The notes under the pieces were generated by a model. It was given only the letters and a program-made list of their open reading frames with translations, was not told where the DNA came from and did no database searches. Made by a program: the position numbers and the translations under genes. A stretch of DNA of 64,000 bases from a bacterium 0.1xD8-71 (GTDB lineage: Bacteria > Bacillota > Clostridia > Lachnospirales > Lachnospiraceae). Location of the stretch: assembly GCA_003612405.1 (NCBI GenBank), contig RAYR01000009.1, forward strand, positions 62,001-126,000, in the 5' to 3' direction. This document shows positions 1 through 64,000 of the stretch, one piece after another (the first letter of the stretch is position 1; each line of letters begins with the position of its first letter).

Positions 1-940
1 ACAGGGAGAAGAGATTACCAGGCAGGAAGCGCTCAGGCTTATGGAGGAGCCGCTTGTGGAATTGCAGGAGGCGGCGGACGAAATCCGCAGGAAACTGTGC
101 GGAGAAGGTTTTGACATCTGTACGATTGTCAACGGAAAGTGCGGCAGATGTTCGGAGGACTGTAAGTACTGTGCCCAGAGTGCCCACTATCATACGGCCT
201 GCGAGGAGAGTTATCCCTTGCTTTCCACAGAAGAACTGGTGGCAGGGGCAAAGCACAATGAGGCCCAGGGAGTGCTGCGGTATTCCATTGTTACATCCGG
301 CAAGCGTCTTTCCGGGAAAGAGGTGGAGCAGGTGTGCGAGAGCATCCGCAGAATCAAGGAAGAGACGTCCATAGAGGTATGTGTGTCTTTCGGTCTGCTG
401 GAGGAGGCACAGTTTCGCAAGATTAAGGAGGCGGGTGCATCAAGGGTGCACTGTAACCTGGAATCTTCGGCCCGGTATTTTCCTTCTGTCTGTACCACCC
501 ATACCTATGAGGAGAAGATCGAGACGCTGAAAGCGGCAAAACGGGCGGGGCTGTCCATCTGTTCCGGCGGAATCCTGGGGCTGGGAGAGACCATGGAGGA
601 TCGGATCGATATGGTACTCACAGCCAGGGAACTGGGCGTAAAGTCCATTCCGGTGAATCTCCTAAATCCCATCCCGGGAACTCCCTATGAGGAGAGAAAG
701 CCCTTGACCAATGAGGAGGCTTGCAGATGTGTGGCTTTGTTCCGCTTTCTGATTCCGGATGCATCAATCCGGCTGGCTGGCGGCAGGGGATTGGTGGGAG
801 ATAAAGGAGAAGCCTGTTTCCAAAGTGGAGCCAATGCGGCCATTTCGGGAGATATGCTGACAACAGCCGGTATCACGGTGGAGACGGATTTGGAACTCAT
901 ACATAGATTAGGATTCGAGGTGAAACGCTGTCATGGCTAA
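1..940 (+). CDS. bioB: Biotin synthase, 5' end outside the window
   Basis: Radical SAM enzyme that inserts sulfur into dethiobiotin, the last step of biotin synthesis. The CxxxCxxC iron-sulfur motif is visible as CSEDCKYC about 37 residues after the ATG at position 41, and the rest follows BioB to the end. The frame is open to the left edge and the 13 codons before that ATG read like normal BioB N-terminal sequence, so the true start is probably upstream and position 41 is internal. The stop overlaps bioD by 8 bp, indicating translational coupling in a bioB-bioD-bioA operon. The operon promoter and any BirA operator lie outside the window. Confidence 0.95.
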   Translation, partial: QGEEITRQEALRLMEEPLVELQEAADEIRRKLCGEGFDICTIVNGKCGRCSEDCKYCAQSAHYHTACEESYPLLSTEELVAGAKHNEAQGVLRYSIVTSGKRLSGKEVEQVCESIRRIKEETSIEVCVSFGLLEEAQFRKIKEAGASRVHCNLESSARYFPSVCTTHTYEEKIETLKAAKRAGLSICSGGILGLGETMEDRIDMVLTARELGVKSIPVNLLNPIPGTPYEERKPLTNEEACRCVALFRFLIPDASIRLAGGRGLVGDKGEACFQSGANAAISGDMLTTAGITVETDLELIHRLGFEVKRCHG

Positions 941-1619
941 GAAGATTTTTATTGCCGGAACGGGCACGGATGTGGGAAAGACTTTTGTGACCGGTCTGCT
1001 CATCAAAAAGTTACAGGAAAACGGGATGAAAGCAGCCTATTATAAGGCGGCCATGAGTGGTAATGAGCGGACCAAAGAGGGGGCGTTGATTCCAGGGGAT
1101 GCCCTGTATGTGAAGACGGTATCGGGAATTGCACAGCCCCTTGCACAGATGTGTCCTTATATCTATGAGACGGCGGTTTCCCCACACCTTGCTTCACGTA
1201 TCGAAGGCAATCCTGTGGTATTGGAAGAGGTGGTAAAGGGGTTTGAGGAAGTCTGTCTTCAGTATGACTATGTAACCATGGAGGGAAGCGGCGGGATCCT
1301 GTGTCCTATCTGCTTTGACGAACAGGAACTGTGGCTGGAGGATGTGATCAGACGGCTGGGGTTATCCAGTCTGATCGTGGCGGATGCAGGACTTGGCACC
1401 ATCAACAGCGTGGTGCTGACCGTGGAATATATGCGGGCAAAGAATCTCCCCGTGAAGGGAATCCTCTTCAATCATTTTCATCCGGGAGACAGGATGGAGG
1501 AGGATAATCTGTGCATGTGTGAGCACAGAACCAAGCTGCCGGTGATAGCCTGTGTGGAGGACGGAAGCGGGGAACTGGATATGACCATAGAGCAGTTGAC
1601 TGCGTTGTATGAGGAATAG
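933..1619 (+). CDS. bioD: ATP-dependent dethiobiotin synthetase
   Basis: Cytosolic enzyme that closes the ureido ring of 7,8-diaminopelargonate using CO2 and ATP to give dethiobiotin, the BioB substrate. The P-loop GTGTDVGKT is at residues 9-17 and the conserved EGSGG (family EGAGG) is near residue 116. The 228-residue length is normal for BioD. The start overlaps the end of bioB and bioA follows after 33 bp. The enzymes making the pimeloyl part and 7-keto-8-aminopelargonate (BioF, BioW or BioC/H) are not in the window. Confidence 0.95.
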   Translation: MAKKIFIAGTGTDVGKTFVTGLLIKKLQENGMKAAYYKAAMSGNERTKEGALIPGDALYVKTVSGIAQPLAQMCPYIYETAVSPHLASRIEGNPVVLEEVVKGFEEVCLQYDYVTMEGSGGILCPICFDEQELWLEDVIRRLGLSSLIVADAGLGTINSVVLTVEYMRAKNLPVKGILFNHFHPGDRMEEDNLCMCEHRTKLPVIACVEDGSGELDMTIEQLTALYEE

Positions 1620-1652
1620 AAATCTGAACAGAGCCAATGGAGAGAAACAATT

Positions 1653-2849
1653 ATGATCTGGTATCCTTATCAACAGATGAAAACCATGAAAGAACCTTAT
1701 AAGATTATAGATGCCGAAGGCGTGTTCTTAAAGACGCCCGAGCGGGAGATGATTGATTCCATCTCTTCCTGGTGGAGTGTGATTCATGGCTATAAGCATC
1801 CGGTGCTCACGGAGGCAATCAAGTCGCAGGCAGATCAGTTCAGTCATGTGATGCTGGGCGGACTGACTCATGAACCGGTGTTAAAGCTTGCAGATAAACT
1901 GCGGGATTTTCTGCAGGGAGATTTGGATTACTGCTTTTTTTCCGATTCTGGAAGTGTTGCTGTGGAAGTGGCCTTAAAGATGGCGCTTCAATATTATGTA
2001 AACCAAGGAGAAATGGAACGGACTAAGGTGCTTTCCCTGACCCATGCGTATCATGGGGATACCTTTAAGACCATGGAAGTGGGAGACGATGAGGATTATC
2101 ATTTTATCCTGGAAGCCTATGGGGAGAAGAAGGATGTGATTCATGTTCCCACACAGATTCCGGCCCTGGAGCAGGCTTTTGAAATGTATCACCAGCAATT
2201 AAACTGCTTTATTGTGGAGCCGCTTTTGCAGGGAGCGGGCGGTATGCGGATGTATGATGTTTCTTTTCTTATAAAGGCCAGGGAGCTTTGTGACCGTTAT
2301 GGAGTCCTGTTGATCTTTGACGAAGTGGCGACAGGATTCGGACGTACCGGCAATCGTTTTGTGGCGGATCTGGTACAGCCGGATATCCTGGTGCTGGGGA
2401 AGGCTCTGACCGGCGGGTATATCGGACATGCGGTGACGGTGGCCAACCGGAAGGTGTACAATGGATTTTACAGCGATGATTCGGATAAGGCCTTGATGCA
2501 TGGCCCCACCTTTATGGGCAATGCGTTGGCATGTAGTGCGGCGCTTGCGTCCATAGAGCTTTTTGAAGAAGAGGATTATATGTCTAAGATTTATCGGATC
2601 GAAGAGATTACCAGACGGGAAATGGCAGGATTTACGAACGATAAAATCAAGGAAGTAAGGATGATGGGCGGATGTGTCTGTGTGGAGGTAAAAGAGGCTG
2701 ATACCTTGAAAGGATATCAGCAGTTTGCCTATGAGCATGGCGTGTTCAGCCGTCCTTTCCTGAACTGTATGTACGCTATGGTTCCTTATATTATATCGGA
2801 GGAACAACTGGTCAGAGTCCTGGATACCATGAAAGCATGGTTTGCGTAA
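1653..2849 (+). CDS. bioA: Adenosylmethionine-8-amino-7-oxononanoate aminotransferase
   Basis: PLP-dependent class III aminotransferase that makes 7,8-diaminopelargonate, the BioD substrate, using S-adenosylmethionine as usual amino donor. The N-terminus has the BioA-like WYPYQQM. Later come SDSGSVAVEVALKM, HAYHGDTFKTM, the cofactor-binding DEVATGFGRTG near residue 225 and the likely Schiff-base lysine in LGKALTGGY near residue 250. At 398 residues it is somewhat shorter than enterobacterial BioA. It is the third gene of the biotin operon and has a weak SD (GGAGAG) before the ATG. A related class III aminotransferase is possible on homology alone, but bioB-bioD context makes BioA the clear choice. 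Confidence 0.93.
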   Translation: MIWYPYQQMKTMKEPYKIIDAEGVFLKTPEREMIDSISSWWSVIHGYKHPVLTEAIKSQADQFSHVMLGGLTHEPVLKLADKLRDFLQGDLDYCFFSDSGSVAVEVALKMALQYYVNQGEMERTKVLSLTHAYHGDTFKTMEVGDDEDYHFILEAYGEKKDVIHVPTQIPALEQAFEMYHQQLNCFIVEPLLQGAGGMRMYDVSFLIKARELCDRYGVLLIFDEVATGFGRTGNRFVADLVQPDILVLGKALTGGYIGHAVTVANRKVYNGFYSDDSDKALMHGPTFMGNALACSAALASIELFEEEDYMSKIYRIEEITRREMAGFTNDKIKEVRMMGGCVCVEVKEADTLKGYQQFAYEHGVFSRPFLNCMYAMVPYIISEEQLVRVLDTMKAWFA

Positions 2850-2875
2850 AACAGGATATGGATTTCGGACATTGC

Positions 2876-2904
2876 TTTCACTTATTCTGAATATATGATA
2901 TAAT
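2876..2904 (+). promoter_or_regulatory. Promoter of the GGDEF gene
   Basis: An extended -10 element TGATATAAT lies at 2896-2904, with a weak -35 (TTTCAC, 2876-2881) at 17 bp. The -10 region also forms an imperfect inverted repeat with GCGGTTATATCA at 2927-2939, so the promoter could be an operator or lie in a 5' hairpin. No experimental support. Confidence 0.5.
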
Positions 2905-2956
2905 AGCCGCACGGGGAAAGGAATCGGCGGTTATATCATAGAAAGGAATAAGTGAA

Positions 2957-4450
2957 ATGTTGGTACTGGTTAAGACACCTGCGGCGTGTCTTTTGATTAT
3001 GATATACATGATAGGCTTTTATTACAGAAAGCCTCATATTCCGATCAGGTCCACGAAAATATTTCAGGGGCTTATTGCTGTGGCGGTCTTCAATTCTTCC
3101 TTTGACCTGATTACGATCTGTACGGTAAATAACAGGGATGTAGTGCCGGATTCCCTGAATCTGGCGGCACATATTATTTATCTGATGTCTATTCTGGGAT
3201 TTGTTTATCTTTTGTTTGTCTATATGAGAAGCTATCTGGAAACAAATCTTCGGTTTTCTAAAGCGGTTAGAATACTTCACAGCCTGCCTTTTATGGTATC
3301 CACTGTGGGGATTTTTCTGTTACCCATCACCTATGTTCATGGAAAAGCAACGGATTATTCTCTGGGGCCTAAGGCGTATGCCTTGTATGGAAGTCTGGTC
3401 ATTTATCTGATTCTGATTTTGTATTACTGTCTTCGCTATTGGAAGATTATGGATGAGGACAAAAGGCTTGCAATTGTACTTGCCGTACCTCTTTATGTAG
3501 TTACGGCATTGATTCAGATGCTGATTCCGGAAACCTTAGTGGTGGTGGTCTGTTCTACACTGATTCTTCTGGGACTGATACTGAGTAATGAAAATACAGA
3601 AAAATATGTGGATGAGAAGACCACATTATTTAACCAATATTCTTTTGAGAAAGTGTTGGAGGAAGTTGATTTTGAGAAACAGAAACTTGTCATAGCCGTT
3701 CTTTGTTTTTGTAAGACAGAGAACACGCTTGACTGGAAACAGGATGTGCAGATCTTAAATGACATACATAAAGAGATAAAACAGTATCATTTGTATGGAT
3801 ATCGTGTGGGTGAAAGCGGTGTGGTATTTATCAGCAGTGGCGAGGAGAAGGCTCAGGCCATGCTGGAGAAAATCCAGGGCAATGTGGAAAATAAATATGG
3901 CAAAGATACCATAAATATTGAAACGAAAATACTCACGAAAGATGCCACGGTGACCAAGTACAGTTGTATGCGCAATATTATTGTATTCTGTTCGGAGGTG
4001 GGCAGCCGGCTTGCCTATATTGATTATCTCACCAATATCTATAACCGCAATGCATTGGAGCGGGATCTGGATAAGCAGCAGGAACAGGCAGATATTTATT
4101 ATTTTATTGCCGATTTGAATGATCTGAAATTAGTGAACGATACCATCGGCCATTCTGCCGGCGATAAACTGTTACAGGGGTTTGCCCGCCTGCTGGCGGA
4201 TGCGGCCGGGGAAGACGGCAGGGCATACCGGCAGGGCGGGGATGAGTTTGCTGTATTATATAACAAAAATGCAGTGGATTTTGTGCAGGACTTAGAGAGA
4301 CGGTGTAAAGAATATAATCAGTCCAGCGCGGTTCCTGTCAGCTACGCTATCGGTTATTGTCTGTTGGAAAAGGAAGACTTCCGGGATGTGGCGGATCAGA
4401 TGATGTATGAAGATAAACGGCGCAAAAAACAGCATCGGCCAGGACGGTGA
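2957..4450 (+). CDS. Membrane protein with GGDEF (diguanylate cyclase) domain
   Basis: Likely diguanylate cyclase making c-di-GMP. The first ~215 residues hold about six or seven hydrophobic segments, a putative membrane sensor of unknown ligand. A divergent linker follows, then a C-terminal GGDEF domain (about 355-490) with DYLTNIYNRNAL, DLNDLKLVNDTIGHSAGDKLL and an intact GGDEF at residues 427-431. The usual RxxD inhibitory site just before GGDEF is absent (the residues are EDGRAYRQ), so product inhibition may be weak. A good terminator follows, so the gene appears monocistronic. Activity is inferred from the intact motif; no EAL or PilZ partner is in the window. Confidence 0.85.
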   Translation: MLVLVKTPAACLLIMIYMIGFYYRKPHIPIRSTKIFQGLIAVAVFNSSFDLITICTVNNRDVVPDSLNLAAHIIYLMSILGFVYLLFVYMRSYLETNLRFSKAVRILHSLPFMVSTVGIFLLPITYVHGKATDYSLGPKAYALYGSLVIYLILILYYCLRYWKIMDEDKRLAIVLAVPLYVVTALIQMLIPETLVVVVCSTLILLGLILSNENTEKYVDEKTTLFNQYSFEKVLEEVDFEKQKLVIAVLCFCKTENTLDWKQDVQILNDIHKEIKQYHLYGYRVGESGVVFISSGEEKAQAMLEKIQGNVENKYGKDTINIETKILTKDATVTKYSCMRNIIVFCSEVGSRLAYIDYLTNIYNRNALERDLDKQQEQADIYYFIADLNDLKLVNDTIGHSAGDKLLQGFARLLADAAGEDGRAYRQGGDEFAVLYNKNAVDFVQDLERRCKEYNQSSAVPVSYAIGYCLLEKEDFRDVADQMMYEDKRRKKQHRPGR

Positions 4451-4484
4451 TCCAGGCCCCTTGATTACGTATGGGAAATCATAT

Positions 4485-4521
4485 CAGCCTTCCGGTTTCG
4501 GAGGGCTGTTTTTCTTTTTTT
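4485..4521 (+). terminator. Rho-independent terminator after the GGDEF gene
   Basis: Stem AGCCTTCC/GGAGGGCT (4486-4507, one G-U pair in RNA) with loop GGTTTC, followed by a T-rich run to 4520. The T-run abuts the TGAAAC element of the next promoter. Confidence 0.85.
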
Positions 4522-4556
4522 GAAACTTTTCAGCCACCAGAAAAATCTATATAGTA
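4521..4556 (+). promoter_or_regulatory. Putative ECF-type promoter of the sigma operon
   Basis: TGAAACTTTTC at 4521-4531 matches the TGAAAC -35 class used by SigV-like ECF sigma factors. About 16 bp downstream is TCTATATAG, a possible -10 region. This suggests that the sigma factor encoded next activates its own operon. The -10 part is not a close match to a known consensus. Confidence 0.5.
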
Positions 4557-4587
4557 AAAGAACAAAACAGAAAGGTGCGTACCTGTT

Positions 4588-5085
4588 ATGAAAGAAATAT
4601 TATATGAGAGGTTGATCCAGTATATCCTGGAGAATCAAGACCGGTTTTACAGAGTGGCTTATAGTTACACTAGGCATCAGGAGGACGCTCTTGATGTTGT
4701 CCAGAGTGCAGTCTGCAAAGCGCTTGAGGCGCATAAAGGCATCAAGAATGAGGAGGCGATCAGGACCTGGTTTTACAGAATATTAATTAACGAGTGTCTG
4801 ACGGTAATAAAAAAGCGGAAAAGGCTTCTGCTGACTGATGATACTTTGAAACAAGAGGAGGTGTATTACGAAAAAGGCTATGAGCAGGATAATGATATGG
4901 AAATGGAAAAAGAACTGGATAGATTGGAACCTGATGTACAGGGAATTATAAGACTCCGGTTTTTTGAAGAACTGTCCTTGAAGGAAATATCCTGTATTAC
5001 CGGATTGAATCTGAATACAGTGAAAACAAAGCTCTATCGTGGCCTAAAACAGTTAAAAGTAAACATTCAGGAGGCGGATTTATGA
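4588..5085 (+). CDS. ECF-subfamily RNA polymerase sigma factor
   Basis: Group IV sigma-70 factor of 165 residues. Region 2 spans about residues 10-80 (RVAYSYTRHQEDALDVVQ). Region 4 spans about 105-160, with the HTH LSLKEISCITGLNLNTVKTK. There is no region 3. The stop overlaps the next gene, an RsiV-like anti-sigma, by 4 bp (ATGA), a typical sigma/anti-sigma arrangement. By analogy with Bacillus SigV, the signal may be lysozyme or cell-wall stress, but that is inference from the anti-sigma family. A likely autoregulatory TGAAAC promoter lies upstream. The SD is AAAGGTG. Confidence 0.9.
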   Translation: MKEILYERLIQYILENQDRFYRVAYSYTRHQEDALDVVQSAVCKALEAHKGIKNEEAIRTWFYRILINECLTVIKKRKRLLLTDDTLKQEEVYYEKGYEQDNDMEMEKELDRLEPDVQGIIRLRFFEELSLKEISCITGLNLNTVKTKLYRGLKQLKVNIQEADL

Positions 5086-6380
5086 GTAAATTAGAAGCAA
5101 TGAAAGAAAGATATGATCAGATTATTATTCCGGAGGAACTTAATATCCGGATACAGCAGGAGATACAGAAGTCAAGGATACAGCAGGAAGAAAAAAGAAG
5201 AGATGGCAGAAGAAATATGTTCAGGAAGATGATTCGCAGTATGGAAGCAACTGCCGCGGCAGTATGTATTCTGTTCACAGCTGCCCTGAATACGAGTCCG
5301 GTATTTGCCAAAGAGGCGGGAGAGCTTCCGGTGATCGGGGGATTGGCAAGAATACTGACCTTCCGCTCTTACGAAACGGAAAAAGATGACATAGCATTGT
5401 CTGTGGAAATACCAACAATAGAGATGATCGAAGAGGATACAGGAATTACGGTGGATGAGATCAATCAGGAAATCCTTGCCCGCTGTAATCAGTATGCAGA
5501 TGAGGCAGTCATGCGCTCAGAAGAATACAGGACAGCTTTTCTGGAAACAGGAGGGACACTGGAAGAATGGGCAGCGCATAATATAAAGATTATTGTTGAC
5601 TATGAGATAAAACAGCAGAGTAACGATTATCTTTCCTTTGTCGTGAGAGGAAGTGAAAACTGGACAAATGCCTATGGTGAATCCCAATATTATAATCTGG
5701 ATTTAAATACAGGTAAGATTGTCACTTTAAAGGATATTCTGGGTAATGATTATGTGGAACTGGTAAACAGGAGCATCAGGGAGCAGATTGCTGAAAGACA
5801 AAGAGCAGGTGAAACATTTTTTACAGCAGAGGAAGGAGGGTTTGCAGGGATTTCGGAAGATGTAAAGTTTTATATCAATGGGAATAACTACCCGGTCATT
5901 GTTTTTGAGAAATACGAAATCGCCCCCGGTTCATCGGGAGAAGTTGAATTTGAAATTACAGGAGGAGACCAGCAGGATCCGGCTACAGAAATGGCAGAGG
6001 AAGAAACAACAGAAAACCCGGCACAGATATCAGAGAGATATGAGGATAACTTTGCAGTTGACAGTGAGGCGGCAAAGGAATTTGCCCGGCAAATTAAAGA
6101 TGCAACAGCCCAAAAAGATTTGGAGGCGCTTGCAGAACTGACTGCGTTTCCGGTTTATGTGGGGCTGCCGGGGGTGGATGTGGTAGAGACGAAGGAAGTC
6201 TTTCTGAAGCTTGGAGCAGATGCGGTGTTTACGGAGGGGCTGCTTAAATCTGTAGAGGAGGCTGATATCGATCATTTTCAGCCCAGCATGGCCGGATTCT
6301 CTGTTTCGGACGGAGGGACAGCCAACATAAACTTTAGCGTGTCAGACGGGGTACTGGCAATCAACGGCATTAATTATTGA
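5082..6380 (+). CDS. RsiV-like transmembrane anti-sigma factor (DUF3298) with extra C-terminal domain
   Basis: Likely sequesters the upstream sigma factor at the membrane. Residues 1-55 are basic and cytoplasmic, followed by one transmembrane segment (about 58-78, AAAVCILFTAALNTSPVFA). The extracellular part has a DUF4163/DUF3298 region at about 150-290, with SQYYNLDLNTGKIVTLKD and VIVFEKYEIAPGSSGEVEFE, as in RsiV. Bacillus RsiV binds lysozyme there and is then proteolysed. This protein continues with an acidic linker and ~110 more residues (about 322-432) that look like a small NTF2-like alpha/beta domain; B. subtilis RsiV is only ~285 residues. Operon and family support the assignment; the sensed signal is not shown by the sequence. 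Confidence 0.82.
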   Translation: MSKLEAMKERYDQIIIPEELNIRIQQEIQKSRIQQEEKRRDGRRNMFRKMIRSMEATAAAVCILFTAALNTSPVFAKEAGELPVIGGLARILTFRSYETEKDDIALSVEIPTIEMIEEDTGITVDEINQEILARCNQYADEAVMRSEEYRTAFLETGGTLEEWAAHNIKIIVDYEIKQQSNDYLSFVVRGSENWTNAYGESQYYNLDLNTGKIVTLKDILGNDYVELVNRSIREQIAERQRAGETFFTAEEGGFAGISEDVKFYINGNNYPVIVFEKYEIAPGSSGEVEFEITGGDQQDPATEMAEEETTENPAQISERYEDNFAVDSEAAKEFARQIKDATAQKDLEALAELTAFPVYVGLPGVDVVETKEVFLKLGADAVFTEGLLKSVEEADIDHFQPSMAGFSVSDGGTANINFSVSDGVLAINGINY

Positions 6381-6465
6381 TGGTTGTAAAAAGATTGATA
6401 TTTCTATTAAAATCTGATAGCGTATAACACAAGACCTTACTCTCATAGGGGAAAGTCTTGTCAAA

Positions 6466-7258
6466 GTGGTAAAAGAAAGAAAACGAGTTGATCCGGAAAA
6501 GTTTATGGCATATATTCAATCCCAGATGACTGATCAGGGGATGTATTATCTTTTGCTGTATGAGGTTCAGATACTCGATTGTTTTGAGGCGGTATTGAAT
6601 GGATATTTACGCAGAGATAATATGGACGTTTATGTAACGGGAAGTAATGCAAGGTTTTCGTCAAAAGACATTATTACCGAGTTTGCAGGGAGGGGAGATG
6701 AGATTCATATGTATCCTCTTAATTTTTCGGAATTTATGTCCTGTTACAGGGGAGATAAATATGAGGACTTACTCAATATCCTGTCTTCTGCGATTGGATC
6801 ACTGACAAATCCCGAGAAACTGAAAAATACTTTCCGAACGGTAAAGAATTCCAGAATTACATCCAATACGGTTAAGAAGTATCTGGATTATGTTGGAAGA
6901 TTCTTTTTTGATTGAGTCTGCGCAACGATATGATATTAAGGGAAAGGCGTATATTGAAACACCCAAAAAATATTATTTTTCAGACTTGGGTCTTCGGAAT
7001 GTCCGCATTAATTTCCGACAGTTTGAACAGACTCATTCCATGGAAAATGTAATTTATAATGAATTGCGTATGCGTGGCTACAGGGTTGATGTGGGTGTCG
7101 TAACGGTAGCAGAAAAAGATAAGGCAGGAAAAGTAATGCGTAAACATCTTGAAGTTGATTTTGTGTGTAATCTGGTAGCGGCTCATTATGATGAGCATGG
7201 AATCCTGACCTTAAATATTTATGATTTTCTATTGAATCCGGCAAGTATGGAAGGCTGA
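6466..7258 (+). pseudogene. Decayed DUF4143-type AAA ATPase gene
   Basis: Two overlapping reading frames make one broken gene. The first (6466-6915) has the ATPase core piece DVYVTGSNARFSSKD and GDEIHMYPLNFSEFMS but lacks the N-terminal P-loop. A block is also missing before DLLNILSSAIGSLTNPEKL. The second (from about 6890) carries the C-terminal nuclease-like part, YYFSDLGLRNVRINFRQ. The switch is explained by one extra T near 6887: without it, YLDMLEDSFLIES would be continuous. The usual DEIQ is YEVQ here, and the C-terminus runs into unrelated sequence. This ATPase family is abundant and often decayed in gut Clostridia. Function is lost unless a sequencing error is involved. Confidence 0.85.
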
Positions 7259-7272
7259 TTTGTTTTATCAGG

Positions 7273-7935
7273 TTACCGCTCCTGGACCATCGCAAAATAG
7301 CCGATGGTAATGGTCCACACATAAGCACAGGTCTTGGGAATCATGAGCATACCGATCATCGGCACTGCATCAGCCCAGAGTACCACCGGAATATAGAAAC
7401 CAAAACTGAGGACGATCGTCAGCCACATATATCCAAACTGCGCGTCCTCGTGTTTTTTTGCGCTTTTATAGAATAAAATGATCACCAAAAGTCCCAACAG
7501 GGCAAACGGGATGTTGCGATAAATCCCCCAGGAGAGCGGGGAGTCAGCGCTCAGCCACTTATTCTGCGGGAAGAAACACAGGACAATCCGCGTCAGGGAC
7601 AACAGATATATCATCACGGTTAACATGGGATACCCTTTGATATGGTATCGTGTTCTCCATACATAATATAAGAGAATATAAAAAACAGTCATGGTAATGG
7701 AAGTGATGAATTTTCCGGCACCCAGGGCGACCGTGAAGTGATCCAGGCCGGTTGTGCAAAGTGCCAGGGCGCGCGGAACTAAATGGAAAGCATCACCTGT
7801 TCCAAGCACCACGGCCATGATACCGAATAAACGGTACTGTCGGTTACCGTTACTCTTTATGATCATGAGGATGCCCATGGTAATGACCGTGAGCAGATAT
7901 GCTGCGTCAAATAAAGTTTCTACGATTGCCTGCAT
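7273..7935 (-). CDS. Conserved multi-pass membrane protein of unknown function
   Basis: A 220-residue, strongly hydrophobic protein with about seven predicted transmembrane helices (for example LLTVITMGILMII, ITMTVFYILLYYVW, FALLGLLVIILFY). I do not recognise a named family or catalytic motif. An ideal SD (AAAGGAGG, 6 bp from the ATG) supports the start. It runs convergent to the ATPase pseudogene and downstream of the small XRE regulator on the same strand, 65 bp away, so the two may be cotranscribed. Confidence 0.7.
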   Translation of the reverse strand: MQAIVETLFDAAYLLTVITMGILMIIKSNGNRQYRLFGIMAVVLGTGDAFHLVPRALALCTTGLDHFTVALGAGKFITSITMTVFYILLYYVWRTRYHIKGYPMLTVMIYLLSLTRIVLCFFPQNKWLSADSPLSWGIYRNIPFALLGLLVIILFYKSAKKHEDAQFGYMWLTIVLSFGFYIPVVLWADAVPMIGMLMIPKTCAYVWTITIGYFAMVQER

Positions 7936-8000
7936 GGGAGGCCTCCTTTTCTGTTTTTATCCGAATCACGGCTCAAGTGTATCACGCTTTCGTATCGTCA

Positions 8001-8207
8001 TCAAGGCGTATCTTTGATATACTCTGCAATATCATACAATCCACAATCCAGAACATCACATAATTTATCAAGCGTATTGGTGCTTACGCTTTCATTTTTG
8101 CGCAGCCGGTCCAGCTGGCCGGTACTGATTCCATAGGTGTTAATCAGTTTATATTGTGAGATGCCGCGTTTCCTTAAAGTTTCCCAAAGTTTTGTATATA
8201 CGATCAT
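8001..8207 (-). CDS. Small XRE/Cro-type transcriptional regulator
   Basis: A 68-residue single-domain helix-turn-helix protein of the XRE (HTH_26-like) family. The recognition region is ISQYKLINTYGISTGQLDRLRKN and the tail NTLDKLCDVLDCGLYDIAEYI is typical. The SD is ATGGAG. It is divergent from the dynamin-like operon, whose promoter 80 bp away holds a perfect palindrome, so it is the obvious candidate regulator of that operon. Members of this family are common as standalone regulators in Clostridia, so the link is inference. Confidence 0.88.
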   Translation of the reverse strand: MIVYTKLWETLRKRGISQYKLINTYGISTGQLDRLRKNESVSTNTLDKLCDVLDCGLYDIAEYIKDTP

Positions 8208-8287
8208 TTATTTCTCCATCATTTTGTTTGCCTTATAAAAGTCGCGTTTGTTGTAGTTATGATATAAGGATACGTGCGAAAAAAGTC

Positions 8288-8316
8288 TTGCGTAATGCCC
8301 GATATCGGGCTATACT
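8288..8316 (+). promoter_or_regulatory. Promoter with palindromic operator of the dynamin module
   Basis: TTGCGT (8288-8293), a 17-bp spacer and TATACT (8311-8316) form a good sigma-A promoter. The spacer contains a perfect 14-bp palindrome, GCCCGATATCGGGC, at 8297-8310. A protein bound there would block RNA polymerase. The divergent XRE protein is the likely ligand. Confidence 0.75.
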
Positions 8317-8364
8317 AAAACAGGAAATGTATCTTATGTCGAAAAAGGAAAAGCAGGTGGGAAG

Positions 8365-10347
8365 ATGGAAACAGCCAATATACTATGTGAGAAAAAAGAA
8401 CAGATTATGCTAAATGACCTGTTTGAAGATTTTAAGATATTATTGCAGGATAGTGATGCCGCAGAGGAGAAGGAAAAGGTTAAAAACAGCCTCAGGAAAA
8501 TGGCTGACAACACAGCCTATCTGATTTTGGGAGAGGAAGGTGCCGGCAAAACCAGTCTTTTAAATGCGCTCTTTCAGGAAATGGCATCGTTTTCGGATGA
8601 TTTCCCCGGGGAAATATGTGAATACCGCTGGGGAGAACAGGAACTGACAACACCCCCGGCGGACGGTGTCCAGAAGAAGTTTGTCACCATGGAAAATATG
8701 AGAGGCATTTCCATTGTGGATACCAAAGGAATCAACCGATTTACGGGGGAAACCAGAAAGAAGATAAAAGAACAGATAGAAAGAAGCAGTGCAGTTTTTG
8801 TTGTTTTTGACGCAGAGCATATCAGGAGTCCGAAGTTGTGGGATATTCTGGAAGGCTGTCCGCAGAAAAGAATGATATTTTTCCTCACAAAGTGCGATCT
8901 GCTTTCCGGAAAGGATTTACATAGCAATATAGAGAAACTCAAAAGTTATATGGAAGAAAGCGGAATATCCGCGCCCCTGTTCCCAATCAGTCATCACAAA
9001 AAAACTACCCGAGGGGACATCATGGCAATCGATGAGGTACGTACTTATATCAGGGACAACGTGGTGGGTAGAAATCCGATGTTAAACAGGCAGATGGAAA
9101 ATGTGGCTGAGATGAAGAGAATCATCGTCCAGTTAAAAGGTTCCTTTGCCCTCAGGAAACAACAGTATGTGTCTGATTTTGAAATTTTGCAGAAGATCAA
9201 CCGCTCCCTGGATACCTATATGCTGAATCATAAAAAGTTCCTGGATACCTTTATCGGCAAAGTGACGGCGGAAATCAACAAGGATATTGACAATTATGAG
9301 CGGGAGATTATTGCAAAGTTAGACCCCTATAAGATTAAGGAACGGTTTCAGAAACAGGAGGATTTTGAAGATTATCTGAACATGGTCAATGAGAACTACA
9401 GAACCATGATGAGTGATTCCATCAACCGTAAGACCATAGAGGCCATCAAGAGCTGTCTGCATGATCTGGAAATTGTTTTTAACGAGGCCACAGGATATTT
9501 TAACAAAAGAGAAAATATTCTGGCGCTAAATGACAGGTTCTATGGCACATTATCCACCAGCCGCAGGCAGATGTCTGATGAGACCAGGGAGATGGTGGTT
9601 TCCACCGGGGAATTATACCGGACTTTGAGCGAGGCGTCGGAGACTCTGTTTATGCAGATCTGGAACGAGCGTAAGAAGTATGATGACAGTATCAGGAAGC
9701 ATAAAGCCTTGTCCAATATAGGGGGTGGCATAGCAGGTGGTGCGACAGGTGTAGCAATTGGTGCCGGTACGGGTGCTATGGCAACTTTCTTGTCAGGTAT
9801 TGGTGTGACAGGTGCGGCGGCAGGTGCAGCAGGTACAGCGGGTGTAACGGCAGGTACAGCTGGTGCTATGGCAGGTACGGCTGGTGCTATGGCAGGTACA
9901 ACGGGTGCCATGGCAGGTACAGCTGGTGCTATGACAGGTACGGCTGGTGTCACAGCAGGTACAGTGGGTGCAGCAGCAGGTACGGCTGGTGTAGTGGCAA
10001 GTGGCATTGTGGTCTTTGCGTTGGTGGCAATTGGCATCATTGGCGGAGCAGCTTTGTTTAGGTATATTTCCAAGAGTTTTTTTGACCCCAAGACTGCGGA
10101 CAAGATGGAGGAGAATACCCGGAAATGTATAGAGAAATTCAAGAATGAGGTGGACCATACCAGAATAGAAATGATTGAACAGGTCACCGGGCAGATTACC
10201 GCCATTTTTGAGAATGAACTTGCTAACGTGGATAATTGTTTTGCGGAGTTTCGCATGTCTGTCAATATTGATGAAAGAAAGATTCCCCTTTTGGAGCAGC
10301 GTATGCAGGAGGCGGAAGACTTACTGATGAAAATAGAAAGTATTTAG
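8365..10347 (+). CDS. Dynamin-family GTPase with glycine-rich membrane segment
   Basis: A 660-residue bacterial dynamin-like protein. GTPase motifs are G1 GEEGAGKT at 56-63, G3 DTKG at 119-122 and G4 TKCD at 175-178. A long helical region (about 230-450) follows, then a Gly/Ala-rich hydrophobic stretch (about 452-565) built from a 7-residue repeat and ending in a clear transmembrane segment (VVASGIVVFALVAIGIIGGAALF), then a helical tail. Bacterial dynamin-like proteins remodel membranes, and some protect against phage-induced membrane damage. Here that role is only inference. The start at 8365 has an AGGTGGG SD; an in-frame ATG at 8410 is the alternative. It is the first gene of a three-gene module. 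Confidence 0.85.
   Translation: METANILCEKKEQIMLNDLFEDFKILLQDSDAAEEKEKVKNSLRKMADNTAYLILGEEGAGKTSLLNALFQEMASFSDDFPGEICEYRWGEQELTTPPADGVQKKFVTMENMRGISIVDTKGINRFTGETRKKIKEQIERSSAVFVVFDAEHIRSPKLWDILEGCPQKRMIFFLTKCDLLSGKDLHSNIEKLKSYMEESGISAPLFPISHHKKTTRGDIMAIDEVRTYIRDNVVGRNPMLNRQMENVAEMKRIIVQLKGSFALRKQQYVSDFEILQKINRSLDTYMLNHKKFLDTFIGKVTAEINKDIDNYEREIIAKLDPYKIKERFQKQEDFEDYLNMVNENYRTMMSDSINRKTIEAIKSCLHDLEIVFNEATGYFNKRENILALNDRFYGTLSTSRRQMSDETREMVVSTGELYRTLSEASETLFMQIWNERKKYDDSIRKHKALSNIGGGIAGGATGVAIGAGTGAMATFLSGIGVTGAAAGAAGTAGVTAGTAGAMAGTAGAMAGTTGAMAGTAGAMTGTAGVTAGTVGAAAGTAGVVASGIVVFALVAIGIIGGAALFRYISKSFFDPKTADKMEENTRKCIEKFKNEVDHTRIEMIEQVTGQITAIFENELANVDNCFAEFRMSVNIDERKIPLLEQRMQEAEDLLMKIESI
9808..9996 (+). 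repeat. In-gene minisatellite of nine 21-bp units
   Basis: Consecutive 21-bp units follow GCAGGTACRGCTGGTGCTATG. Eight clear copies run from 9829 to 9996 and a more diverged one sits at 9808-9828. They encode a 7-residue unit AGTAGAM in the hydrophobic region of the GTPase. The length keeps the frame, so copy number can change without breaking the gene. Confidence 0.9.
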
Positions 10348-10387
10348 AACACAAATCCATATGTTGCGAAAGGAACAGGTTTTCAGA

Positions 10388-11701
10388 ATGAGAATAAAGA
10401 AGGACGAAAGACAGATTAGGACCATTGCGTGGATCGAGGAACTGGAGCAGTATGCAAAGGCACAAAAACTGCCCATGCGGATTCTGGATGAGCTGGAGGA
10501 ATGTAAGCAGCTGGCATCCTCCAACCGTGCAGATCAGGATAAGGTTAATCGTAGCATAGAGGAACTGATGGAGAGTATCGAGGGGAAGCTGGCTCCGGCA
10601 GAGGTACAACAGGAGAATGTGATAGAGGAAGTCTCCGTGGAAGAAGTGAAAATGCAGCTTAGGAAAATGGCGCAAAGATGCAATACGGAAAATTTCTCTT
10701 CCGTGGAGGGTATGGCGGAACGAAAGAATATCGTTGTCCGCAAGATGTATGGGCAGCTTTCGGAGATTGGCCATGTGAGGGCTCATCTGGAAGAACTGAA
10801 AAATGAGGATCTGTATTTAGCGTTTTTTGAAAAGTGCAGGGTATCCTTTGAAAGAGATGTGCTGGAGATGGTCGGGGAACTGTTACAAAGTATCCGCAGC
10901 AATTATGGGTACATGCTGGATCATATGAGGAGTATGTTTCAAAGCATAGGCGGCTACAGGCAGGGCATCGGCAATGAAAAGTTTTATCTGGAGTATGAAA
11001 CCCGCCGAGACGGCATCGATCGAAAGGTACTGGGCGAAGCGCAGACGGCGGATATGGGAGGCGACGACCTGACATCCTTTGGACAGAGGACAAAGGATAC
11101 AGTGAAAGGAATCGTCGGAAAACTGGTACGGAAAAGAAAATTGTTGGCATGGGTGCCGCTGGTGGTTTTGTTGTGCCTGTTTACGGTGACATCTGTGGTG
11201 CGGCAGGAACAGAGCAGGCAGACCCTGGAGAGTGCCGAACAGACGGAAGAAAAGGAGGATTCGCTGATAAAGGATATAGCGGCGGATTTAGGAAAGAAAA
11301 CTGTCGAATCGGTATCCGGCGGGGTTTTGCAGTCCATGGCAAGTTTATTATTGGCACTGCTTGCCAGTCTTGGTGTATTATTTGTTGCAGTGGTGTTGGT
11401 AATTGTTGTGCTTTACCGGAGTTATCTCAAAATCCTGAAACGATGGTGCGATAATCAAATATACAAAAGATGCGGCGAATATCTGCAAACGGAGCTGTCA
11501 CAGTTTCAACAGAATAACAGTTTTTTCCTCAAACTGGATACAGTCATGAAAAATGCGGTGGAGGAATATGAACGGCAGTATATGGAAGTATTAAACAGTT
11601 TGTTTGCGGATACAGGATATGCGGATCAACCGGCACAACAGGAAGGAACTGCCAGGTGGGATACCCTGCGGCAAGAATGGGAACAGATAAAATACAGGTA
11701 A
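10388..11701 (+). CDS. Coiled-coil membrane protein, second gene of the dynamin module
   Basis: I do not recognise a named family. The ~260-residue N-terminal part is charged and helical (coiled-coil-like). Two transmembrane segments follow: LLAWVPLVVLLCLFTVTSVV and, after a ~45-residue loop, LLALLASLGVLFVAVVLVIVV. A helical, probably cytoplasmic tail ends the protein. A hairpin topology with both ends inside is inferred. The ATG at 10388 is preferred (AGG 8 bp upstream); an in-frame ATG at 10361 has no visible SD. It lies 40 bp after the GTPase gene and 13 bp before the zinc-ribbon gene, so it is probably cotranscribed and may be a membrane partner of the GTPase. Confidence 0.75.
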   Translation: MRIKKDERQIRTIAWIEELEQYAKAQKLPMRILDELEECKQLASSNRADQDKVNRSIEELMESIEGKLAPAEVQQENVIEEVSVEEVKMQLRKMAQRCNTENFSSVEGMAERKNIVVRKMYGQLSEIGHVRAHLEELKNEDLYLAFFEKCRVSFERDVLEMVGELLQSIRSNYGYMLDHMRSMFQSIGGYRQGIGNEKFYLEYETRRDGIDRKVLGEAQTADMGGDDLTSFGQRTKDTVKGIVGKLVRKRKLLAWVPLVVLLCLFTVTSVVRQEQSRQTLESAEQTEEKEDSLIKDIAADLGKKTVESVSGGVLQSMASLLLALLASLGVLFVAVVLVIVVLYRSYLKILKRWCDNQIYKRCGEYLQTELSQFQQNNSFFLKLDTVMKNAVEEYERQYMEVLNSLFADTGYADQPAQQEGTARWDTLRQEWEQIKYR

Positions 11702-11714
11702 AGGATGAGAGAAA

Positions 11715-12299
11715 ATGGACAATATCAAAGGTTTCATGAAAATGGTAAAAGCACCGGAAGGAACGCATGGAGGTGCTAAGGCTCAGACAGAAGGCGGCGC
11801 CAATTTAAAAACGGTGAAGAAAACATTGGAAGAAAAGATGAATGAGAAAGTCAAAATCTATGGCTTTATCGGCATGGAAGTCTATGACCTCTCCAAAGAA
11901 AACCGCATTGAGATTCCGGAAATCAAGACTTATCTGGAGAAAATGGATGTCCTGAACGGTGAGATAGAAGAACTGGAAAAGCAAAAAGGGGAACTGGAGA
12001 GGAAAACAGCCAAAAAGAATATCTGCTCCTGCGGTTACAAACTAAAGCCTCAGGATCGATTCTGTCCCAATTGCGGAGAAGTGGTAGAACGGGATGTTAT
12101 CATTTGCAGCTGTGGCGCGGAGCTCTCAAAGACAGCCAGATTCTGCGGTATCTGCGGGAAGCCGGTGGAGGAGAGTGCAGGTACAAAGCAGCCTCAACAG
12201 GCCATGCAGGTGCCCGTCATGAAGGAGTGTATCTGCGGCGCAAAGGTGCCGGTGGGACAGTTCATGTGTCTTGAGTGCGGACGTAAGGTGGAAGATTGA
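11715..12299 (+). CDS. Triple zinc-ribbon protein, third gene of the dynamin module
   Basis: A 194-residue protein. Residues 1-95 are charged and helical, with a coiled-coil-like stretch (VLNGEIEELEKQKGELERK). The C-terminal half has three successive zinc-ribbon modules of paired CxCG/CxxC type: CSCGYKLKPQDRFCPNCG, CSCGAELSKTARFCGICG and CICGAKVPVGQFMCLECG. Such ribbons usually mediate protein or nucleic-acid contacts rather than catalysis. No transmembrane segment is visible. Tight spacing to the preceding gene suggests a cytosolic adaptor in the same system. Function unknown. Confidence 0.82.
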   Translation: MDNIKGFMKMVKAPEGTHGGAKAQTEGGANLKTVKKTLEEKMNEKVKIYGFIGMEVYDLSKENRIEIPEIKTYLEKMDVLNGEIEELEKQKGELERKTAKKNICSCGYKLKPQDRFCPNCGEVVERDVIICSCGAELSKTARFCGICGKPVEESAGTKQPQQAMQVPVMKECICGAKVPVGQFMCLECGRKVED

Positions 12300-12387
12300 G
12301 GGGCGGAAGGTTGTAAAGGATAGTGCTTCATGGTAATATGAAACTGTAAAATGATGTGAGGCATATTTTGATGATGAGGAGATTCGT

Positions 12388-12648
12388 ATGAAACAATTAT
12401 TCGATTACGCAGACAAATATATCAAACAAAGCACCTGGAAGGACTTCGCACTGCTTAAGTTCTGTCTTTTTGCCATGGGCATTTTGGTTGGTATACAGAT
12501 ACCGGAAAAGAATAAGAAGCACACAGGAATTATCGCCGCGGTTATTTTTACAGCTACCTATATTTCTCTGATGGCAAAATTTATTTCGGTGATCAGAAAG
12601 CAGGATACGATAGAAGCCGAAGACGATTCCTCACCGGTATCTTTTTAA
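12388..12648 (+). CDS. Small membrane protein, 'permease of phosphate ABC transporter'-type family
   Basis: An 86-residue protein with two hydrophobic segments (LLKFCLFAMGILVGIQI and GIIAAVIFTATYISLMAKF) after an amphipathic start. It resembles a small Firmicutes family often given the misleading name permease of phosphate ABC transporter; there is no evidence for phosphate transport. SD GAGGAG lies 6 bp before the ATG. Its 3' end overlaps the convergent ECF S-component gene by 18 bp. Confidence 0.7.
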   Translation: MKQLFDYADKYIKQSTWKDFALLKFCLFAMGILVGIQIPEKNKKHTGIIAAVIFTATYISLMAKFISVIRKQDTIEAEDDSSPVSF

Positions 12649-13137
12649 CAGCCCAAGCAAAGGTCTGTATAAAACCAGGGTCAGCGTAAAGTTTCCGCCA
12701 CAGTGCAGGATGTCGTAAGGGATGCCGGCGCTCCAGTAAGCGAAAGCGGCGCCGGGACCTCCGGATATCAGATAGGGAATGGCACAGAGAGCCCCAAACA
12801 GCAGGCCGTATATTCCGGAGACCACCGCCCAGAGGATGGCGGAATCCATCTTATGGAGCACAAGGACAATCAGTGCAAGGATGTTCCAGATATATAGGTA
12901 GCTGATCCACCAGATACCAAAACCAAAGATGATTCCTTCCAGAAGGACAAAGATCATGATGATAGGGAAGACCTGTCTCTTGTAGGTCAGGGTATACAGG
13001 ATGATTAGGGTACTGACGATTTCAATGTTAGGGAGAAACGCCAGGCCAAGCTGCCCCACGAGCAGGATGGCGCTGAGAACTCCTATTGTGACGATTTGGA
13101 TGACTTTGTTGGAATGATCGGTATGGTTTGTCTGCAT
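12631..13137 (-). CDS. ECF transporter S component (substrate-binding membrane subunit)
   Basis: A 168-residue protein with about five or six transmembrane helices, of the size and pattern of ECF-type vitamin importer S components (for example VIQIVTIGVLSAILLVGQL at the N-terminus and a Gly/Pro-rich loop GGPGAAFAYWSAGIPYDIL). It would need a shared energising module (EcfA1-EcfA2-EcfT), which is not in the window. The gene directly upstream encodes a DUF4430 protein, a fold related to cobalamin-binding transcobalamin domains, so a corrinoid or similar substrate is possible but unproven. No cobalamin riboswitch was seen. Confidence 0.78.
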   Translation of the reverse strand: MQTNHTDHSNKVIQIVTIGVLSAILLVGQLGLAFLPNIEIVSTLIILYTLTYKRQVFPIIMIFVLLEGIIFGFGIWWISYLYIWNILALIVLVLHKMDSAILWAVVSGIYGLLFGALCAIPYLISGGPGAAFAYWSAGIPYDILHCGGNFTLTLVLYRPLLGLLKRYR

Positions 13138-13144
13138 GTTTCTA

Positions 13145-13552
13145 TCAGTATCCTACGGTAAGGGTCAGTTCGTATTTTTCGCCATCGGCGATAGGCGTCT
13201 GATCGGCAGAGGTATTGAGCTGTTCGTTGTTTTTAGTAATACACCACCATTCCTGGTTGCTGTCGTCAGCGGTTTCATTGTCCACTGATGTAATAAAAAT
13301 GCCATAAGGCCCCTCTTCACCCAGAACCAGTTCTTCATCTATGAGTACTTCCCCAAGATATTCACAATCTGTATGGTATTCAAAAGTTTTTAAGCTGCCG
13401 TCTTTATGTATTACATCGACGGTGATTGTCTTTGCGCCTGTAATGGCAGTTTGTTTTGTAAATTGATAGATGCCAAAGAATACTGCAATCATGACGAGTA
13501 GCACTATGAGGGCAATTAAGATTTTCTTTCCGTTTTTAGCTTCTGTTTTCAT
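13145..13552 (-). CDS. Membrane-anchored DUF4430 protein
   Basis: A 135-residue protein with an N-terminal transmembrane anchor (residues 10-28, ILIALIVLLVMIAVFFGIY) and an extracellular DUF4430 domain (about 42-135). The family pattern is visible: LGEVLIDEELVLGEEGPYGIFITSVD, WWCITKNNEQL and DGEKYELTLTVGY. DUF4430 resembles the C-terminal transcobalamin/intrinsic-factor domain. It sits 7 bp before an ECF S-component gene, suggesting that it captures or presents the transporter's substrate outside the cell. SD GGAG lies 4 bp before the ATG. Confidence 0.85.
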   Translation of the reverse strand: MKTEAKNGKKILIALIVLLVMIAVFFGIYQFTKQTAITGAKTITVDVIHKDGSLKTFEYHTDCEYLGEVLIDEELVLGEEGPYGIFITSVDNETADDSNQEWWCITKNNEQLNTSADQTPIADGEKYELTLTVGY

Positions 13553-13588
13553 TTTTCTCCAATCCTTCTGTAAATGTTATTCTTTATG

Positions 13589-14668
13589 TTACAGCTGAGT
13601 CCACACAGTCTTTTCATACGACTGTAGGAGGCCATAGTCAATATTCAGTGCCGCACATTGATTCTGGATGGCGGCCTGTATTTCATCATCTGTGACCCAG
13701 TTGATGCCAGCCTGTGTCCGGCATTTATCGATATAGGTTTCACACAGTGGCTTTTCTTCCTCAGTACATTCACTCATGTCATACTGATAATAACGGGTAT
13801 CTCCGATGGTATGAATGTATACCATAAGATTTATTTCCATATTTTCATCAAAGACTTCATTATAAATGTCGGTATCCACATAGTTTGTCCACCAGCCATG
13901 GAGAATCTCCGAGAAATATATATTGGTGCAGCTTCCGTCAGAAAGGATGGCGGACAGCCCCACAAAGTGGTCACCGGCACCGCCGGAACCGTCACTGTGC
14001 AGAAGACCATTCGCATATGGCTCCTCTGCACTTCTAGCCCAACATTCGTATTCGTGGGTGATATACAGCTGGCCGTCAGTTTCTGTAAGTACAAATACGG
14101 CATAACTCATATCATCCGGGGCATACATGTCCAGCCCCACAAATTTAACAAGCAGGTTCTTTTTGTCTCCGCCTGGGTTGTCGGGACAACCTATATAGGC
14201 ATACTCTATGGCATCATAAGTGGTTCTGTCTGTAAATGTCGTGTCTAAAAAATAATCTGCTGTCCGGGCGCCTAATTCTGACAACGTGTAGGATGCGTTT
14301 GGTTCACAGATTGGCGCTCGGTAATCTTCCTGCGGGAAACTCCTGCCAACGACCGCCGGCAGGTTATTGTGCAGAAACTGTTCATACAGACTTGCGGTGT
14401 CTGCGGCGGCTTCTGGCTGCTCGGGCTGTGCTGTGTTCTCTACCGGATTTTCCTGGGTGGGATTTTCCGCGCCGGGTTCCTCTGTGATATTCTGTTCGGA
14501 TGAGGAGTCAGGTATCTTAATATCTGCGGCCGTGATTTCCTGCCCTGCATTTTCAACTTCTGTTTCTTTTTCTTTGCTGTCTGCACCACAGCCTGTAAAC
14601 AGTATGCCGAGACAGAATATGGCAAGCAGACACATAATCCGTATCTTGTGTTTCCTATTTCTTTTCAT
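13589..14668 (-). CDS. Lipoprotein of unknown function
   Basis: A 359-residue secreted lipoprotein. A lipobox LFTGC places the modified cysteine at residue 27. An acidic, Pro/Glu-rich linker (about 30-100) comes next, then a globular domain with no motif I recognise (YEQFLHNNLPAVVGRSFPQ, NLLVKFVGLDMYAPDDM). It is the first gene of a minus-strand operon with the DUF4430 protein (36 bp) and the S component. Similar lipoproteins of this order occur in Clostridia without known function. SD AAAGGGGA. Confidence 0.75.
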   Translation of the reverse strand: MKRNRKHKIRIMCLLAIFCLGILFTGCGADSKEKETEVENAGQEITAADIKIPDSSSEQNITEEPGAENPTQENPVENTAQPEQPEAAADTASLYEQFLHNNLPAVVGRSFPQEDYRAPICEPNASYTLSELGARTADYFLDTTFTDRTTYDAIEYAYIGCPDNPGGDKKNLLVKFVGLDMYAPDDMSYAVFVLTETDGQLYITHEYECWARSAEEPYANGLLHSDGSGGAGDHFVGLSAILSDGSCTNIYFSEILHGWWTNYVDTDIYNEVFDENMEINLMVYIHTIGDTRYYQYDMSECTEEEKPLCETYIDKCRTQAGINWVTDDEIQAAIQNQCAALNIDYGLLQSYEKTVWTQL

Positions 14669-14757
14669 GAATATCCCCTTTGTGCATCAATTTTTTAAAG
14701 ACCATACCAAGTATAGCACAGGGAAAACAGGTTGAGTAGATATTTTTCATAAAAGCC

Positions 14758-14788
14758 TTGACTGTACAGTAACTGTACGGTATATGAT
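14758..14788 (+). promoter_or_regulatory. MerR-type promoter/operator before the MATE gene
   Basis: TTGACT (14758-14763) and TATGAT (14783-14788) are separated by 19 bp, the over-long spacing characteristic of MerR-activated promoters. The spacer carries a perfect dyad GTACAGT-A-ACTGTAC (14764-14778). An alternative -10, TATATG at 17 bp, overlaps it. No MerR gene is in the window. Confidence 0.72.
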
Positions 14789-14871
14789 GCTCCATAAAGA
14801 GGACGAAGAAAGATAAGAACAAAAGAAATGCCTTGCAACTTTTACGCAAAGCGTTTCGGAATGGAGGAAAC

Positions 14872-16209
14872 ATGGAAAAACAAAATGGATATGCAAAACC
14901 TGTAACTTTGAAAAATATTCTGGCATTTGCCATTCCGACCATTGCCATGACGGTATTTATGTCTTTTTATACCATGGTAGACGGTCTGTTTGTGTCCAAT
15001 CTGATCGGCACCAATGCCTTGTCGGCCATCAATCTGACGGCGCCGGTGATTCAGCTGGTGACAGCCATTTCCACCATGCTTGCTACCGGGGGAAGTGCCG
15101 TGATCATGAAGAAGATGGGAGAGCAGAAGAAAGAGGAGGCAAGGGAGGATTTTACGTTCCTGATTCTGGTAAATGTATTGGTGGGTTTGGTGATGTGTCT
15201 TCTGGGATATCTGCTGATGGATCATATTTTTACGGGCATGAATCTTTCCGCGGATGTGGCCGGATATTGTGTGGAATATCTGAGCCGGTATCTGCTGTTC
15301 ACGGTTCCCATTCTGTTAATGAATAATTTTACCTTGTATATGATCGCCAGTGAAAAGGCGACACTTTCCTTTGTCTGTTCTGTGACAGGCGGGGTCTTGA
15401 ATATGATACTCGATTACGTGTTTATTGCAGGGTTGCATATGGGAATCGGCGGAGCGGCAATTGCAACAGGTTTAGGATATTCTGTGACGGCAGTTGTGGG
15501 GCTTATCGTCTTTAGCTGCCCCAAAAGCCTGTTACATTTTCAGAAACCGGTATGCCGCCTGAAAGTTCTTGTAAATGCTGCCACGAACGGATGCTCCGAG
15601 ATGGCAACGGCACTGGTTACCGGTATCATTACCATGATGTTTAACTGGACGATGCTCCATTATGTGGGAGAGGATGGGGTAGCGGCAGTCACAATCATTA
15701 TGTATGTACTTATGTTTGCAAGTTCTTTGTATACAGGGTATTCTTATGGTGTGGCACCTATGCTCAGTTTCTATTATGGGGAACAGAACCAGGAGAAGCT
15801 GAAGAAACTGGTAATGGTCAGCCTGCGGGTGATAGGAGTGATTTCCGTTGTGACGGTGGTATTATCTCTTGGCATGACAAGACCGCTGGTATCTGTCTTT
15901 GCCCGCCCGGATAATCCGGTGTATGATCTGGCAGTGACCGGCAACAGAATCTGTACGATAGCACTGTTGTTTATCGGATTTAATATTTTTGCCAGCGGGA
16001 TGTTTACCGCACTTTCCAATGGTCTGATCTCGGCAGTCCTGGCATTTTCCAGATCTTTTGTATTTATGCTGGTCACAATGATTGTCCTGCCGGTCTTTCT
16101 TGGCGTAAATGGCATCTGGCTGGCAACACCGGCAGCGGAACTGATGGCCCTGGCGCTGTCTGTATTTATGTTCTTCAAATACAGAAAAAGGTATGGGTAC
16201 TGCGGATAA
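14872..16209 (+). CDS. MATE family efflux transporter
   Basis: Multidrug/toxin extrusion pump with 12 predicted transmembrane helices, exporting cationic drugs or metabolites at the expense of Na+ or H+. Typical features are the N-terminal VDGLFVSNLIGTNALSAINL and two homologous halves; the 445-residue length is normal. The ATG at 14872 has a GGAGGAAAC SD and is preferred over an upstream in-frame TTG at 14833. The upstream MerR-type promoter suggests induction by a toxic ligand. The CmpB gene follows 24 bp downstream and may be cotranscribed. Confidence 0.92.
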   Translation: MEKQNGYAKPVTLKNILAFAIPTIAMTVFMSFYTMVDGLFVSNLIGTNALSAINLTAPVIQLVTAISTMLATGGSAVIMKKMGEQKKEEAREDFTFLILVNVLVGLVMCLLGYLLMDHIFTGMNLSADVAGYCVEYLSRYLLFTVPILLMNNFTLYMIASEKATLSFVCSVTGGVLNMILDYVFIAGLHMGIGGAAIATGLGYSVTAVVGLIVFSCPKSLLHFQKPVCRLKVLVNAATNGCSEMATALVTGIITMMFNWTMLHYVGEDGVAAVTIIMYVLMFASSLYTGYSYGVAPMLSFYYGEQNQEKLKKLVMVSLRVIGVISVVTVVLSLGMTRPLVSVFARPDNPVYDLAVTGNRICTIALLFIGFNIFASGMFTALSNGLISAVLAFSRSFVFMLVTMIVLPVFLGVNGIWLATPAAELMALALSVFMFFKYRKRYGYCG

Positions 16210-16233
16210 AATACTGATACGAAGGAAAAGAGA

Positions 16234-17541
16234 ATGAATTACACATTTTATGAACTTGCCATGCTCTTTTTTGCCTATTCTTTTTTGGCATGGCTGGCAG
16301 AAACGGTGGTTGTCACCATCAAGGTCAGGAATTTCAGGAATCGCGGTTTTTTATCGGGGCCGTTTTGCTTTCTATATGGTATTACCGGTGTACTGTTAGC
16401 GGTTTTCTTGCAGGATTTAAGAAAAGATGCTTTCTTCCTCTTTACGGGAAGTATGGCGGTAGCCACTGCCGTGCAATGGTTCGGCGGCAAGACACTGGAG
16501 AGAATCAGGCAGAAAAAGTGGTGGGATTATGCCGGTAAGAGATGGAATCTGGACGGTTATGTCTGTCTACAGTATTCTCTGCTCTGGGGACTGCTCGGGT
16601 TTGTGGCAGTGCGTTACGGCAACGCTATTGTGCTGGGTATATATGATTTCCTGCCGGATATGGTGGGTAAGGCTGTTGTCTGGTGTCTTCTGGCAATTGC
16701 ATTTCTGGATCTGGCGGGCACTTTGCTGGCGGTATATCATGTAGAAGAAAAACTGCCTGGACTCCTTGGATGGAATCATCGACTGCAAAGGTATACCTAC
16801 CGGCTTACCGCAAAAGTGGCTGGCTATGTGGAAAAAAGAATCGGCAGATCTTATCCCTGTGTTCTACAGGATAAAGCGGAGGATAAGGATGCAGATCAAT
16901 TTAGTTTTGTACAGGTGTTCTGGCTGTTTGTGATCGGCGCCCTGGCGGGGGATCTTGTGGAAACCGTGTTTTGCCGGATTACGGCGGGCGTCTGGATGAG
17001 CAGGAGCAGTCTGGTCTGGGGGCCGTTCAGTGTTGTGTGGGGGCTTGCAATTGCGCTTGTGACCGTACTGCTTCATCAGGATAAAAACAAACAGGACCGG
17101 CATATTTTCTTTGTGGGGGTTTTTCTGGGCGGCGCCTATGAATATATTTGCAGTGTGTTTACAGAGCTGGTGTTTGGTAAGGTATTCTGGGATTACAGCG
17201 CCATGCCCTTTAACCTGGGCGGAAGGATTAATCTGCTTTACTGTTTCTTCTGGGGGCTCGCGGCAGTGATATGGATCAAAGGACTGTATCCGAAAATAGC
17301 CCGCCTCATTGCCGTTATCCTAAAGAAAAACGGGCAGATCCTGACAGGGATTGTGATGGTATTTATGGCCTTGGATATCCTGGTTTCCGTGATGGCCCTA
17401 GTCCGTTATGATACGCGGGCGGCAGGGAAAGAACCGGTACACAGGTGGGAACAGTCCATGGATGAATATTTTGAGGATCAGAGAATGGAGCGGATTTATC
17501 CCAATGGGAAGCCGAAGGGAACAGAGAGGCAAGATTCCTGA
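16234..17541 (+). CDS. Duplicated CmpB-type putative ABC transporter permease
   Basis: A 435-residue membrane protein with two copies of the ABC_trans_CmpB domain (PF06541-like). Copy 1 spans about residues 5-150 (FAYSFLAWLAETVVVTIK, NRGFLSGPFCFLYGI). Copy 2 spans about 225-350 (WLFVIGALAGDLVETVFC, SSLVWGPFSVVWGL, YEYICSVFTELVFGKVFWDY). Each copy holds about four helices. The family name is historical and transport has not been shown. It may be cotranscribed with the MATE pump. Confidence 0.82.
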   Translation: MNYTFYELAMLFFAYSFLAWLAETVVVTIKVRNFRNRGFLSGPFCFLYGITGVLLAVFLQDLRKDAFFLFTGSMAVATAVQWFGGKTLERIRQKKWWDYAGKRWNLDGYVCLQYSLLWGLLGFVAVRYGNAIVLGIYDFLPDMVGKAVVWCLLAIAFLDLAGTLLAVYHVEEKLPGLLGWNHRLQRYTYRLTAKVAGYVEKRIGRSYPCVLQDKAEDKDADQFSFVQVFWLFVIGALAGDLVETVFCRITAGVWMSRSSLVWGPFSVVWGLAIALVTVLLHQDKNKQDRHIFFVGVFLGGAYEYICSVFTELVFGKVFWDYSAMPFNLGGRINLLYCFFWGLAAVIWIKGLYPKIARLIAVILKKNGQILTGIVMVFMALDILVSVMALVRYDTRAAGKEPVHRWEQSMDEYFEDQRMERIYPNGKPKGTERQDS

Positions 17542-17606
17542 AAGAGGATGGTATTCTAGTGACAAAATGTGGTACAATAGACGCAGACGCAGCAGTTTAA
17601 ATATGT

Positions 17607-17909
17607 ATGAAAGAGAGGGCATTGCTTACGAAAAAGGTAAATAAAGCTACATTAATACTGCGTATGGTCGTGTCAGGGTATCTTCTGTATCTGGCATATG
17701 AGCTGATTCGGGACTATGGGACAGCAGACAATCAGATGCTGGTACTGGGGGCTGTTATTTTGTTTATTGTGGCTGGCGGACTGATATTTGCCGTGTCTGC
17801 CTATCAGTTGATAACGAAGAAGTATGATGACGGCAGTGAGGATGATGAGCAGCCGGAGCAGACTGTTGTTGATGACAAGGAACAGACCACAGACGAGGAT
17901 GATATCTGA
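17607..17909 (+). CDS. Small two-helix membrane protein with acidic tail
   Basis: A 100-residue protein with two transmembrane segments (LRMVVSGYLLYLAYELI and LVLGAVILFIVAGGLIFAVSAY) and a very acidic C-terminus (DDGSEDDEQ... EDDI). Unknown function. The ATG at 17607 lacks a strong SD; an in-frame TTG at 17622 has AGAGAGGG just upstream and is a serious alternative start. An extended -10-like TGGTACAAT at 17570-17578 could be its promoter. Its end touches the convergent AraC-type gene. Confidence 0.72.
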   Translation: MKERALLTKKVNKATLILRMVVSGYLLYLAYELIRDYGTADNQMLVLGAVILFIVAGGLIFAVSAYQLITKKYDDGSEDDEQPEQTVVDDKEQTTDEDDI

Positions 17910-18803
17910 TTATCCATTACAGAGTCTATGCTTTCTGTATTCTCCGGGGCTGATCTGGTAGCGCTCTTTAAATTTACGGCAAAAATAACCTGCTCCTGTA
18001 AAACCTGTTTCTACGGCAATCGTGGAGACAGGTTTTGTTGTGGTATAGAGCAGTTCGGCAGCCTGCATCAGACGGTATTGTATCAGATATGCCACCGGTG
18101 CTGTCTGGATGCCGGACTGGAAAATATGCAGGGCACTGCTTTTGCTGACAGAAGCAGATGCGGCAATCTCGTCTAAGGTAATTTCTTCCTGATAGTGATC
18201 ATGGATGTACTGCATCATAATCTGAAGTCTTGCCTGTCTGGTATCCAGGCGCTGCACGCCGGATGTCTTTGAAGATAAATCCATATAGTCGTACAAAAGG
18301 TTCCATAACTGTAGCAATGCCTGTACGGTTTTTAGTTCTTTTTGGGCGGAAGATTCCTGTAAAGCATAAATATCTTGCAGAATTGAGAGAACCTGATTCT
18401 GCCATCCGTTTTGGGGGTCAAAAATCTGGCAGACAGGGGCGTAAAGCAGTACAGGCTGTATATATTTATCATAGAGCAGACTTTCCTTGGGAGATAACAG
18501 GGAAGGAGAAAAAACAATGTTTGGTATCAGTGTGTGTGCTTTGGCTTCAAAACGGTGAAGTACACCACTATTGATAAACATGCCCCAGCCTTTGGGTAAC
18601 TCGATTTGTTCTGTTCCGATCAGACAGGACAGAGAGCCTTCCGTGACAGACAGAAATTCCAGCTCGTGATGCCAGTGCCAGTCAATGCAATGGAAGTCGC
18701 TTTCCCAGACATCCTCCAGATAGTAGGCCAGTGGGAAACTGTTACTTCCGTGCTGTGTGGTTTCTCTTAAGGTGTCATCGGTTGCAAGCGTACAGGGTTT
18801 CAT
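17910..18803 (-). CDS. AraC-family transcriptional regulator with cupin sensor domain
   Basis: The N-terminal cupin (about 25-110) shows HHELEFLSVTEGSLSCLI and WGMFINSGVLHRF. The C-terminal double HTH (about 190-295) shows ITLDEIAASASVSKSSALHIF and the signature VSTIAVETGFTGAGYFCRKFKERY. The ATG at 18803 has a GGAGGGAGAG SD and is preferred to an in-frame ATG 21 bp upstream. It is divergent from an MFS transporter gene and probably controls it in response to a small sugar-like or aromatic ligand. The ligand is not evident. Confidence 0.9.
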   Translation of the reverse strand: MKPCTLATDDTLRETTQHGSNSFPLAYYLEDVWESDFHCIDWHWHHELEFLSVTEGSLSCLIGTEQIELPKGWGMFINSGVLHRFEAKAHTLIPNIVFSPSLLSPKESLLYDKYIQPVLLYAPVCQIFDPQNGWQNQVLSILQDIYALQESSAQKELKTVQALLQLWNLLYDYMDLSSKTSGVQRLDTRQARLQIMMQYIHDHYQEEITLDEIAASASVSKSSALHIFQSGIQTAPVAYLIQYRLMQAAELLYTTTKPVSTIAVETGFTGAGYFCRKFKERYQISPGEYRKHRLCNG

Positions 18804-18927
18804 GGGACTCTCCCTCCATATCATTCAAAGTTACGATATTGTACCATGATTCTATGAAAATATGCAATGATTTTCCAGAAGAAATGAGATATAATCCCAT
18901 AAGACGGATCAAGAGGAGGAAAGCATT

Positions 18928-20118
18928 ATGAAGAACCAATACCGGAAAACCATCACAGCCTGTTTTGTGGGCTATATTGTACAGGCTATTGTGAATAATT
19001 TTGTACCGCTGTTATTTCTGACATTTCAGAGAACGTATGAGATTCCGCTGTCGCAGATTACGCTGCTTGTGACCTTTAATTTTGGCGTACAGCTTCTGGT
19101 AGATCTGTTATCGGTGGGGTTTGTGGATAAGATAGGATACAGGGCGTCTATGATTATGGCCCATGTACTTGCGGCAGCAGGCTTAATTCTGCTGACTATT
19201 CTGCCGGAGATATTGTCTTCCCCGTTTACAGGTATTTTAATTGCGGTAATGATTTATGCCATTGGCGGAGGCCTTCTGGAAGTCCTGGTAAGTCCGGTGG
19301 TGGAAGCCTGTCCTTCCGACAATAAAGAGAAGGCCATGAGCATGTTACATTCCTTTTACTGTTGGGGACATGTAGGCGTGGTATTGCTTTCCACTCTGTT
19401 TTTCAGTGTGTTTGGTATTCAGAACTGGAAGGTGCTGGCAGTGGTATGGGCTTTGATTCCTCTTTATAATGCATTGGTGTTTGCGAAGGTTCCCATGGCG
19501 GAGCTGATAGAAGAGGGGGAGGAAGGACTGCGCCTGCGGGATCTGCTTGGGATGAAGATATTCTGGATCCTGCTGATTATGATGATCTGTGCGGGGGCAA
19601 GCGAACAGGCGGTGAGTCAGTGGGCTTCCACTTTTGCGGAGAAAGGACTGGGCATTTCCAAGACGGCAGGAGACCTGGCAGGTCCCATGGCATTTGCCAT
19701 CCTGATGGGTACCTCCAGAGCTTTTTATGGCAAGTATGGCGACCGGATTTCCCTGGATAAATTTATGATCTTCAGCAGCGGTCTTTGTATTTTGTCTTAT
19801 CTGGGAATTGCATTGCTGCCGATTCCGCAGCTAAGTCTGGCAGCCTGTGCGGTCTGCGGCCTTTCTGTGGGTATTATGTGGCCGGGGTCATTCAGTAAGG
19901 CATCGGCAGCTCTGCCAAAGGGCGGGACAGCTATGTTTGCCCTGTTAGCACTGGGCGGAGATGTGGGATGTTCCGGCGGCCCTACGGTGGTTGGTATGGT
20001 GTCCAGTCTGCTGGATGAGAATCTGAAAAAGGGGATTCTGGCAGGGATAGTCTTTCCGGTGCTTTTGCTGGCGGGAATTATACTCTGTGGGAAAATAAAA
20101 ACGCAACAACCAGAATAA
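18928..20118 (+). CDS. MFS transporter
   Basis: A 396-residue major facilitator with 12 predicted helices. The loop between helices 2 and 3 has DLLSVGFVDKIGYRASMI, the usual D-x3-G-x2-R region, and a related loop recurs in the second half (FYGKYGDRISLDKFMIF). The SD is excellent (GAGGAGG). A TATAAT -10 (18890-18895) without a clear -35 fits a promoter needing an activator, probably the divergent AraC protein. Substrate unknown; the FucP-like sugar permease branch is a possibility. Confidence 0.88.
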   Translation: MKNQYRKTITACFVGYIVQAIVNNFVPLLFLTFQRTYEIPLSQITLLVTFNFGVQLLVDLLSVGFVDKIGYRASMIMAHVLAAAGLILLTILPEILSSPFTGILIAVMIYAIGGGLLEVLVSPVVEACPSDNKEKAMSMLHSFYCWGHVGVVLLSTLFFSVFGIQNWKVLAVVWALIPLYNALVFAKVPMAELIEEGEEGLRLRDLLGMKIFWILLIMMICAGASEQAVSQWASTFAEKGLGISKTAGDLAGPMAFAILMGTSRAFYGKYGDRISLDKFMIFSSGLCILSYLGIALLPIPQLSLAACAVCGLSVGIMWPGSFSKASAALPKGGTAMFALLALGGDVGCSGGPTVVGMVSSLLDENLKKGILAGIVFPVLLLAGIILCGKIKTQQPE

Positions 20119-20148
20119 TTAAGAAGATTAAGAAGGGAGAAGAAAAAG

Positions 20149-20754
20149 ATGGAATTTTTAAAATGTAATCCGCAGTGGACGCGGAAACCAAAGCAAGTGG
20201 AAATCGGTGAAGACAGGGTGGTAATCACCACGGAAAAAGGGACAGATTTGTGGGCCCGTACCTATTATGGTTTTCAGAATGATAATGCACCGGTGTTCCA
20301 GATAAAGACGAACGATAAATTCTTTTCTTTCATTGTAAAGACGGAATTTGCAAGTTCCAGTCGATTCGATCAGTGCGGTGTAGCCATGTATCTGGACAGT
20401 GATAACTGGTTTAAGGCATCGATTGAATATGAAGATGAGAAGGTACAGAGGCTTGGAAGTGTGGTTACCAATCATGGATACTCTGACTGGGCAACCACAG
20501 ATATCTCTTCGGACATTAAGAGTATGTGGTATCGCTTTTCGAGAAGAAATAGTGATTTCTGTATTGAATGTAGTCAGGATGGCATCCATTTTATGCAGAT
20601 GAGAATCTTTCACATGTGGGAAGGGGCGGAAGAGATTACCTATGGAATCTATGCGGCCAGTCCCACAGACGGATCCTATCAGGCTGTATTTACCTGCATG
20701 GAGATTACAGAGTGTCAGTGGAAATCTGACGCAGACTGGCGGGAGGAGGAATAA
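20149..20754 (+). CDS. DUF1349 domain protein (concanavalin A-like fold)
   Basis: A 201-residue cytosolic protein matching DUF1349: WARTYYGFQNDNAPVFQIK, SSRFDQCGVAMYLDSDNWFK, GYSDWATTDI and YGIYAASPTDGSYQAVFT. The family has a lectin-like beta-sandwich, and yeast Ree1 is a distant member; the bacterial role is unknown, possibly sugar-related. It lies 30 bp after the MFS gene and is probably in the same AraC-controlled transcript. SD AAGGGAG. Confidence 0.85.
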   Translation: MEFLKCNPQWTRKPKQVEIGEDRVVITTEKGTDLWARTYYGFQNDNAPVFQIKTNDKFFSFIVKTEFASSSRFDQCGVAMYLDSDNWFKASIEYEDEKVQRLGSVVTNHGYSDWATTDISSDIKSMWYRFSRRNSDFCIECSQDGIHFMQMRIFHMWEGAEEITYGIYAASPTDGSYQAVFTCMEITECQWKSDADWREEE

Positions 20755-20877
20755 GCGAAGAGAATAAAAGGATAGAGGAGAGCAGGGATAGAGGAACAGG
20801 TTGCAGGCTGCGTTCTGGAAGTGTACAATGAAATGGCAGGTAAATCATAATTTTTGGCAGATGATGGACACAGAACA

Positions 20878-23800
20878 ATGGAAAATGTACTCACTCTTTT
20901 TGAACAGGAAACAGCAGCCTGGTTTGTAAATACATTGGGGGAGCCCACCCCGGTACAGAAAGAAAGCTGGCCGATTATCGCTGCGGGGCATCATGCCCTG
21001 ATATCGGCGCCCACCGGAACGGGTAAAACACTGTCGGCTTTTTTCGTCTTTCTAGACCGGATGAAGAGGCAGGCGCAGGCAGGGTGTCTGCAACAAGAAT
21101 TACAGTTGATTTATGTCTCGCCGTTAAAATCTCTGGCGGCGGACATCCGGGAGAACTTAAACCGTCCCCTGGAAGGAATCGGGGCGCAGGAAGTCATATC
21201 CGTGGGAATCCGGACAGGGGATACTTCCCAGAGGGACAGGCAGAGGATGATCAGAAAGCCGCCCCATATTCTGATCATTACGCCGGAGTCTTTATATCTG
21301 ATGCTTACCAGTAAGACAGGGCAGAACATTCTGGCCACAGCCAAGGCAGTCATCCTGGATGAGCTTCATGCTTTGATTGATACCAAAAGAGGCGCCCATC
21401 TGATGCTTTCCCTGGCCAGACTTGATTATCTGTGCGGCAGACCGTTACAGCGTATCGGCCTTTCGGCCACCATTGAACCATTGGAGACGGCGGCGCAGTA
21501 TCTGGCACCGGAGGAAGTGAAGATTGCTGCACCGGTGATGAGAAAGCAGGTGCGGCTGGAGATTTTAAGTCCTTATCCGGACGCATCCAGAGGGCCCAGG
21601 AAGGATCCCGTGTGGGAGGAGCTGGGCAAAATGGTGTATCAGTATTGTCAGGGCAGCCGCAGTGTGATTGCCTTTGTGGAAGGAAGAAGGTATGCTGAGA
21701 AGTTGGCATATTATGTAAACTTATTAGGCGGAGATGGGTTTGCCAGGGTACATCACGGAAGTCTTTCCAAGGAACAGAGGATGGAGACGGAACTGCATCT
21801 GCGTGACGGAAAGCTCAGACTTTTGTGTGCCACATCTTCCATGGAACTGGGCATTGATGTGGGAGAGATTGATCAGGTATTGCAGGTAGGATGTCCCCGT
21901 ACCATTTCCGGGACTATGCAGAGACTGGGACGGGCGGGGCATAATCCGGGAAGGGTCAGTGTGATGTATCTTTTTCCCAGAACGGCGGCGGAATGTGTGT
22001 CCTGCGGTATGACGGCGCAGCTGGCCAGAGAAGGGGGCGTAGAACATGTGAGACCGCCTGTCCAGTGCCTGGATGTACTGGCTCAGCATCTGGTGTCCAT
22101 GGCGGCTTTTAAAAGCTATGAGATTGACGAAGTGATGGAGATTGTACCGCGGGCCTGGCCCTTTCGCCAGATTACCAGGGAAGATGTGAAGGCGGTTCTG
22201 GCCATGCTGGCGGGGGACTATGAGCATGAGAAGGATATTCCGGCACGGCCCAGAATCCTGTATGACAGGATTCATGAGCGGGTGGAGGGAGACGGCTATA
22301 GCAGAATGTTGGCCATTTCCGCAGGAGGTACAATACCGGATAAAGGATTGTATACCGTCAGGAACGAAGAGGGCGTCAAACTGGGAGAGGTGGATGAGGA
22401 GTTTGTCTACGAATCCCAGAAAGGAGACCGTTTCATTCTTGGTTCCTACGCGTGGAAAGTCGTAAATATCAGCCAGGATACTGTGACGGTAACACCGGCG
22501 AAAATGGAAGGCGCAAGGCTTCCTTTTTGGCATGGTGAAATCAAAGGAAGAGACAGGCGGACAGGGGAGGCTTTTGGACGCATGTATCATTCTTTGCAAT
22601 GTGCCTATGAGGAGGGAAGACTCACAGAGGCATTGGGAGACCTGGGACTGGATGAGACAGCAGCCAGTCTGGCGGCAGGATATCTGACACGGCAGATCAG
22701 GGCGGCAGGGAGCCTGCCGGATCATAAGACCCTGATTGTGGAGCATTTTAAAGATACCGTGGGCAATAGTCAGCTGATGGTGCACTCGGTATTTGGCAGG
22801 CGTATCAACGCACCCTTATCCCTTTTGGCGGCACAGACGGCCAGGGAGCGGATGGGGATCGAAATCGGCAGTGTGGATGAGGAGGACGGTTTCCTATTGT
22901 ATTCCTATGGGAATCAGCGCCTGCCGGAAGGACTACTGGAGCAGATAGATGTAGATGCCTGTATACGGAAGCTGGAAATCCTGCTTCCGGCCACACCGCT
23001 TTTCAACATGGCTTTTCGTTACAACAGCGGCCGGTCGTTGATGATGGGCGTCAGGAGAAACGGGCGGCAGCCTCTGTGGATGCAGCGCCTTCGGAGCGCG
23101 GAGATGTTGGAGCAGGTAGTGAGAAGCAGTGGGCATCCGTTGATTCGGGAGACCAGGCGGGAATGTATGCAGGAACTGTGGGATGCCGCAGGTGTACAGG
23201 AGGTTCTGCAAGATATACAAAGCGGTGCGATAGAAATCAGAGAGATTTATTCTGAAATCCCATCGCCCATGTCCCTGCCCCTGCAATGGAGTCAGGAAGC
23301 CGCAGTCATGTATGATTATGCACCTACGCCCAGAGGAATCCATGGGGCGGTGGAGGAGGCTTTGCAGAAGGAAAAGGACCTGATACAGCCGGGCGATCAG
23401 GAACTGCTGGAAGTACAGGAGCGCCAGACGCTGCCCAAGGATGAAAAGCAGTTACATTCGCTGCTAATGACGGAGGGAGACCTGGCGGCCGGAGACCTGG
23501 AGATTCCGGTGCAGTGGCTGGAGAATCTGGCCGATGCCGGACGGGTTTTGTATCTGGAACAGGGGCTTTGGATAGCCGCGGAACAGGCGGAGGCCTATGC
23601 CGCGGCCATGAATGGCGGAAAAGAAGAACAGCTTTCTATTGTCAGACGAATGTTGCGTTACAGAGGCGGAGCGGATGCAGCACAGACCGCGCAGCGTTAC
23701 GGCTGGCCGGTGGATACAGCCGAGGAGGTGCTGAATGAACTGTGCCGGCAGAAGGCGGCTGTGAAGCAGGGTGACAAGTATTATCATGCAAAGCTGTACA

Positions 23801-24984
23801 GTCGTGCCAGGGTGCGGACGTTACGAAACAGGCGGGAAGAGATACAGACTTATCCAGGGGAACATTATGCGGCGCTTATGCTGTCACAACTGGAATCTTC
23901 CGCGCCGGCAGAAGAATGTCTGGAAAATACACTGAGACGGTATGCCGGGCTGACATTGCCGGCAGCCTCCTGGGAGAAGATTCTTCTGCCAGGCCGGGTG
24001 AGAAATTACAGAGAGGTCTTGTTGGACAGTTTCCTGGCCAAAGGAGAACTGTTCTGGCATATGGAGGAAAACGGCGGTTTGCGTTTTGACTACCAGGAAG
24101 CCATTGACTGGGATGCGGATCTGGAAAGCCGGAAGGAAGGTCTGACGGAAAAAGAGCGCCTGCTCTATGAAACAATCCTGAAACGGGGCGCTTGCTTCAT
24201 GCAGGCACTAAACGGCCTGTTTCCCGCAGAATCTCCTCATGATACGCTGCTTTCCCTGATGGAAAAGGGTCTGGTCTACGCAGACAGTTATCTGCCTATG
24301 CGCCAGTGGCTGAATCGGGAAAAGATGAAAAAGGCGGTCATCAGACAGCAGATTAATGCACGGGTGCGGGCATTGCAGGCAGGAAGATGGGATGTGGTCA
24401 GACCCATGCGGGAGCAGATCATAGAAGAAAAACTGGAAGCCTGTGCACGGTTCAGTCCCATTATCAGTAAGGAGACTGCGGCAGCCTGGGGACTGTCCTG
24501 GCAGGAGGCTTTGTCGGTACTCCGTATCTGGGAGTATACCGGCCAGGCAAGAAGGGGATATTTTATAAAAGAACTATCCGGGGCACAGTTTATTCTGGGA
24601 AAAGATTATGAGAGTGTGGTGCGCAGGCTGCACAGGCCGGAGAAGAAACTTGTCTGGGTCAATGCGGCAGATCCCGCTCAGTGCTGGGGAAAGATACTGC
24701 CGCACCAGGAGGGAAGAAACTTCCTCAACGTGCCGGGAACAGCTGTTGCCTGTCAGGGCGGTGTGCCGGTGGCCGTGATGGAGAGACAGGGAAAAGTCCT
24801 GCGGATCTGGGAAGAGACATTACAGGAAGAGTGTCTTGCGCTTTTTGCGGCACAGTGGAAACAGGGCAGGATTTTTGCGGACAGAAAGCGTATTGTGGTA
24901 AAGGAGTATCCCCCTAGAGCGGAGACGGCCCTTAAGCAGGCGGGGTTCCGGAAAGAAATGCAGGATTATGTATTGTACATGTAA
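20878..24984 (+). CDS. lhr: Lhr-type DEAD/DEAH-box helicase
   Basis: A ~1370-residue superfamily 2 helicase of the large helicase-related (Lhr) type, a 3'-5' translocase linked to DNA repair. Motifs near the N-terminus: Q-like PTPVQKESW, Walker A APTGTGKT, motif II DELH (Lhr usually DEIH), motif III LSATIEP and motif VI QRLGRAGH. The Lhr winged-helix and bridging parts follow, then a long C-terminal extension. The start is uncertain: ATG at 20878 has only a poor SD and an in-frame TTG lies at 20854. The 123 bp before it contain a ~20-codon open stretch ending at 20849 but no convincing gene. Confidence 0.9.
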   Translation: MENVLTLFEQETAAWFVNTLGEPTPVQKESWPIIAAGHHALISAPTGTGKTLSAFFVFLDRMKRQAQAGCLQQELQLIYVSPLKSLAADIRENLNRPLEGIGAQEVISVGIRTGDTSQRDRQRMIRKPPHILIITPESLYLMLTSKTGQNILATAKAVILDELHALIDTKRGAHLMLSLARLDYLCGRPLQRIGLSATIEPLETAAQYLAPEEVKIAAPVMRKQVRLEILSPYPDASRGPRKDPVWEELGKMVYQYCQGSRSVIAFVEGRRYAEKLAYYVNLLGGDGFARVHHGSLSKEQRMETELHLRDGKLRLLCATSSMELGIDVGEIDQVLQVGCPRTISGTMQRLGRAGHNPGRVSVMYLFPRTAAECVSCGMTAQLAREGGVEHVRPPVQCLDVLAQHLVSMAAFKSYEIDEVMEIVPRAWPFRQITREDVKAVLAMLAGDYEHEKDIPARPRILYDRIHERVEGDGYSRMLAISAGGTIPDKGLYTVRNEEGVKLGEVDEEFVYESQKGDRFILGSYAWKVVNISQDTVTVTPAKMEGARLPFWHGEIKGRDRRTGEAFGRMYHSLQCAYEEGRLTEALGDLGLDETAASLAAGYLTRQIRAAGSLPDHKTLIVEHFKDTVGNSQLMVHSVFGRRINAPLSLLAAQTARERMGIEIGSVDEEDGFLLYSYGNQRLPEGLLEQIDVDACIRKLEILLPATPLFNMAFRYNSGRSLMMGVRRNGRQPLWMQRLRSAEMLEQVVRSSGHPLIRETRRECMQELWDAAGVQEVLQDIQSGAIEIREIYSEIPSPMSLPLQWSQEAAVMYDYAPTPRGIHGAVEEALQKEKDLIQPGDQELLEVQERQTLPKDEKQLHSLLMTEGDLAAGDLEIPVQWLENLADAGRVLYLEQGLWIAAEQAEAYAAAMNGGKEEQLSIVRRMLRYRGGADAAQTAQRYGWPVDTAEEVLNELCRQKAAVKQGDKYYHAKLYSRARVRTLRNRREEIQTYPGEHYAALMLSQLESSAPAEECLENTLRRYAGLTLPAASWEKILLPGRVRNYREVLLDSFLAKGELFWHMEENGGLRFDYQEAIDWDADLESRKEGLTEKERLLYETILKRGACFMQALNGLFPAESPHDTLLSLMEKGLVYADSYLPMRQWLNREKMKKAVIRQQINARVRALQAGRWDVVRPMREQIIEEKLEACARFSPIISKETAAAWGLSWQEALSVLRIWEYTGQARRGYFIKELSGAQFILGKDYESVVRRLHRPEKKLVWVNAADPAQCWGKILPHQEGRNFLNVPGTAVACQGGVPVAVMERQGKVLRIWEETLQEECLALFAAQWKQGRIFADRKRIVVKEYPPRAETALKQAGFRKEMQDYVLYM

Positions 24985-24990
24985 TCTTAT

Positions 24991-25185
24991 GTAATTGTGA
25001 AACTCCTTCACGATTGTTGGAATTGCACAAATAGTATAACCAACACAGACGCGCTTTCGCTCCGTTCCGAGCGTAGCAGGCGCTAAACTCGTGAAAGACC
25101 TCGTTAAGCGCTGACGCTCTACAAGGGTCTGCTTATGGTTATACTATTTGCACAATTACTGCATTGAAATGAGTTTCACAATTAC
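24991..25185 (+). repeat. 195-bp palindromic element, copy 1
   Basis: Long imperfect inverted repeat. The outer arm GTAATTGTGAAACTC (24991-25005) is complemented at 25171-25185. A second arm, CAAATAGTATAACCA (25028-25042), is perfectly complemented at 25136-25150. A related copy sits at 49242-49438. Shared inner sequences are CGCTTTCGCTCCGTTC and AAGGGTCTGCTTATG. An 11-bp direct repeat GTACATGTAAT flanks this copy (24975-24985 and 25189-25199), the left one covering the helicase stop codon. It could be a MITE-like element or a structured RNA gene. Confidence 0.85.
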
Positions 25186-25220
25186 CTCGTACATGTAATT
25201 GTGAGAAAAGGAGACAGAAG

Positions 25221-25691
25221 ATGGCGATAGAAGCGGTAAAAACATATTTCAGACAGTATGGTATGGAAGAGAAAATCAGGGAGTTTGATGTATCCAGTGC
25301 AACGGTGGAACTGGCGGCGGCTGCTTTGCAGTGCGAGCCCCAGAGGATTGCCAAGACGCTTTCGTTCCTGGTGGCGGAGCAGGCGGTGCTGGTGGTGGCG
25401 GCAGGAGATGCCAAGGTTGACAATCATAAATTCAAAGAGCAGTTTGCCACCAAGGCCAGGATGCTTTCTCCAGATCAGGTGGAAGCAATGGTAGGACATG
25501 CGGTGGGCGGTGTATGTCCCTTTGCGGTGAAGGAGGGTGTGGCCGTATATCTGGATGTGTCCTTACAGCGTTTTGAAACGGTGTTCCCGGCCTGCGGCAG
25601 TGCCAACAGTGCGATAGAACTTACCATTTCGGAACTGGAGAAGTATTCCGGATTTGCGGGATGGGTGGATGTATGTAAGGGATATCTTTGA
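25221..25691 (+). CDS. YbaK/EbsC-family aminoacyl-tRNA deacylase-like protein
   Basis: A 156-residue protein of the YbaK/ProRS-INS family, which hydrolyses mischarged tRNAs such as Cys-tRNA(Pro). Seen features: AAALQCEPQRIAKTLSF with the conserved lysine, VAAGDAKVDNHKFKE, and GHAVGGVCPFAVKEGVAVYLD with the family GxxxGGxxPF pattern. The length matches the family. SD AAGGAGA is strong. It sits downstream of palindromic element copy 1 and 21 bp before pepT. The substrate tRNA cannot be read from sequence. Confidence 0.9.
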   Translation: MAIEAVKTYFRQYGMEEKIREFDVSSATVELAAAALQCEPQRIAKTLSFLVAEQAVLVVAAGDAKVDNHKFKEQFATKARMLSPDQVEAMVGHAVGGVCPFAVKEGVAVYLDVSLQRFETVFPACGSANSAIELTISELEKYSGFAGWVDVCKGYL

Positions 25692-25712
25692 AAAAGAAAA
25701 GAGGCGGACAGT

Positions 25713-26945
25713 ATGGAAAGAGTAATAGAGAACTTTTTGGAATATGTCACAATAGATACGCAGTCTTCGGAGGAGAGCAGCAGTACGCCTTCCACAGCGA
25801 AACAGCATGATCTGGCGGTGGTATTGGAGAGACAGCTGCGGGAGATGGGGGCGGAAGAGATTACGTATGATAAAGAGCATTGTTATGTATATGCCACGGT
25901 GCCGGCTTCAGCAGGATATGAGCAGGCGCCGGTACTTGGGTTTATTGCTCATATGGATACTTCTCCGGCGGTGACGGGAACGGGCGTGAAGCCCCGTATT
26001 GTAGAGTCGTATGACGGTAAGGATCTGGTATTGCATCAGGAGAAGCAGATTATCATGAAGGTGTCGGATTTTCCGGAACTTACATCTTATCAGGGAAAAA
26101 GACTGATTGTAACGGACGGCACCACGATTCTGGGAGCAGATGATAAAGCAGGCGTTGCAGAGATTATGGCCATGGCGGAATATCTGTTACAGCATAAGGA
26201 AATTCCGCATGGCCGGATACGGATTGGATTTACACCGGATGAAGAGATTGGTGCCGGTGCCGATTATTTTGATGTGAAGCTTTTTGGGGCGGATTATGCT
26301 TATACCGTGGACGGAGGCCGCCTGGGGGAACTGGAATATGAGAATTTCAATGCGGCGGGAGCGAAAGTGAAGGTACATGGACGCAGTGTTCACCCGGGGG
26401 AAGCCAAGGATAAGATGCGTAATGCCATCCTGATGGCCCAGGAATTTCAGGCAATGCTTCCTGTTTTTGAAAATCCCATGTATACCTGCGGCTATGAGGG
26501 CTTTTATCATCTGGATCAGTTACATGGTACGGTGGAAGAGGCTGTGGCGGAATACATTATCAGAGACCATGACAGGGAGAAATTCGAGAGGAAGAAGGAA
26601 ACTTTTATCCGGATAGGAGAATATCTGAACCGGAAATATGGGGAGGGAACTTTTGTAATCGAGTTAAAGGATTCCTATTATAACATGAAGGAAATCATAG
26701 AAAAGCACATGCATCTGGTGGAGAATGTGACAGCGGCCATGGAGGAACTGGGGATAGAGCCGGTGGTAGTGCCGATCCGCGGCGGAACGGACGGAGCAAG
26801 ACTTTCTTTTATGGGGCTGCCATGTCCGAATCTGTGCACGGGCGGACAGAATTTCCATGGGCGTTTTGAGTATGCCTGTGCGGATGATATGGAAATAATC
26901 GTAAAACTTCTGGTCAGGATAGTGGAGAAATATGGAAAAAAGTAA
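25713..26945 (+). CDS. pepT: Peptidase T (aminotripeptidase)
   Basis: Cytosolic M20B zinc peptidase that removes the N-terminal residue of tripeptides. Metal and catalytic motifs: [11 protein letters not shown] (His and catalytic Asp), ILGADDKAG (bridging Asp), [13 protein letters not shown] (catalytic Glu pair), YTVDGG and, near the C-terminus, NFHGRFEY. The 410 residues match PepT well. It follows the YbaK-like gene by 21 bp and precedes the DMT gene closely. Confidence 0.96.
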
Positions 26946-26961
26946 ACAGAAAAGGTGGAAA

Positions 26962-27381
26962 ATGAATATGTGGTTTTGGTTTGCAATCCTGTCGGCGGTG
27001 TTTGCCGCGCTGACGTCCATTCTGGCCAAAGTAGGAATTGAAGGAGTCAATTCCAATCTGGCTACGGCAGTCCGGACAGTGGTGGTGGTAGTGATGGCCT
27101 GGGGCATGGTTTTTCTGACAAACACACAAAACGACCTTACCCAGATAAGTACAAAAAGCTGGATCTTTCTAATCTTATCCGGGCTGGCGACAGGGGCATC
27201 CTGGCTTTGCTATTACCGTGCATTGCAGATTGGCGAAGCCTCGAAGGTCGTTCCGATAGATAAGCTGAGTGTTGTGATTACCTTGGTTCTTGCTTTTGTT
27301 TTTCTCCATGAGGAGTTCACGGCCAAATCCCTTGTGGGAAGTATCCTGATCACGGCGGGAACACTCATTATGGTGCTTTAG
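26962..27381 (+). CDS. Half-size EamA/DMT-type membrane transporter
   Basis: A ~139-residue protein with one EamA repeat of about five helices (WFWFAILSAVFAALTSILAKVG ends, and IDKLSVVITLVLAFVFLHEEF). Full-size DMT exporters have two repeats; short members of this kind are common in Firmicutes and probably dimerise. The ATG at 26962 has an AAAGGTGG SD; an in-frame ATG at 26932 overlaps pepT. Substrate unknown. It is convergent with the coiled-coil gene, 22 bp away. Confidence 0.85.
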   Translation: MNMWFWFAILSAVFAALTSILAKVGIEGVNSNLATAVRTVVVVVMAWGMVFLTNTQNDLTQISTKSWIFLILSGLATGASWLCYYRALQIGEASKVVPIDKLSVVITLVLAFVFLHEEFTAKSLVGSILITAGTLIMVL

Positions 27382-27403
27382 TATGGTACCCCGTATGGAA
27401 AGG

Positions 27404-27874
27404 TCAGGTGTTAGTGGGCACCAGCTGATTCATGCGCAGGACTTCCGTGACGGTATCCATGCCATCCTGAAGTCTTGCGATATCCTTTCTGGTGCTTCGA
27501 GCGAAGCACCGGAAAGAGAGATCAAGGCTTTCCAGTTTATCAATGGTTCTGTCTAATTTCACATCCAGATATTTGAAATGGTCATCTGCGCGGTCAAGGC
27601 GTTCGTCCATACGGTCCAGTCTGGCATCAATGTGATTCAGCCGTTCATAGATAGGAGCAAGTTCTTCTTTGAATTTACGGTCAAGTTTTTCATCCAGCTT
27701 TTGATCCAGTTTTTCATCTAGTTTCTGATCGAGTTTCTCCTCCAATTTTTCTTCCAGTTTTTCATCCAGCAGGTCGGCAATCGCCTGCAAATCTCCTTGT
27801 GTCAGTACCAAGAGCAGTCCCTCCTTTTCCCATGAAATCACTGCGGGTTTCTGGTTTTTACGTTCTTCTTTCAT
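27404..27874 (-). CDS. Coiled-coil protein with KLDEKLDQ-type repeats
   Basis: A ~156-residue hydrophilic protein of unknown function. Residues about 30-70 are a run of degenerate 4-residue units (EKLE, QKLD, EKLD), giving a continuous charged coiled coil. A second heptad region follows (LNHIDARLDRMDERLDRADDHFKYLDVKLDRT). The ATG at 27874 is chosen for its AAAGGAG SD; the longer frame starts 15 bp upstream without one. Related short Lachnospiraceae proteins share the VISWEKEGLLLVLTQ-like start. Variable coiled-coil length from repeat slippage is likely. A strong hairpin (27485-27516) lies within the coding sequence. Confidence 0.75.
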   Translation of the reverse strand: MKEERKNQKPAVISWEKEGLLLVLTQGDLQAIADLLDEKLEEKLEEKLDQKLDEKLDQKLDEKLDRKFKEELAPIYERLNHIDARLDRMDERLDRADDHFKYLDVKLDRTIDKLESLDLSFRCFARSTRKDIARLQDGMDTVTEVLRMNQLVPTNT

Positions 27875-27974
27875 AGTTTCTCCTTTCATGTGCCGCAGGG
27901 AAAGCCGATCACATGGAAGGTCTGTTTTCCCTGCTTTTCTAATTGAGTGATAAGCAAGGATTCTAAAACAGATA

Positions 27975-28057
27975 AAATATCAATGGTTGATATTTCAAAG
28001 AAAATAGAATAAACGAAATTCCGTTAAGATATCAATGCTATAATAAAATGATATCAA
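27975..28057. promoter_or_regulatory. Cluster of TTGATAT-type sites, possible operator
   Basis: A perfect 9-3-9 palindrome, AAATATCAA-TGG-TTGATATTT, lies at 27975-27995. Two direct copies of GATATCAA follow at 28028-28035 and 28050-28057, exactly 22 bp (about two helical turns) apart. They lie upstream of the minus-strand coiled-coil gene and after the serine hydrolase gene. The binding protein is unknown. Confidence 0.5.
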
Positions 28058-28072
28058 AGGGATTATAAAATG

Positions 28073-29257
28073 TCAAGGGTTATATTCTAAAGCTGAAAAG
28101 ACAATATTTCGGATGCGTCTGGTGTAGGCAGTGGTTCCGGTATCGGTCCTCTGAAGCATGAGCAGGAGAACCATGTCATCCACAGGATTAATGGCCATGT
28201 AAGTGCCCATCCATCCGTCCCAGCCATATTCACCCGGGCGGCTTATGGAGATGGCGGCACCGGGATCTTTCATGATGCGCATCAGGTTGGCATAGCTGCA
28301 TCCGGACAGGCTTTCCCACTGCCAGACATAGTGATCCAGTGCCGGGGCAAGATGGGCGTGTGTCATAAAGTCAACTGTCTGCGGGGAGAGGAGAGAGACA
28401 TTTTCAAAGGTTCCTCTGTGCAGGAGCATCTGCGCAAAACGGGCATAGTCATCTATGGTGGAAACTAAACCTGCGCCGCCGGATTCAAAGGCAGGAGGTG
28501 TCTTCATGTCATTGGTGATGCCCAGACGGGGAAAATGGAATTCTTCCAGTCCCTTTCCAATGTCCTGGTAGGCTTTTGCGAGACGGGATTGTTTTGCGGC
28601 AGGCACATAAAAGCCGGTATCATTCATGTTAAGAGGCTCAAAAATACGCTGTCTTAAAAATTCACCGAAGGATACACCGGACACCACTTCAATAACGGCG
28701 CCCAGGACGTCGGCAGACATGCCGTACTGCCATTTCTCACCGGGATGAAAAGCCAGAGGAATCTCTCCCAGACGGTTCATGATCTCACAGGTGGTCAGTG
28801 CCTGGGGAGAAGAGAGGTTGGTGATCACTTCGTCCATCAGCAGATCCGTATGGATTTCCGTGGTGCTTCCTTCTCCTGGGTAGGCCAGACCAGAAGTCAT
28901 ATTCAGCAGATCCTGTATGATGACAGGACGTTTTACGGGCACAAGAACACCATCCGTCATCACTTTCTGGTCACGGAATCCGGGCAGATAATCGGAGACC
29001 GGATCGTAGAGATCAATCCGGCCTTCTTCCAGAAGGAACATGACGGCTGCCGCGGTGATGGGTTTGGTCATAGAATAGAGCCGGAAGATGGTATCTCTTG
29101 TGACAGGAAGCTGTGCCGCCAGGTCACGCATACCGGCTTCATAATAGCATTGTTCTTTTCCGCCCTGTATAACCATACAGTTGATACCGGAGACAAAGCC
29201 GGTTTTAGTCATTTCCTGTAAAAGATCTGGCAGGCGGGATAATCTTTGTTGGTTCAT
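28073..29257 (-). CDS. Serine hydrolase, beta-lactamase class C/esterase family
   Basis: A 394-residue protein of the PF00144 family. The active-site SxxK motif is SMTK at residues 62-65 in FRLYSMTKPITAAAVMFLL, and the second motif position reads YGMS (family YxN). No signal peptide is visible, so a cytosolic esterase or peptidase-like role is more likely than antibiotic resistance. It lies 66 bp after the N-acetylhexosamine kinase gene on the same strand and may be the third gene of that operon. SD GGAGAAAG. Confidence 0.88.
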   Translation of the reverse strand: MNQQRLSRLPDLLQEMTKTGFVSGINCMVIQGGKEQCYYEAGMRDLAAQLPVTRDTIFRLYSMTKPITAAAVMFLLEEGRIDLYDPVSDYLPGFRDQKVMTDGVLVPVKRPVIIQDLLNMTSGLAYPGEGSTTEIHTDLLMDEVITNLSSPQALTTCEIMNRLGEIPLAFHPGEKWQYGMSADVLGAVIEVVSGVSFGEFLRQRIFEPLNMNDTGFYVPAAKQSRLAKAYQDIGKGLEEFHFPRLGITNDMKTPPAFESGGAGLVSTIDDYARFAQMLLHRGTFENVSLLSPQTVDFMTHAHLAPALDHYVWQWESLSGCSYANLMRIMKDPGAAISISRPGEYGWDGWMGTYMAINPVDDMVLLLMLQRTDTGTTAYTRRIRNIVFSALEYNP

Positions 29258-29323
29258 AAGTATTCTTTCTCCATTCTGTTACCTGTTGCAGGAACAGGCA
29301 GCGATTGTATTGCATCCAGGCGT

Positions 29324-30430
29324 TTAACGCTTTGCGGCGGCACACATGGCGTCCCATTTCCGCTCCATATCGGCGACCAGTTTAAACTGCGTGCGCGCTC
29401 TGTCCAGGTTATGCCCTTCCCTGTGTATCTTATAGTACACATCGCCGTCCAGATAGTCCGCCAGAAAACGGATGCCACATTCATAGGTCATCAGCTTGGC
29501 GCCCATGGGAAGCAGTTCAATCTCACGATTCGTGAGACTTCCCTGACAGCCAGCCAGGAAGCCTTTCGTAAATGTCTCATACAGGTTAAGATCCAGTTCT
29601 ATTTTGCTTAAATCCTGTTCGTCCTCTGCACCGGTGCTGGCCCCCGTGCGGATGGAATCACCAAAATCATAGAGACTTAAGCCGGGCATTACCGTATCCA
29701 GGTCAATGATGCAGAGTGCTTTTCTGGTGGAACGGTCAAAGAGGATGTTGTTTAATTTGGTATCATTGTGGGTCACCCGCAGGGGCAGTTCCCCTCTTGC
29801 AAGCAAGTCTGTCAGGACATGGGTATCGCTTTCTTTGGAGAGCGCAAAGTCGATTTCCTGTTGGACAAGATGTGCCCGCCCGGAAGCATTTCTTTTCACG
29901 GCCTTGCAGAAATCCTGGAATCGGGAGGGTGTGTTGTGGAAATTGGGAATGGTCTCGTGCAGGGTGTGGGCCGGATAATCGGCTAACATCCGCTGGAAAG
30001 AACCGAAAGCCACGGCGCTGTCATAAAATTCCTCGGGATTTTCCACTTGATCCAGGCATATGGTGTCTTCGATAAACAGGAACATGCGCCAGTAGTTGCC
30101 GGCGCTGTCCTGGTAGTAGCTGTCACCGCCGGCAGTGCGGATGACATTCAGGGTTTCCCGTTCGGAATCTCCGCCCCGCCTGATGATTCCCTGCCGCAGA
30201 TAGTCAGTCACACGGGATATATTCTCCATGAGTGCCTGCGGATTTTTAAAGATGGTATGGTTCATTCGCTGTAAAATATATTTTCTGACACCATCCGGGG
30301 TGTCATAGGTCAGCAGGAACGTGTCATTGATATGGCCGTTTCCGTGGGGGTTCTGGTGCGTCAGAGTACCTTCCAGGGCATAGGCATCTATTACTTCGTT
30401 CATCTGTTCACAGGTAGAATTTTGAACCAT
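29324..30430 (-). CDS. nahK: N-acetylhexosamine 1-kinase-like phosphotransferase
   Basis: An aminoglycoside phosphotransferase-fold kinase of ~368 residues. Visible motifs are PHGNGHINDTFLL near residue 30, the catalytic loop THNDTKLNNILFD and the metal-binding IIDLDTVMPG. NahK (LnpB) phosphorylates GalNAc or GlcNAc at C1. Its start overlaps the stop of the galacto-N-biose phosphorylase gene (TGATG, one base), and its SD AAGGAGG lies inside that gene. The pair matches the lnp pathway: the phosphorylase releases GalNAc/GlcNAc for this kinase. A GTG one codon upstream is also possible. Substrate assignment rests mainly on context. Confidence 0.88.
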   Translation of the reverse strand: MVQNSTCEQMNEVIDAYALEGTLTHQNPHGNGHINDTFLLTYDTPDGVRKYILQRMNHTIFKNPQALMENISRVTDYLRQGIIRRGGDSERETLNVIRTAGGDSYYQDSAGNYWRMFLFIEDTICLDQVENPEEFYDSAVAFGSFQRMLADYPAHTLHETIPNFHNTPSRFQDFCKAVKRNASGRAHLVQQEIDFALSKESDTHVLTDLLARGELPLRVTHNDTKLNNILFDRSTRKALCIIDLDTVMPGLSLYDFGDSIRTGASTGAEDEQDLSKIELDLNLYETFTKGFLAGCQGSLTNREIELLPMGAKLMTYECGIRFLADYLDGDVYYKIHREGHNLDRARTQFKLVADMERKWDAMCAAAKR

Positions 30431-32601
30431 CACAGTTCCTCCTTATAAGTAATCCAACGCATTTCCATAGGGGCCAGGGTGAGCTGCATTTTGAGGATTC
30501 CCTCCAGATACAGGTCGGTATGGCGCTCTTCCTTCGTATTGTTAATGACGGCAAGTTTACCGGTCTTTTCAAACACGGCAATCTCGGTTTCCGGATTGGT
30601 GACGTAGTATTTTTTCATTTCCTCTTCCCGGTGTGCCGCGTAGTAGATGGCACGAAGCAGGATGCGGCAGTTCTGGGGAGAGTAGGGCAGTCCTGTAAAA
30701 TAGACACTGCGGCCCTGACCGTATTCATTCACTACAAGACGGCTGTACTTACCGTCCATGTTGAGAATCTGGTAATGTTCTCCCTGGGCATAGATGCGGC
30801 TCTTGCCCTCACCGAAATCAATATCTGCCGACACATCCTCCAGGATGAAATGTTCAGGATTCAGGGTGTTATATTTGTCGGTACTCATGGAAAAGCCCAG
30901 TTCCCTGTCTACGCCCAGTACATCGCTCAGCTGGAAGAAACGGCCCTGATACTGACAGGCGGTGGGTTCTCCCACACCGATGAAGCCGCCGCCCTGATCC
31001 ACAAAACGGCGCAGGGTACAGACTAAGTCCGGATCTTTCCAGTTGTCGCCGCCGCTGAAAGCTGTGTAGGCATCTCCGGCATTGATGATAACCCGGATGG
31101 ATGGATCAATTCCCGCCTTTACTTCATCAAAGGTGATAAACTCCACATCTATGGGCATACCGCTTAAGGCTTCGATAACACCCACATAAGAATAGATTTC
31201 CCGATACCAGAGGGCGTGGTGCACCTGATTGGCCATCCAGCGTCTGAGGTTGCCCCAGCTGTTTAAGACAGCTACCTTAAAGGGTGCCGTGTAGGCGCCT
31301 GTGCCGTCCATGTTGGCATGAATCTGCCGGAATTCGTCCACCACTTTGCCAATCTGTTCGATAAAGCCGGGCCATTCACTGGCAAGCTTTAAGTAGCCGC
31401 CGTAACCGATGCGGTCTACCGGAGAGCGCAGGATAGCCCGTCTTGCCTTTAACCAGTTATCCTGGGCTTCTTTGATGGGATCTCCGCCTTCGGTAAAGAC
31501 ATCCGGGAAAAAGTAGGGAAGCAGCCGGCCTTCTGTATAGTTGACACCCTGAATGTCGGAAATCATGCGCAGGGTGACACCGTCACCCACAGAACCCACC
31601 ACGGCATCCAGACCGATGTTGGCAAAGTACTTGCCGAAAGGCTCCGTGCCGATCCAGTGGTCGCCCAGAAACATCATGGCTTCTTTGCCGTAGCTGTGCA
31701 CGATGTCCACCAGTTCTTTGGCCAGCTTGCTGACCTCTATCTGCTGAAATTCCATGAAATCCCGAAATTCTTTGGAAGGGATACGGAAAATGGAATTATG
31801 GTAGCCCTCATCCACGATATATTCCGGACGGAAAGGGTAGCCGGCCCATTTCTCAAACTGTTCCAGAATGTAGGGGCTTACACTGGCGCTGTAACCGAAC
31901 CATTCCACATATTTTTCCCGTTTCTGATCATCGAAGGTCAGCGTAAACTGATGGAAGAAAGTGGTGAAGCGCACCACATCCACCTGGGGATTTGCCTCAC
32001 ACCATTTTTTGAGTTTCTCTTTGACATAGACTTGTGTCTTAGGCTGGCGCACATCGTAGGTAAGCTGATGCGGAGCGTCTTTCCAGTCGTTGGTGATAAA
32101 GTTGTACATATGTACCGGATCCCAGATCAGAAAAGCCAGAAAGCTGACTGTATACTGATGATAGGGGATGGAGTCAATGACGACTTCGCCGGAGGATTCT
32201 TCATAATGCCAGTGATCCGGGGAGACAATTTCCCCGGTAGTCCGGTCAATGACTTCCCACCATTTGCCTGGCGGGTCGATGGTATTTACCTTAAGCTGTT
32301 CCGTGTGGAATCCCTTCATCAGTTCGATACGCAGACGGTCTCCTCTGGCAGTCACACGGTCACTGATCAGATATTCCTGCTGTATTTCCTCCGGATGCTG
32401 CATGGCCCAGTCGTTATCTTTTCTGGTGGTGTAGTAGGTGGCATAGATTTTGGCATCCTGTGTCAGAAGTTCTTCCGGCATATCGGTGCCGTCGCAGTCT
32501 CTTAAGGCATCGGCGCCCAGAAGGTCCTTGAGACGTATGGTTGCTGCCACCATATCCACATCGGTGGGCAGAGTCAGACGTCCGGTATTGGCCTGCTTCA
32601 T
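30430..32601 (-). CDS. gnpA: 1,3-beta-galactosyl-N-acetylhexosamine phosphorylase (GH112)
   Basis: Cytosolic enzyme that phosphorolyses galacto-N-biose (mucin core) or lacto-N-biose (milk oligosaccharide) to galactose 1-phosphate and GalNAc or GlcNAc. The sequence follows GH112 from the N-terminus (GRLTLPTDVDMVAATIRLK) through YFFPDVFTEGGDP and VIINAGDAYTAFSGGDNW. The open frame extends 172 codons further upstream, but the ATG at 32601 has an ideal AAAGGAGG SD and gives the normal 723 residues. It is first gene of an operon with nahK and probably the serine hydrolase. The UDP-hexose enzymes and sugar importer of the Bifidobacterium lnp cluster are absent here. Confidence 0.93.
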   Translation of the reverse strand: MKQANTGRLTLPTDVDMVAATIRLKDLLGADALRDCDGTDMPEELLTQDAKIYATYYTTRKDNDWAMQHPEEIQQEYLISDRVTARGDRLRIELMKGFHTEQLKVNTIDPPGKWWEVIDRTTGEIVSPDHWHYEESSGEVVIDSIPYHQYTVSFLAFLIWDPVHMYNFITNDWKDAPHQLTYDVRQPKTQVYVKEKLKKWCEANPQVDVVRFTTFFHQFTLTFDDQKREKYVEWFGYSASVSPYILEQFEKWAGYPFRPEYIVDEGYHNSIFRIPSKEFRDFMEFQQIEVSKLAKELVDIVHSYGKEAMMFLGDHWIGTEPFGKYFANIGLDAVVGSVGDGVTLRMISDIQGVNYTEGRLLPYFFPDVFTEGGDPIKEAQDNWLKARRAILRSPVDRIGYGGYLKLASEWPGFIEQIGKVVDEFRQIHANMDGTGAYTAPFKVAVLNSWGNLRRWMANQVHHALWYREIYSYVGVIEALSGMPIDVEFITFDEVKAGIDPSIRVIINAGDAYTAFSGGDNWKDPDLVCTLRRFVDQGGGFIGVGEPTACQYQGRFFQLSDVLGVDRELGFSMSTDKYNTLNPEHFILEDVSADIDFGEGKSRIYAQGEHYQILNMDGKYSRLVVNEYGQGRSVYFTGLPYSPQNCRILLRAIYYAAHREEEMKKYYVTNPETEIAVFEKTGKLAVINNTKEERHTDLYLEGILKMQLTLAPMEMRWITYKEEL

Positions 32602-32632
32602 AGAGAATCCTCCTTTATAAAATATTATCTTA

Positions 32633-32661
32633 AATATAGCATAAATAAATCTGTCGGACAA
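32633..32661 (-). promoter_or_regulatory. Promoter of the gnpA-nahK operon
   Basis: On the minus strand, TTGTCC (32661-32656), a 17-bp spacer and TATATT (32638-32633). The start codon lies 32 bp from the -10 element. Confidence 0.65.
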
Positions 32662-32733
32662 TTGGAAACTGCATGATGGAAGGGAAAGAAAATGATAGCA
32701 CGAAAGAGAAGCGCAGAGGGGAGTATCAGGACA

Positions 32734-32779
32734 CAAAAGAGCCGCTCCCCATAACTGATGATCAGTTATAGAGGGCGGC
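32734..32779 (-). terminator. Terminator after the DUF6033-type gene
   Basis: Read on the minus strand, an imperfect GC-rich outer stem (GCCGCC with GGCGGC-like partner, interrupted) closes a perfect ATAACTG/CAGTTAT inner stem, followed by TCTTTTG. It separates the upstream gene from the gnpA promoter. Confidence 0.65.
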
Positions 32780-32797
32780 CCCATTATAGGTCGATAT

Positions 32798-33529
32798 TTA
32801 AATACTGAAATCAAAATGTCCGCCTGGCATCGGCATGCTGGTCTGTTCCTTGATCTCATCCCAGTTGACATTGGTGATTTTCTTAAGCAGTTCTTCCGTG
32901 CTGTCCGCGTAGACAGTGGTGCGTTTGCTGTGTTCGTAATTGTATTTGTCCTGTCCTTTGTCAGCAGCTTTTTCGGCAGCTTCTTTTGCAGCTTCCTTCT
33001 TATCTTCCCGAATCTTATCCACGAACTCTTTCTGACGCTCGCCGGCCTTCTCGAGTTCTGCAAAATAGGAGACCTTGCCATCCTTGCCAATGGAGACGCC
33101 AAGGGTAACAACTTCATCCTCTTTGCCTGTTTCCTTCAGATCTTCTTTGAGTTCATCGAGTTTGCCAACAGCTTCGTCTAACAGTGAAAGATTCTGATTC
33201 TTGACATCTTCATCCTCAGCCATATGCTCTAATTCTTCCGGATCGATCAAAACACTGTAATCCTTGGAACCGCGGGAGAGATAGGATGCGGCTTCTTCCT
33301 CGGTCTCATATTCGGCTACGAAGAAATCCATATTACTGTACTTTTTCTTCAGATCCTGTAAAAGTGCCTTGGCCTTATCACTGAGCTGCGGCGTATTCTT
33401 GTCTGTCTTTTTGGTATCGGCAGTTCTGGATGTACGGGTCTTTTCAGTCTTATCAGTATCTTTCTTATTCTGTACGGTGTTATTGTAATAACTGTTTTGG
33501 AATGTGTTATATCCCACTACTTTGTTCAT
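32798..33529 (-). CDS. DUF6033-type hypothetical protein
   Basis: A 243-residue hydrophilic cytosolic protein. The N-terminus (VVGYNTFQNSYYNNTVQN) and TPQLSDKAKALLQDLKKKY followed by MDFFVAEYETEEEAASYLSRG fit a Lachnospiraceae family I associate with DUF6033. The middle is acidic, and an Ala/Lys/Glu helix (KKEAAKEAAEKAADKG) is near residue 185. Function unknown; the style of the N-terminal region is reminiscent of flagellar-accessory proteins, but no flagellar gene is nearby. SD AAGGAGGG is strong. A terminator follows. Confidence 0.75.
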   Translation of the reverse strand: MNKVVGYNTFQNSYYNNTVQNKKDTDKTEKTRTSRTADTKKTDKNTPQLSDKAKALLQDLKKKYSNMDFFVAEYETEEEAASYLSRGSKDYSVLIDPEELEHMAEDEDVKNQNLSLLDEAVGKLDELKEDLKETGKEDEVVTLGVSIGKDGKVSYFAELEKAGERQKEFVDKIREDKKEAAKEAAEKAADKGQDKYNYEHSKRTTVYADSTEELLKKITNVNWDEIKEQTSMPMPGGHFDFSI

Positions 33530-33691
33530 GGCTTTGCCCTCCTTAGCATAATCTGTAAATCCGTTTACCGAAAGTGGACATAAATACCCACCTGTTACAT
33601 TATATATCGTAAATAAAGTTTTTTTTCTTAACAGGGTTACAGGGGAAAAGTAGAAATTTTATTTTATGGTAATATTTTATCTTATCAACAG

Positions 33692-33739
33692 AAAAAGAGC
33701 GACGATTTGATTTATGCAAACCAAATCGTCGCTCTTTTT
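33692..33739. terminator. Perfect bidirectional terminator hairpin
   Basis: An 18-bp perfect stem, AAAAAGAGCGACGATTTG at 33692-33709 pairing with 33722-33739, with a 12-nt loop. The A-run and T-run at the two ends make it work on both strands. It is 18 bp downstream of the 67-residue minus-strand gene. Confidence 0.9.
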
Positions 33740-33756
33740 ACTTATTTGCAGTAATT

Positions 33757-33960
33757 CTAACAATATTCCCGCAAATTAACAAAATTGCAAAAAGGAAGAG
33801 CATCTTTGGTATATCCATTGGTACGGATTTCGATATTTCGGTTTTGTTCCTTTTCACATGCCTCATCCAATACCTCTGAGAAGAATTTTCTTGCAAGAGT
33901 TTTGGACGGGTTCTGCTTGGACTGGTGATTTTTGTTCTTTTTTAACGGGGTAATCGCCAT
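33757..33960 (-). CDS. Small conserved-looking hypothetical protein (67 residues)
   Basis: Basic N-terminus (AITPLKKNKNHQSKQNPSK), a helical centre (RKFFSEVLDEACEKEQ) and the C-terminal IEIRTNGYTKDALPFCNFVNLREYC. The composition is protein-like and a perfect terminator follows, supporting a real gene. The ATG at 33960 has no good SD. A strong SD (AAGGAGGG, 34016-34009 on the minus strand) is too far for it; at proper distance in frame is only an ATA codon, and a 17-codon ORF (MQMRGIIKSKRLWRLPR) starts between. So the start may be unusual or a leader peptide may exist. Function unknown. Confidence 0.5.
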   Translation of the reverse strand: MAITPLKKNKNHQSKQNPSKTLARKFFSEVLDEACEKEQNRNIEIRTNGYTKDALPFCNFVNLREYC

Positions 33961-34377
33961 AACCGCTTCGATTTTATAATTCCTCTCATTTGCATATATT
34001 GCGGTGATCCCTCCTTGGATTCAGATTTGCGCGTTCCCTTCATACGACGGTGTTACAAGTACTTAGAAAATGCACAGCGAACTCCTTGTTCTGATAATAA
34101 TATCGGCAAGAATCACATTTTCTTAAGCTTATTTTAGCAAACTTTTGTAATAAATGAAATAAGAAAACTCAAAAAAAACAATAAAAATACAAAATTATCT
34201 GACAAAACATTTTTAATATCATTAAAAACAGATAAAAAATATAATGCTGTATTACGGCTTATAAAATGATTGAACCTGTTATTGCAAAAAATGTGAATCT
34301 CAGCCTATAATCAAAAGGAAGATAATAAGCGGCCTGGAGTATGGCAGGAATGTGGCCGGGAAAGGAAGTCTGGGAAT
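33961..34377. other. AT-rich intergenic region with divergent signals
   Basis: No convincing gene apart from a possible 17-codon leader on the minus strand (33994 region). It contains the SD-like site at 34009-34016 serving the minus-strand small gene and the lacI-type promoter at 34282-34311. The middle (34120-34260) is very AT-rich with no clear structure. Confidence 0.6.
34282..34311 (+). promoter_or_regulatory. Promoter of the LacI-type regulator gene
   Basis: TTGCAA (34282-34287), an 18-bp spacer and TATAAT (34306-34311), followed by the start codon 66 bp downstream. Confidence 0.65.
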
Positions 34378-35406
34378 ATGCGGGCGACAATTAAAGATGT
34401 GGCAAGGGAGAGCGGTGTTTCTGTCTCGGCGGTTTCGATGGCGCTTTCGGACAAGCCCAGCCGCATTTCCAGGGAAACGAAACAAAAGGTGAAAGAAGTG
34501 GCGGAGCGCTTGCATTATCAACCCAACAGGGCGGCGCTCAGTCTGGTGAATCGTGAGAGCAAAATGATTGCTATTGTCATGAATGATATCCGCAATACTC
34601 ATATTGCGGCGGAGTTTATGGCAATCAACAGAGAATTGTCAGGAAAAGGCTATTCTCTGCTAAGCCATATCCTGGAAGAGCAGACCAGAGATTCCAGTAT
34701 GAAGTTGATCAGACAGATTGCCGCAGAGAATGTGGCTGCCTTGATCTGGGCAAAGCCTTTGGAAGTGGATAATATGGAAGATCTTCAGAGTCTTCGCAAA
34801 AGTGTGGAGGGGCTGGGAATACCGGTCATCACCATGGATGATTATGGATTTGACTGCCCGGGAGTGGATGTCTGTTTTGATTATCGCCAGGGCGGATTTC
34901 TGGCTACGGAACATCTGCTGGAACTGGGACATAGAAGGATTGGCTGCCTGGCAGGAGACAGAACCTATCAGGTGACGCAGGAGAGGATAGACGGATATCG
35001 GCGTGCCCTGGAGAACTTTGATGTTCCTTATGATGAGAAGCTGGTCTACTATGGTGATTATACTATGGGAAGCGGATACGAGGCTTTTTCCTATTTAATG
35101 GGACAAGGGGTGAGTGCTATTTTTTCTTCCAATGATGAGATGGCTTTTGGACTTTATCGGGCAGCAAGAAATTATGGGATTCACATTCCGACAGATATTT
35201 CTCTGGTGGGATTTGATAATGTTCCTTTTGCAGATATCATGGAGACGCCGCTGACTACAGTGCGCGTTCCCAGCGTGGAGATGGGGGGCTTTATTGGCAG
35301 GACGGCAATAGAGTTATTGGGCACAACACGTGATGAGAAGAGGAAAAAAATATTATATAAGCCGGATTTATTGCGGCGGGGCAGTGCGATTGCAAAAGAT
35401 GTGTGA
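34378..35406 (+). CDS. LacI-family transcriptional regulator
   Basis: A 342-residue sugar-responsive repressor. The N-terminal HTH is TIKDVARESGVSVSAVSMAL and the hinge helix is HYQPNRAALSLV. A periplasmic-binding-protein-like sensor domain fills the rest (IAIVMNDIRNTHIAAEF, LELGHRRIGCLAG, DISLVGFDNVPFADIMETPLTT). SD AAAGGAAG. It has its own promoter and terminator and lies just before a ribose-type ABC importer and GH3 enzyme on the same strand, which it most likely regulates. The inducer is not predictable. Confidence 0.93.
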   Translation: MRATIKDVARESGVSVSAVSMALSDKPSRISRETKQKVKEVAERLHYQPNRAALSLVNRESKMIAIVMNDIRNTHIAAEFMAINRELSGKGYSLLSHILEEQTRDSSMKLIRQIAAENVAALIWAKPLEVDNMEDLQSLRKSVEGLGIPVITMDDYGFDCPGVDVCFDYRQGGFLATEHLLELGHRRIGCLAGDRTYQVTQERIDGYRRALENFDVPYDEKLVYYGDYTMGSGYEAFSYLMGQGVSAIFSSNDEMAFGLYRAARNYGIHIPTDISLVGFDNVPFADIMETPLTTVRVPSVEMGGFIGRTAIELLGTTRDEKRKKILYKPDLLRRGSAIAKDV

Positions 35407-35429
35407 GAAGAAAACAAAATAAAGCAATA

Positions 35430-35463
35430 AAAGGCGGGAGATGTGAATGACTCCCGCCTTTTA
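35430..35463 (+). terminator. Terminator after the lacI-type gene
   Basis: Perfect 11-bp stem AAAGGCGGGAG/CTCCCGCCTTT (35430-35440 and 35451-35461) with a 10-nt loop and T-run. Confidence 0.92.
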
Positions 35464-35507
35464 TAGTTATATTAAAAAATAGCTAAAAAGAAAAATAGAT
35501 AAAACGA

Positions 35508-35604
35508 TTCAACTGATTTTATTTGGTTGAAAAATGTAAATAATAAACAAAAATATGGAAATATAAAAAGAAGTATTGAACGTTTAGCGACAATGTTATA
35601 TACT
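35508..35604 (+). promoter_or_regulatory. Promoter and possible operator of the sugar ABC operon
   Basis: TTGAAC (35576-35581), a 17-bp spacer and TATACT (35599-35604) form a good promoter. An inverted repeat TTCAAC-N12-GTTGAA lies upstream at 35508-35531. A classical LacI-type operator with a central CG was not identified with certainty. Confidence 0.6.
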
Positions 35605-35673
35605 AATCTCACAAGAAATGAATTTTCAGAAGGAGATATGATAAAACGTTTTAGCAAAAAGGGGAGGGATAAA

Positions 35674-37167
35674 GTGGATCAAAAAACGGTGGTTGAATTG
35701 AGAAATATAAGAAAAGAATTTCCAGGTGTGGTAGCGCTTGATCAGGTTAATCTGCAATTAAAGACCGCCAGCATCCATGCACTGGTAGGAGAGAATGGGG
35801 CTGGAAAATCCACCTTGATGAAAATTCTGTCGGGAACCTACACAAATTATGAAGGAGCTGTTTTGGTCAATGGACAGGAAATTCATATGAAGAGTGAGAG
35901 GGATGCCTTTGAACATGGGATTTCCATAGTGTCCCAGGAATTGAATTTTGTGCCGGAAATGACGATTGCAGAGAATCTGTATCTGGGAAGAGAACCTTTG
36001 AAAAGAGGATTTTTACTGAATCAGAAAGAAAGAAGCAGGAAGGCGGCAGAGCTGATGCGCATGATAGGATTGCATTTTGATCCTGAGATGAAAATGGGTG
36101 ATCTGAGTGTTGCATCCAGACAGATGGTAGAAATCCTGAAAGCAATCTCGAGAGGCAGCAAAGTGATTATCATGGATGAACCGACTTCTGCCCTGACGAA
36201 TAAGGAAACGGAGGTTTTCTTTCAGAAAGTCAGAGAACTGAGAGATCAGAGTATTGCGTTTGTATTTATATCCCACAGATTGGAAGAAGTATTTTCTTTA
36301 TGCGACGAATATACAGTGCTGCGGGATGGCAAATGGGTGGGTTCCGGACGACTCCGGGATGTGAATGAAGAAAAGCTGATATCCCTTATGGTGGGGAGGG
36401 ATATTCAGGAGATTTATCCGCCTGTAATGCCCCATGGTGACCGTGTGGTACTTCAGGTGGAAGGATTGACGGGAGCAGGATTTGAGGATATTTCCTTTTC
36501 CATCAGAGAGGGGGAGATTTTGGGATTTGCAGGTATGATGGGGGCTGGCAGGAGTGAGATTGCCAGAGCTGTTTTTGGCCTGGATCAGCCTGCGGCCGGT
36601 ACCATTACAATAGATGGAAAGCCCTGCCGGTTTCGCACTACGCAGGATGCCATATCGGCAGGTGTGGCCATGGCTACGGAAGATCGTGCTTCCTATGGCT
36701 TTGTGGGTGTAAGGTCAATTCGGGAAAATATCATGCTTCCAAATGGAGATTTATTTACGCGTTCAGGATTCTGGCAGAAACCAAAGATTAACGAAGCGGT
36801 CACCAGAATATGTGGGAATCTGGCGGTTAAGGCACCGGATGCAGATACGTTGGTTGGAAATTTAAGCGGTGGCAATCAACAGAAGGTAGTGCTTGCCAAA
36901 TGGCTGGTGCGGGATGTTAAAGTTCTGATTCTGGATGAACCCACCAGGGGGATTGATGTGGGGGCGAAGCAGGAAATCTATAAGCTGATTACGGACCTTG
37001 CACAAAAGGGACTGGCTATTTTGCTGATTTCCTCAGACATGCCGGAAGTGCTTTCCATGAGTCACAGAGTTGCAGTTATAGCGAAGGGAAAGAAAATAGG
37101 GGTACTGGAAAACAAGGAAGCAACACAGGATAAGATTATGAAAATGATAGTGGAGGCGGATAAATGA
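35674..37167 (+). CDS. Ribose/galactoside-type ABC importer, duplicated ATP-binding subunit
   Basis: RbsA/MglA-like protein with two ABC domains. The first has Walker A GENGAGKSTLMKIL and Walker B VIIMDEPTSAL. The second has the family's degenerate Walker A GMMGAGRSEIARAVFG, the signature LSGGNQQKVVLAKWL and VLILDEPTRGIDVGAKQEIY. The GTG at 35674 has a strong GGGGAGGG SD and starts the protein 7 residues before ELRNIRKEFPGV, as in the family. An ATG at 35638 (SD AAGGAG, very close) would add 12 residues. Its stop overlaps the permease start by 4 bp. It energises uptake of a monosaccharide or glycoside. Confidence 0.93.
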   Translation: MDQKTVVELRNIRKEFPGVVALDQVNLQLKTASIHALVGENGAGKSTLMKILSGTYTNYEGAVLVNGQEIHMKSERDAFEHGISIVSQELNFVPEMTIAENLYLGREPLKRGFLLNQKERSRKAAELMRMIGLHFDPEMKMGDLSVASRQMVEILKAISRGSKVIIMDEPTSALTNKETEVFFQKVRELRDQSIAFVFISHRLEEVFSLCDEYTVLRDGKWVGSGRLRDVNEEKLISLMVGRDIQEIYPPVMPHGDRVVLQVEGLTGAGFEDISFSIREGEILGFAGMMGAGRSEIARAVFGLDQPAAGTITIDGKPCRFRTTQDAISAGVAMATEDRASYGFVGVRSIRENIMLPNGDLFTRSGFWQKPKINEAVTRICGNLAVKAPDADTLVGNLSGGNQQKVVLAKWLVRDVKVLILDEPTRGIDVGAKQEIYKLITDLAQKGLAILLISSDMPEVLSMSHRVAVIAKGKKIGVLENKEATQDKIMKMIVEADK

Positions 37168-38111
37168 AAAAACTTAAAGCAGATGAATTATATAGAAAGT
37201 ATGGTATTGTCCTGATTTTGATTATTTTGTTTATTGCTTCTGCAATGATTAACAGTAATTTTCTTAAACCCCAGAATCTGATTAATATTTTGAAACAGAT
37301 TTCAGTGGTTACGATTATTGCCTGTGGGGAGACCATGCTGATTGTCTCGGGTATGATTGATCTGTCGGCGGGACTTTTGTGTACCACATCCATGTGCTTT
37401 GCAGCAGGTGTGCTGTCAGCCACCAACAATGTACCGCTGGCCATATTTACTGGTATTTCCATTGGTGTAGTGTGTGGCTGGGTCAATGGTTTTATGATTA
37501 CTCATTTTAAATTACAGCCTTTTATTGCAACACTTGCCATGACCAATGTGTTACAGGGTGTGGTACAGCTTTATACAAATGGACAGAGTATCGGCGGAGT
37601 AGATAAGATCCGGTTTCTTGGGCAGGGGGCAATTCTTGGGATTCCGGTACCGGTTATTATTATGATTATTGTGGTCGTAATCATAGCGGTGCTGATGAAA
37701 AACACAAAATTCGGAACCTGTATCTATGCTATCGGCGGCAGTGAAAAGACTGCCATAGCATCGGGAATTAATGTGAACAGAAAGAAACGATTGATATTTA
37801 CCTTAAGTGGTGCGCTGACCGGACTTGCGGGGGTAGTTCTGATGGCAAGGCTGATGGCAGGTATGCCGTCGGTGGGAAGCGGCTATGAGTTTGATGCCAT
37901 AACGGCAGTCATTGTAGGAGGAACCAGTTTTCTGGGCGGAATCGGTACAGTGACAGGCGCTTTGATCGGTTCCATCATCGTAGGGCTCATTAATAATATT
38001 TTGAACCTGCTTCATGTCTCCACGCAGTATCAGCTGATTGTAAAAGGTTTGTTGATTGCGGGAGCAGTTATCATAGATATCAAAACAAAAGAGAATAAAA
38101 AGAGCAGGTGA
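37164..38111 (+). CDS. Ribose-type ABC importer permease
   Basis: RbsC-like membrane subunit of 315 residues with about 8-10 helices. The family motif region DLSAGLLCTTSMCFAAGVLS and GGTSFLGGIGTVTGALIG near residue 255 are characteristic of this BPD_transp_2 family. It overlaps the ATPase gene by 4 bp and the binding-protein gene follows 44 bp later. It works with both for sugar import. Confidence 0.93.
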   Translation: MKKLKADELYRKYGIVLILIILFIASAMINSNFLKPQNLINILKQISVVTIIACGETMLIVSGMIDLSAGLLCTTSMCFAAGVLSATNNVPLAIFTGISIGVVCGWVNGFMITHFKLQPFIATLAMTNVLQGVVQLYTNGQSIGGVDKIRFLGQGAILGIPVPVIIMIIVVVIIAVLMKNTKFGTCIYAIGGSEKTAIASGINVNRKKRLIFTLSGALTGLAGVVLMARLMAGMPSVGSGYEFDAITAVIVGGTSFLGGIGTVTGALIGSIIVGLINNILNLLHVSTQYQLIVKGLLIAGAVIIDIKTKENKKSR

Positions 38112-38155
38112 AGGCAATATCATTTTTATGTGCAAAAGCACAGAAAGGAGACATT

Positions 38156-39193
38156 ATGAAAAGGAAAGTGTTAAGAGGTTTACTGCCGGCAGTACTTGTT
38201 GCAATGTGGCTGACAGGGTGCGGAGGATCCGGTGCAGATGCGGGGAAACAGGAAGTACAGACGCCGGGAGCGGATCAGACGGCTTCTTTGGAGGAACAGA
38301 GTAGTGAGGCTGGTGATGAGACAGCATCGGGGGAAGCATATCTGGTGGGATTTGCCAATAACAGTGATACTTATAATTACTGCGCTAAATTCCGCTCTTA
38401 CTTAAAAGAAGAGACAGAGGCGAAGGGTATTCAGATTATGGTTACGGATGCGGCAGGCGATACTAATGTGCAAAACGGACAGATTGATGATTTTATCGTG
38501 CAGAACGCAAAAGTAGTTTCTGCCATCAGCAATGACCTGGATGGCTCTGTTCCAGCCCTGGAAGCGGCCAAAGCGGCTGGTATACCTTATATTTCATTCC
38601 TGACTTCCGTTTCGGGTGGAAATGACTATGAGGGGTATATCTATGTGGGTTCGCCCAATACGGATGCGGGCAAGGCACAGGGAGAGTATCTGTGTGAGGT
38701 TCTTCCGGAAAATGCCAGGATACTGTATTTTACCGGTGAGCCCAATGATCAGCAGTATATTGACAGGAAGCAGGGGCTGACGGATGCTCTGGCGGCTCGC
38801 AGCGATATTGAGATTATGGACGAGTATAATGTGAAAAATGCAAAGGATCAGGGAATGAGGACGGCGGAAGACTGTCTGATGTCCTATGATGAGATTGATG
38901 CAATTGTATGTCAGAATGACGATGCGGCACTTGGCGTTGTGGAAGCGCTTAAATCAGCTGGCAGGCTGGAAGGTATACTGGTTCTTGGTGTGGATGGCAG
39001 TGATGATGCGCTGACATCTATCAAGAATGGCGAGATGGCGATGACTGCGTTGCAGGATGCAAGAGCCCAGGCCCAGGCCGGTGCGGAAATTTTCGAGCAG
39101 CTCAAAAACGGCACCAGTCCCGCAGATATTGAAGACGTATATGTACCCTTCAAGATTGTCTCGGAAGATAATGTGGATGAATATTTGAAGTAA
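38156..39193 (+). CDS. Sugar-binding lipoprotein of the ribose-type ABC importer
   Basis: RbsB-like substrate-binding protein. The ATG at 38156 (SD AAAGGAG) starts a signal peptide with lipobox LTGC. A Ser/Glu/Thr-rich linker then leads to a type I periplasmic-binding fold (AYLVGFANNSDTYNYCAKF, IPYISFLTSVSGGNDYEGY, DAIVCQNDDAALGVVEAL, VLGVDGSDDALTSIKNG). The longer frame from 38108 is not needed. Binding-pocket residues do not identify the sugar. Confidence 0.92.
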   Translation: MKRKVLRGLLPAVLVAMWLTGCGGSGADAGKQEVQTPGADQTASLEEQSSEAGDETASGEAYLVGFANNSDTYNYCAKFRSYLKEETEAKGIQIMVTDAAGDTNVQNGQIDDFIVQNAKVVSAISNDLDGSVPALEAAKAAGIPYISFLTSVSGGNDYEGYIYVGSPNTDAGKAQGEYLCEVLPENARILYFTGEPNDQQYIDRKQGLTDALAARSDIEIMDEYNVKNAKDQGMRTAEDCLMSYDEIDAIVCQNDDAALGVVEALKSAGRLEGILVLGVDGSDDALTSIKNGEMAMTALQDARAQAQAGAEIFEQLKNGTSPADIEDVYVPFKIVSEDNVDEYLK

Positions 39194-39210
39194 ACGGAAG
39201 GTTAAAAGCG

Positions 39211-41619
39211 ATGGATAAATATAAAAACCCCAGCCTGCCGGCGGAGGAAAGAACCCAGGATCTGCTTGCGCGCATGACACTGGAACAGAAAATAGACCAG
39301 CTTACCTGTCTGGTAACGATTGAACCGGAAATTCCGGATTTTAAGAAATATGTGCCCGCAGGAATCGGGCATGTGGGTGCTTTCACCACGGCGTCGTGCG
39401 TGGAAGAGATAGCCGAATATGTATTCAGGCTACAGAAGTTTTTGACGCAGGAGACGGAACTGGGAATCCCGGCTTTGATTCATTGTGAAGCAAGCGCAGG
39501 AGCACAGTTTACGGAAGCGGATGTTTTTCCCAGTGCGATTGCACAGGCATCTACCTTTGAACCGGAGCTGATTGGACGTATGGCGGAGATTATCCGCAAA
39601 CAGATGCTCGAGGTAGGATTTCGCCAGGCACTCTCACCGGTGGTGGATATCGCAAGAGATCCCAGGTGGGGCAGGGTTACGGAGACTTATGGAGAAGATG
39701 CGGCTTTGACGTCTGCCATGGCAAGCGCTTTTGTGAAAGGGATTCAGACCGATGATCTGCGGAAAGGCATTGCGGCGACAGCCAAACACTATGTAGGACA
39801 CGGCATCACGGAAGGCGGCATGAATATGGGGCGGAACATGGTTTCGCCCAGAGACCTGAAAGAAATCCATTGCAAACCTTTTCAGAGTGCGATCACGGAA
39901 GCGGGGATGAGGGGCGTTATGTGTTCTTATTGCTCCATGAACGGGGAACCGGTGGTGGCATCCAAAACACTGCTGACGGATATTTTAAGAGAAGAGATGG
40001 GCTTTGAGGGAATTGTTGTATCCGATTATGTGGCAGTTGACAGGCTGGTGGATCCTTTCTGTGTGACGGACAACTTTGAAGAAGCCGGTAATCTGGCTGT
40101 TAAAGCAGGGCTTGACGTAGAGTATCCGAGGCCTAAGGGATTTACATATGCTATGAAGGATGCGGTAGAGTCCGGGAAACTTCCCATGGAAGTGATTGAC
40201 CGGGCGGTGAAGAGGGTGCTGAAATTAAAATTTGAACTGGGGCTGTTTGAAAATCCTTATCCGAATATCAAGGAGCTGAAGAAGTCTCTTCACGCTGAGT
40301 CAACAGAAGCATTGAATGAAGAGCTTGCCAGAAAGAGTTTTATCCTCTTGAAAAATGAACACAAGCTGCTTCCTCTTTCCAGGGGCACGAAAAAGATTGC
40401 GGTTCTTGGGCCTCACGGAGATAATGTACGCAGTTATTTTGGGACTTTCTCCTATCCGGCTGCGTTGGATATGTCGCTGGCAAGAGAAGAGGATGGGCAG
40501 GAGTTTGAGGAACCTGGTCTGATCATTTATGATATCGAACAAAGCTATGTGGGACAAATCCGGGAAGTTTCGCCCAGAATCGGAAAGCGGATCAGCAGAG
40601 AATTTCCTGTAATCAGGAGCCTGTATCATGCTTTGCAGGAGTATCTGCCGGATAGTCAGGTAGTCTATGCGCAGGGTATTAACTGTGCCGGAAGTGATGT
40701 GGGGGGTATGGAGGAGGCTCTTCGCGTGGCAGCAGATGCAGATGTGGTAATCCTGACTCTGGGAGGCAAGAATGGCTGGGGAATTACATCCACGGTAGGA
40801 GAAGGCGTGGATTCCACGGAGATTGACTTGCCGGGCAGACAGGAAGAATTTGCACGCAGGGTCTATACACTGCATAAGAAGACGGTGGTGCTGCATTTTG
40901 ATGGCAGGCCGCTCTCGAATGAATATGTGGCAAGCCATTTTGACGCAATCCTGGAGGTGTGGCAGCCAGGCGTCATGGGAGGTCAGGCTCTTTGTAAGAC
41001 CCTGTTTGGGGAGTATAATCCTGGCGGAAAGCTTCCTGTTACGGCGGCCAGAAATGTGGGGCAGCTTCCGGTATATTACGGACTTCCCAGGGGCAGCGGT
41101 TATGTGTCTGCCGGGCATACCGGTATGATACGTAATAAGAACGGCTATATTAATGATACGGCATATCCGCTGTATTATTTTGGGCATGGGTTGTCTTACA
41201 CGACGTTTGCGTACTGTAATGTTTGGGTTGATCAGCCACAGGTTACGGCACAGGATATCCTGTATATTCATGTTACTGTTGAAAATACAGGCAATCTTCC
41301 GGGAGATGAGGTGGTACAGCTTTATTATACTGATCAGACGGCATCCATGGTGCGGCCTACGATGGAACTGGCTGGTTTTAAGCGGATCGGTCTGGAACCG
41401 GGAGAGAGAAAGGAAGTGACCTTTCAGATGAAAGTAAGCCAGATGGCTTTTTTGAACCGGGAGGATCGATGGGTTGTGGAAAAGGGCATGGTTACTTTGT
41501 CCATAGGGACCTCTTGTGCAGACATCAGGAAGACTTTGCAGGTGGAGGTGACAGAGAGTGGCGAAGTGGATGAGAGAACCAGAGGGTTTTATGCGCTGGC
41601 CACAGAGAAAAAACTATAA
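39211..41619 (+). CDS. Glycoside hydrolase family 3 beta-glycosidase
   Basis: An 802-residue enzyme without signal peptide, so intracellular. The N-terminal TIM barrel shows PRWGRVTETYGEDAALTSAM, ATAKHYVGHGITEGG (Lys-His substrate-binding motif) and the nucleophile region GIVVSDYVAVDRL. The alpha/beta sandwich contains VVILTLGGKNGW and STEIDLPGRQEEF. A C-terminal fibronectin III-like domain starts near FGHGLSYTTF. Beta-glucosidase, beta-xylosidase or related specificities are possible. It is last in the sugar importer operon, 17 bp after the binding-protein gene, and probably hydrolyses the imported glycoside. Confidence 0.93.
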   Translation: MDKYKNPSLPAEERTQDLLARMTLEQKIDQLTCLVTIEPEIPDFKKYVPAGIGHVGAFTTASCVEEIAEYVFRLQKFLTQETELGIPALIHCEASAGAQFTEADVFPSAIAQASTFEPELIGRMAEIIRKQMLEVGFRQALSPVVDIARDPRWGRVTETYGEDAALTSAMASAFVKGIQTDDLRKGIAATAKHYVGHGITEGGMNMGRNMVSPRDLKEIHCKPFQSAITEAGMRGVMCSYCSMNGEPVVASKTLLTDILREEMGFEGIVVSDYVAVDRLVDPFCVTDNFEEAGNLAVKAGLDVEYPRPKGFTYAMKDAVESGKLPMEVIDRAVKRVLKLKFELGLFENPYPNIKELKKSLHAESTEALNEELARKSFILLKNEHKLLPLSRGTKKIAVLGPHGDNVRSYFGTFSYPAALDMSLAREEDGQEFEEPGLIIYDIEQSYVGQIREVSPRIGKRISREFPVIRSLYHALQEYLPDSQVVYAQGINCAGSDVGGMEEALRVAADADVVILTLGGKNGWGITSTVGEGVDSTEIDLPGRQEEFARRVYTLHKKTVVLHFDGRPLSNEYVASHFDAILEVWQPGVMGGQALCKTLFGEYNPGGKLPVTAARNVGQLPVYYGLPRGSGYVSAGHTGMIRNKNGYINDTAYPLYYFGHGLSYTTFAYCNVWVDQPQVTAQDILYIHVTVENTGNLPGDEVVQLYYTDQTASMVRPTMELAGFKRIGLEPGERKEVTFQMKVSQMAFLNREDRWVVEKGMVTLSIGTSCADIRKTLQVEVTESGEVDERTRGFYALATEKKL

Positions 41620-41650
41620 ATAATGATTTTGCACTGATATTAACTAAAAG

Positions 41651-41711
41651 AAAGGTTGACATCTGACTACCAAAGGGTTATATTGTTGGGTAGGCAGACG
41701 TCAACCTTTTT
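41651..41711 (+). terminator. Terminator of the sugar operon
   Basis: Stem of ~21 bp, AAAGGTTGACATCTGACTAC with its near-complement at 41689-41709 (few mismatches), followed by TTTTTG. Confidence 0.88.
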
Positions 41712-41792
41712 GTTTGGAGAATTGAAGAAGGATAAGCCTGGGATGCGGACATTATAGGGGCGGATGACATAGAAAGAGGAGGAGCAGGAAGT

Positions 41793-42185
41793 ATGGTGAA
41801 ATTATCGGAGGCGGAATGGAAGGTCATGAATCTGCTGTGGGAGAAAGCACCTCAGACCATGATGCAGTTGACCAGCCATTTTAAAGATACAACCGGATGG
41901 ACAAAGCATACGGTTATGACTTTTTTAAAGCGGATGGAAGAAAAGGATGCTGTTTATTATGAGGAAGGCGGACGGGCCAAGCTGTATTATCCCAAGGTTG
42001 ACAGAAAGGAAGCGGTCTTACAGGAGACAGAGGAATTTCTGGAGAAGGTTTTTGACGGCAGAATGGGGCTTATGCTTAATACCATGGTGGAACAGCAGGC
42101 GTTGTCGAGGGAAGAGATTGCAGAACTGCATGAGATATTAAGACGGGCAGAAGAGAAGAGTAAGGAGGGAGGAGAAGCGCTATGA
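41793..42185 (+). CDS. BlaI/MecI/CopY-family repressor
   Basis: A 130-residue winged-helix repressor: LSEAEWKVMNLLWEKAP, HTVMTFLKRMEEKDAVYYEE and a C-terminal dimerisation helix pair. SD AGGAGGAG. The start of the next gene, a BlaR1-type M56 peptidase, overlaps its stop by 4 bp. In beta-lactamase systems, signalling through the M56 protein inactivates the repressor, and the pair here probably works alike. No beta-lactamase or PBP2a gene is adjacent, so the target regulon lies elsewhere or is the operon itself. Confidence 0.93.
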   Translation: MVKLSEAEWKVMNLLWEKAPQTMMQLTSHFKDTTGWTKHTVMTFLKRMEEKDAVYYEEGGRAKLYYPKVDRKEAVLQETEEFLEKVFDGRMGLMLNTMVEQQALSREEIAELHEILRRAEEKSKEGGEAL

Positions 42186-44905
42186 TTGAGATGATACTTA
42201 CTTCTTCATTTCTTATTCTGGCGATACTTCTGCTGCGTAAGGTGACACAGGGCAGAATCAGCATGAGATTCCGCTATGCTTTATGGCTGTTGGCTGTCCT
42301 TCGTCTTATTCTGCCGGTGTCTTTGGGAAACAGTGCATGGAGCGTGATGAATCTCTGGCCGCAGGATTTCCGGGAGACAGTATCTGAACAGGATATAGCC
42401 GGCGGTTTTTACCTGCCGGGGATACGGGAAGAGAATAATCATGCCATGACAGGCGCCAGAGAGCCGGAAGAGAGCAGGCAGCCAGAAACAGTGACGGGGC
42501 AGATAGCAGAAGTGGAGAAACAGCTGCCGGAGCAAAACGGCGGACAGGAAGCTGTGACTGTGATACAGGGGAATCCGGAGCATACGAACCAGGTAAAAAC
42601 AGAGGAGATTGCGGGAAATTCCGGGGAGAACAGACAGGGAGCAGGCAGTCTGAAATCTTATGCAGACAGCGTAAGAATCCGCAGAGGACTTTTGCTGTTA
42701 TGGCTGGTGGGAGCGTTGGCGGTGGGCGGTTATATGATAAGCAGTCAGATACGTTTTGTGCGTATCTTGTATCGTTACCGTGACAGGTTCGATCAGACAA
42801 AGCTTCCCCGGAGGTTTGCAGAAGAATTTCAAAAACGCCGGATTAAAGTGTACCAGGTGAAGGGGCTGGCAAGCCCCTGTCTGGTGGGAAGAAATATTTA
42901 TATAGACACAGAGCTGACGGAAGAAAACCAAAGGCTTGTCCATATTCTGGCACATGAGTATTGTCATGCACTGCACCATGATACACTGTGGGCCTTCCTG
43001 CGGTGTGCACTGGCGGCGCTTTATTGGTTCCATCCGCTTGTATGGGCGGCAGCATTTGCAGCAAGGCAGGACAGTGAACTGGCCTGTGATGAAGCGGTGC
43101 TCAGGTTACTGGGAGAGGAAGAACGTTTTGCCTATGGCAGGACACTTCTGTATCTGCTCGCCTGCGGCAGGGAACAGATTGACTGTGCAGGGACAGCCCT
43201 TACCATGGAAGGACGTAAACGCGGCGTGAAGGAGAGAGTCATTATGATCAGTAAACGTTCCGGACAGAAAAGATGGATGGCGGCGGTTGTCATTGCTGTG
43301 ATGCTCGCAGTCTGCGGCTGCGCGTTTACGGGGAGAAATCAAGAGGCGGAAGTTCTGCGGACAGAGGAGGCACAGCAGTCCCATGGAGACGAGCGGGAAG
43401 GCACAGACAGTCCGCAGGTCTTAGAGGAATCCGATAATGAGTCTGAACGTATCCTGGAAGACTATCAGGCATATGAACAGATCCTTGATGGTCAGGCGCA
43501 GGCACTTGGAGAGGCGGAACAGGAGACTGCTTTCTTTCAGGCCCTTAATTACCAGGGTGTCATGGCCGGAAAGGATGACAGTGAGCTGTCTCTCAACCGA
43601 GAGATAGATTATCAGGCGTATTATGAATATCTGTACAGAGACCAGAATGACAGTCAGGAAGAGAAACCGGGCAATCCGCTGGAAAACGGCTGGTATCTTG
43701 TCTGCCGTAACGAGGAAGCGCAGATTTCTCTTTACGGGCTTTATACGGAAGAATTTGGATGCCGCGGTGTTAAGACACTGATTGGAGAAGATGTAAACAC
43801 CTATGATATCGCATGGTGTCCCAGTGCCATGAATGGGTCAGAAGAAAATATCCGGGTTCTGGAAAAGGCACATGACGGCCTTCCCAGAAGGTTTGTCTGG
43901 AAGCTTCTTTCGGAAAATACCTCCGGGAAAGAAATCTGGAATCTGTACAGCGGTTATCGGGATGACACCGGTACTGTAGAGGTGGAGGAATTGACGGCGC
44001 AGATATATCGTGACTGGGTGGAGAAGAATCTTGTCTTTACCGTGAGTGAATCAAAGGATAAGGTGTTGATTACCTATGACGGTGATATGGCGCTTTCGCC
44101 TCTGGATATCTCGGCCTATCAGGATCAGAAGGTGGAGAAAGTGCTGCTCAGTCCGGATGTAACTGGTTTTGAACTGGACGACAGACTTTATGATGGGGGT
44201 GTTTATGAAGGATATGAGGGTGTTGTGATTTATCTGGCGGTGGGACTTAAGTTGGAAGGGCGGCAGGGGATCTGGTTTGACGGACTGAATCCTTTAACGA
44301 TACAAGTGGTGTGCCATCCCCAGGAAGATCCGGCGTTTGTACTGCAACAGCCAAGAATTGATGAGCAGCTTCTGCTCCATTCACCATTAAAGGAGCAGAA
44401 GCTTAATGAGATACGCTCGGGGGAAATATCGTCTGCCCCGTCTTCTGAGGGAGAGGGTCGTATGAGTAAACCGCTGGTCAATGACGAAGCGGGAGGACAC
44501 CATGACCTGGAGATCTGCTTTGTCAATCCCTGTCCCGATTATGACCGGATTTCTGACGGCTATGGTGAACGCATCCATCCTGTCACAGGAGAGATTAGAA
44601 AACATAACGGGGTGGATATGGCGGCCACAGGGGGAGCTCCTGTGGCGGCAGCCGCGGACGGCAGTGTTTATGAGACGGGATTTGATGCAGAGTATGGTAA
44701 TTACGTGGTTCTCTGGCATGGACAAAGCGGTCAGATGACCTATTATTCGCATTGTGGGGAAGTGCTGGTATCTGAGGGACAGCAGGTCAAGGCAGGCGAT
44801 GTTATAGCAACAGTGGGAAACACTGGCAGATCCACAGGGTATCATCTGCACTTTGCAGTCAGCTATGAAGGAGAGTGGGAGGAACCGTTATGGAAAAAGG
44901 AATAG
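42182..44905 (+). CDS. BlaR1-type M56 peptidase fused to a C-terminal M23 peptidase domain
   Basis: A 907-residue membrane metalloprotease. The N-terminal helices (1-60) and a helix near 175 frame the M56 domain. The zinc motif HEYCH is at residues 258-262, with DSELACDEAVL downstream. A third membrane helix (about 365-382, WMAAVVIAVMLAVCGCAF) leads to an extracellular region of ~370 unassigned residues. The C-terminal M23/LytM domain (about 785-905) has an intact HNGVDMA and HLHFAV, the zinc ligands of active lysostaphin-type peptidases. BlaR1 normally ends in a penicillin-binding domain instead. The fused domain may sense or cut peptidoglycan. Confidence 0.9.
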   Translation: MIEMILTSSFLILAILLLRKVTQGRISMRFRYALWLLAVLRLILPVSLGNSAWSVMNLWPQDFRETVSEQDIAGGFYLPGIREENNHAMTGAREPEESRQPETVTGQIAEVEKQLPEQNGGQEAVTVIQGNPEHTNQVKTEEIAGNSGENRQGAGSLKSYADSVRIRRGLLLLWLVGALAVGGYMISSQIRFVRILYRYRDRFDQTKLPRRFAEEFQKRRIKVYQVKGLASPCLVGRNIYIDTELTEENQRLVHILAHEYCHALHHDTLWAFLRCALAALYWFHPLVWAAAFAARQDSELACDEAVLRLLGEEERFAYGRTLLYLLACGREQIDCAGTALTMEGRKRGVKERVIMISKRSGQKRWMAAVVIAVMLAVCGCAFTGRNQEAEVLRTEEAQQSHGDEREGTDSPQVLEESDNESERILEDYQAYEQILDGQAQALGEAEQETAFFQALNYQGVMAGKDDSELSLNREIDYQAYYEYLYRDQNDSQEEKPGNPLENGWYLVCRNEEAQISLYGLYTEEFGCRGVKTLIGEDVNTYDIAWCPSAMNGSEENIRVLEKAHDGLPRRFVWKLLSENTSGKEIWNLYSGYRDDTGTVEVEELTAQIYRDWVEKNLVFTVSESKDKVLITYDGDMALSPLDISAYQDQKVEKVLLSPDVTGFELDDRLYDGGVYEGYEGVVIYLAVGLKLEGRQGIWFDGLNPLTIQVVCHPQEDPAFVLQQPRIDEQLLLHSPLKEQKLNEIRSGEISSAPSSEGEGRMSKPLVNDEAGGHHDLEICFVNPCPDYDRISDGYGERIHPVTGEIRKHNGVDMAATGGAPVAAAADGSVYETGFDAEYGNYVVLWHGQSGQMTYYSHCGEVLVSEGQQVKAGDVIATVGNTGRSTGYHLHFAVSYEGEWEEPLWKKE

Positions 44906-44943
44906 GAAGGGGATGAATGGGGGAATATAAAAGTTTTTTAAGG

Positions 44944-44978
44944 ATACGCGATAAGATTCTTTCTTATTGCGTATTTTT
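44944..44978 (+). terminator. Terminator after the M56-M23 gene
   Basis: Stem ATACGCGATAAGA (44944-44956) pairs with TCTTATTGCGTAT (44962-44974), one mismatch, followed by TTTTTG. A possible mecA promoter (TTGCGT 44967-44972, TATAGA 44991-44996) overlaps its 3' arm. Confidence 0.85.
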
Positions 44979-45050
44979 GTGTTATTATAGTATAGAATTT
45001 TGGTGTGTAGTCATACAAACAGAGAAGAAGACAGGGGATAAGGATACACA

Positions 45051-45716
45051 ATGAAATATAAAAAGATCAATGAAGCAACGGTACAGTGCATCATTTCGGA
45101 AGATGACATGACGGAGTACGGTCTTACATTGTCGGATATTTTTGAGCGTAATGAGAAGGGTGAGGAATTCCTGCGCGATATCATTGAGCGCGCCCATGAG
45201 GAAGTGGGCTATCAGATCAGCAACGGTAATATTGCCATGCAGATTACACCGTTGAAGGATAAGGGACTGGTGGTCACTTTTACAGAGGAGGGACCGGCCG
45301 CTTTTAAAGAGATGCTGCAACATTTAAAAGAGGTGCTGCAGGATGTCAGCGCGGAGCTGTCTCACCAGGATCAGATGGGACGGCAGCCGCATCCGTCATC
45401 TCAGGCACAGAAGGACGATGAAAACCGCAGGATGTTCATGTTTGCCACATTGCATCAGGTGATGCAGTATACGGCGGTGATTCCGAAAAATTATTCGGTG
45501 AAAAGCCATCTCTATAAAGAAGGAGAGGCATACTATCTGGTGTTGGAAAAGAATCGTCTGTCTTACAGGACATTTAACAGAATCAGTGCTTCGGCAGTGG
45601 AGTTTGGCAACCTTGTCGTGGTGTCCGAGGAACGTTTGCTGTATTTACAGGAGCACGGGGAATGTCTGATCAGAGATCGTGCAGTGAGCAAACTGCGCAG
45701 AATATATTTAACCTGA
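45051..45716 (+). CDS. mecA: MecA-type adaptor protein
   Basis: A 221-residue adaptor of the MecA family, which delivers substrates to the ClpC unfoldase. The conserved start MKYKKINEATVQCIISEDDM, then LTLSDIFERNEKGEEFLRDI, an acidic linker and a C-terminal domain (about 120-220; MFMFATLHQVMQYTAVI, LYKEGEAYYLVLEK) match the family. In Bacillus it controls competence and proteolysis; the targets here are unknown. It is monocistronic by spacing, with SD GGGGATAAGG. No clpC is in the window. Confidence 0.88.
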   Translation: MKYKKINEATVQCIISEDDMTEYGLTLSDIFERNEKGEEFLRDIIERAHEEVGYQISNGNIAMQITPLKDKGLVVTFTEEGPAAFKEMLQHLKEVLQDVSAELSHQDQMGRQPHPSSQAQKDDENRRMFMFATLHQVMQYTAVIPKNYSVKSHLYKEGEAYYLVLEKNRLSYRTFNRISASAVEFGNLVVVSEERLLYLQEHGECLIRDRAVSKLRRIYLT

Positions 45717-45728
45717 ATTTGTGGGTAA

Positions 45729-45788
45729 TATAATATATGGAAGTTGACGATAATGCTGCCATGCCGGTTTGCTACAGGGTTTGGCAGC
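45729..45788 (+). promoter_or_regulatory. Promoter and 5' hairpin of the DEAD-box helicase gene
   Basis: A TATAAT hexamer (45729-45734) without strong -35. About 20 bp later, GCTGCCA (45755-45761) pairs with TGGCAGC (45782-45788) around a 20-nt loop. Long structured leaders are usual for cold-inducible DEAD-box genes, so a regulatory role is possible. Confidence 0.4.
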
Positions 45789-45861
45789 TCTTATCATGTA
45801 AATGCAAATGTGCGGATCGAAACAAAGGTTTGGGTGCCGCCGGAACAGGAATGGAGAGAAT

Positions 45862-47520
45862 ATGGGTAACAGTAAAAAGAGAAACAACGAACAATTTGAC
45901 AGATTTCTGGAAAAAGAGATTCTTACACAGCATAGGTATGACAGTCTGTATGGGGAAGACCAGGGAGAGGAGAAAGAGCCGAAACAAATGCGTTATGAAG
46001 ACGCGGGCATTGACGCAAGAATCCTGCGCGCCGTCCGGGAACTTGGCTTTGAACATATGACGCCTATCCAGGAACAGGCAATTCCGCTTTTTATGACAGG
46101 CAGGGATATTATAGGGCAGGCGCAGACAGGAACAGGCAAGACAGCTGCTTTTGGCATACCGATTCTGCAAAAGATCGATCCGGAGAACCGCTCCTTGCAG
46201 GCAGTGATTCTATGTCCTACCAGAGAGCTTGCCATGCAGGCGGCCGAAGAACTCAGGAAGTTTTCCAAATATATGAATGGAATCAAGGTTCTGCCGGTCT
46301 ATGGAGGACAGGACATTGTCAGACAGATTAAGAACTTAAAAGGCGGCGTGCAGATCGTAGTCGGCACACCGGGCCGGGTGATGGATCATATGCGCAGGCA
46401 TACGCTTAAGATGGAGCATGTGCATACGGTAGTGCTGGATGAAGCGGACGAGATGTTGAATATGGGATTTCGGGAGGACATTGAGACCATCTTAAAGGAA
46501 ATGCCCACGGAGCGTCAGACAGGCCTTTTCTCGGCGACCATGCCGAAACCGATTCTGGATATAACCAAGACCTATCAGAAAGATGCGGTTTATATCAAGA
46601 TGACGCCCAAGGAGGTTACGATTCCCCTGATCAAACAGGCATATTATCAGGTACGCAGGCAGGATAAGGAGGAAGTGCTCTGCCGGCTGATTGACTATTA
46701 TGATCCGAAACGGGCGCTTATTTTCTGCAATACCAAGCGGATGGTGGATGAATTGACCGAGCATCTGAAAGCAAGAGGTTATGAGGTGGAAGGCCTCCAT
46801 GGCGATCTGACCCAGGGACAGAGAGATACGGTGATGAACCTGTTCAGGGGCGGCCGGACCAATATACTGATAGCTACGGATGTGGCAGCCCGGGGTATTG
46901 ATGTAAATGATGTGGAGGCGGTCTATAATTATGATGTGCCGGAGGATATTGAATATTATGTGCACCGGATCGGCAGAACCGGGCGTGCCGGCAAGACGGG
47001 AAGATCCTTTACCCTGGTAGTGGGAAGAGAGGCTTACAAAATCCGGGATATCGAACGGATCTGTCATACCAGAATCAAAGAGCGTAAGGTACCGGGTGCA
47101 GCGGATATCACGGCCAGAAAGGCAGAGAAAATCCTCAAGGGAGCTATGGCGGTGATTGAGAAGGAGGATATCAGCAGGGCTACAGAATATATTCTGGATG
47201 CCGTGGCATTAGGGCAGTACAGTGCGACCCAGATAGCGGCGGCCTTTATGAAGATGCAGCTGGGGGAAGAGATTGCAGATATCAAGGAAGAGAAGTTCTT
47301 CTTTGAGAGAAAGGGCAGAACATCCGGCCGAGGCGGTAAAGGGCAGAAGAAACCCTTTAAGGGCGGCGCGCTTGGCAGTGTGAAACCAAAAGATGTGAAG
47401 CCGAAAGATGTGAAGCCGAAAGATGTGAAGCGTGACGGCAGCTATGACAGACGAGGCTACGACAGGCGTGATACGGGCAGAAATAATCGTTATGGGGCAC
47501 TGCGCATAAAAACAAAATAA
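45862..47520 (+). CDS. DEAD-box ATP-dependent RNA helicase (CshA/DeaD type)
   Basis: A 552-residue RNA helicase for ribosome assembly, RNA decay or cold adaptation. Motifs in order: MTPIQEQAIPLFM (Q), AQTGTGKT (I), PTRELAMQ (Ia), VLDEADEML (II), FSATMPKPI (III), ATDVAARGIDV (V), HRIGRTGRAGKTG (VI). Residues about 400-480 resemble the DbpA-type RNA-binding extension. The tail is basic, with a threefold KPKDV repeat and Arg/Asp/Tyr-rich end. The ATG at 45862 (SD GGAGAG) is preferred; the open frame continues 20 codons upstream. Confidence 0.95.
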   Translation: MGNSKKRNNEQFDRFLEKEILTQHRYDSLYGEDQGEEKEPKQMRYEDAGIDARILRAVRELGFEHMTPIQEQAIPLFMTGRDIIGQAQTGTGKTAAFGIPILQKIDPENRSLQAVILCPTRELAMQAAEELRKFSKYMNGIKVLPVYGGQDIVRQIKNLKGGVQIVVGTPGRVMDHMRRHTLKMEHVHTVVLDEADEMLNMGFREDIETILKEMPTERQTGLFSATMPKPILDITKTYQKDAVYIKMTPKEVTIPLIKQAYYQVRRQDKEEVLCRLIDYYDPKRALIFCNTKRMVDELTEHLKARGYEVEGLHGDLTQGQRDTVMNLFRGGRTNILIATDVAARGIDVNDVEAVYNYDVPEDIEYYVHRIGRTGRAGKTGRSFTLVVGREAYKIRDIERICHTRIKERKVPGAADITARKAEKILKGAMAVIEKEDISRATEYILDAVALGQYSATQIAAAFMKMQLGEEIADIKEEKFFFERKGRTSGRGGKGQKKPFKGGALGSVKPKDVKPKDVKPKDVKRDGSYDRRGYDRRDTGRNNRYGALRIKTK

Positions 47521-47586
47521 AGCCGATTTATACCCGAGGCCGCGAAGCGGAACTCGCAAGGTTAATTCCGAAGGAATTTACCTTAG
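47521..47586. terminator. Convergent intergenic hairpins
   Basis: Two hairpins between convergent genes: CGAG-GCCGC-GAA-GCGG-AA-CTCG (about 47536-47557) and AAGGTTAATTCC-GAA-GGAATTTACCTT (about 47558-47584, one mismatch). No long T-run follows, so termination is likely but not textbook. Confidence 0.5.
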
Positions 47587-48183
47587 TTATAGTACCAGCT
47601 CATGGCCATGTTCTTTGAGCCATTTGCGGTGGATGCGGTAGTCAGGACAGACAGCGGCCACGGCCTGCCAGAAGGCGGGGGAGTGATCCATATGGGTTAA
47701 GTGGCATAGTTCATGAACCACCACATAATCCAGGACGGCGGGCGGTGCAAGCATGAGGCGCCAGTTAAAGGACAGAGTGCCCTTGGCGCTGCAACTGCCC
47801 CAGCGGGTCTTCTGGTCACGGATGGTAATGCGGTGGTAGACGCCGCCGGTAAATGTCTGGAAATAGGCCGCCCTTCTGGGGAAATATTCCCGGGCAGCTT
47901 CCAGGTATCTTTTTTCCAGAGCGCTGCGCTGTGTTTCATTTAAATCAGATACAGGGCGGGTCTTGGCCTGCTCCATCACTTCCAGGTAGTGGGTGATGAT
48001 CCAGTGCTGTTTCTCAAGAAGAATGTGCTGGATTTCCCGATTGGATGTGCCAAGGGGTACCCGCAGCGTGAGTTCTCCGTCGGCGCCTATGCTGATTCCG
48101 CAGGTTCTGCGGCGGCTTTGTATGATGGTATAAGGCAGGTCATAGAGCCTGCTCTGGTATTTTATTCGATAGACATTCTCCAT
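47587..48183 (-). CDS. YgjP/SprT-like zinc metallopeptidase (DUF45)
   Basis: A ~198-residue protein with the gluzincin motif HELCH followed by HMDHSPAFWQAV in VVHELCHLTHMDHSPAFW, as in DUF45/YgjP proteins. Other family features are RRTCGISIGADGELTLRVP, IRDQKTRWGSCSAKGTLSFNW and, at the end, KWLKEHG. The ATG at 48183 (SD AAGGAAT) is preferred over one 14 codons upstream. It is related to SprT-type peptidases; the substrate is unknown. Monocistronic and convergent with the helicase gene. Confidence 0.9.
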   Translation of the reverse strand: MENVYRIKYQSRLYDLPYTIIQSRRRTCGISIGADGELTLRVPLGTSNREIQHILLEKQHWIITHYLEVMEQAKTRPVSDLNETQRSALEKRYLEAAREYFPRRAAYFQTFTGGVYHRITIRDQKTRWGSCSAKGTLSFNWRLMLAPPAVLDYVVVHELCHLTHMDHSPAFWQAVAAVCPDYRIHRKWLKEHGHELVL

Positions 48184-48385
48184 GGGGCAGATTCCTTGTT
48201 TCCGGTGCTGTATGTTCTGGGACAAAGGTATTATACTCTAAGCTGACAAAGTCGGCAAGACCAGCAAGAAATCATCGGGATTTTATGGACAAAATCCCAT
48301 TATCTGTGCTAGTATGATGAGGATGTAAGAAGGCAGATAAAGCATGGATAAAGAACAGTAAAAGATAAAAGCAGAGGTACATTGC

Positions 48386-49165
48386 ATGAGTGAAAGAACC
48401 AGAGAACCGGACAGGGAGAGAAGAGCTTCCGGAGGCAGTCAGACAGCAAAGAAAAAGAAAAAGCCGGTCAGTGCAGGAAGTGCAGGAAATAGGCAACGGC
48501 CTGCTGCGAAAAAATCAGGGACATCCTCCCATAAAAGAGCCGGAACGACGTCTGGCAGAACCAGGCGACCGTCCGAACGGGCCAGGATGGAGGAAGACAG
48601 CCGCATGTCCAACCGGGATATAGAGCGTGCCAGAAGAAGACAGGAACGTCTGCGGCGCGTGAGAAGGCAGAAGATTATTATGGCCTCATCTGTTACGGTA
48701 ATCGTGTTGTGTCTGCTCACCATATTGATTATATTTCTGTCTCCCGCCAGATGTATTGTGAGTCTGTCAAAAGGGGACAGATATGCCAGGAACGAAGAGT
48801 ATGACAAAGCACTGGAAGCATATCAGGAAGCCCTTGAGACCAACGAAAATTCTGTGCAGGCGTACCGGGGAATTGCCGGCTGTCTTCGTATGAAGGAACA
48901 GATTCCGGAGGCGGAGCAGATTTTATATACGGGTTGGGAGAAGACAAAGGATGAAGGAATTCTGCGCTATTATCATAAGCTTCTCATCAACGATGCAGTG
49001 ACGGACATCAACGCCGGGAATTGCAGCCAGACGACTATGGATAAGCTGAATCAGGTGCTTATGAATGATCCGCAGAATCAGGATGCGCTTTCCCTGCGGG
49101 ATATCTGTAATGAACGGTTATCCGGTGAAGCCCCGCAGACGGGAGAAGAAGAGGAACAGCCATAA
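48386..49165 (+). CDS. TPR-repeat membrane protein with basic N-terminus
   Basis: A 259-residue single-pass protein. Residues 1-95 are disordered and very basic (KKKKKP, RTRRPSERARM, ERARRRQERLRRVRRQK). A transmembrane segment follows (about 97-120, IMASSVTVIVLCLLTILIIFL). The extracellular part has TPR units (GDRYARNEEYDKALEAYQEAL; VQAYRGIAGCLRMKEQIPEAEQI) and ends in an acidic tail. N-inside topology is expected. Function unknown; it may scaffold envelope proteins. SD CAGAGGT. Confidence 0.8.
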   Translation: MSERTREPDRERRASGGSQTAKKKKKPVSAGSAGNRQRPAAKKSGTSSHKRAGTTSGRTRRPSERARMEEDSRMSNRDIERARRRQERLRRVRRQKIIMASSVTVIVLCLLTILIIFLSPARCIVSLSKGDRYARNEEYDKALEAYQEALETNENSVQAYRGIAGCLRMKEQIPEAEQILYTGWEKTKDEGILRYYHKLLINDAVTDINAGNCSQTTMDKLNQVLMNDPQNQDALSLRDICNERLSGEAPQTGEEEEQP

Positions 49166-49241
49166 AATTTATAATCATGGTCTTTACAAATATGGGGCGC
49201 CAGAGTTACCATTGTAGAGGAAAAAGAGACAGGAGAAATAG

Positions 49242-49438
49242 GTAATTGTGAAACTCATTGTTGGTTGTTGAAATTGTACAAATCATATAATCAACACAGA
49301 CACGCTTTCGCTCCGTTCAAACGCAACGAGCCTAGTACCGGCAGTTTTAATCCGAAGGATTTAAACAATTGCAAGGGTCTGCTTATGATTATATGATTTG
49401 CACAATGATTGTAGCATTGAAATGAGTTTTGCAATTAT
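49242..49438 (+). repeat. 197-bp palindromic element, copy 2
   Basis: Homologous to the element at 24991-25185. The outer arm GTAATTGTGAAACTCATT (49242-49259) is complemented, less perfectly, at the other end. The inner arm CAAATCATATAATCA (49279-49293) is perfectly complemented at 49386-49400. The central part differs from copy 1 except for CGCTTTCGCTCCGTTC and AAGGGTCTGCTTATG. It fills most of the 307-bp gap between the TPR gene and gpmI; the remaining 76 bp before it show no feature. Confidence 0.85.
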
Positions 49439-49472
49439 CTAATAGGAGATAAAAGAAAAGGAGATAAAAGAA

Positions 49473-51017
49473 ATGGGAAGAAAAAAACCTGCGGTATTGA
49501 TGATTCTGGACGGCTACGGCCTGAATGAAAAGAAGGAAGGAAATGCGGTTGCGCTGGCAAATACGCCGGTGATGGACAAGCTGATGGCGGAGTGTCCCTT
49601 CGTGAAAGGAAATGCCAGTGGTATGGCGGTAGGACTGCCGGACGGACAGATGGGAAACTCCGAGGTGGGACATCTGAATATGGGTGCAGGCCGCATTGTA
49701 TATCAGGAGCTGACAAGAATTACAAAGGAAATTCAGGAGGGTACTTTCTTTGAAAATCCTGCATTGATGGATGCAGTAAATAACTGTAAGAAAAACGATT
49801 CCTCTCTGCATATGTTCGGACTTTTATCAGACGGCGGTGTACACAGTCACAATACGCACCTGTATGGTCTGTTGGAATTGGCAAAGAGAAACGGCCTCTC
49901 CAAAGTATATGTTCATGCTTTCTTAGATGGAAGAGATACACCGCCGGCCAGCGGTAAGGGATTTGTGGAAGATCTGGAAGCGGAGATGGCAAAGATCGGC
50001 GTGGGTGAAGTGGCGACTGTAACGGGACGTTACTATGCGATGGATCGTGATAACAATTACGACAGAGTGGAGAAGGCATATCTGGCGCTCACCAGGGGTG
50101 AGGGTCTGGAAGCGGAAAGCGGGCCTGCCGGTATCCAGGCATCCTATGACCGGGATGAGACGGATGAGTTTGTGAAGCCTACTGTAGTAAAGAAAAACGG
50201 TGCGCCGGTGGCAACTATCAAGGATGGAGATTCCGTGATTTTCTTTAACTTCCGTCCTGACCGTGCAAGGGAGATTACCAGAAGCTTCTGCGATGACGAT
50301 TTCAAAGGATTTGCAAGGCAGAAGAGACTGGATCTGACTTATGTGTGCTTTTCCGATTATGACCCCACGATTCCGAACAAGGAAGTGGCGTTCCATAAGA
50401 TTTCCGTTACCAATACCTTTGGGGAATGGCTTGCGGCTAATCATATGAAGCAGGCGAGACTGGCAGAGACAGAGAAATATGCGCATGTGACATTCTTCTT
50501 CAACGGCGGCGTGGAGGAACCTAACGAGGGGGAGGAGAGAATTCTGGTAAATTCCCCGAAGGATGTTGCAACTTATGACTTAAAACCGCAGATGAGTGCC
50601 TATGAGGTCTGTGATAAGCTGGTGGAGGCGATTAAGTCCGGCACCTACGATGTGATTATTATCAACTTTGCGAATCCGGATATGGTAGGACATACCGGTG
50701 TACAGGAGGCAGCGATTAAAGCGGTTGAGGCTGTGGATGAGTGCGTTGGGCGCGCGGTGGCGGCTATCAGGGAAGTGGACGGCGTGATGTTTATCTGTGC
50801 AGACCACGGTAATGCGGAGCAGTTGATTGACGAGGAGACAGGAGCACCCTTTACGGCACATACCACCAATCCGGTGCCTTTCATTCTGGTCAATGCGGAT
50901 CCTTCCTATAAACTGCGGGAGGGCGGCTGCCTGGCGGATATCGTGCCTACGCTGATTGAGCTGATGGGCATGGAACAGCCTGCGGAGATGACGGGTAAGT
51001 CTTTGTTAGTTAAGTAA
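49473..51017 (+). CDS. gpmI: 2,3-bisphosphoglycerate-independent phosphoglycerate mutase
   Basis: Manganese-dependent glycolytic enzyme interconverting 3- and 2-phosphoglycerate. The metal-binding start LMILDGYGLN-like (VLMILDGYGLNEKKEGNAV) and the phosphoserine loop GQMGNSEVGHLNMGAGR are intact. HAFLDGRDTPPASG, FRPDRAREITR, FANPDMVGHTG and CADHGNAEQ follow. The 514 residues are normal. Two tandem SD-like copies (AGGAGATAAAAGAA at 49444-49457 and 49459-49472) precede the ATG. A palindromic element lies just upstream and a terminator downstream. Confidence 0.97.
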   Translation: MGRKKPAVLMILDGYGLNEKKEGNAVALANTPVMDKLMAECPFVKGNASGMAVGLPDGQMGNSEVGHLNMGAGRIVYQELTRITKEIQEGTFFENPALMDAVNNCKKNDSSLHMFGLLSDGGVHSHNTHLYGLLELAKRNGLSKVYVHAFLDGRDTPPASGKGFVEDLEAEMAKIGVGEVATVTGRYYAMDRDNNYDRVEKAYLALTRGEGLEAESGPAGIQASYDRDETDEFVKPTVVKKNGAPVATIKDGDSVIFFNFRPDRAREITRSFCDDDFKGFARQKRLDLTYVCFSDYDPTIPNKEVAFHKISVTNTFGEWLAANHMKQARLAETEKYAHVTFFFNGGVEEPNEGEERILVNSPKDVATYDLKPQMSAYEVCDKLVEAIKSGTYDVIIINFANPDMVGHTGVQEAAIKAVEAVDECVGRAVAAIREVDGVMFICADHGNAEQLIDEETGAPFTAHTTNPVPFILVNADPSYKLREGGCLADIVPTLIELMGMEQPAEMTGKSLLVK

Positions 51018-51054
51018 GATATTAATTTCAATACTATAACAATACTATAAAATG

Positions 51055-51099
51055 AAAAGGGATATACATGTCTGTCAGTATGCATGTATATCCCTTTTT
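51055..51099 (+). terminator. Terminator after gpmI
   Basis: Perfect 16-bp stem AAAAGGGATATACATG (51055-51070) with CATGTATATCCCTTTT (51083-51098), loop of 12, T-run overlapping the stem end. Confidence 0.93.
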
Positions 51100-51143
51100 A
51101 AGCAGTCGGATTATCCGGCAGAACTAAGATATGGTGGTTGGAA

Positions 51144-51196
51144 TTGACATTTACCTCTGTATATTATATATTAAGTGTACCATCATAAATAGTACA
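51144..51196 (+). promoter_or_regulatory. Promoter and operator of the YtrA-type ABC operon
   Basis: TTGACA (51144-51149), a 17-bp spacer and TATATT (51167-51172) form a near-consensus promoter. Right at the expected transcription start lies the inverted repeat TGTAC-N11-GTACA (51176-51196). Such a site is a likely operator for the GntR-type protein encoded next (autorepression). Confidence 0.8.
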
Positions 51197-51241
51197 GTTA
51201 GTATACGTGGGGGAAGATGGAATGAAAGGAAAGGAGAAAGC

Positions 51242-51601
51242 ATGATCATCATAGATTATAAGGATACAAGACCGATATACGAACAGATTGTTGAGAAGTT
51301 CAAAACCCTGATACTGCGCGGCGTTTTGCAGGCAGATGAACAGATGCCATCCGTGCGGAATCTGGCGATGGAACTTTCTATCAATCCCAATACCATTCAG
51401 AAAGCTTATGCGGAATTGGAACGGCAGGGTTTTATTTATACGGTCAAGGGCAGGGGAAACTTTGTATCCGGCGATGGAAAGCTGGTGGAAGAACGCAAAT
51501 GTGAGTGTATACAGAAGATTCTGGAACTGGCCAAGGAAGTATTGGAGATAGGGATGACGAAGATAGAACTGATCCGTGAGATTGAGCAGCTACAGGTATG
51601 A
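51242..51601 (+). CDS. GntR-family regulator, YtrA subfamily
   Basis: A 119-residue repressor: YKDTRPIYEQIVEKFKTLIL leads into the winged helix (LQADEQMPSVRNLAMELSIN, NTIQKAYAELERQGFIYTVKG), followed by the short dimerisation helices of the YtrA type. The ATG at 51242 has an AAAGGAG SD; the upstream open frame passes through the promoter and is not used. It is first gene of an ABC operon. YtrA in Bacillus responds to cell-wall-active antibiotics, so a similar stimulus is possible. Confidence 0.92.
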   Translation: MIIIDYKDTRPIYEQIVEKFKTLILRGVLQADEQMPSVRNLAMELSINPNTIQKAYAELERQGFIYTVKGRGNFVSGDGKLVEERKCECIQKILELAKEVLEIGMTKIELIREIEQLQV

Positions 51602-51619
51602 CGGAAGGAGAAGAAATTT

Positions 51620-52525
51620 ATGATAGAGATACATAATCTGACGAAACATTTTGATAAGATCAAAGCAGTCGATGATGTCAGCGTCATGATAAAAGAAAAG
51701 ACAGTGTTCGGACTGATCGGCACAAACGGCGCCGGCAAGAGTACGGTGCTGCGTATGGTGTCCGGGGTGTTGAAGCCCGATGAAGGTACGGTGGCCGTGG
51801 ATAATATGCCGATTTATGATAATGTGGAAGCAAAGAAGAAATTGTTCTTCATAGCGGATGAACCTTATTTTTTTGCAAATGCCAATGCCCAGACCATGGA
51901 GCATTATTACAGCGGTGTCTATGATAATTTTGATAAGGTGGAATTTTATAAATACCTGGAGAAGTTCAATCTGGATAAGAGAAGAAGGATCAATACTTTT
52001 TCCAAAGGCATGAAGAAGCAGCTGGCACTGCTTCTGGGTATCTGTGCACACACCAAATACATCCTCTGCGATGAGACTTTCGACGGTCTTGATCCGGTGA
52101 TGCGCCAAGGCGTTAAATCCATTTTTGCAAAGGAAATGGAGGAGAGAGGCCTGACGCCCGTGATTGCCTCCCACAATTTAAGGGAACTGGAAGATATCTG
52201 CGATCATGTGGGACTTTTACATAAAGGCGGGGTATTGTTATCCAAGGATCTGGAAGATATGAAGTGTAATATTCAGAAGGTACAGTGCGTTTTTTCTTCT
52301 TTGGAAGACGAATTAAAGGTATTAAACGGTCTCACGGTGCTTAAGAAGGAGCAGAGGGGGTCTCTGTGCACCATTACCGTGCGGTGTACAAGAGAGGAAG
52401 TAGAGGCGAGATTTGCCACAGTAGACATGATATTTTACGAGGTGCTTCCTCTGTCACTGGAAGAGATATTCATCAGCGAAACGGAGGTGGTAGGCTATGA
52501 CATCAAAAAACTTATTCTGGGCTAG
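51620..52525 (+). CDS. ABC transporter ATP-binding protein (YtrB-like)
   Basis: A 301-residue ATPase. Walker A is GTNGAGKSTVLRMVSG; the signature region is the variant FSKGMKKQLALLLG, and Walker B is YILCDETFDGLDPV. These variants are common in the YtrB/EcsA-like group working with large permeases. A ~75-residue C-terminal extension follows. Its end overlaps the permease gene by 29 bp. SD AAGGAGAAG. Confidence 0.93.
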   Translation: MIEIHNLTKHFDKIKAVDDVSVMIKEKTVFGLIGTNGAGKSTVLRMVSGVLKPDEGTVAVDNMPIYDNVEAKKKLFFIADEPYFFANANAQTMEHYYSGVYDNFDKVEFYKYLEKFNLDKRRRINTFSKGMKKQLALLLGICAHTKYILCDETFDGLDPVMRQGVKSIFAKEMEERGLTPVIASHNLRELEDICDHVGLLHKGGVLLSKDLEDMKCNIQKVQCVFSSLEDELKVLNGLTVLKKEQRGSLCTITVRCTREEVEARFATVDMIFYEVLPLSLEEIFISETEVVGYDIKKLILG

Positions 52526-54659
52526 CAGCAGGGAGAATCATAAACGAAGGATATGGGTGTGGATTGTGGCAGTTTTGTCTCAACTTCTCGTATACAGTGC
52601 CATGTCCACAATCTATTTGAGCCGTATTAAGAACCAGTATGAGATAAGGGCGTTCTGGTCAGTGGAGGCGTTCCGCAGGGCCATGTATCAGGCGGCCAGG
52701 GATGCGCTTGCCTTCTCGGATAATCTATGGCCGGTGCTTCTCTTTCTGGGCGCTGTTATTGGTATGCAGGGATTTTCTTATCTGTATGACAGGCGGAAGG
52801 TGGACATGTATCACAGTGTGCCGGTATCAAAGAAAAGTCGTTTTATGGTCATCTATGTGAACGGCATTATCATTTACCTGACAGGCAACCTGGCGGGACT
52901 TCTGACAGGTACTGTCATAGCGGCGGCACACAGGTCGGTTAACGTGGATGTGCTGGCAAACGCGGGCCTTGCCTTTTTATGGAATTTACTGCTGTTTCTG
53001 GTATTTTATCACACGATGATTTTGGCGGTGATGCTGTCAGGCAGCCGATTTGTTACGCTGTGCCTGTTTGGTATGTTTACTTTATATGAAATTGTGCTTT
53101 TCTGGATTCTGGAGAACATGAAATGGTCGTTTTTCAAGACGGCTACGAGCCACTATCTGTATACCAATCCCAGACTTTCACCGTTGTTTGACTGTATGAA
53201 TGAGGGGTTGGAACTTAAAAACGCAAAGGATGCGGCACAGGCCGCAGGACTGTGTCTGCCGCTTTGCGGTAAATGGATCCTGATTGCAGCGGTTCTTTTT
53301 GCAGCAGCCTGGCTGTGTTATACCAGGAGACAGTCTGAGGCGGCAGGTCAGGCGATTGTCTATCGTGTTGTGGAACCGATTGTGAAGATTGCGGCGGTTA
53401 TACCGGCCGGACTGATAGTCGGCATGGTGGTGTATAATACTTCTTATAATAACGAAATGCTGATGGTGGCAGGTATGCTGATAAGCGGTGTGATTTTCTG
53501 TGCGGCGCTGGAAGTTCTGTTTGCCTTTGATATCAAAAGTCTTTTTAAACATTTATGGTCAGGCGGTATCGCACTTGCAGGCATTTTGGCAGTATTTTGC
53601 ATCTATAAGTGGGATATTATCGGGTATGATAGTTATATACCGGAGGGAAATAAAATAGAAAGTATTGCAATTTCAGTATCCGGATACTATGATAATTATT
53701 GGAATGACAATCTGGAGTATATCAGTCAGGCGGATTTTGAAAAGCAACATATGTTTCTGACCGATACGGAGCCGGTTCTTACGCTTGCCAGACAGTTTCA
53801 GCCGGCTGAATGGGAGAAAATGGAAGATCCCAGGAGCATAGAGGTATTATACCGGCTGAAATCCGGCAGACAGGTAAATCGTTGCTTTATGGTAGACTAT
53901 GCGGATGATAATGCGAGAAAGCAGCTGAACCGGATTATGGGATCGGAGGCATATAAAAAGGGTGTCTTTCAGGATATGACGAAGGGGATTTCCGCGGATA
54001 AGCTGGTAAGCATAACGTATTCCAATGGGGCCGCCAAGGTGACAATTCCCAAAGAAGAGTGTGCCAGACTGAAAGAGGCCTGGATCAAAGATATGGAGCA
54101 GTATGATTTTACGCTGGTGCGGGAAAATCATCCATGCGGGGAGATTACCTTACAGTATGTCAATTATCTATCGAATACTATGCCGGTTTATGAGAAATTT
54201 GAGAATACCATTGCCTGTCTTGAATCTCTGGAAGCGTATTATCCGGTAAAACTGAATGTGGCGGATATTGAATATGTTACTGTGACGAATTATCATAACG
54301 AGTTGAATGTAACCGAACAGATGCAATATGATGATCCGGGAAGAGAGGCCTTTGGTTTTGTGGAAGCTGAGGCAGTGGCAGTGGACTTTGTGGAAGATAT
54401 CTATGTGGACCATACGGTGAGAGAGACGTTCTATGATGAGGCGCAGATTGCGGAAATCTTAGAGAATATTCATCCCATGTGGATGATATCGGAGTTTGCC
54501 GGCAGAGACGCGACGGAAGAAAGTTATGATGTGGAAGTGGTATTTAAGAAGGATACAACCTATCCTTATGAGCGGGATTCTTATTATTTCAATTATAGCT
54601 TTCTGGGCGGACAGGTGCCGGAGTTCGTGGTGGAAGCAACTGCGTATGAGGCAGAATGA
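52497..54659 (+). CDS. Large ABC-2-type permease with C-terminal soluble region
   Basis: A 720-residue protein. The N-terminal ~370 residues hold about nine transmembrane helices, including FLGAVIGMQGFSYLYDRRKVDMYHSVPVSKK, split here as a helix followed by the charged loop RRKVDMYHSVPVSKKSR typical of Firmicutes ABC-2 permeases. The C-terminal ~350 residues are soluble and rich in Tyr/Asp/Glu, of a DUF6449-like type. It overlaps the ATPase gene by 29 bp, with SD GGAGGTGG. Together they form a transporter for an unknown substrate, perhaps for antibiotic or envelope-stress response. Confidence 0.87.
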   Translation: MTSKNLFWASSRENHKRRIWVWIVAVLSQLLVYSAMSTIYLSRIKNQYEIRAFWSVEAFRRAMYQAARDALAFSDNLWPVLLFLGAVIGMQGFSYLYDRRKVDMYHSVPVSKKSRFMVIYVNGIIIYLTGNLAGLLTGTVIAAAHRSVNVDVLANAGLAFLWNLLLFLVFYHTMILAVMLSGSRFVTLCLFGMFTLYEIVLFWILENMKWSFFKTATSHYLYTNPRLSPLFDCMNEGLELKNAKDAAQAAGLCLPLCGKWILIAAVLFAAAWLCYTRRQSEAAGQAIVYRVVEPIVKIAAVIPAGLIVGMVVYNTSYNNEMLMVAGMLISGVIFCAALEVLFAFDIKSLFKHLWSGGIALAGILAVFCIYKWDIIGYDSYIPEGNKIESIAISVSGYYDNYWNDNLEYISQADFEKQHMFLTDTEPVLTLARQFQPAEWEKMEDPRSIEVLYRLKSGRQVNRCFMVDYADDNARKQLNRIMGSEAYKKGVFQDMTKGISADKLVSITYSNGAAKVTIPKEECARLKEAWIKDMEQYDFTLVRENHPCGEITLQYVNYLSNTMPVYEKFENTIACLESLEAYYPVKLNVADIEYVTVTNYHNELNVTEQMQYDDPGREAFGFVEAEAVAVDFVEDIYVDHTVRETFYDEAQIAEILENIHPMWMISEFAGRDATEESYDVEVVFKKDTTYPYERDSYYFNYSFLGGQVPEFVVEATAYEAE

Positions 54660-54715
54660 AAACTGTCAGCAAGGAGCATGTATAAGCAGGATGCAGGCAG
54701 GAAACGGAGGAAACG

Positions 54716-55459
54716 GTGGAGAAACAGAAAACGGCAGAACCAGTCATCTCTGTGAAGGATCTGTATAAGATATACCGTGTCGGGGAAGAGAGAGTACGGG
54801 CGCTGAACGGTGTCAGCTTTACCATTAACCGGGGAGATTTCTGCTCCATTGTGGGCACTTCCGGTTCCGGTAAATCCACACTGTTAAATATGCTGGCAGG
54901 GCTGGAGAAACCGACCAAGGGTGAGATTGTGATTGCCGGAGAGCATATGGAACACAAGAGTGAGAATCAGCTGGTGGCATTTCGCAGGGAGCATATCGGA
55001 TTTATCTTTCAGTCCTTTAATCTGATGGGAACCATGAACGCCATTGAAAATGTGGCGCTTCCCCTGACTTTTCAGGGGATGGATAAAAAGAGACGCAATA
55101 AAAAAGCGGAAGAAATGCTTGATCTGGTGGGGCTTACCAGTCACAAGAAACATAAGCCGAACCAAATGTCCGGCGGGCAGCAGCAGCGTGTGGGTGTAGC
55201 CCGTGCCTTAGTGGTGGAGCCGGAGATCATCTTTGCGGATGAGCCCACCGGTAACCTGGATTCCAATACCTCGGTGGAAGTCATGAATCTGATGAAAAAG
55301 GTAGTGCGGGAAAAGAATCAGACATTAGTGATGGTTACTCATGATAATTATCTGGCCGGATTTGCCGATGTGATTCTGCGGATTCGGGATGGTAAGATCA
55401 TAGAGATTGAGGATCACAGAGGAGAAGCTATTCCGGATGAGATAGCTGTGAAGGTATGA
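54716..55459 (+). CDS. ABC transporter ATP-binding protein (MacB/LolD type)
   Basis: A 247-residue ATPase with Walker A GTSGSGKSTLLNML, Q-loop FIFQSFNLMGTMNAIENV, signature MSGGQQQRVGVARAL and Walker B IIFADEPTGNLDS. It begins with GTG at 54716 behind a GGAGG SD. Its stop overlaps the following frame, and it pairs with the FtsX-type permease at 57327. It follows the YtrB-like permease after 56 bp, probably in the same operon. MacB-type systems use mechanotransmission to move or sense periplasmic/extracellular ligands rather than transport across the membrane. Confidence 0.94.
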   Translation: MEKQKTAEPVISVKDLYKIYRVGEERVRALNGVSFTINRGDFCSIVGTSGSGKSTLLNMLAGLEKPTKGEIVIAGEHMEHKSENQLVAFRREHIGFIFQSFNLMGTMNAIENVALPLTFQGMDKKRRNKKAEEMLDLVGLTSHKKHKPNQMSGGQQQRVGVARALVVEPEIIFADEPTGNLDSNTSVEVMNLMKKVVREKNQTLVMVTHDNYLAGFADVILRIRDGKIIEIEDHRGEAIPDEIAVKV

Positions 55460-55485
55460 ATATACAAATCTGGAAGGATGGAAAA

Positions 55486-57330
55486 ATGAGCAGAAGACAA
55501 CAGAAAGCAGGTAGAGGACTCATGAGAGGAAGAAACACCCGTAAAATATGGGGCGCCATATCGCTTGCACTTTCCCTTGTGCTGTTGATACCGGTGGCAG
55601 TACCTGCCACAGGAATGGAGCAGGTATATGCCACAGAGGATGGATATGAAGACGAGTACAACGAAGAGGTCAGCGAGAACCATACCAAGATAAAGTACCT
55701 GGAACGTTCTTCCGACCGGGTGATTACAGATGATGACCGGGCAGATGCCGATGCGGACATGCTCTATTATATGCAGAGTCTGGAAGTCCGCTATAAGCTG
55801 GATGCCAAGGTGATGGAAAATCTACATAAGGTGTTTGACAGTGCAGTATATTATATTGCCAATACAGAGATGACACTCACAGAGATGTGGTCTTATGTAG
55901 CTTCCGCCAAATCTTCCATGGAGTCAGCGGCCGTAGAAAAAGTCACCATGACCACCAGTGAATTTTTGCAGGTGGCGGATAACTGGGAGACCCCTATTGT
56001 CAGTTATGGACAGGCAGTTTCCATTGTACTTCCGGTGGTTAATTTTGGTACGGAAGAATTAAACAATCTGATCATAGAGCCTGTGACTTCCACACTGGTG
56101 ACAGAATGGCCTTTTGAGCCGGATATGACCAATTATTTGCAGACAGAGCCTTTTATCCCTGGTTGTGAAACCAAGGAAGCGGCGATGGCAAACCGAAGGG
56201 AATTTACCTTCCACTTTACCACCAGAAGTGATGTGATGAGTGGATATTATCCGTTGAAATTTCATATTTCCTATACGAAGGCAGGGGTCCGCAGTGAGGA
56301 GCCCATAGAGCTGACGGTGTATGTGAAGACCATCGGTAAACCGGGCAGCGGCATTATCGGCGGCAACGGGCAGGAAGCTTCCGGTTCCAAGCCGCGTATC
56401 GTGGTGACAGGATTTGAGACGAACCCGGCAGATGTGTATGCGGGGGACACCTTTACGCTGACGATTCATGTACAGAATACGGCCAAAGATACGGCAGTGA
56501 CCAATGTACTTTTTGACATGCAGGCGGCCCAGGAGGGAGAGGATAAGACCAATACCTACTCGGCGTTTCTTCCCACCTCAGGCTCCAGTTCGGTTTATAT
56601 GGACAGAATCGGGCCGGATACGGCGGCGGATATTGTAATCGAGATGACGGCCAAAGCAGATCTGGCGCAGAAACCTTATGTACTGGATGTCAATATGAAA
56701 TATGATGCCAGCACCGTGTTTGATCTGACCGATAAAGCCAGTGTGTCAATACCGATTTTGCAGGAGAGCCGCTTTGATACCAGTATTCCAGAAGTGGTGC
56801 CCTCCGATATTGAAGTGGGATCCCAGTCCAACGTGATGTTCAGCATTTACAATACCGGAAAGACTACGCTGTATAATGTACAGGTGAAATTTATTGCAGA
56901 CTCCATAGATGAGGCTTCTGCTTTTGTGGGTAATCTACAGTCCGGCAATACGGGCAACGTAGATGTGATGCTTACCGGAAGCACGGCTACCATGGATGAC
57001 GGTACCGTTGTTATGGAGATCTCTTATGAGGATGAGGCAGGGAATGTGACCACCCAGGAAAAGACCATTACATTGTTTGTCAATGAATTTTATATGGATG
57101 ATATGATGATGGGCGGTGATATGATGGGTGACGATATGATGATGGAAGAAGAACAGGGGCCCAAGAAGGGAATGATCATCGGAATCGTGGCAGCCAGTGT
57201 GGCCGTAGCGGTGGTGGTACTTGTCGTATTCTTAAAACTCAGAAAAAAGAAGAAGGCAGCCCAGGCATTGGCAGAGGAGATTGCTGATTTGGAGAAAGAA
57301 CTGGATCTGGATGAGGATAAGAAAGAATGA
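55486..57330 (+). CDS. Secreted CARDB-like adhesion/adaptor protein with C-terminal anchor
   Basis: A ~614-residue surface protein. It has an N-terminal signal peptide (IWGAISLALSLVLLIPVAVPA) and two Ig-like CARDB/COG1361-type domains (about 310-420, NPADVYAGDTFTLTIHVQNTA; about 445-540, EVGSQSNVMFSIYNTGKTTL). A Met/Asp-rich linker (MDDMMMGGDMMGDDMMMEEE) leads to a transmembrane helix (GIVAASVAVAVVVLVVFLKL) and a cytosolic Lys/Glu tail. The ATG at 55486 has an AAGGA SD; an ATG at 55456 overlaps the ATPase stop. Lying between ATPase and permease genes, it probably takes the accessory role that MacA has in Gram-negatives. Confidence 0.82.
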   Translation: MSRRQQKAGRGLMRGRNTRKIWGAISLALSLVLLIPVAVPATGMEQVYATEDGYEDEYNEEVSENHTKIKYLERSSDRVITDDDRADADADMLYYMQSLEVRYKLDAKVMENLHKVFDSAVYYIANTEMTLTEMWSYVASAKSSMESAAVEKVTMTTSEFLQVADNWETPIVSYGQAVSIVLPVVNFGTEELNNLIIEPVTSTLVTEWPFEPDMTNYLQTEPFIPGCETKEAAMANRREFTFHFTTRSDVMSGYYPLKFHISYTKAGVRSEEPIELTVYVKTIGKPGSGIIGGNGQEASGSKPRIVVTGFETNPADVYAGDTFTLTIHVQNTAKDTAVTNVLFDMQAAQEGEDKTNTYSAFLPTSGSSSVYMDRIGPDTAADIVIEMTAKADLAQKPYVLDVNMKYDASTVFDLTDKASVSIPILQESRFDTSIPEVVPSDIEVGSQSNVMFSIYNTGKTTLYNVQVKFIADSIDEASAFVGNLQSGNTGNVDVMLTGSTATMDDGTVVMEISYEDEAGNVTTQEKTITLFVNEFYMDDMMMGGDMMGDDMMMEEEQGPKKGMIIGIVAASVAVAVVVLVVFLKLRKKKKAAQALAEEIADLEKELDLDEDKKE

Positions 57331-58679
57331 AATTTCTGGATTTGCTGCGTATGAGCAGCTCGAATCTCTGGAAAAGAAAAGTGAGGACGATTCTGACAGT
57401 GCTTGGAGTCGTGATCGGTGTGGCTTCCATTGTGGTCATGGTTTCGCTGGGATTGGGTTTAAGCAGGTCTCTGATGGCACAGTATGAGTCTTATGGAAGT
57501 CTGACACAGATTGAAGTGAATGAACCCTGGGGTGATTCTTCTTCGGAAGAAGTAAAACGCCTTGATCAGGATCTGATTGACGAGATTCTGGCCATGGAAC
57601 ATGTGGAGTCGGTTTATCCGGTACTGGATACCCAGGCAATGGCCAAATATGGAAGTTATGAAGGATATTTACAGATACAGGCCATACCCAAAGAGGCTTT
57701 TGAGGATATGAATATCAAGGTGGGGCAGGGACAGCTTCCGGGAAACGATAACCAACTGAAATTCTTCTATGGATGTGAGGTGCTCCAGAATTTTAGAAAC
57801 AGCAAAGGGAGTGGCGGAAGCTACTGGGAGACAGGTGTTTTGCCGGATATCGATCTGATGAATGATCCCATTTTTGTGATCTTTGACATGGACGCTTATT
57901 ATAATGCGGGGTCAACGGATGAAAACGGCCAGGTCAGGAAACCGCCAAAAAAATATCTGATTGAGACCTGCGGTGTGGAGGAAAAGCCGGGAGAAGATCA
58001 GTGGTCGCAGTATGGGTGGTATACTTTCTGTGATATAGATCAGCTGATGGTGGAGTTAAAGAAGATATTTAAGAATAAACCGATTCCGGGGCAGCCCACT
58101 ACCAAGACAGGCAAGCCCTATAAGGAGATATTTTATAACCGCCTCCTGGTGAATGTGGACAGTATGGATTATGTGGTAGAGATACAGAACCATCTGAAGG
58201 ATTCAGGATACAATGCCTACAGCCAGGCAGAGTGGGTGGAGTCGGAACAGAAGACCATGGGTTATATCCAGGCAGTGCTTGGCGGGATTGGCGCCGTATC
58301 TTTATTTGTGGCGGCTATCGGTATCACCAATACGATGATGATGTCCATCTATGAACGGACGAAAGAAATCGGCGTCATGAAAGTGCTGGGCTGTGATCTT
58401 CGCAATATCAGGAGCCTGTTTTTGATGGAGGCAGGATTTATTGGATTTATCGGTGGGGTGATCGGGCTGATCTTAAGTTTTATACTCTCCGCCGTGGTCA
58501 ATCATGTGGCGTCAACGATGTCAGAAAACATGACGGATATGTCCGGAATTTCCTATATTCCCATATGGCTGGTATTTTTGTCATTGATATTTGCGATACT
58601 GGTGGGTATGGTGGCAGGATTTTTCCCGGCCAGAAGAGCGATGAAATTAAGCCCCCTGGCGGCGATTCGCAATGAGTAA
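57327..58679 (+). CDS. MacB/FtsX-type ABC transporter permease
   Basis: A 450-residue permease. Helix 1 is VRTILTVLGVVIGVASIVVM, followed by a large extracellular domain (about 50-300) and three C-terminal helices (AVLGGIGAVSLFVAAIGITNT, FLMEAGFIGFIGGVIGLILS, WLVFLSLIFAILVGMVAGFF) ending PARRAMKLSPLAAIRNE. It overlaps the upstream surface-protein gene by 4 bp and is the last gene of the operon. It works with the MacB-type ATPase and the CARDB-like protein. Confidence 0.93.
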   Translation: MKFLDLLRMSSSNLWKRKVRTILTVLGVVIGVASIVVMVSLGLGLSRSLMAQYESYGSLTQIEVNEPWGDSSSEEVKRLDQDLIDEILAMEHVESVYPVLDTQAMAKYGSYEGYLQIQAIPKEAFEDMNIKVGQGQLPGNDNQLKFFYGCEVLQNFRNSKGSGGSYWETGVLPDIDLMNDPIFVIFDMDAYYNAGSTDENGQVRKPPKKYLIETCGVEEKPGEDQWSQYGWYTFCDIDQLMVELKKIFKNKPIPGQPTTKTGKPYKEIFYNRLLVNVDSMDYVVEIQNHLKDSGYNAYSQAEWVESEQKTMGYIQAVLGGIGAVSLFVAAIGITNTMMMSIYERTKEIGVMKVLGCDLRNIRSLFLMEAGFIGFIGGVIGLILSFILSAVVNHVASTMSENMTDMSGISYIPIWLVFLSLIFAILVGMVAGFFPARRAMKLSPLAAIRNE

Positions 58680-58817
58680 GTGTGACGTTTAAAAGGAGAA
58701 CACTAAGTGGGTTGATGCATGATTTATATATTAACATAATATATAGGTATGTTAATGCTTTTTGGAAGTTGCTTTGGTGAAATTAAGAAAAAATCAAGAA
58801 AATAAAGGAAAAAATAC

Positions 58818-58847
58818 TTGCTTTTTCTTCCAGAAATGTTGTATGAT
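58818..58847 (+). promoter_or_regulatory. Promoter of the four-repeat secreted protein gene
   Basis: TTGCTT (58818-58823), 18-bp spacer, TATGAT (58842-58847). Upstream, at about 58716-58757, lies an AT-rich imperfect inverted repeat (GCATGATTTATATATTAACA with TATGTTAATGC). Confidence 0.55.
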
Positions 58848-58903
58848 AAATTTACATAAATATTTATTATGGTAATAGATAAAGATGTATTGGAGGAGTA
58901 AGG

Positions 58904-59950
58904 ATGAAAAAGCATAGAATCGTACAATGGTGTCTGGCATTGTGTACAGCCCTTGGCCTGTTGATTCTTCCGGCGGGACGGATGGAAGTACAGGCTGCGG
59001 AGGTAATTGCGACAGTACGCGGAACCATTCAGAAAGGAACTACTTCCCAGTTGATGTATCTGGATACTTCCAGCGGAAAGATGGAGGTTAAGATTGACAG
59101 TGGAACAGATACCAGCGGCTGCAAAATTTTGCTGCCGGGCAAGGTAATAAGCGTTTCGCTTTCCCACGGTTCCGACGGATATCTTCATGCAGTAAAGATT
59201 ACATCGGAGGCGCAGGATTCGGCAGTTACACTGGATATGTCCGGTGTATCTACAGTGACGGGGACGTTGAATGAGAAAACAAAGAATGATGTCCTGTGTC
59301 TGGATACACAATATGGCCTTATGGAATTGAAATACGACAGCAGTCTGGATATGAGCGGGTGTTCCGTTCTGGTGCTTGGACAGAATTATACTGTGAAATG
59401 TGCAAGGGGATCCGATGCCTATATGCATGCGATTAGCATCAGTGATGCATCATCCTATGCAGGCACCACTTCTTATATACCGAATAACAGCAATTCATCC
59501 AATTCTGTCTCTGGCAAGGTGACCAGTGATACGACACCGGACATTCTGTTCTTGTCTACCAGCGATGGCGTGATGCAGTTTAAGATTGACAGCAATGCGG
59601 ATACCAGCAGAGGTATGGTACATACAAAAGACAATAAGCTGACCGTATATTTTTATCACGGTTCTGACGGATATCTGCATGCTACAGGGATAGTCGGGGA
59701 AAAGGAAAGTGCCTCCGATGTGACAGTGGATACTTCTTCTGCCACCACGGTGACAGGACAGGTTATGAAGAAATCCACAGAGAATATCCTTCGTCTGGAT
59801 ACACGTTATGGAGAGATGGAACTGAAGATGGATAAGGTTGAAGCAGGAAATGACGGCAAAGCTTTAGTCAAGGATATGTGGGTTTCCGTGACTTGTGCGA
59901 GAGGGTCTGATGCTTATATGCATGCTCTCAAGATCAGTTCTCTCAGATAA
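58904..59950 (+). CDS. Secreted protein of four 62-residue repeats
   Basis: A 348-residue protein with a signal peptide (LALCTALGLLILPAGRMEVQAAE). Four copies of a 62-residue domain lie at about 38-99, 118-179, 202-263 and 283-344. Each has V-x-G at the start, an LxLDT-like strand, a G-x-M-E-x-K strand and ends in GSD(G/A)Y(L/M)HA. Repeats 1 and 3 end HGSDGYLHA; 2 and 4 end ARGSDAYMHA, so a two-domain unit was duplicated. The beta-rich, OB-like pattern suggests ligand or polymer binding outside the cell. I know no named family. SD GGAGGAGTAAGG. Confidence 0.82.
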   Translation: MKKHRIVQWCLALCTALGLLILPAGRMEVQAAEVIATVRGTIQKGTTSQLMYLDTSSGKMEVKIDSGTDTSGCKILLPGKVISVSLSHGSDGYLHAVKITSEAQDSAVTLDMSGVSTVTGTLNEKTKNDVLCLDTQYGLMELKYDSSLDMSGCSVLVLGQNYTVKCARGSDAYMHAISISDASSYAGTTSYIPNNSNSSNSVSGKVTSDTTPDILFLSTSDGVMQFKIDSNADTSRGMVHTKDNKLTVYFYHGSDGYLHATGIVGEKESASDVTVDTSSATTVTGQVMKKSTENILRLDTRYGEMELKMDKVEAGNDGKALVKDMWVSVTCARGSDAYMHALKISSLR

Positions 59951-59956
59951 GTATGA

Positions 59957-61408
<1,452 letters not shown>

Positions 61409-61440
61409 GCTTCTGGTTGAATTCTTATGTTTTAAAAGCT

Positions 61441-61488
61441 ATAGTGGACATGTAGGTGCTCGAAAGCGGGTATTTATATGTCCATTAT
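61441..61488 (+). other. 22-bp RNA hairpin with G-U pairs in the eno-yfcE gap
   Basis: Positions 61441-61462 pair completely with 61467-61488 around the loop AAAG if six or seven G-U pairs are allowed. G-U pairs form only in the plus-strand RNA, so the structure is favoured in that transcript. No T-run follows, so it is not a typical terminator. It lies 45 bp before the next start codon. Confidence 0.6.
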
Positions 61489-61533
61489 TTGTTGGAATCG
61501 TGCAAGTGTGCTATGTAAAAGGAGGATTGCAGG

Positions 61534-62190
61534 ATGCAGAAAATAGGTGTACTGTCGGATACGCACGGAAAACTTAGGGAGGAGATTATAGATATCCTTC
61601 AGGAGTGTGATGTGATTCTTCATGCGGGAGATATCAATACACTTAAAGTGTTGGAACAGCTAAGGAGTATTGCGCCTGTTTATGTGGTAAGGGGTAATGC
61701 CGATAAAGAGTGGGCCGAAACACTGCCGGTGGAGCTGGATGAGAGAATCTGCGGCCTGCGGGTCTTTATGGTACATAACAAAAAGGAACTGCCAAAGGAT
61801 TTAACCGCATATGATCTGGTTATCTATGGACATTCTCATAAGTATGAGGAGCGGGAAGACGAGTGCTTTTATCTGAATCCGGGAAGCTGCGGGCCGAGAC
61901 GCTTTTCCCTGCCGGTGACCATGGCGGTGGTGGAGGTGGAAGATGGAGTATTTCATGTATTCAGAAAGGATATAGCGTCGGTCTCTCTGGGCGGCAATGT
62001 GCCCCTTACAGAAAGTACGCTGATTTCCCTGCTTCGGGATGTGGACAAGGGCAGAAGCGTTTCGGAAATCGCCGGAAAATATCATTTGGACGGGTATTTG
62101 GCAGAACAGATCTGCCGGCTGTATCTGACGCATCCGGGTATCGGGGCAGCAGGGGTGCTGGATAAAATGGGGCTGCCCAGGGACAGGTGA
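61534..62190 (+). CDS. YfcE/MJ0936-type phosphodiesterase with C-terminal helical extension
   Basis: A 218-residue metallophosphoesterase. Metal-binding motifs: LSDTHG (7-12), LHAGDI, VRGNADKEWA and YGHSHKYEER, followed by LNPGSCGPRRF. This catalytic domain ends near residue 155, the normal family length. The remaining ~60 residues (PLTESTLISLLRDVDKGRS, VSEIAGKYHLDGYLAEQICR, LYLTHPGIGAAGVLDKMGL) are helical and look like a small HTH-type domain, seen also in some Firmicutes homologues. In vivo substrate unknown. SD AAAGGAGG. Confidence 0.9.
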   Translation: MQKIGVLSDTHGKLREEIIDILQECDVILHAGDINTLKVLEQLRSIAPVYVVRGNADKEWAETLPVELDERICGLRVFMVHNKKELPKDLTAYDLVIYGHSHKYEEREDECFYLNPGSCGPRRFSLPVTMAVVEVEDGVFHVFRKDIASVSLGGNVPLTESTLISLLRDVDKGRSVSEIAGKYHLDGYLAEQICRLYLTHPGIGAAGVLDKMGLPRDR

Positions 62191-62252
62191 CAGTTTTTGG
62201 ATGTTCATTTTTAAAGTTTTAATTTGCCTGATTAGAATAGCAGGGAATTAGT

Positions 62253-62283
62253 GCTGGCTATTGCACCAGCAACTTGTTATAAT
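62253..62283 (+). promoter_or_regulatory. Promoter with inverted repeat before the NRPS gene
   Basis: Extended -10 TGTTATAAT (62275-62283). An inverted repeat GCTGG-N8-CCAGC (62253-62270) occupies the -35 region, with no good -35 hexamer, which fits control by a dedicated regulator. Confidence 0.55.
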
Positions 62284-62300
62284 ATGAGACAAAGGCACAA

Positions 62301-64000
62301 ATGAAGGGAGATATCAGAGTGGCTGATACTGTTCATGTAGATACGAAAGAAATTCAAAATTATTGTCATGATAATAAGATAGAGTTATATGATTTTGTTC
62401 ATGCTGCGATTCTGCAAACATATTTAAGACTGGCAGGGGACTATTTTGATTATTTCACTAATGATAAAAAGGTTAAAGTGATAGATTTTATTATAGAGTC
62501 CATAAATGTCTATGAAACAATTGAGTTACCTTTTGAAATAAATATATGCTCTAATAATGATAGTTTTACTGTTACTTATAAGAAAAAGAAATTAACGAAT
62601 GAATTGAAAAATAATTTTTTGAATTGTATCCGAACAGTAATCTCGGATATGATTTTGAAAGAATATGTATATGATGTAAGACTGCTTTCTGATTCTGAAG
62701 AACATGAAATTTATAAAACTTCTACCGGTAAGCCAATATATTATGATGAAAAAAAGACATGGATTGATACGTTTATTAAGAATGTAGAGATGCAGCCGGA
62801 TCATATTGCTGTTGTTGATATTAATGGATCAATTACATACAAAGAACTGGATAATTTATCTGATATTATTGCATATTACTTATTGGAAAATGGAATACAG
62901 ATTAACGATTTTGTTGCAATAAAATCCGAACGCAGAAAAGAATATATAATTGCTCTAATGGGAATCAATAAAGCCGGTGCCGCTTTTATTTCCATTGATG
63001 CAGAATATCCGGATACCCTATGCGATTATATCATGCAAAATTCAGGAGCTAAAATAGTACTTACTGATCTTAAAATCAAAGAAATTTTATCCCAATATCA
63101 TGAGCATAAAGTTGGCAATATCAACAGATCAAATCCGGATGGCCTTATATATATGATTTATACATCGGGCACAACGGGCAATCCGAAAGGGGTAATGATC
63201 AGACACAAGTCAATAACACATTGTAGTACATGGATAATCCCATATTTGAGACTTGACAATACAAAGCGGAATTTATTGCATACCACTTTTTCATTTGATG
63301 CGTCAATCGTGGATACGCTATTCCCTTTAATTGCCGGCGGTGTTATTTATATTGTTGATGAAAAAACAAGAATGAACTTAAGGTTGATGGCGCAATATAT
63401 TGAGGACAATAAAATAACAGGTTTTTCTTCAAGCTATGCATTCGGGAGAGAATTTTTAAGCAGATTTGATATTCAAGTCGATTATGTGATGCTTGGCGGA
63501 GAAGCTTTTTTGCCATTTAAAAAAGTTCCTTTCAGACTGATTAATGCATATGGTCCTACTGAATTTACGATTATTGCCACAGTTCATGATGTGAATCAAG
63601 ACAAGGATTATGTACCGCCTATTGGGAGACCTATTCCCGGTACGATTGCCCTTGTGCTGGATTGTTTTATGAAACCGGTACCTGTGAATACTCCCGGGGA
63701 GTTATACCTTTGTGGCTCACAAATTGCGGCAGGTTATTGTAATAACAGGATAGCCACGGAAAGGAATTTTATTTCATTTGATAATGGACTTGAATTCTAT
63801 AAAACCGGAGATCTGGTAAAATATAATAATGAGAATGAACTGATTTTTCTTGGCAGAATTGACAGACAAGTAAAACTTAGAGGTTTTCGTATTGAGCCCG
63901 CTCAGATTGAAAATAAAGTTATGCAATTTCAGCAGGTATTAGAATGCGTGGCAGCAGTCAAAAAAATTCATGGTACAAAAAAACTTTGTTTATATTATGT
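62301..64000 (+). CDS. Non-ribosomal peptide synthetase, partial (truncated C domain and adenylation domain)
   Basis: Open to the right edge without a stop for 566 codons. The first ~140 residues (ELYDFVHAAILQTYLRLAG, ETIELPFEINICSNNDSFTV, VRLLSDSEEHEIY) resemble the C-terminal lobe of a condensation domain; no HHxxxDG motif is present. From about residue 155 is an adenylation domain: YTSGTTGNPKGV (A3), FDASIVDTLFPLIAGG (A4), NAYGPTE (A5), YKTGDLVKY (A7) and GRIDRQVKLRGFRIEP (A8). Hand alignment to GrsA gives pocket residues D-A-V-S-M-G-A-I-I; Asp at the first place indicates an alpha-amino acid. An alternative GTG start is at 62319 (SD AAGGGAG). Base composition is clearly more AT-rich than the genes to its left. 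Confidence 0.9.
   Translation, partial: MKGDIRVADTVHVDTKEIQNYCHDNKIELYDFVHAAILQTYLRLAGDYFDYFTNDKKVKVIDFIIESINVYETIELPFEINICSNNDSFTVTYKKKKLTNELKNNFLNCIRTVISDMILKEYVYDVRLLSDSEEHEIYKTSTGKPIYYDEKKTWIDTFIKNVEMQPDHIAVVDINGSITYKELDNLSDIIAYYLLENGIQINDFVAIKSERRKEYIIALMGINKAGAAFISIDAEYPDTLCDYIMQNSGAKIVLTDLKIKEILSQYHEHKVGNINRSNPDGLIYMIYTSGTTGNPKGVMIRHKSITHCSTWIIPYLRLDNTKRNLLHTTFSFDASIVDTLFPLIAGGVIYIVDEKTRMNLRLMAQYIEDNKITGFSSSYAFGREFLSRFDIQVDYVMLGGEAFLPFKKVPFRLINAYGPTEFTIIATVHDVNQDKDYVPPIGRPIPGTIALVLDCFMKPVPVNTPGELYLCGSQIAAGYCNNRIATERNFISFDNGLEFYKTGDLVKYNNENELIFLGRIDRQVKLRGFRIEPAQIENKVMQFQQVLECVAAVKKIHGTKKLCLYY

Follow-up and report, generated by a model that had tools for sequence, protein, structure and literature searches.

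A branched core shared by MITEs with different ends in Lachnospiraceae genomes, a candidate mobile structured RNA

Bacterial MITEs are usually seen as transposon remnants whose interior is of little importance. Among the described repeats, bcr1–bcr18 of the Bacillus cereus group are multi-copy and intergenic; bcr1–bcr3 are described as MITE-like and others as having a conserved secondary structure, and among the intergenic copies 84 of 165 in one strain and 62 of 155 in another were placed in mRNAs (PMC3446304). These repeats occur in different bacteria and are compared with the elements reported here at the level of description. To our knowledge, no core shared inside several end types is known among bcr1–bcr18. 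RUP of Streptococcus pneumoniae, a MITE of 107 bp for which mobilisation in trans by IS630-Spn1 has been proposed, is similar in being a MITE with ends matching those of an insertion sequence, but it uses a TA target against about 10 bp here, and the review describing it gives no structure or function motif for it (PMC2229807). Correia/NEMIS and ERIC are likewise short MITEs, and it has been proposed that their transcripts fold and so influence how mRNA is processed or how stable it is; as described in that review, however, their stem-loops come from paired ends and not from a branched core shared between end types (PMC2229807). REPINs, with RAYT, are short non-autonomous palindromic elements in the form of inverted doublets (PMC3116915), whereas target duplications and IS4-type ends are present here, and 10 of the 20 genomes tested lack Y1 proteins. 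Members of the IS4 family produce target duplications of about 10 bp and carry a YREK motif (PMC2266710), and both features were found in the partners of one sister type (type B) in genome G023. These partners are nevertheless insertion sequences in which the core was not found, and a link to a transposase was found for type B ends and not for the type A ends of the locus studied here.

The mobile part of the present elements is ordinary, while the branched core that they share is not in Rfam and no description of it was found. Searching Rfam 15 with eight element loci at E up to 1 returned two sub-threshold matches, both outside the elements, and searching Rfam with 18 loci, including related hairpins, returned only rRNA and tRNA. 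A literature search at the level of titles and abstracts, with most subscription papers and supplementary files outside its scope, found the element described nowhere. The initial annotation of the locus knew of no described family that matches, which held in Rfam and in the literature search. One survey reports thousands of candidate RNAs from human microbiomes, and its tables could include this element (PMC8040213).

Two palindromic copies and the insertion of copy 1

The window, which is the whole 64,000-nucleotide stretch of DNA that was analysed, had initially been annotated with two palindromic elements of about 195 bp whose arms covary between the copies. Both palindromes were present at the places noted. 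The ends given for them (24991–25185 and 49242–49438) were right as to location and not as to extent, as they fall slightly inside the true element ends (Table 1). Comparison of the inner arms revealed perfect complementarity, with 15 of 15 pairs both in copy 1 (25028–25042 with 25136–25150) and in copy 2 (49279–49293 with 49386–49400). Exactly three pairs had changed on both sides from copy 1 to copy 2, as first described: 25033/25145 from A-T to C-G, 25034/25144 from G-C to A-T, and 25040/25138 from C-G to T-A. The folding energy was far under that of dinucleotide shuffles, with z = -7.8 for copy 1 and -8.0 for copy 2, and none of 200 shuffles was as low.

Table 1. Positions of the element features within the window
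Feature	Position	Strand	Remark
Copy 1, complete 204-bp MITE, type A ends	24985..25188	-	RNA-like core reads on minus strand
Target-site duplication, left, copy 1 (GTACATGTAA)	24975..24984	.	overlaps stop codon of upstream helicase gene
Target-site duplication, right, copy 1 (GTACATGTAA)	25189..25198	.	
Terminal inverted repeat, left arm, copy 1	24991..25008	+	
Terminal inverted repeat, right arm, copy 1	25168..25185	-	
Copy 1 inner stem, plus-strand 5' arm	25021..25042	+	
Copy 1 inner stem, plus-strand 3' arm	25136..25157	+	
Covariance model R1 match, copy 1, 135.2 bits: structured core and proximal arms	25024..25153	-	
GC-GAAA-GC hairpin, copy 1: GNRA tetraloop at three-way junction	25053..25060	-	
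Apical hairpin, copy 1, tandem G.A mismatches (CTTAACGAGGT...CGAGTTTAG, minus strand)	25083..25108	-	
Copy 2, MITE of about 203 bp with type A ends and a rearranged core	about 49239..49441	-	
Degraded target-site duplication, left, copy 2 (ACAGGAGAAA)	49229..49238	.	read by eye
Degraded target-site duplication, right, copy 2 (ATAGGAGATA)	49442..49451	.	read by eye
Covariance model R1 match, copy 2, 65.8 bits, without apical hairpin	49275..49403	-	
Small extra hairpin TTTTAATCC-GAA-GGATTTAAA within copy 2 core	49345..49365	+	

The terminal inverted repeats consisted of 18-bp arms with 94% complementarity in copy 1 and 21-bp arms with 86% in copy 2. The two halves of the target-site duplication matched at 10 of 10 bases in copy 1 and imperfectly, at 8 of 10 by eye, in copy 2. 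No ORF of at least 60 amino acids lay wholly within the element. Copy 2 is rearranged, its apical hairpin being absent and a small hairpin being added. A 21-nt hairpin (TTTTAATCCGAAGGATTTAAA) was inserted in the core of three copies, namely copy 2 together with L010 and L012 of the own genome.

The insertion of copy 1, which lies where the helicase gene ends, duplicated 10 bp of target. The orthologous site in genome G044, which lies between the same pair of genes with flanks 86% and 88% identical, was empty of the element, and the orthologous sites in G053, G056, and G315 were likewise without it. The single target in G044 has diverged, with 7 of 10 bases alike to the copy 1 duplication, so that the insertion is shown, but we infer the ancestral letters of the target.

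A shared core and its spread

Covariance model R1 was built from 52 curated copies (set A2) read on the minus strand. In the resulting structure 90.2% of cells pair, and 34 of the 40 pairs have changed on both sides. The covariation score was 0.527, compared to 0.216 in shuffles and 0.110–0.145 when the partners were slid. The core starts with a basal helix formed by the arms, followed by an asymmetric loop, a short helix, and a three-way junction that bears a hairpin of two pairs; beyond it, an internal loop (about 5 by 5) is followed by a long helix, which has a two-base bulge, and by the apical hairpin. One common core could be observed inside copies of four end types. This central core, about 85 nt long, was shown to be a separate module, which keeps one secondary structure while most of its paired positions change.

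In the own genome, a DNA search revealed 15 matches distributed over 12 places, three of the 15 being the palindrome matching its own other strand. The search covered the own genome together with 40 relatives, and 17 of these 41 had matches, all in the same genus. A covariance model search, of the kind proposed with the initial annotation, found many further copies. At E ≤0.01, R1 matched in 58 of the 60 genus genomes, with 17 matches in the own genome and up to at least 57 in others. Across the order, 23 of 246 genomes were positive, all of one family, Lachnospiraceae by record labels; this is a lower bound, with about 14 candidates scored per genome.

The apical hairpin (CACTTAGCGAGGTnUUUnCGAGCTTAGTG) also occurred without the rest of the core in other Lachnospiraceae, where it sometimes adjoins rRNA or tRNA genes. 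At 15 loci (L110, L126, L131, L149, L163, L168, L186, L151, L113, L142, L160, L165, L170, L181, and L129) it was found in tandem, as two or three matches spaced about 43–92 nt from start to start. Occurring both without the rest of the core and in tandem, the apical hairpin is a portable module in its own right. Its exact pattern was present in at least 120 stretches of genome contigs, several of them coming from the same genome. Among the matches listed, the labels were mostly Lachnospiraceae or its genera and the rest other or unspecific Clostridia, together with one MAG labelled Bacteroides and one record labelled only Bacterium.

Carriage by plasmids or phages was considered and rejected, as the 204-bp element had no match in plasmid and phage records and the apical-hairpin pattern had 0 exact matches in viral contigs.

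Element ends, mobility, and transposase partners

A mobility scan of 154 copies with flanks was conducted for matching ends together with an 8–11 bp duplication, using flanks paired across different copies as controls. At a score of at least 20, this signature was present in 21 of 154 copies and in 0 of 307 mixed-flank controls, while a score of 18 gave 23 copies and 3 controls. Type A ends (TAGGTAATTGCGAAACTC) with a 9–11 bp duplication accounted for 10 of the 21, including copy 1 (as L001), L003, and copies in G309 and G044. Five copies, all of G023, had type B ends (CAATGTCATTAAGTTAAG) with a 10 bp duplication; two, L133 and L174, had type D ends (CACGGAAATCAATT) with 9 bp; and one, L167, had type C ends (GTAACAGTTCAGCC) with 8 bp. 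L008 carried ends of GTTACCATTCA with an 8 bp duplication, and the remaining two, L109 and L036, although assigned to type C by the scan, each consist of a type B copy nested within a type C sequence. The combination of type C ends with the core rests on L167, where the ends and the 8-bp duplication are exact, and on one type-C-ended copy in L133; that of type D ends with the core rests on L133 and L174. One inner arm (CACAGGCGC...GCGCCTGTG) was common to types C and D (L167, L133, L174) under different ends, as if the exchange of ends were being viewed directly. In G292, two cores lie within a perfect GGGGACAGGCCCAAATTGCACAT inverted repeat (L292), which is possibly a further end type.

With inverted repeats, target duplication, an empty site for copy 1, high copy number, and no coding capacity, the elements are a MITE family. 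Nesting was also seen: type B MITEs or insertion sequences of G023 (e.g. L036, L081, L231), as well as L109, lie inside or adjoining another repeat, whose ends are GTAACAGTTCAGCC or GTTAC(T/A)(A/G)TTCAC-like.

The sister type B in G023, where its end had 261 matches, shares its ends with IS4-family insertion sequences. Four of 23 DDE_Tnp_1 loci in this genome were insertion sequences of 1.68–1.73 kb with type B ends, and clear 10-bp duplications could be observed at two of the four. All four transposases scored above the NF033592 IS4 cut-off, and the residues Y, R, E, and K of the YREK signature were at the right spacing and invariant in A3, the profile built from these four IS4 proteins. In none of the four insertion sequences was the core found. 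Profile A3 matched in 2 of 15 genomes. Of these matches, L269 had type B-like ends on both sides, and L270 (G309:C9) was a disrupted remnant of an IS4-family transposase with two stop codons, adjoining one type B-like end. The own genome had 0 matches of A3 and one DDE_Tnp_1 match, and in G309, G075, and G305 type A ends were nowhere found paired at the spacing of an insertion sequence.

Two further candidates for a partner were rejected. IS66 has GTAA ends and 8-bp duplications; as a type C partner it was dismissed, 0 of 10 PF03050 loci having a type C end pair. A suspected autonomous element in G023:C10, with end repeats 1.6 kb apart, consisted of two opposite MITE copies around an oxidoreductase-like gene.

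Strand polarity and explanations of the core

The small hairpin at the junction reads GC-TYNC-GC on the plus strand of the window and GC-GNRA-GC on the minus strand; the RNA-like signal lies on the strand opposite to that described in the initial annotation. The GNRA loop was present in 52 of 52 A2 copies, a count partly imposed by selection, as these copies were picked by a motif holding most of the GNRA hairpin with one mismatch allowed. It was also present in 81 of 86 genus copies found by R1, a model trained on A2, and in 55 of 78 copies of other genera, where 18 could not be parsed and five had other loops. A GNNA loop with a pyrimidine at the third base occurred in neither set. Tandem 5'-GA/GA mismatches in the apical stem could be observed in 44 of 52 A2 copies and 64 of 86 copies of the R1 genus set, and a second tandem GA, in the basal stem, in 10 of 52 A2 copies. 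After thinning to <80% identity, the arms and cores of the two sets summed to 120 G.U against 51 A.C on the minus strand, divided as 24:6 for arms and 26:12 for cores in the genus, and 36:10 and 34:23, respectively, in other genera. A plain MAFFT alignment gave minus-strand ratios of 53:33 and 31:12. The strand was likewise told from G.U pairs and GNRA loops in an earlier study (PMC2864571).

RNA folding of copies that were not thinned favoured the minus strand, whose energy was the lower one in 90 of 91 copies of the genus (mean -61.2 vs -51.2 kcal/mol) and in 70 of 80 copies of other genera (-61.9 vs -56.1 kcal/mol). The minus strand also had the lower energy with DNA parameters, in 83 of 91 copies and 54 of 80 copies, respectively, so that folding polarity alone is no proof of RNA. 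The mean strand gap was 10.0 and 5.8 kcal/mol with RNA parameters against about 2.6 and 0.8 with DNA parameters. The strand polarity of the core is firm, and judged from sequence an RNA appears likelier than single-stranded DNA. As the 52 of 52 GNRA count is partly imposed and the polarity persists with DNA parameters, the RNA reading is given slightly less weight and its single-stranded DNA rival slightly more.

Two explanations had been put forward in the initial annotation, selection for pairing in a structured RNA and the copying of a mobile element by way of its hairpin. The mobile element and a strong pairing constraint on its centre were both borne out, and hairpin-based copying is not needed, since ordinary MITE mobility, with inverted repeats, duplication, an empty site, and an IS4-family partner in the sister type, is sufficient. 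The core is probably a structured RNA module on the minus strand which is carried by several different MITEs. It would work as an RNA copied from the minus strand, transcribed from a putative promoter or by read-through; the covariation of the arms would reflect their pairing as the basal helix of this RNA, and different kinds of MITE would have distributed the core among Lachnospiraceae genomes. If the RNA is real, it belongs to a class that is widespread in common gut bacteria and has not been described. In these elements it is the interior that is conserved, whereas the ends can be exchanged, so the internal structure seems to be under selection independently of the transposition system. 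A wider proposal can be made tentatively, which we regard as possible and fall short of calling probable: a new mobile noncoding RNA class, whose branched module, absent from Rfam, would have been taken up by MITEs belonging to several transposition systems and would have reached tens or more copies per genome across Lachnospiraceae, with a putative RNA-binding partner of the host or the element. Such a class would be a bacterial counterpart of RNA-bearing short interspersed elements.

The core may instead act as single-stranded DNA, forming a hairpin at the replication fork or during transfer that is recognised by a protein in the manner of REP/REPIN-RAYT. This is unlikely on the present evidence, although several observations agree with it. 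Strand polarity would be expected here too, as seen in its persistence with DNA parameters. The orientation to genes is mixed: the RNA strand was antisense to both flanking genes at 43 sites, sense to both at 24, and mixed at 23, showing no preference for co-direction among the 90 scored, a count from crude ORF calling in which 18 overlapped a called ORF and copy 1 entered twice (also as L001). The core has been inverted at one orthologous intergenic site of G012, G005, and G010, whose flanks align throughout at 83%; there the 135-bp element of G010 (L031) lies in the opposite direction and is 96% identical to the G005 copy (L019), and one compensated arm change was read by eye. Close cores on opposite strands, which recall the doublets of REPINs, were head-to-head in 14 of 14 pairs, of which about 12 are independent (one pair was counted twice, two are sister copies, and L107 is a partial match), and none was tail-to-tail; six further pairs were on the same strand. 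These close cores were located at L089, L292, L134, L143, L161, L183, L018, L100, L135, L156, L177, L106, and L107, while loci with the apical hairpin only were left out of the doublet count, among them L142, which has its plus match before its minus match. The pattern looks as if the direction of the core matters, and in this it also favours the structured RNA. Against a role as single-stranded DNA, the loops are GNRA with a purine at the third base and the strand gap shrinks when RNA parameters are replaced by those for DNA. Y1/RAYT-type proteins (PF01797) were present in 10 of 20 genomes searched, the own genome having one, but the element-bearing G075, G002, G309, G043, and G087 had no PF01797 match; the RAYT/REP hypothesis was not supported for 10 of the 20 genomes.

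It is rather improbable that the element is an ordinary MITE whose internal hairpin merely folds, with RNase III processing or mRNA stabilisation in either direction. Intergenic insertions in both orientations fit such a reading, and NEMIS and ERIC are reported to act via folded transcripts (PMC2229807). It leaves unexplained, however, a common branched core with fixed unpaired bases under four end types. A slim chance is given to DNA-level correction of the palindrome, in which template switching or inversion at the hairpin makes the arms covary without selection on an RNA: the palindromes are long, inversion of the core between the arms was seen, and mismatches are rare overall, but this process is strand-symmetric and predicts equal G.U and A.C as well as no conserved unpaired bases, while G.U is in clear excess over A.C, the unpaired motifs are invariant, and the covariation lies in a branched core and not in a simple palindrome.

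Against the preferred structured RNA stand the mixed orientation to genes, the inverted core at one site, and the surroundings of the copies. Promoter-like matches at copy 1 were near chance, and a terminator was not found. A gene-specific cis-regulator was rejected, no neighbour being widely recurrent; the largest cluster, ABC-transporter-like, held 11 of 358 neighbour proteins. Some genomes carried cores in other arrangements, with a tandem core array with duplicated segments at L079 (G020:C206) and several cores some tens of kilobases apart within G276, G288, and G177 (L293–L296).
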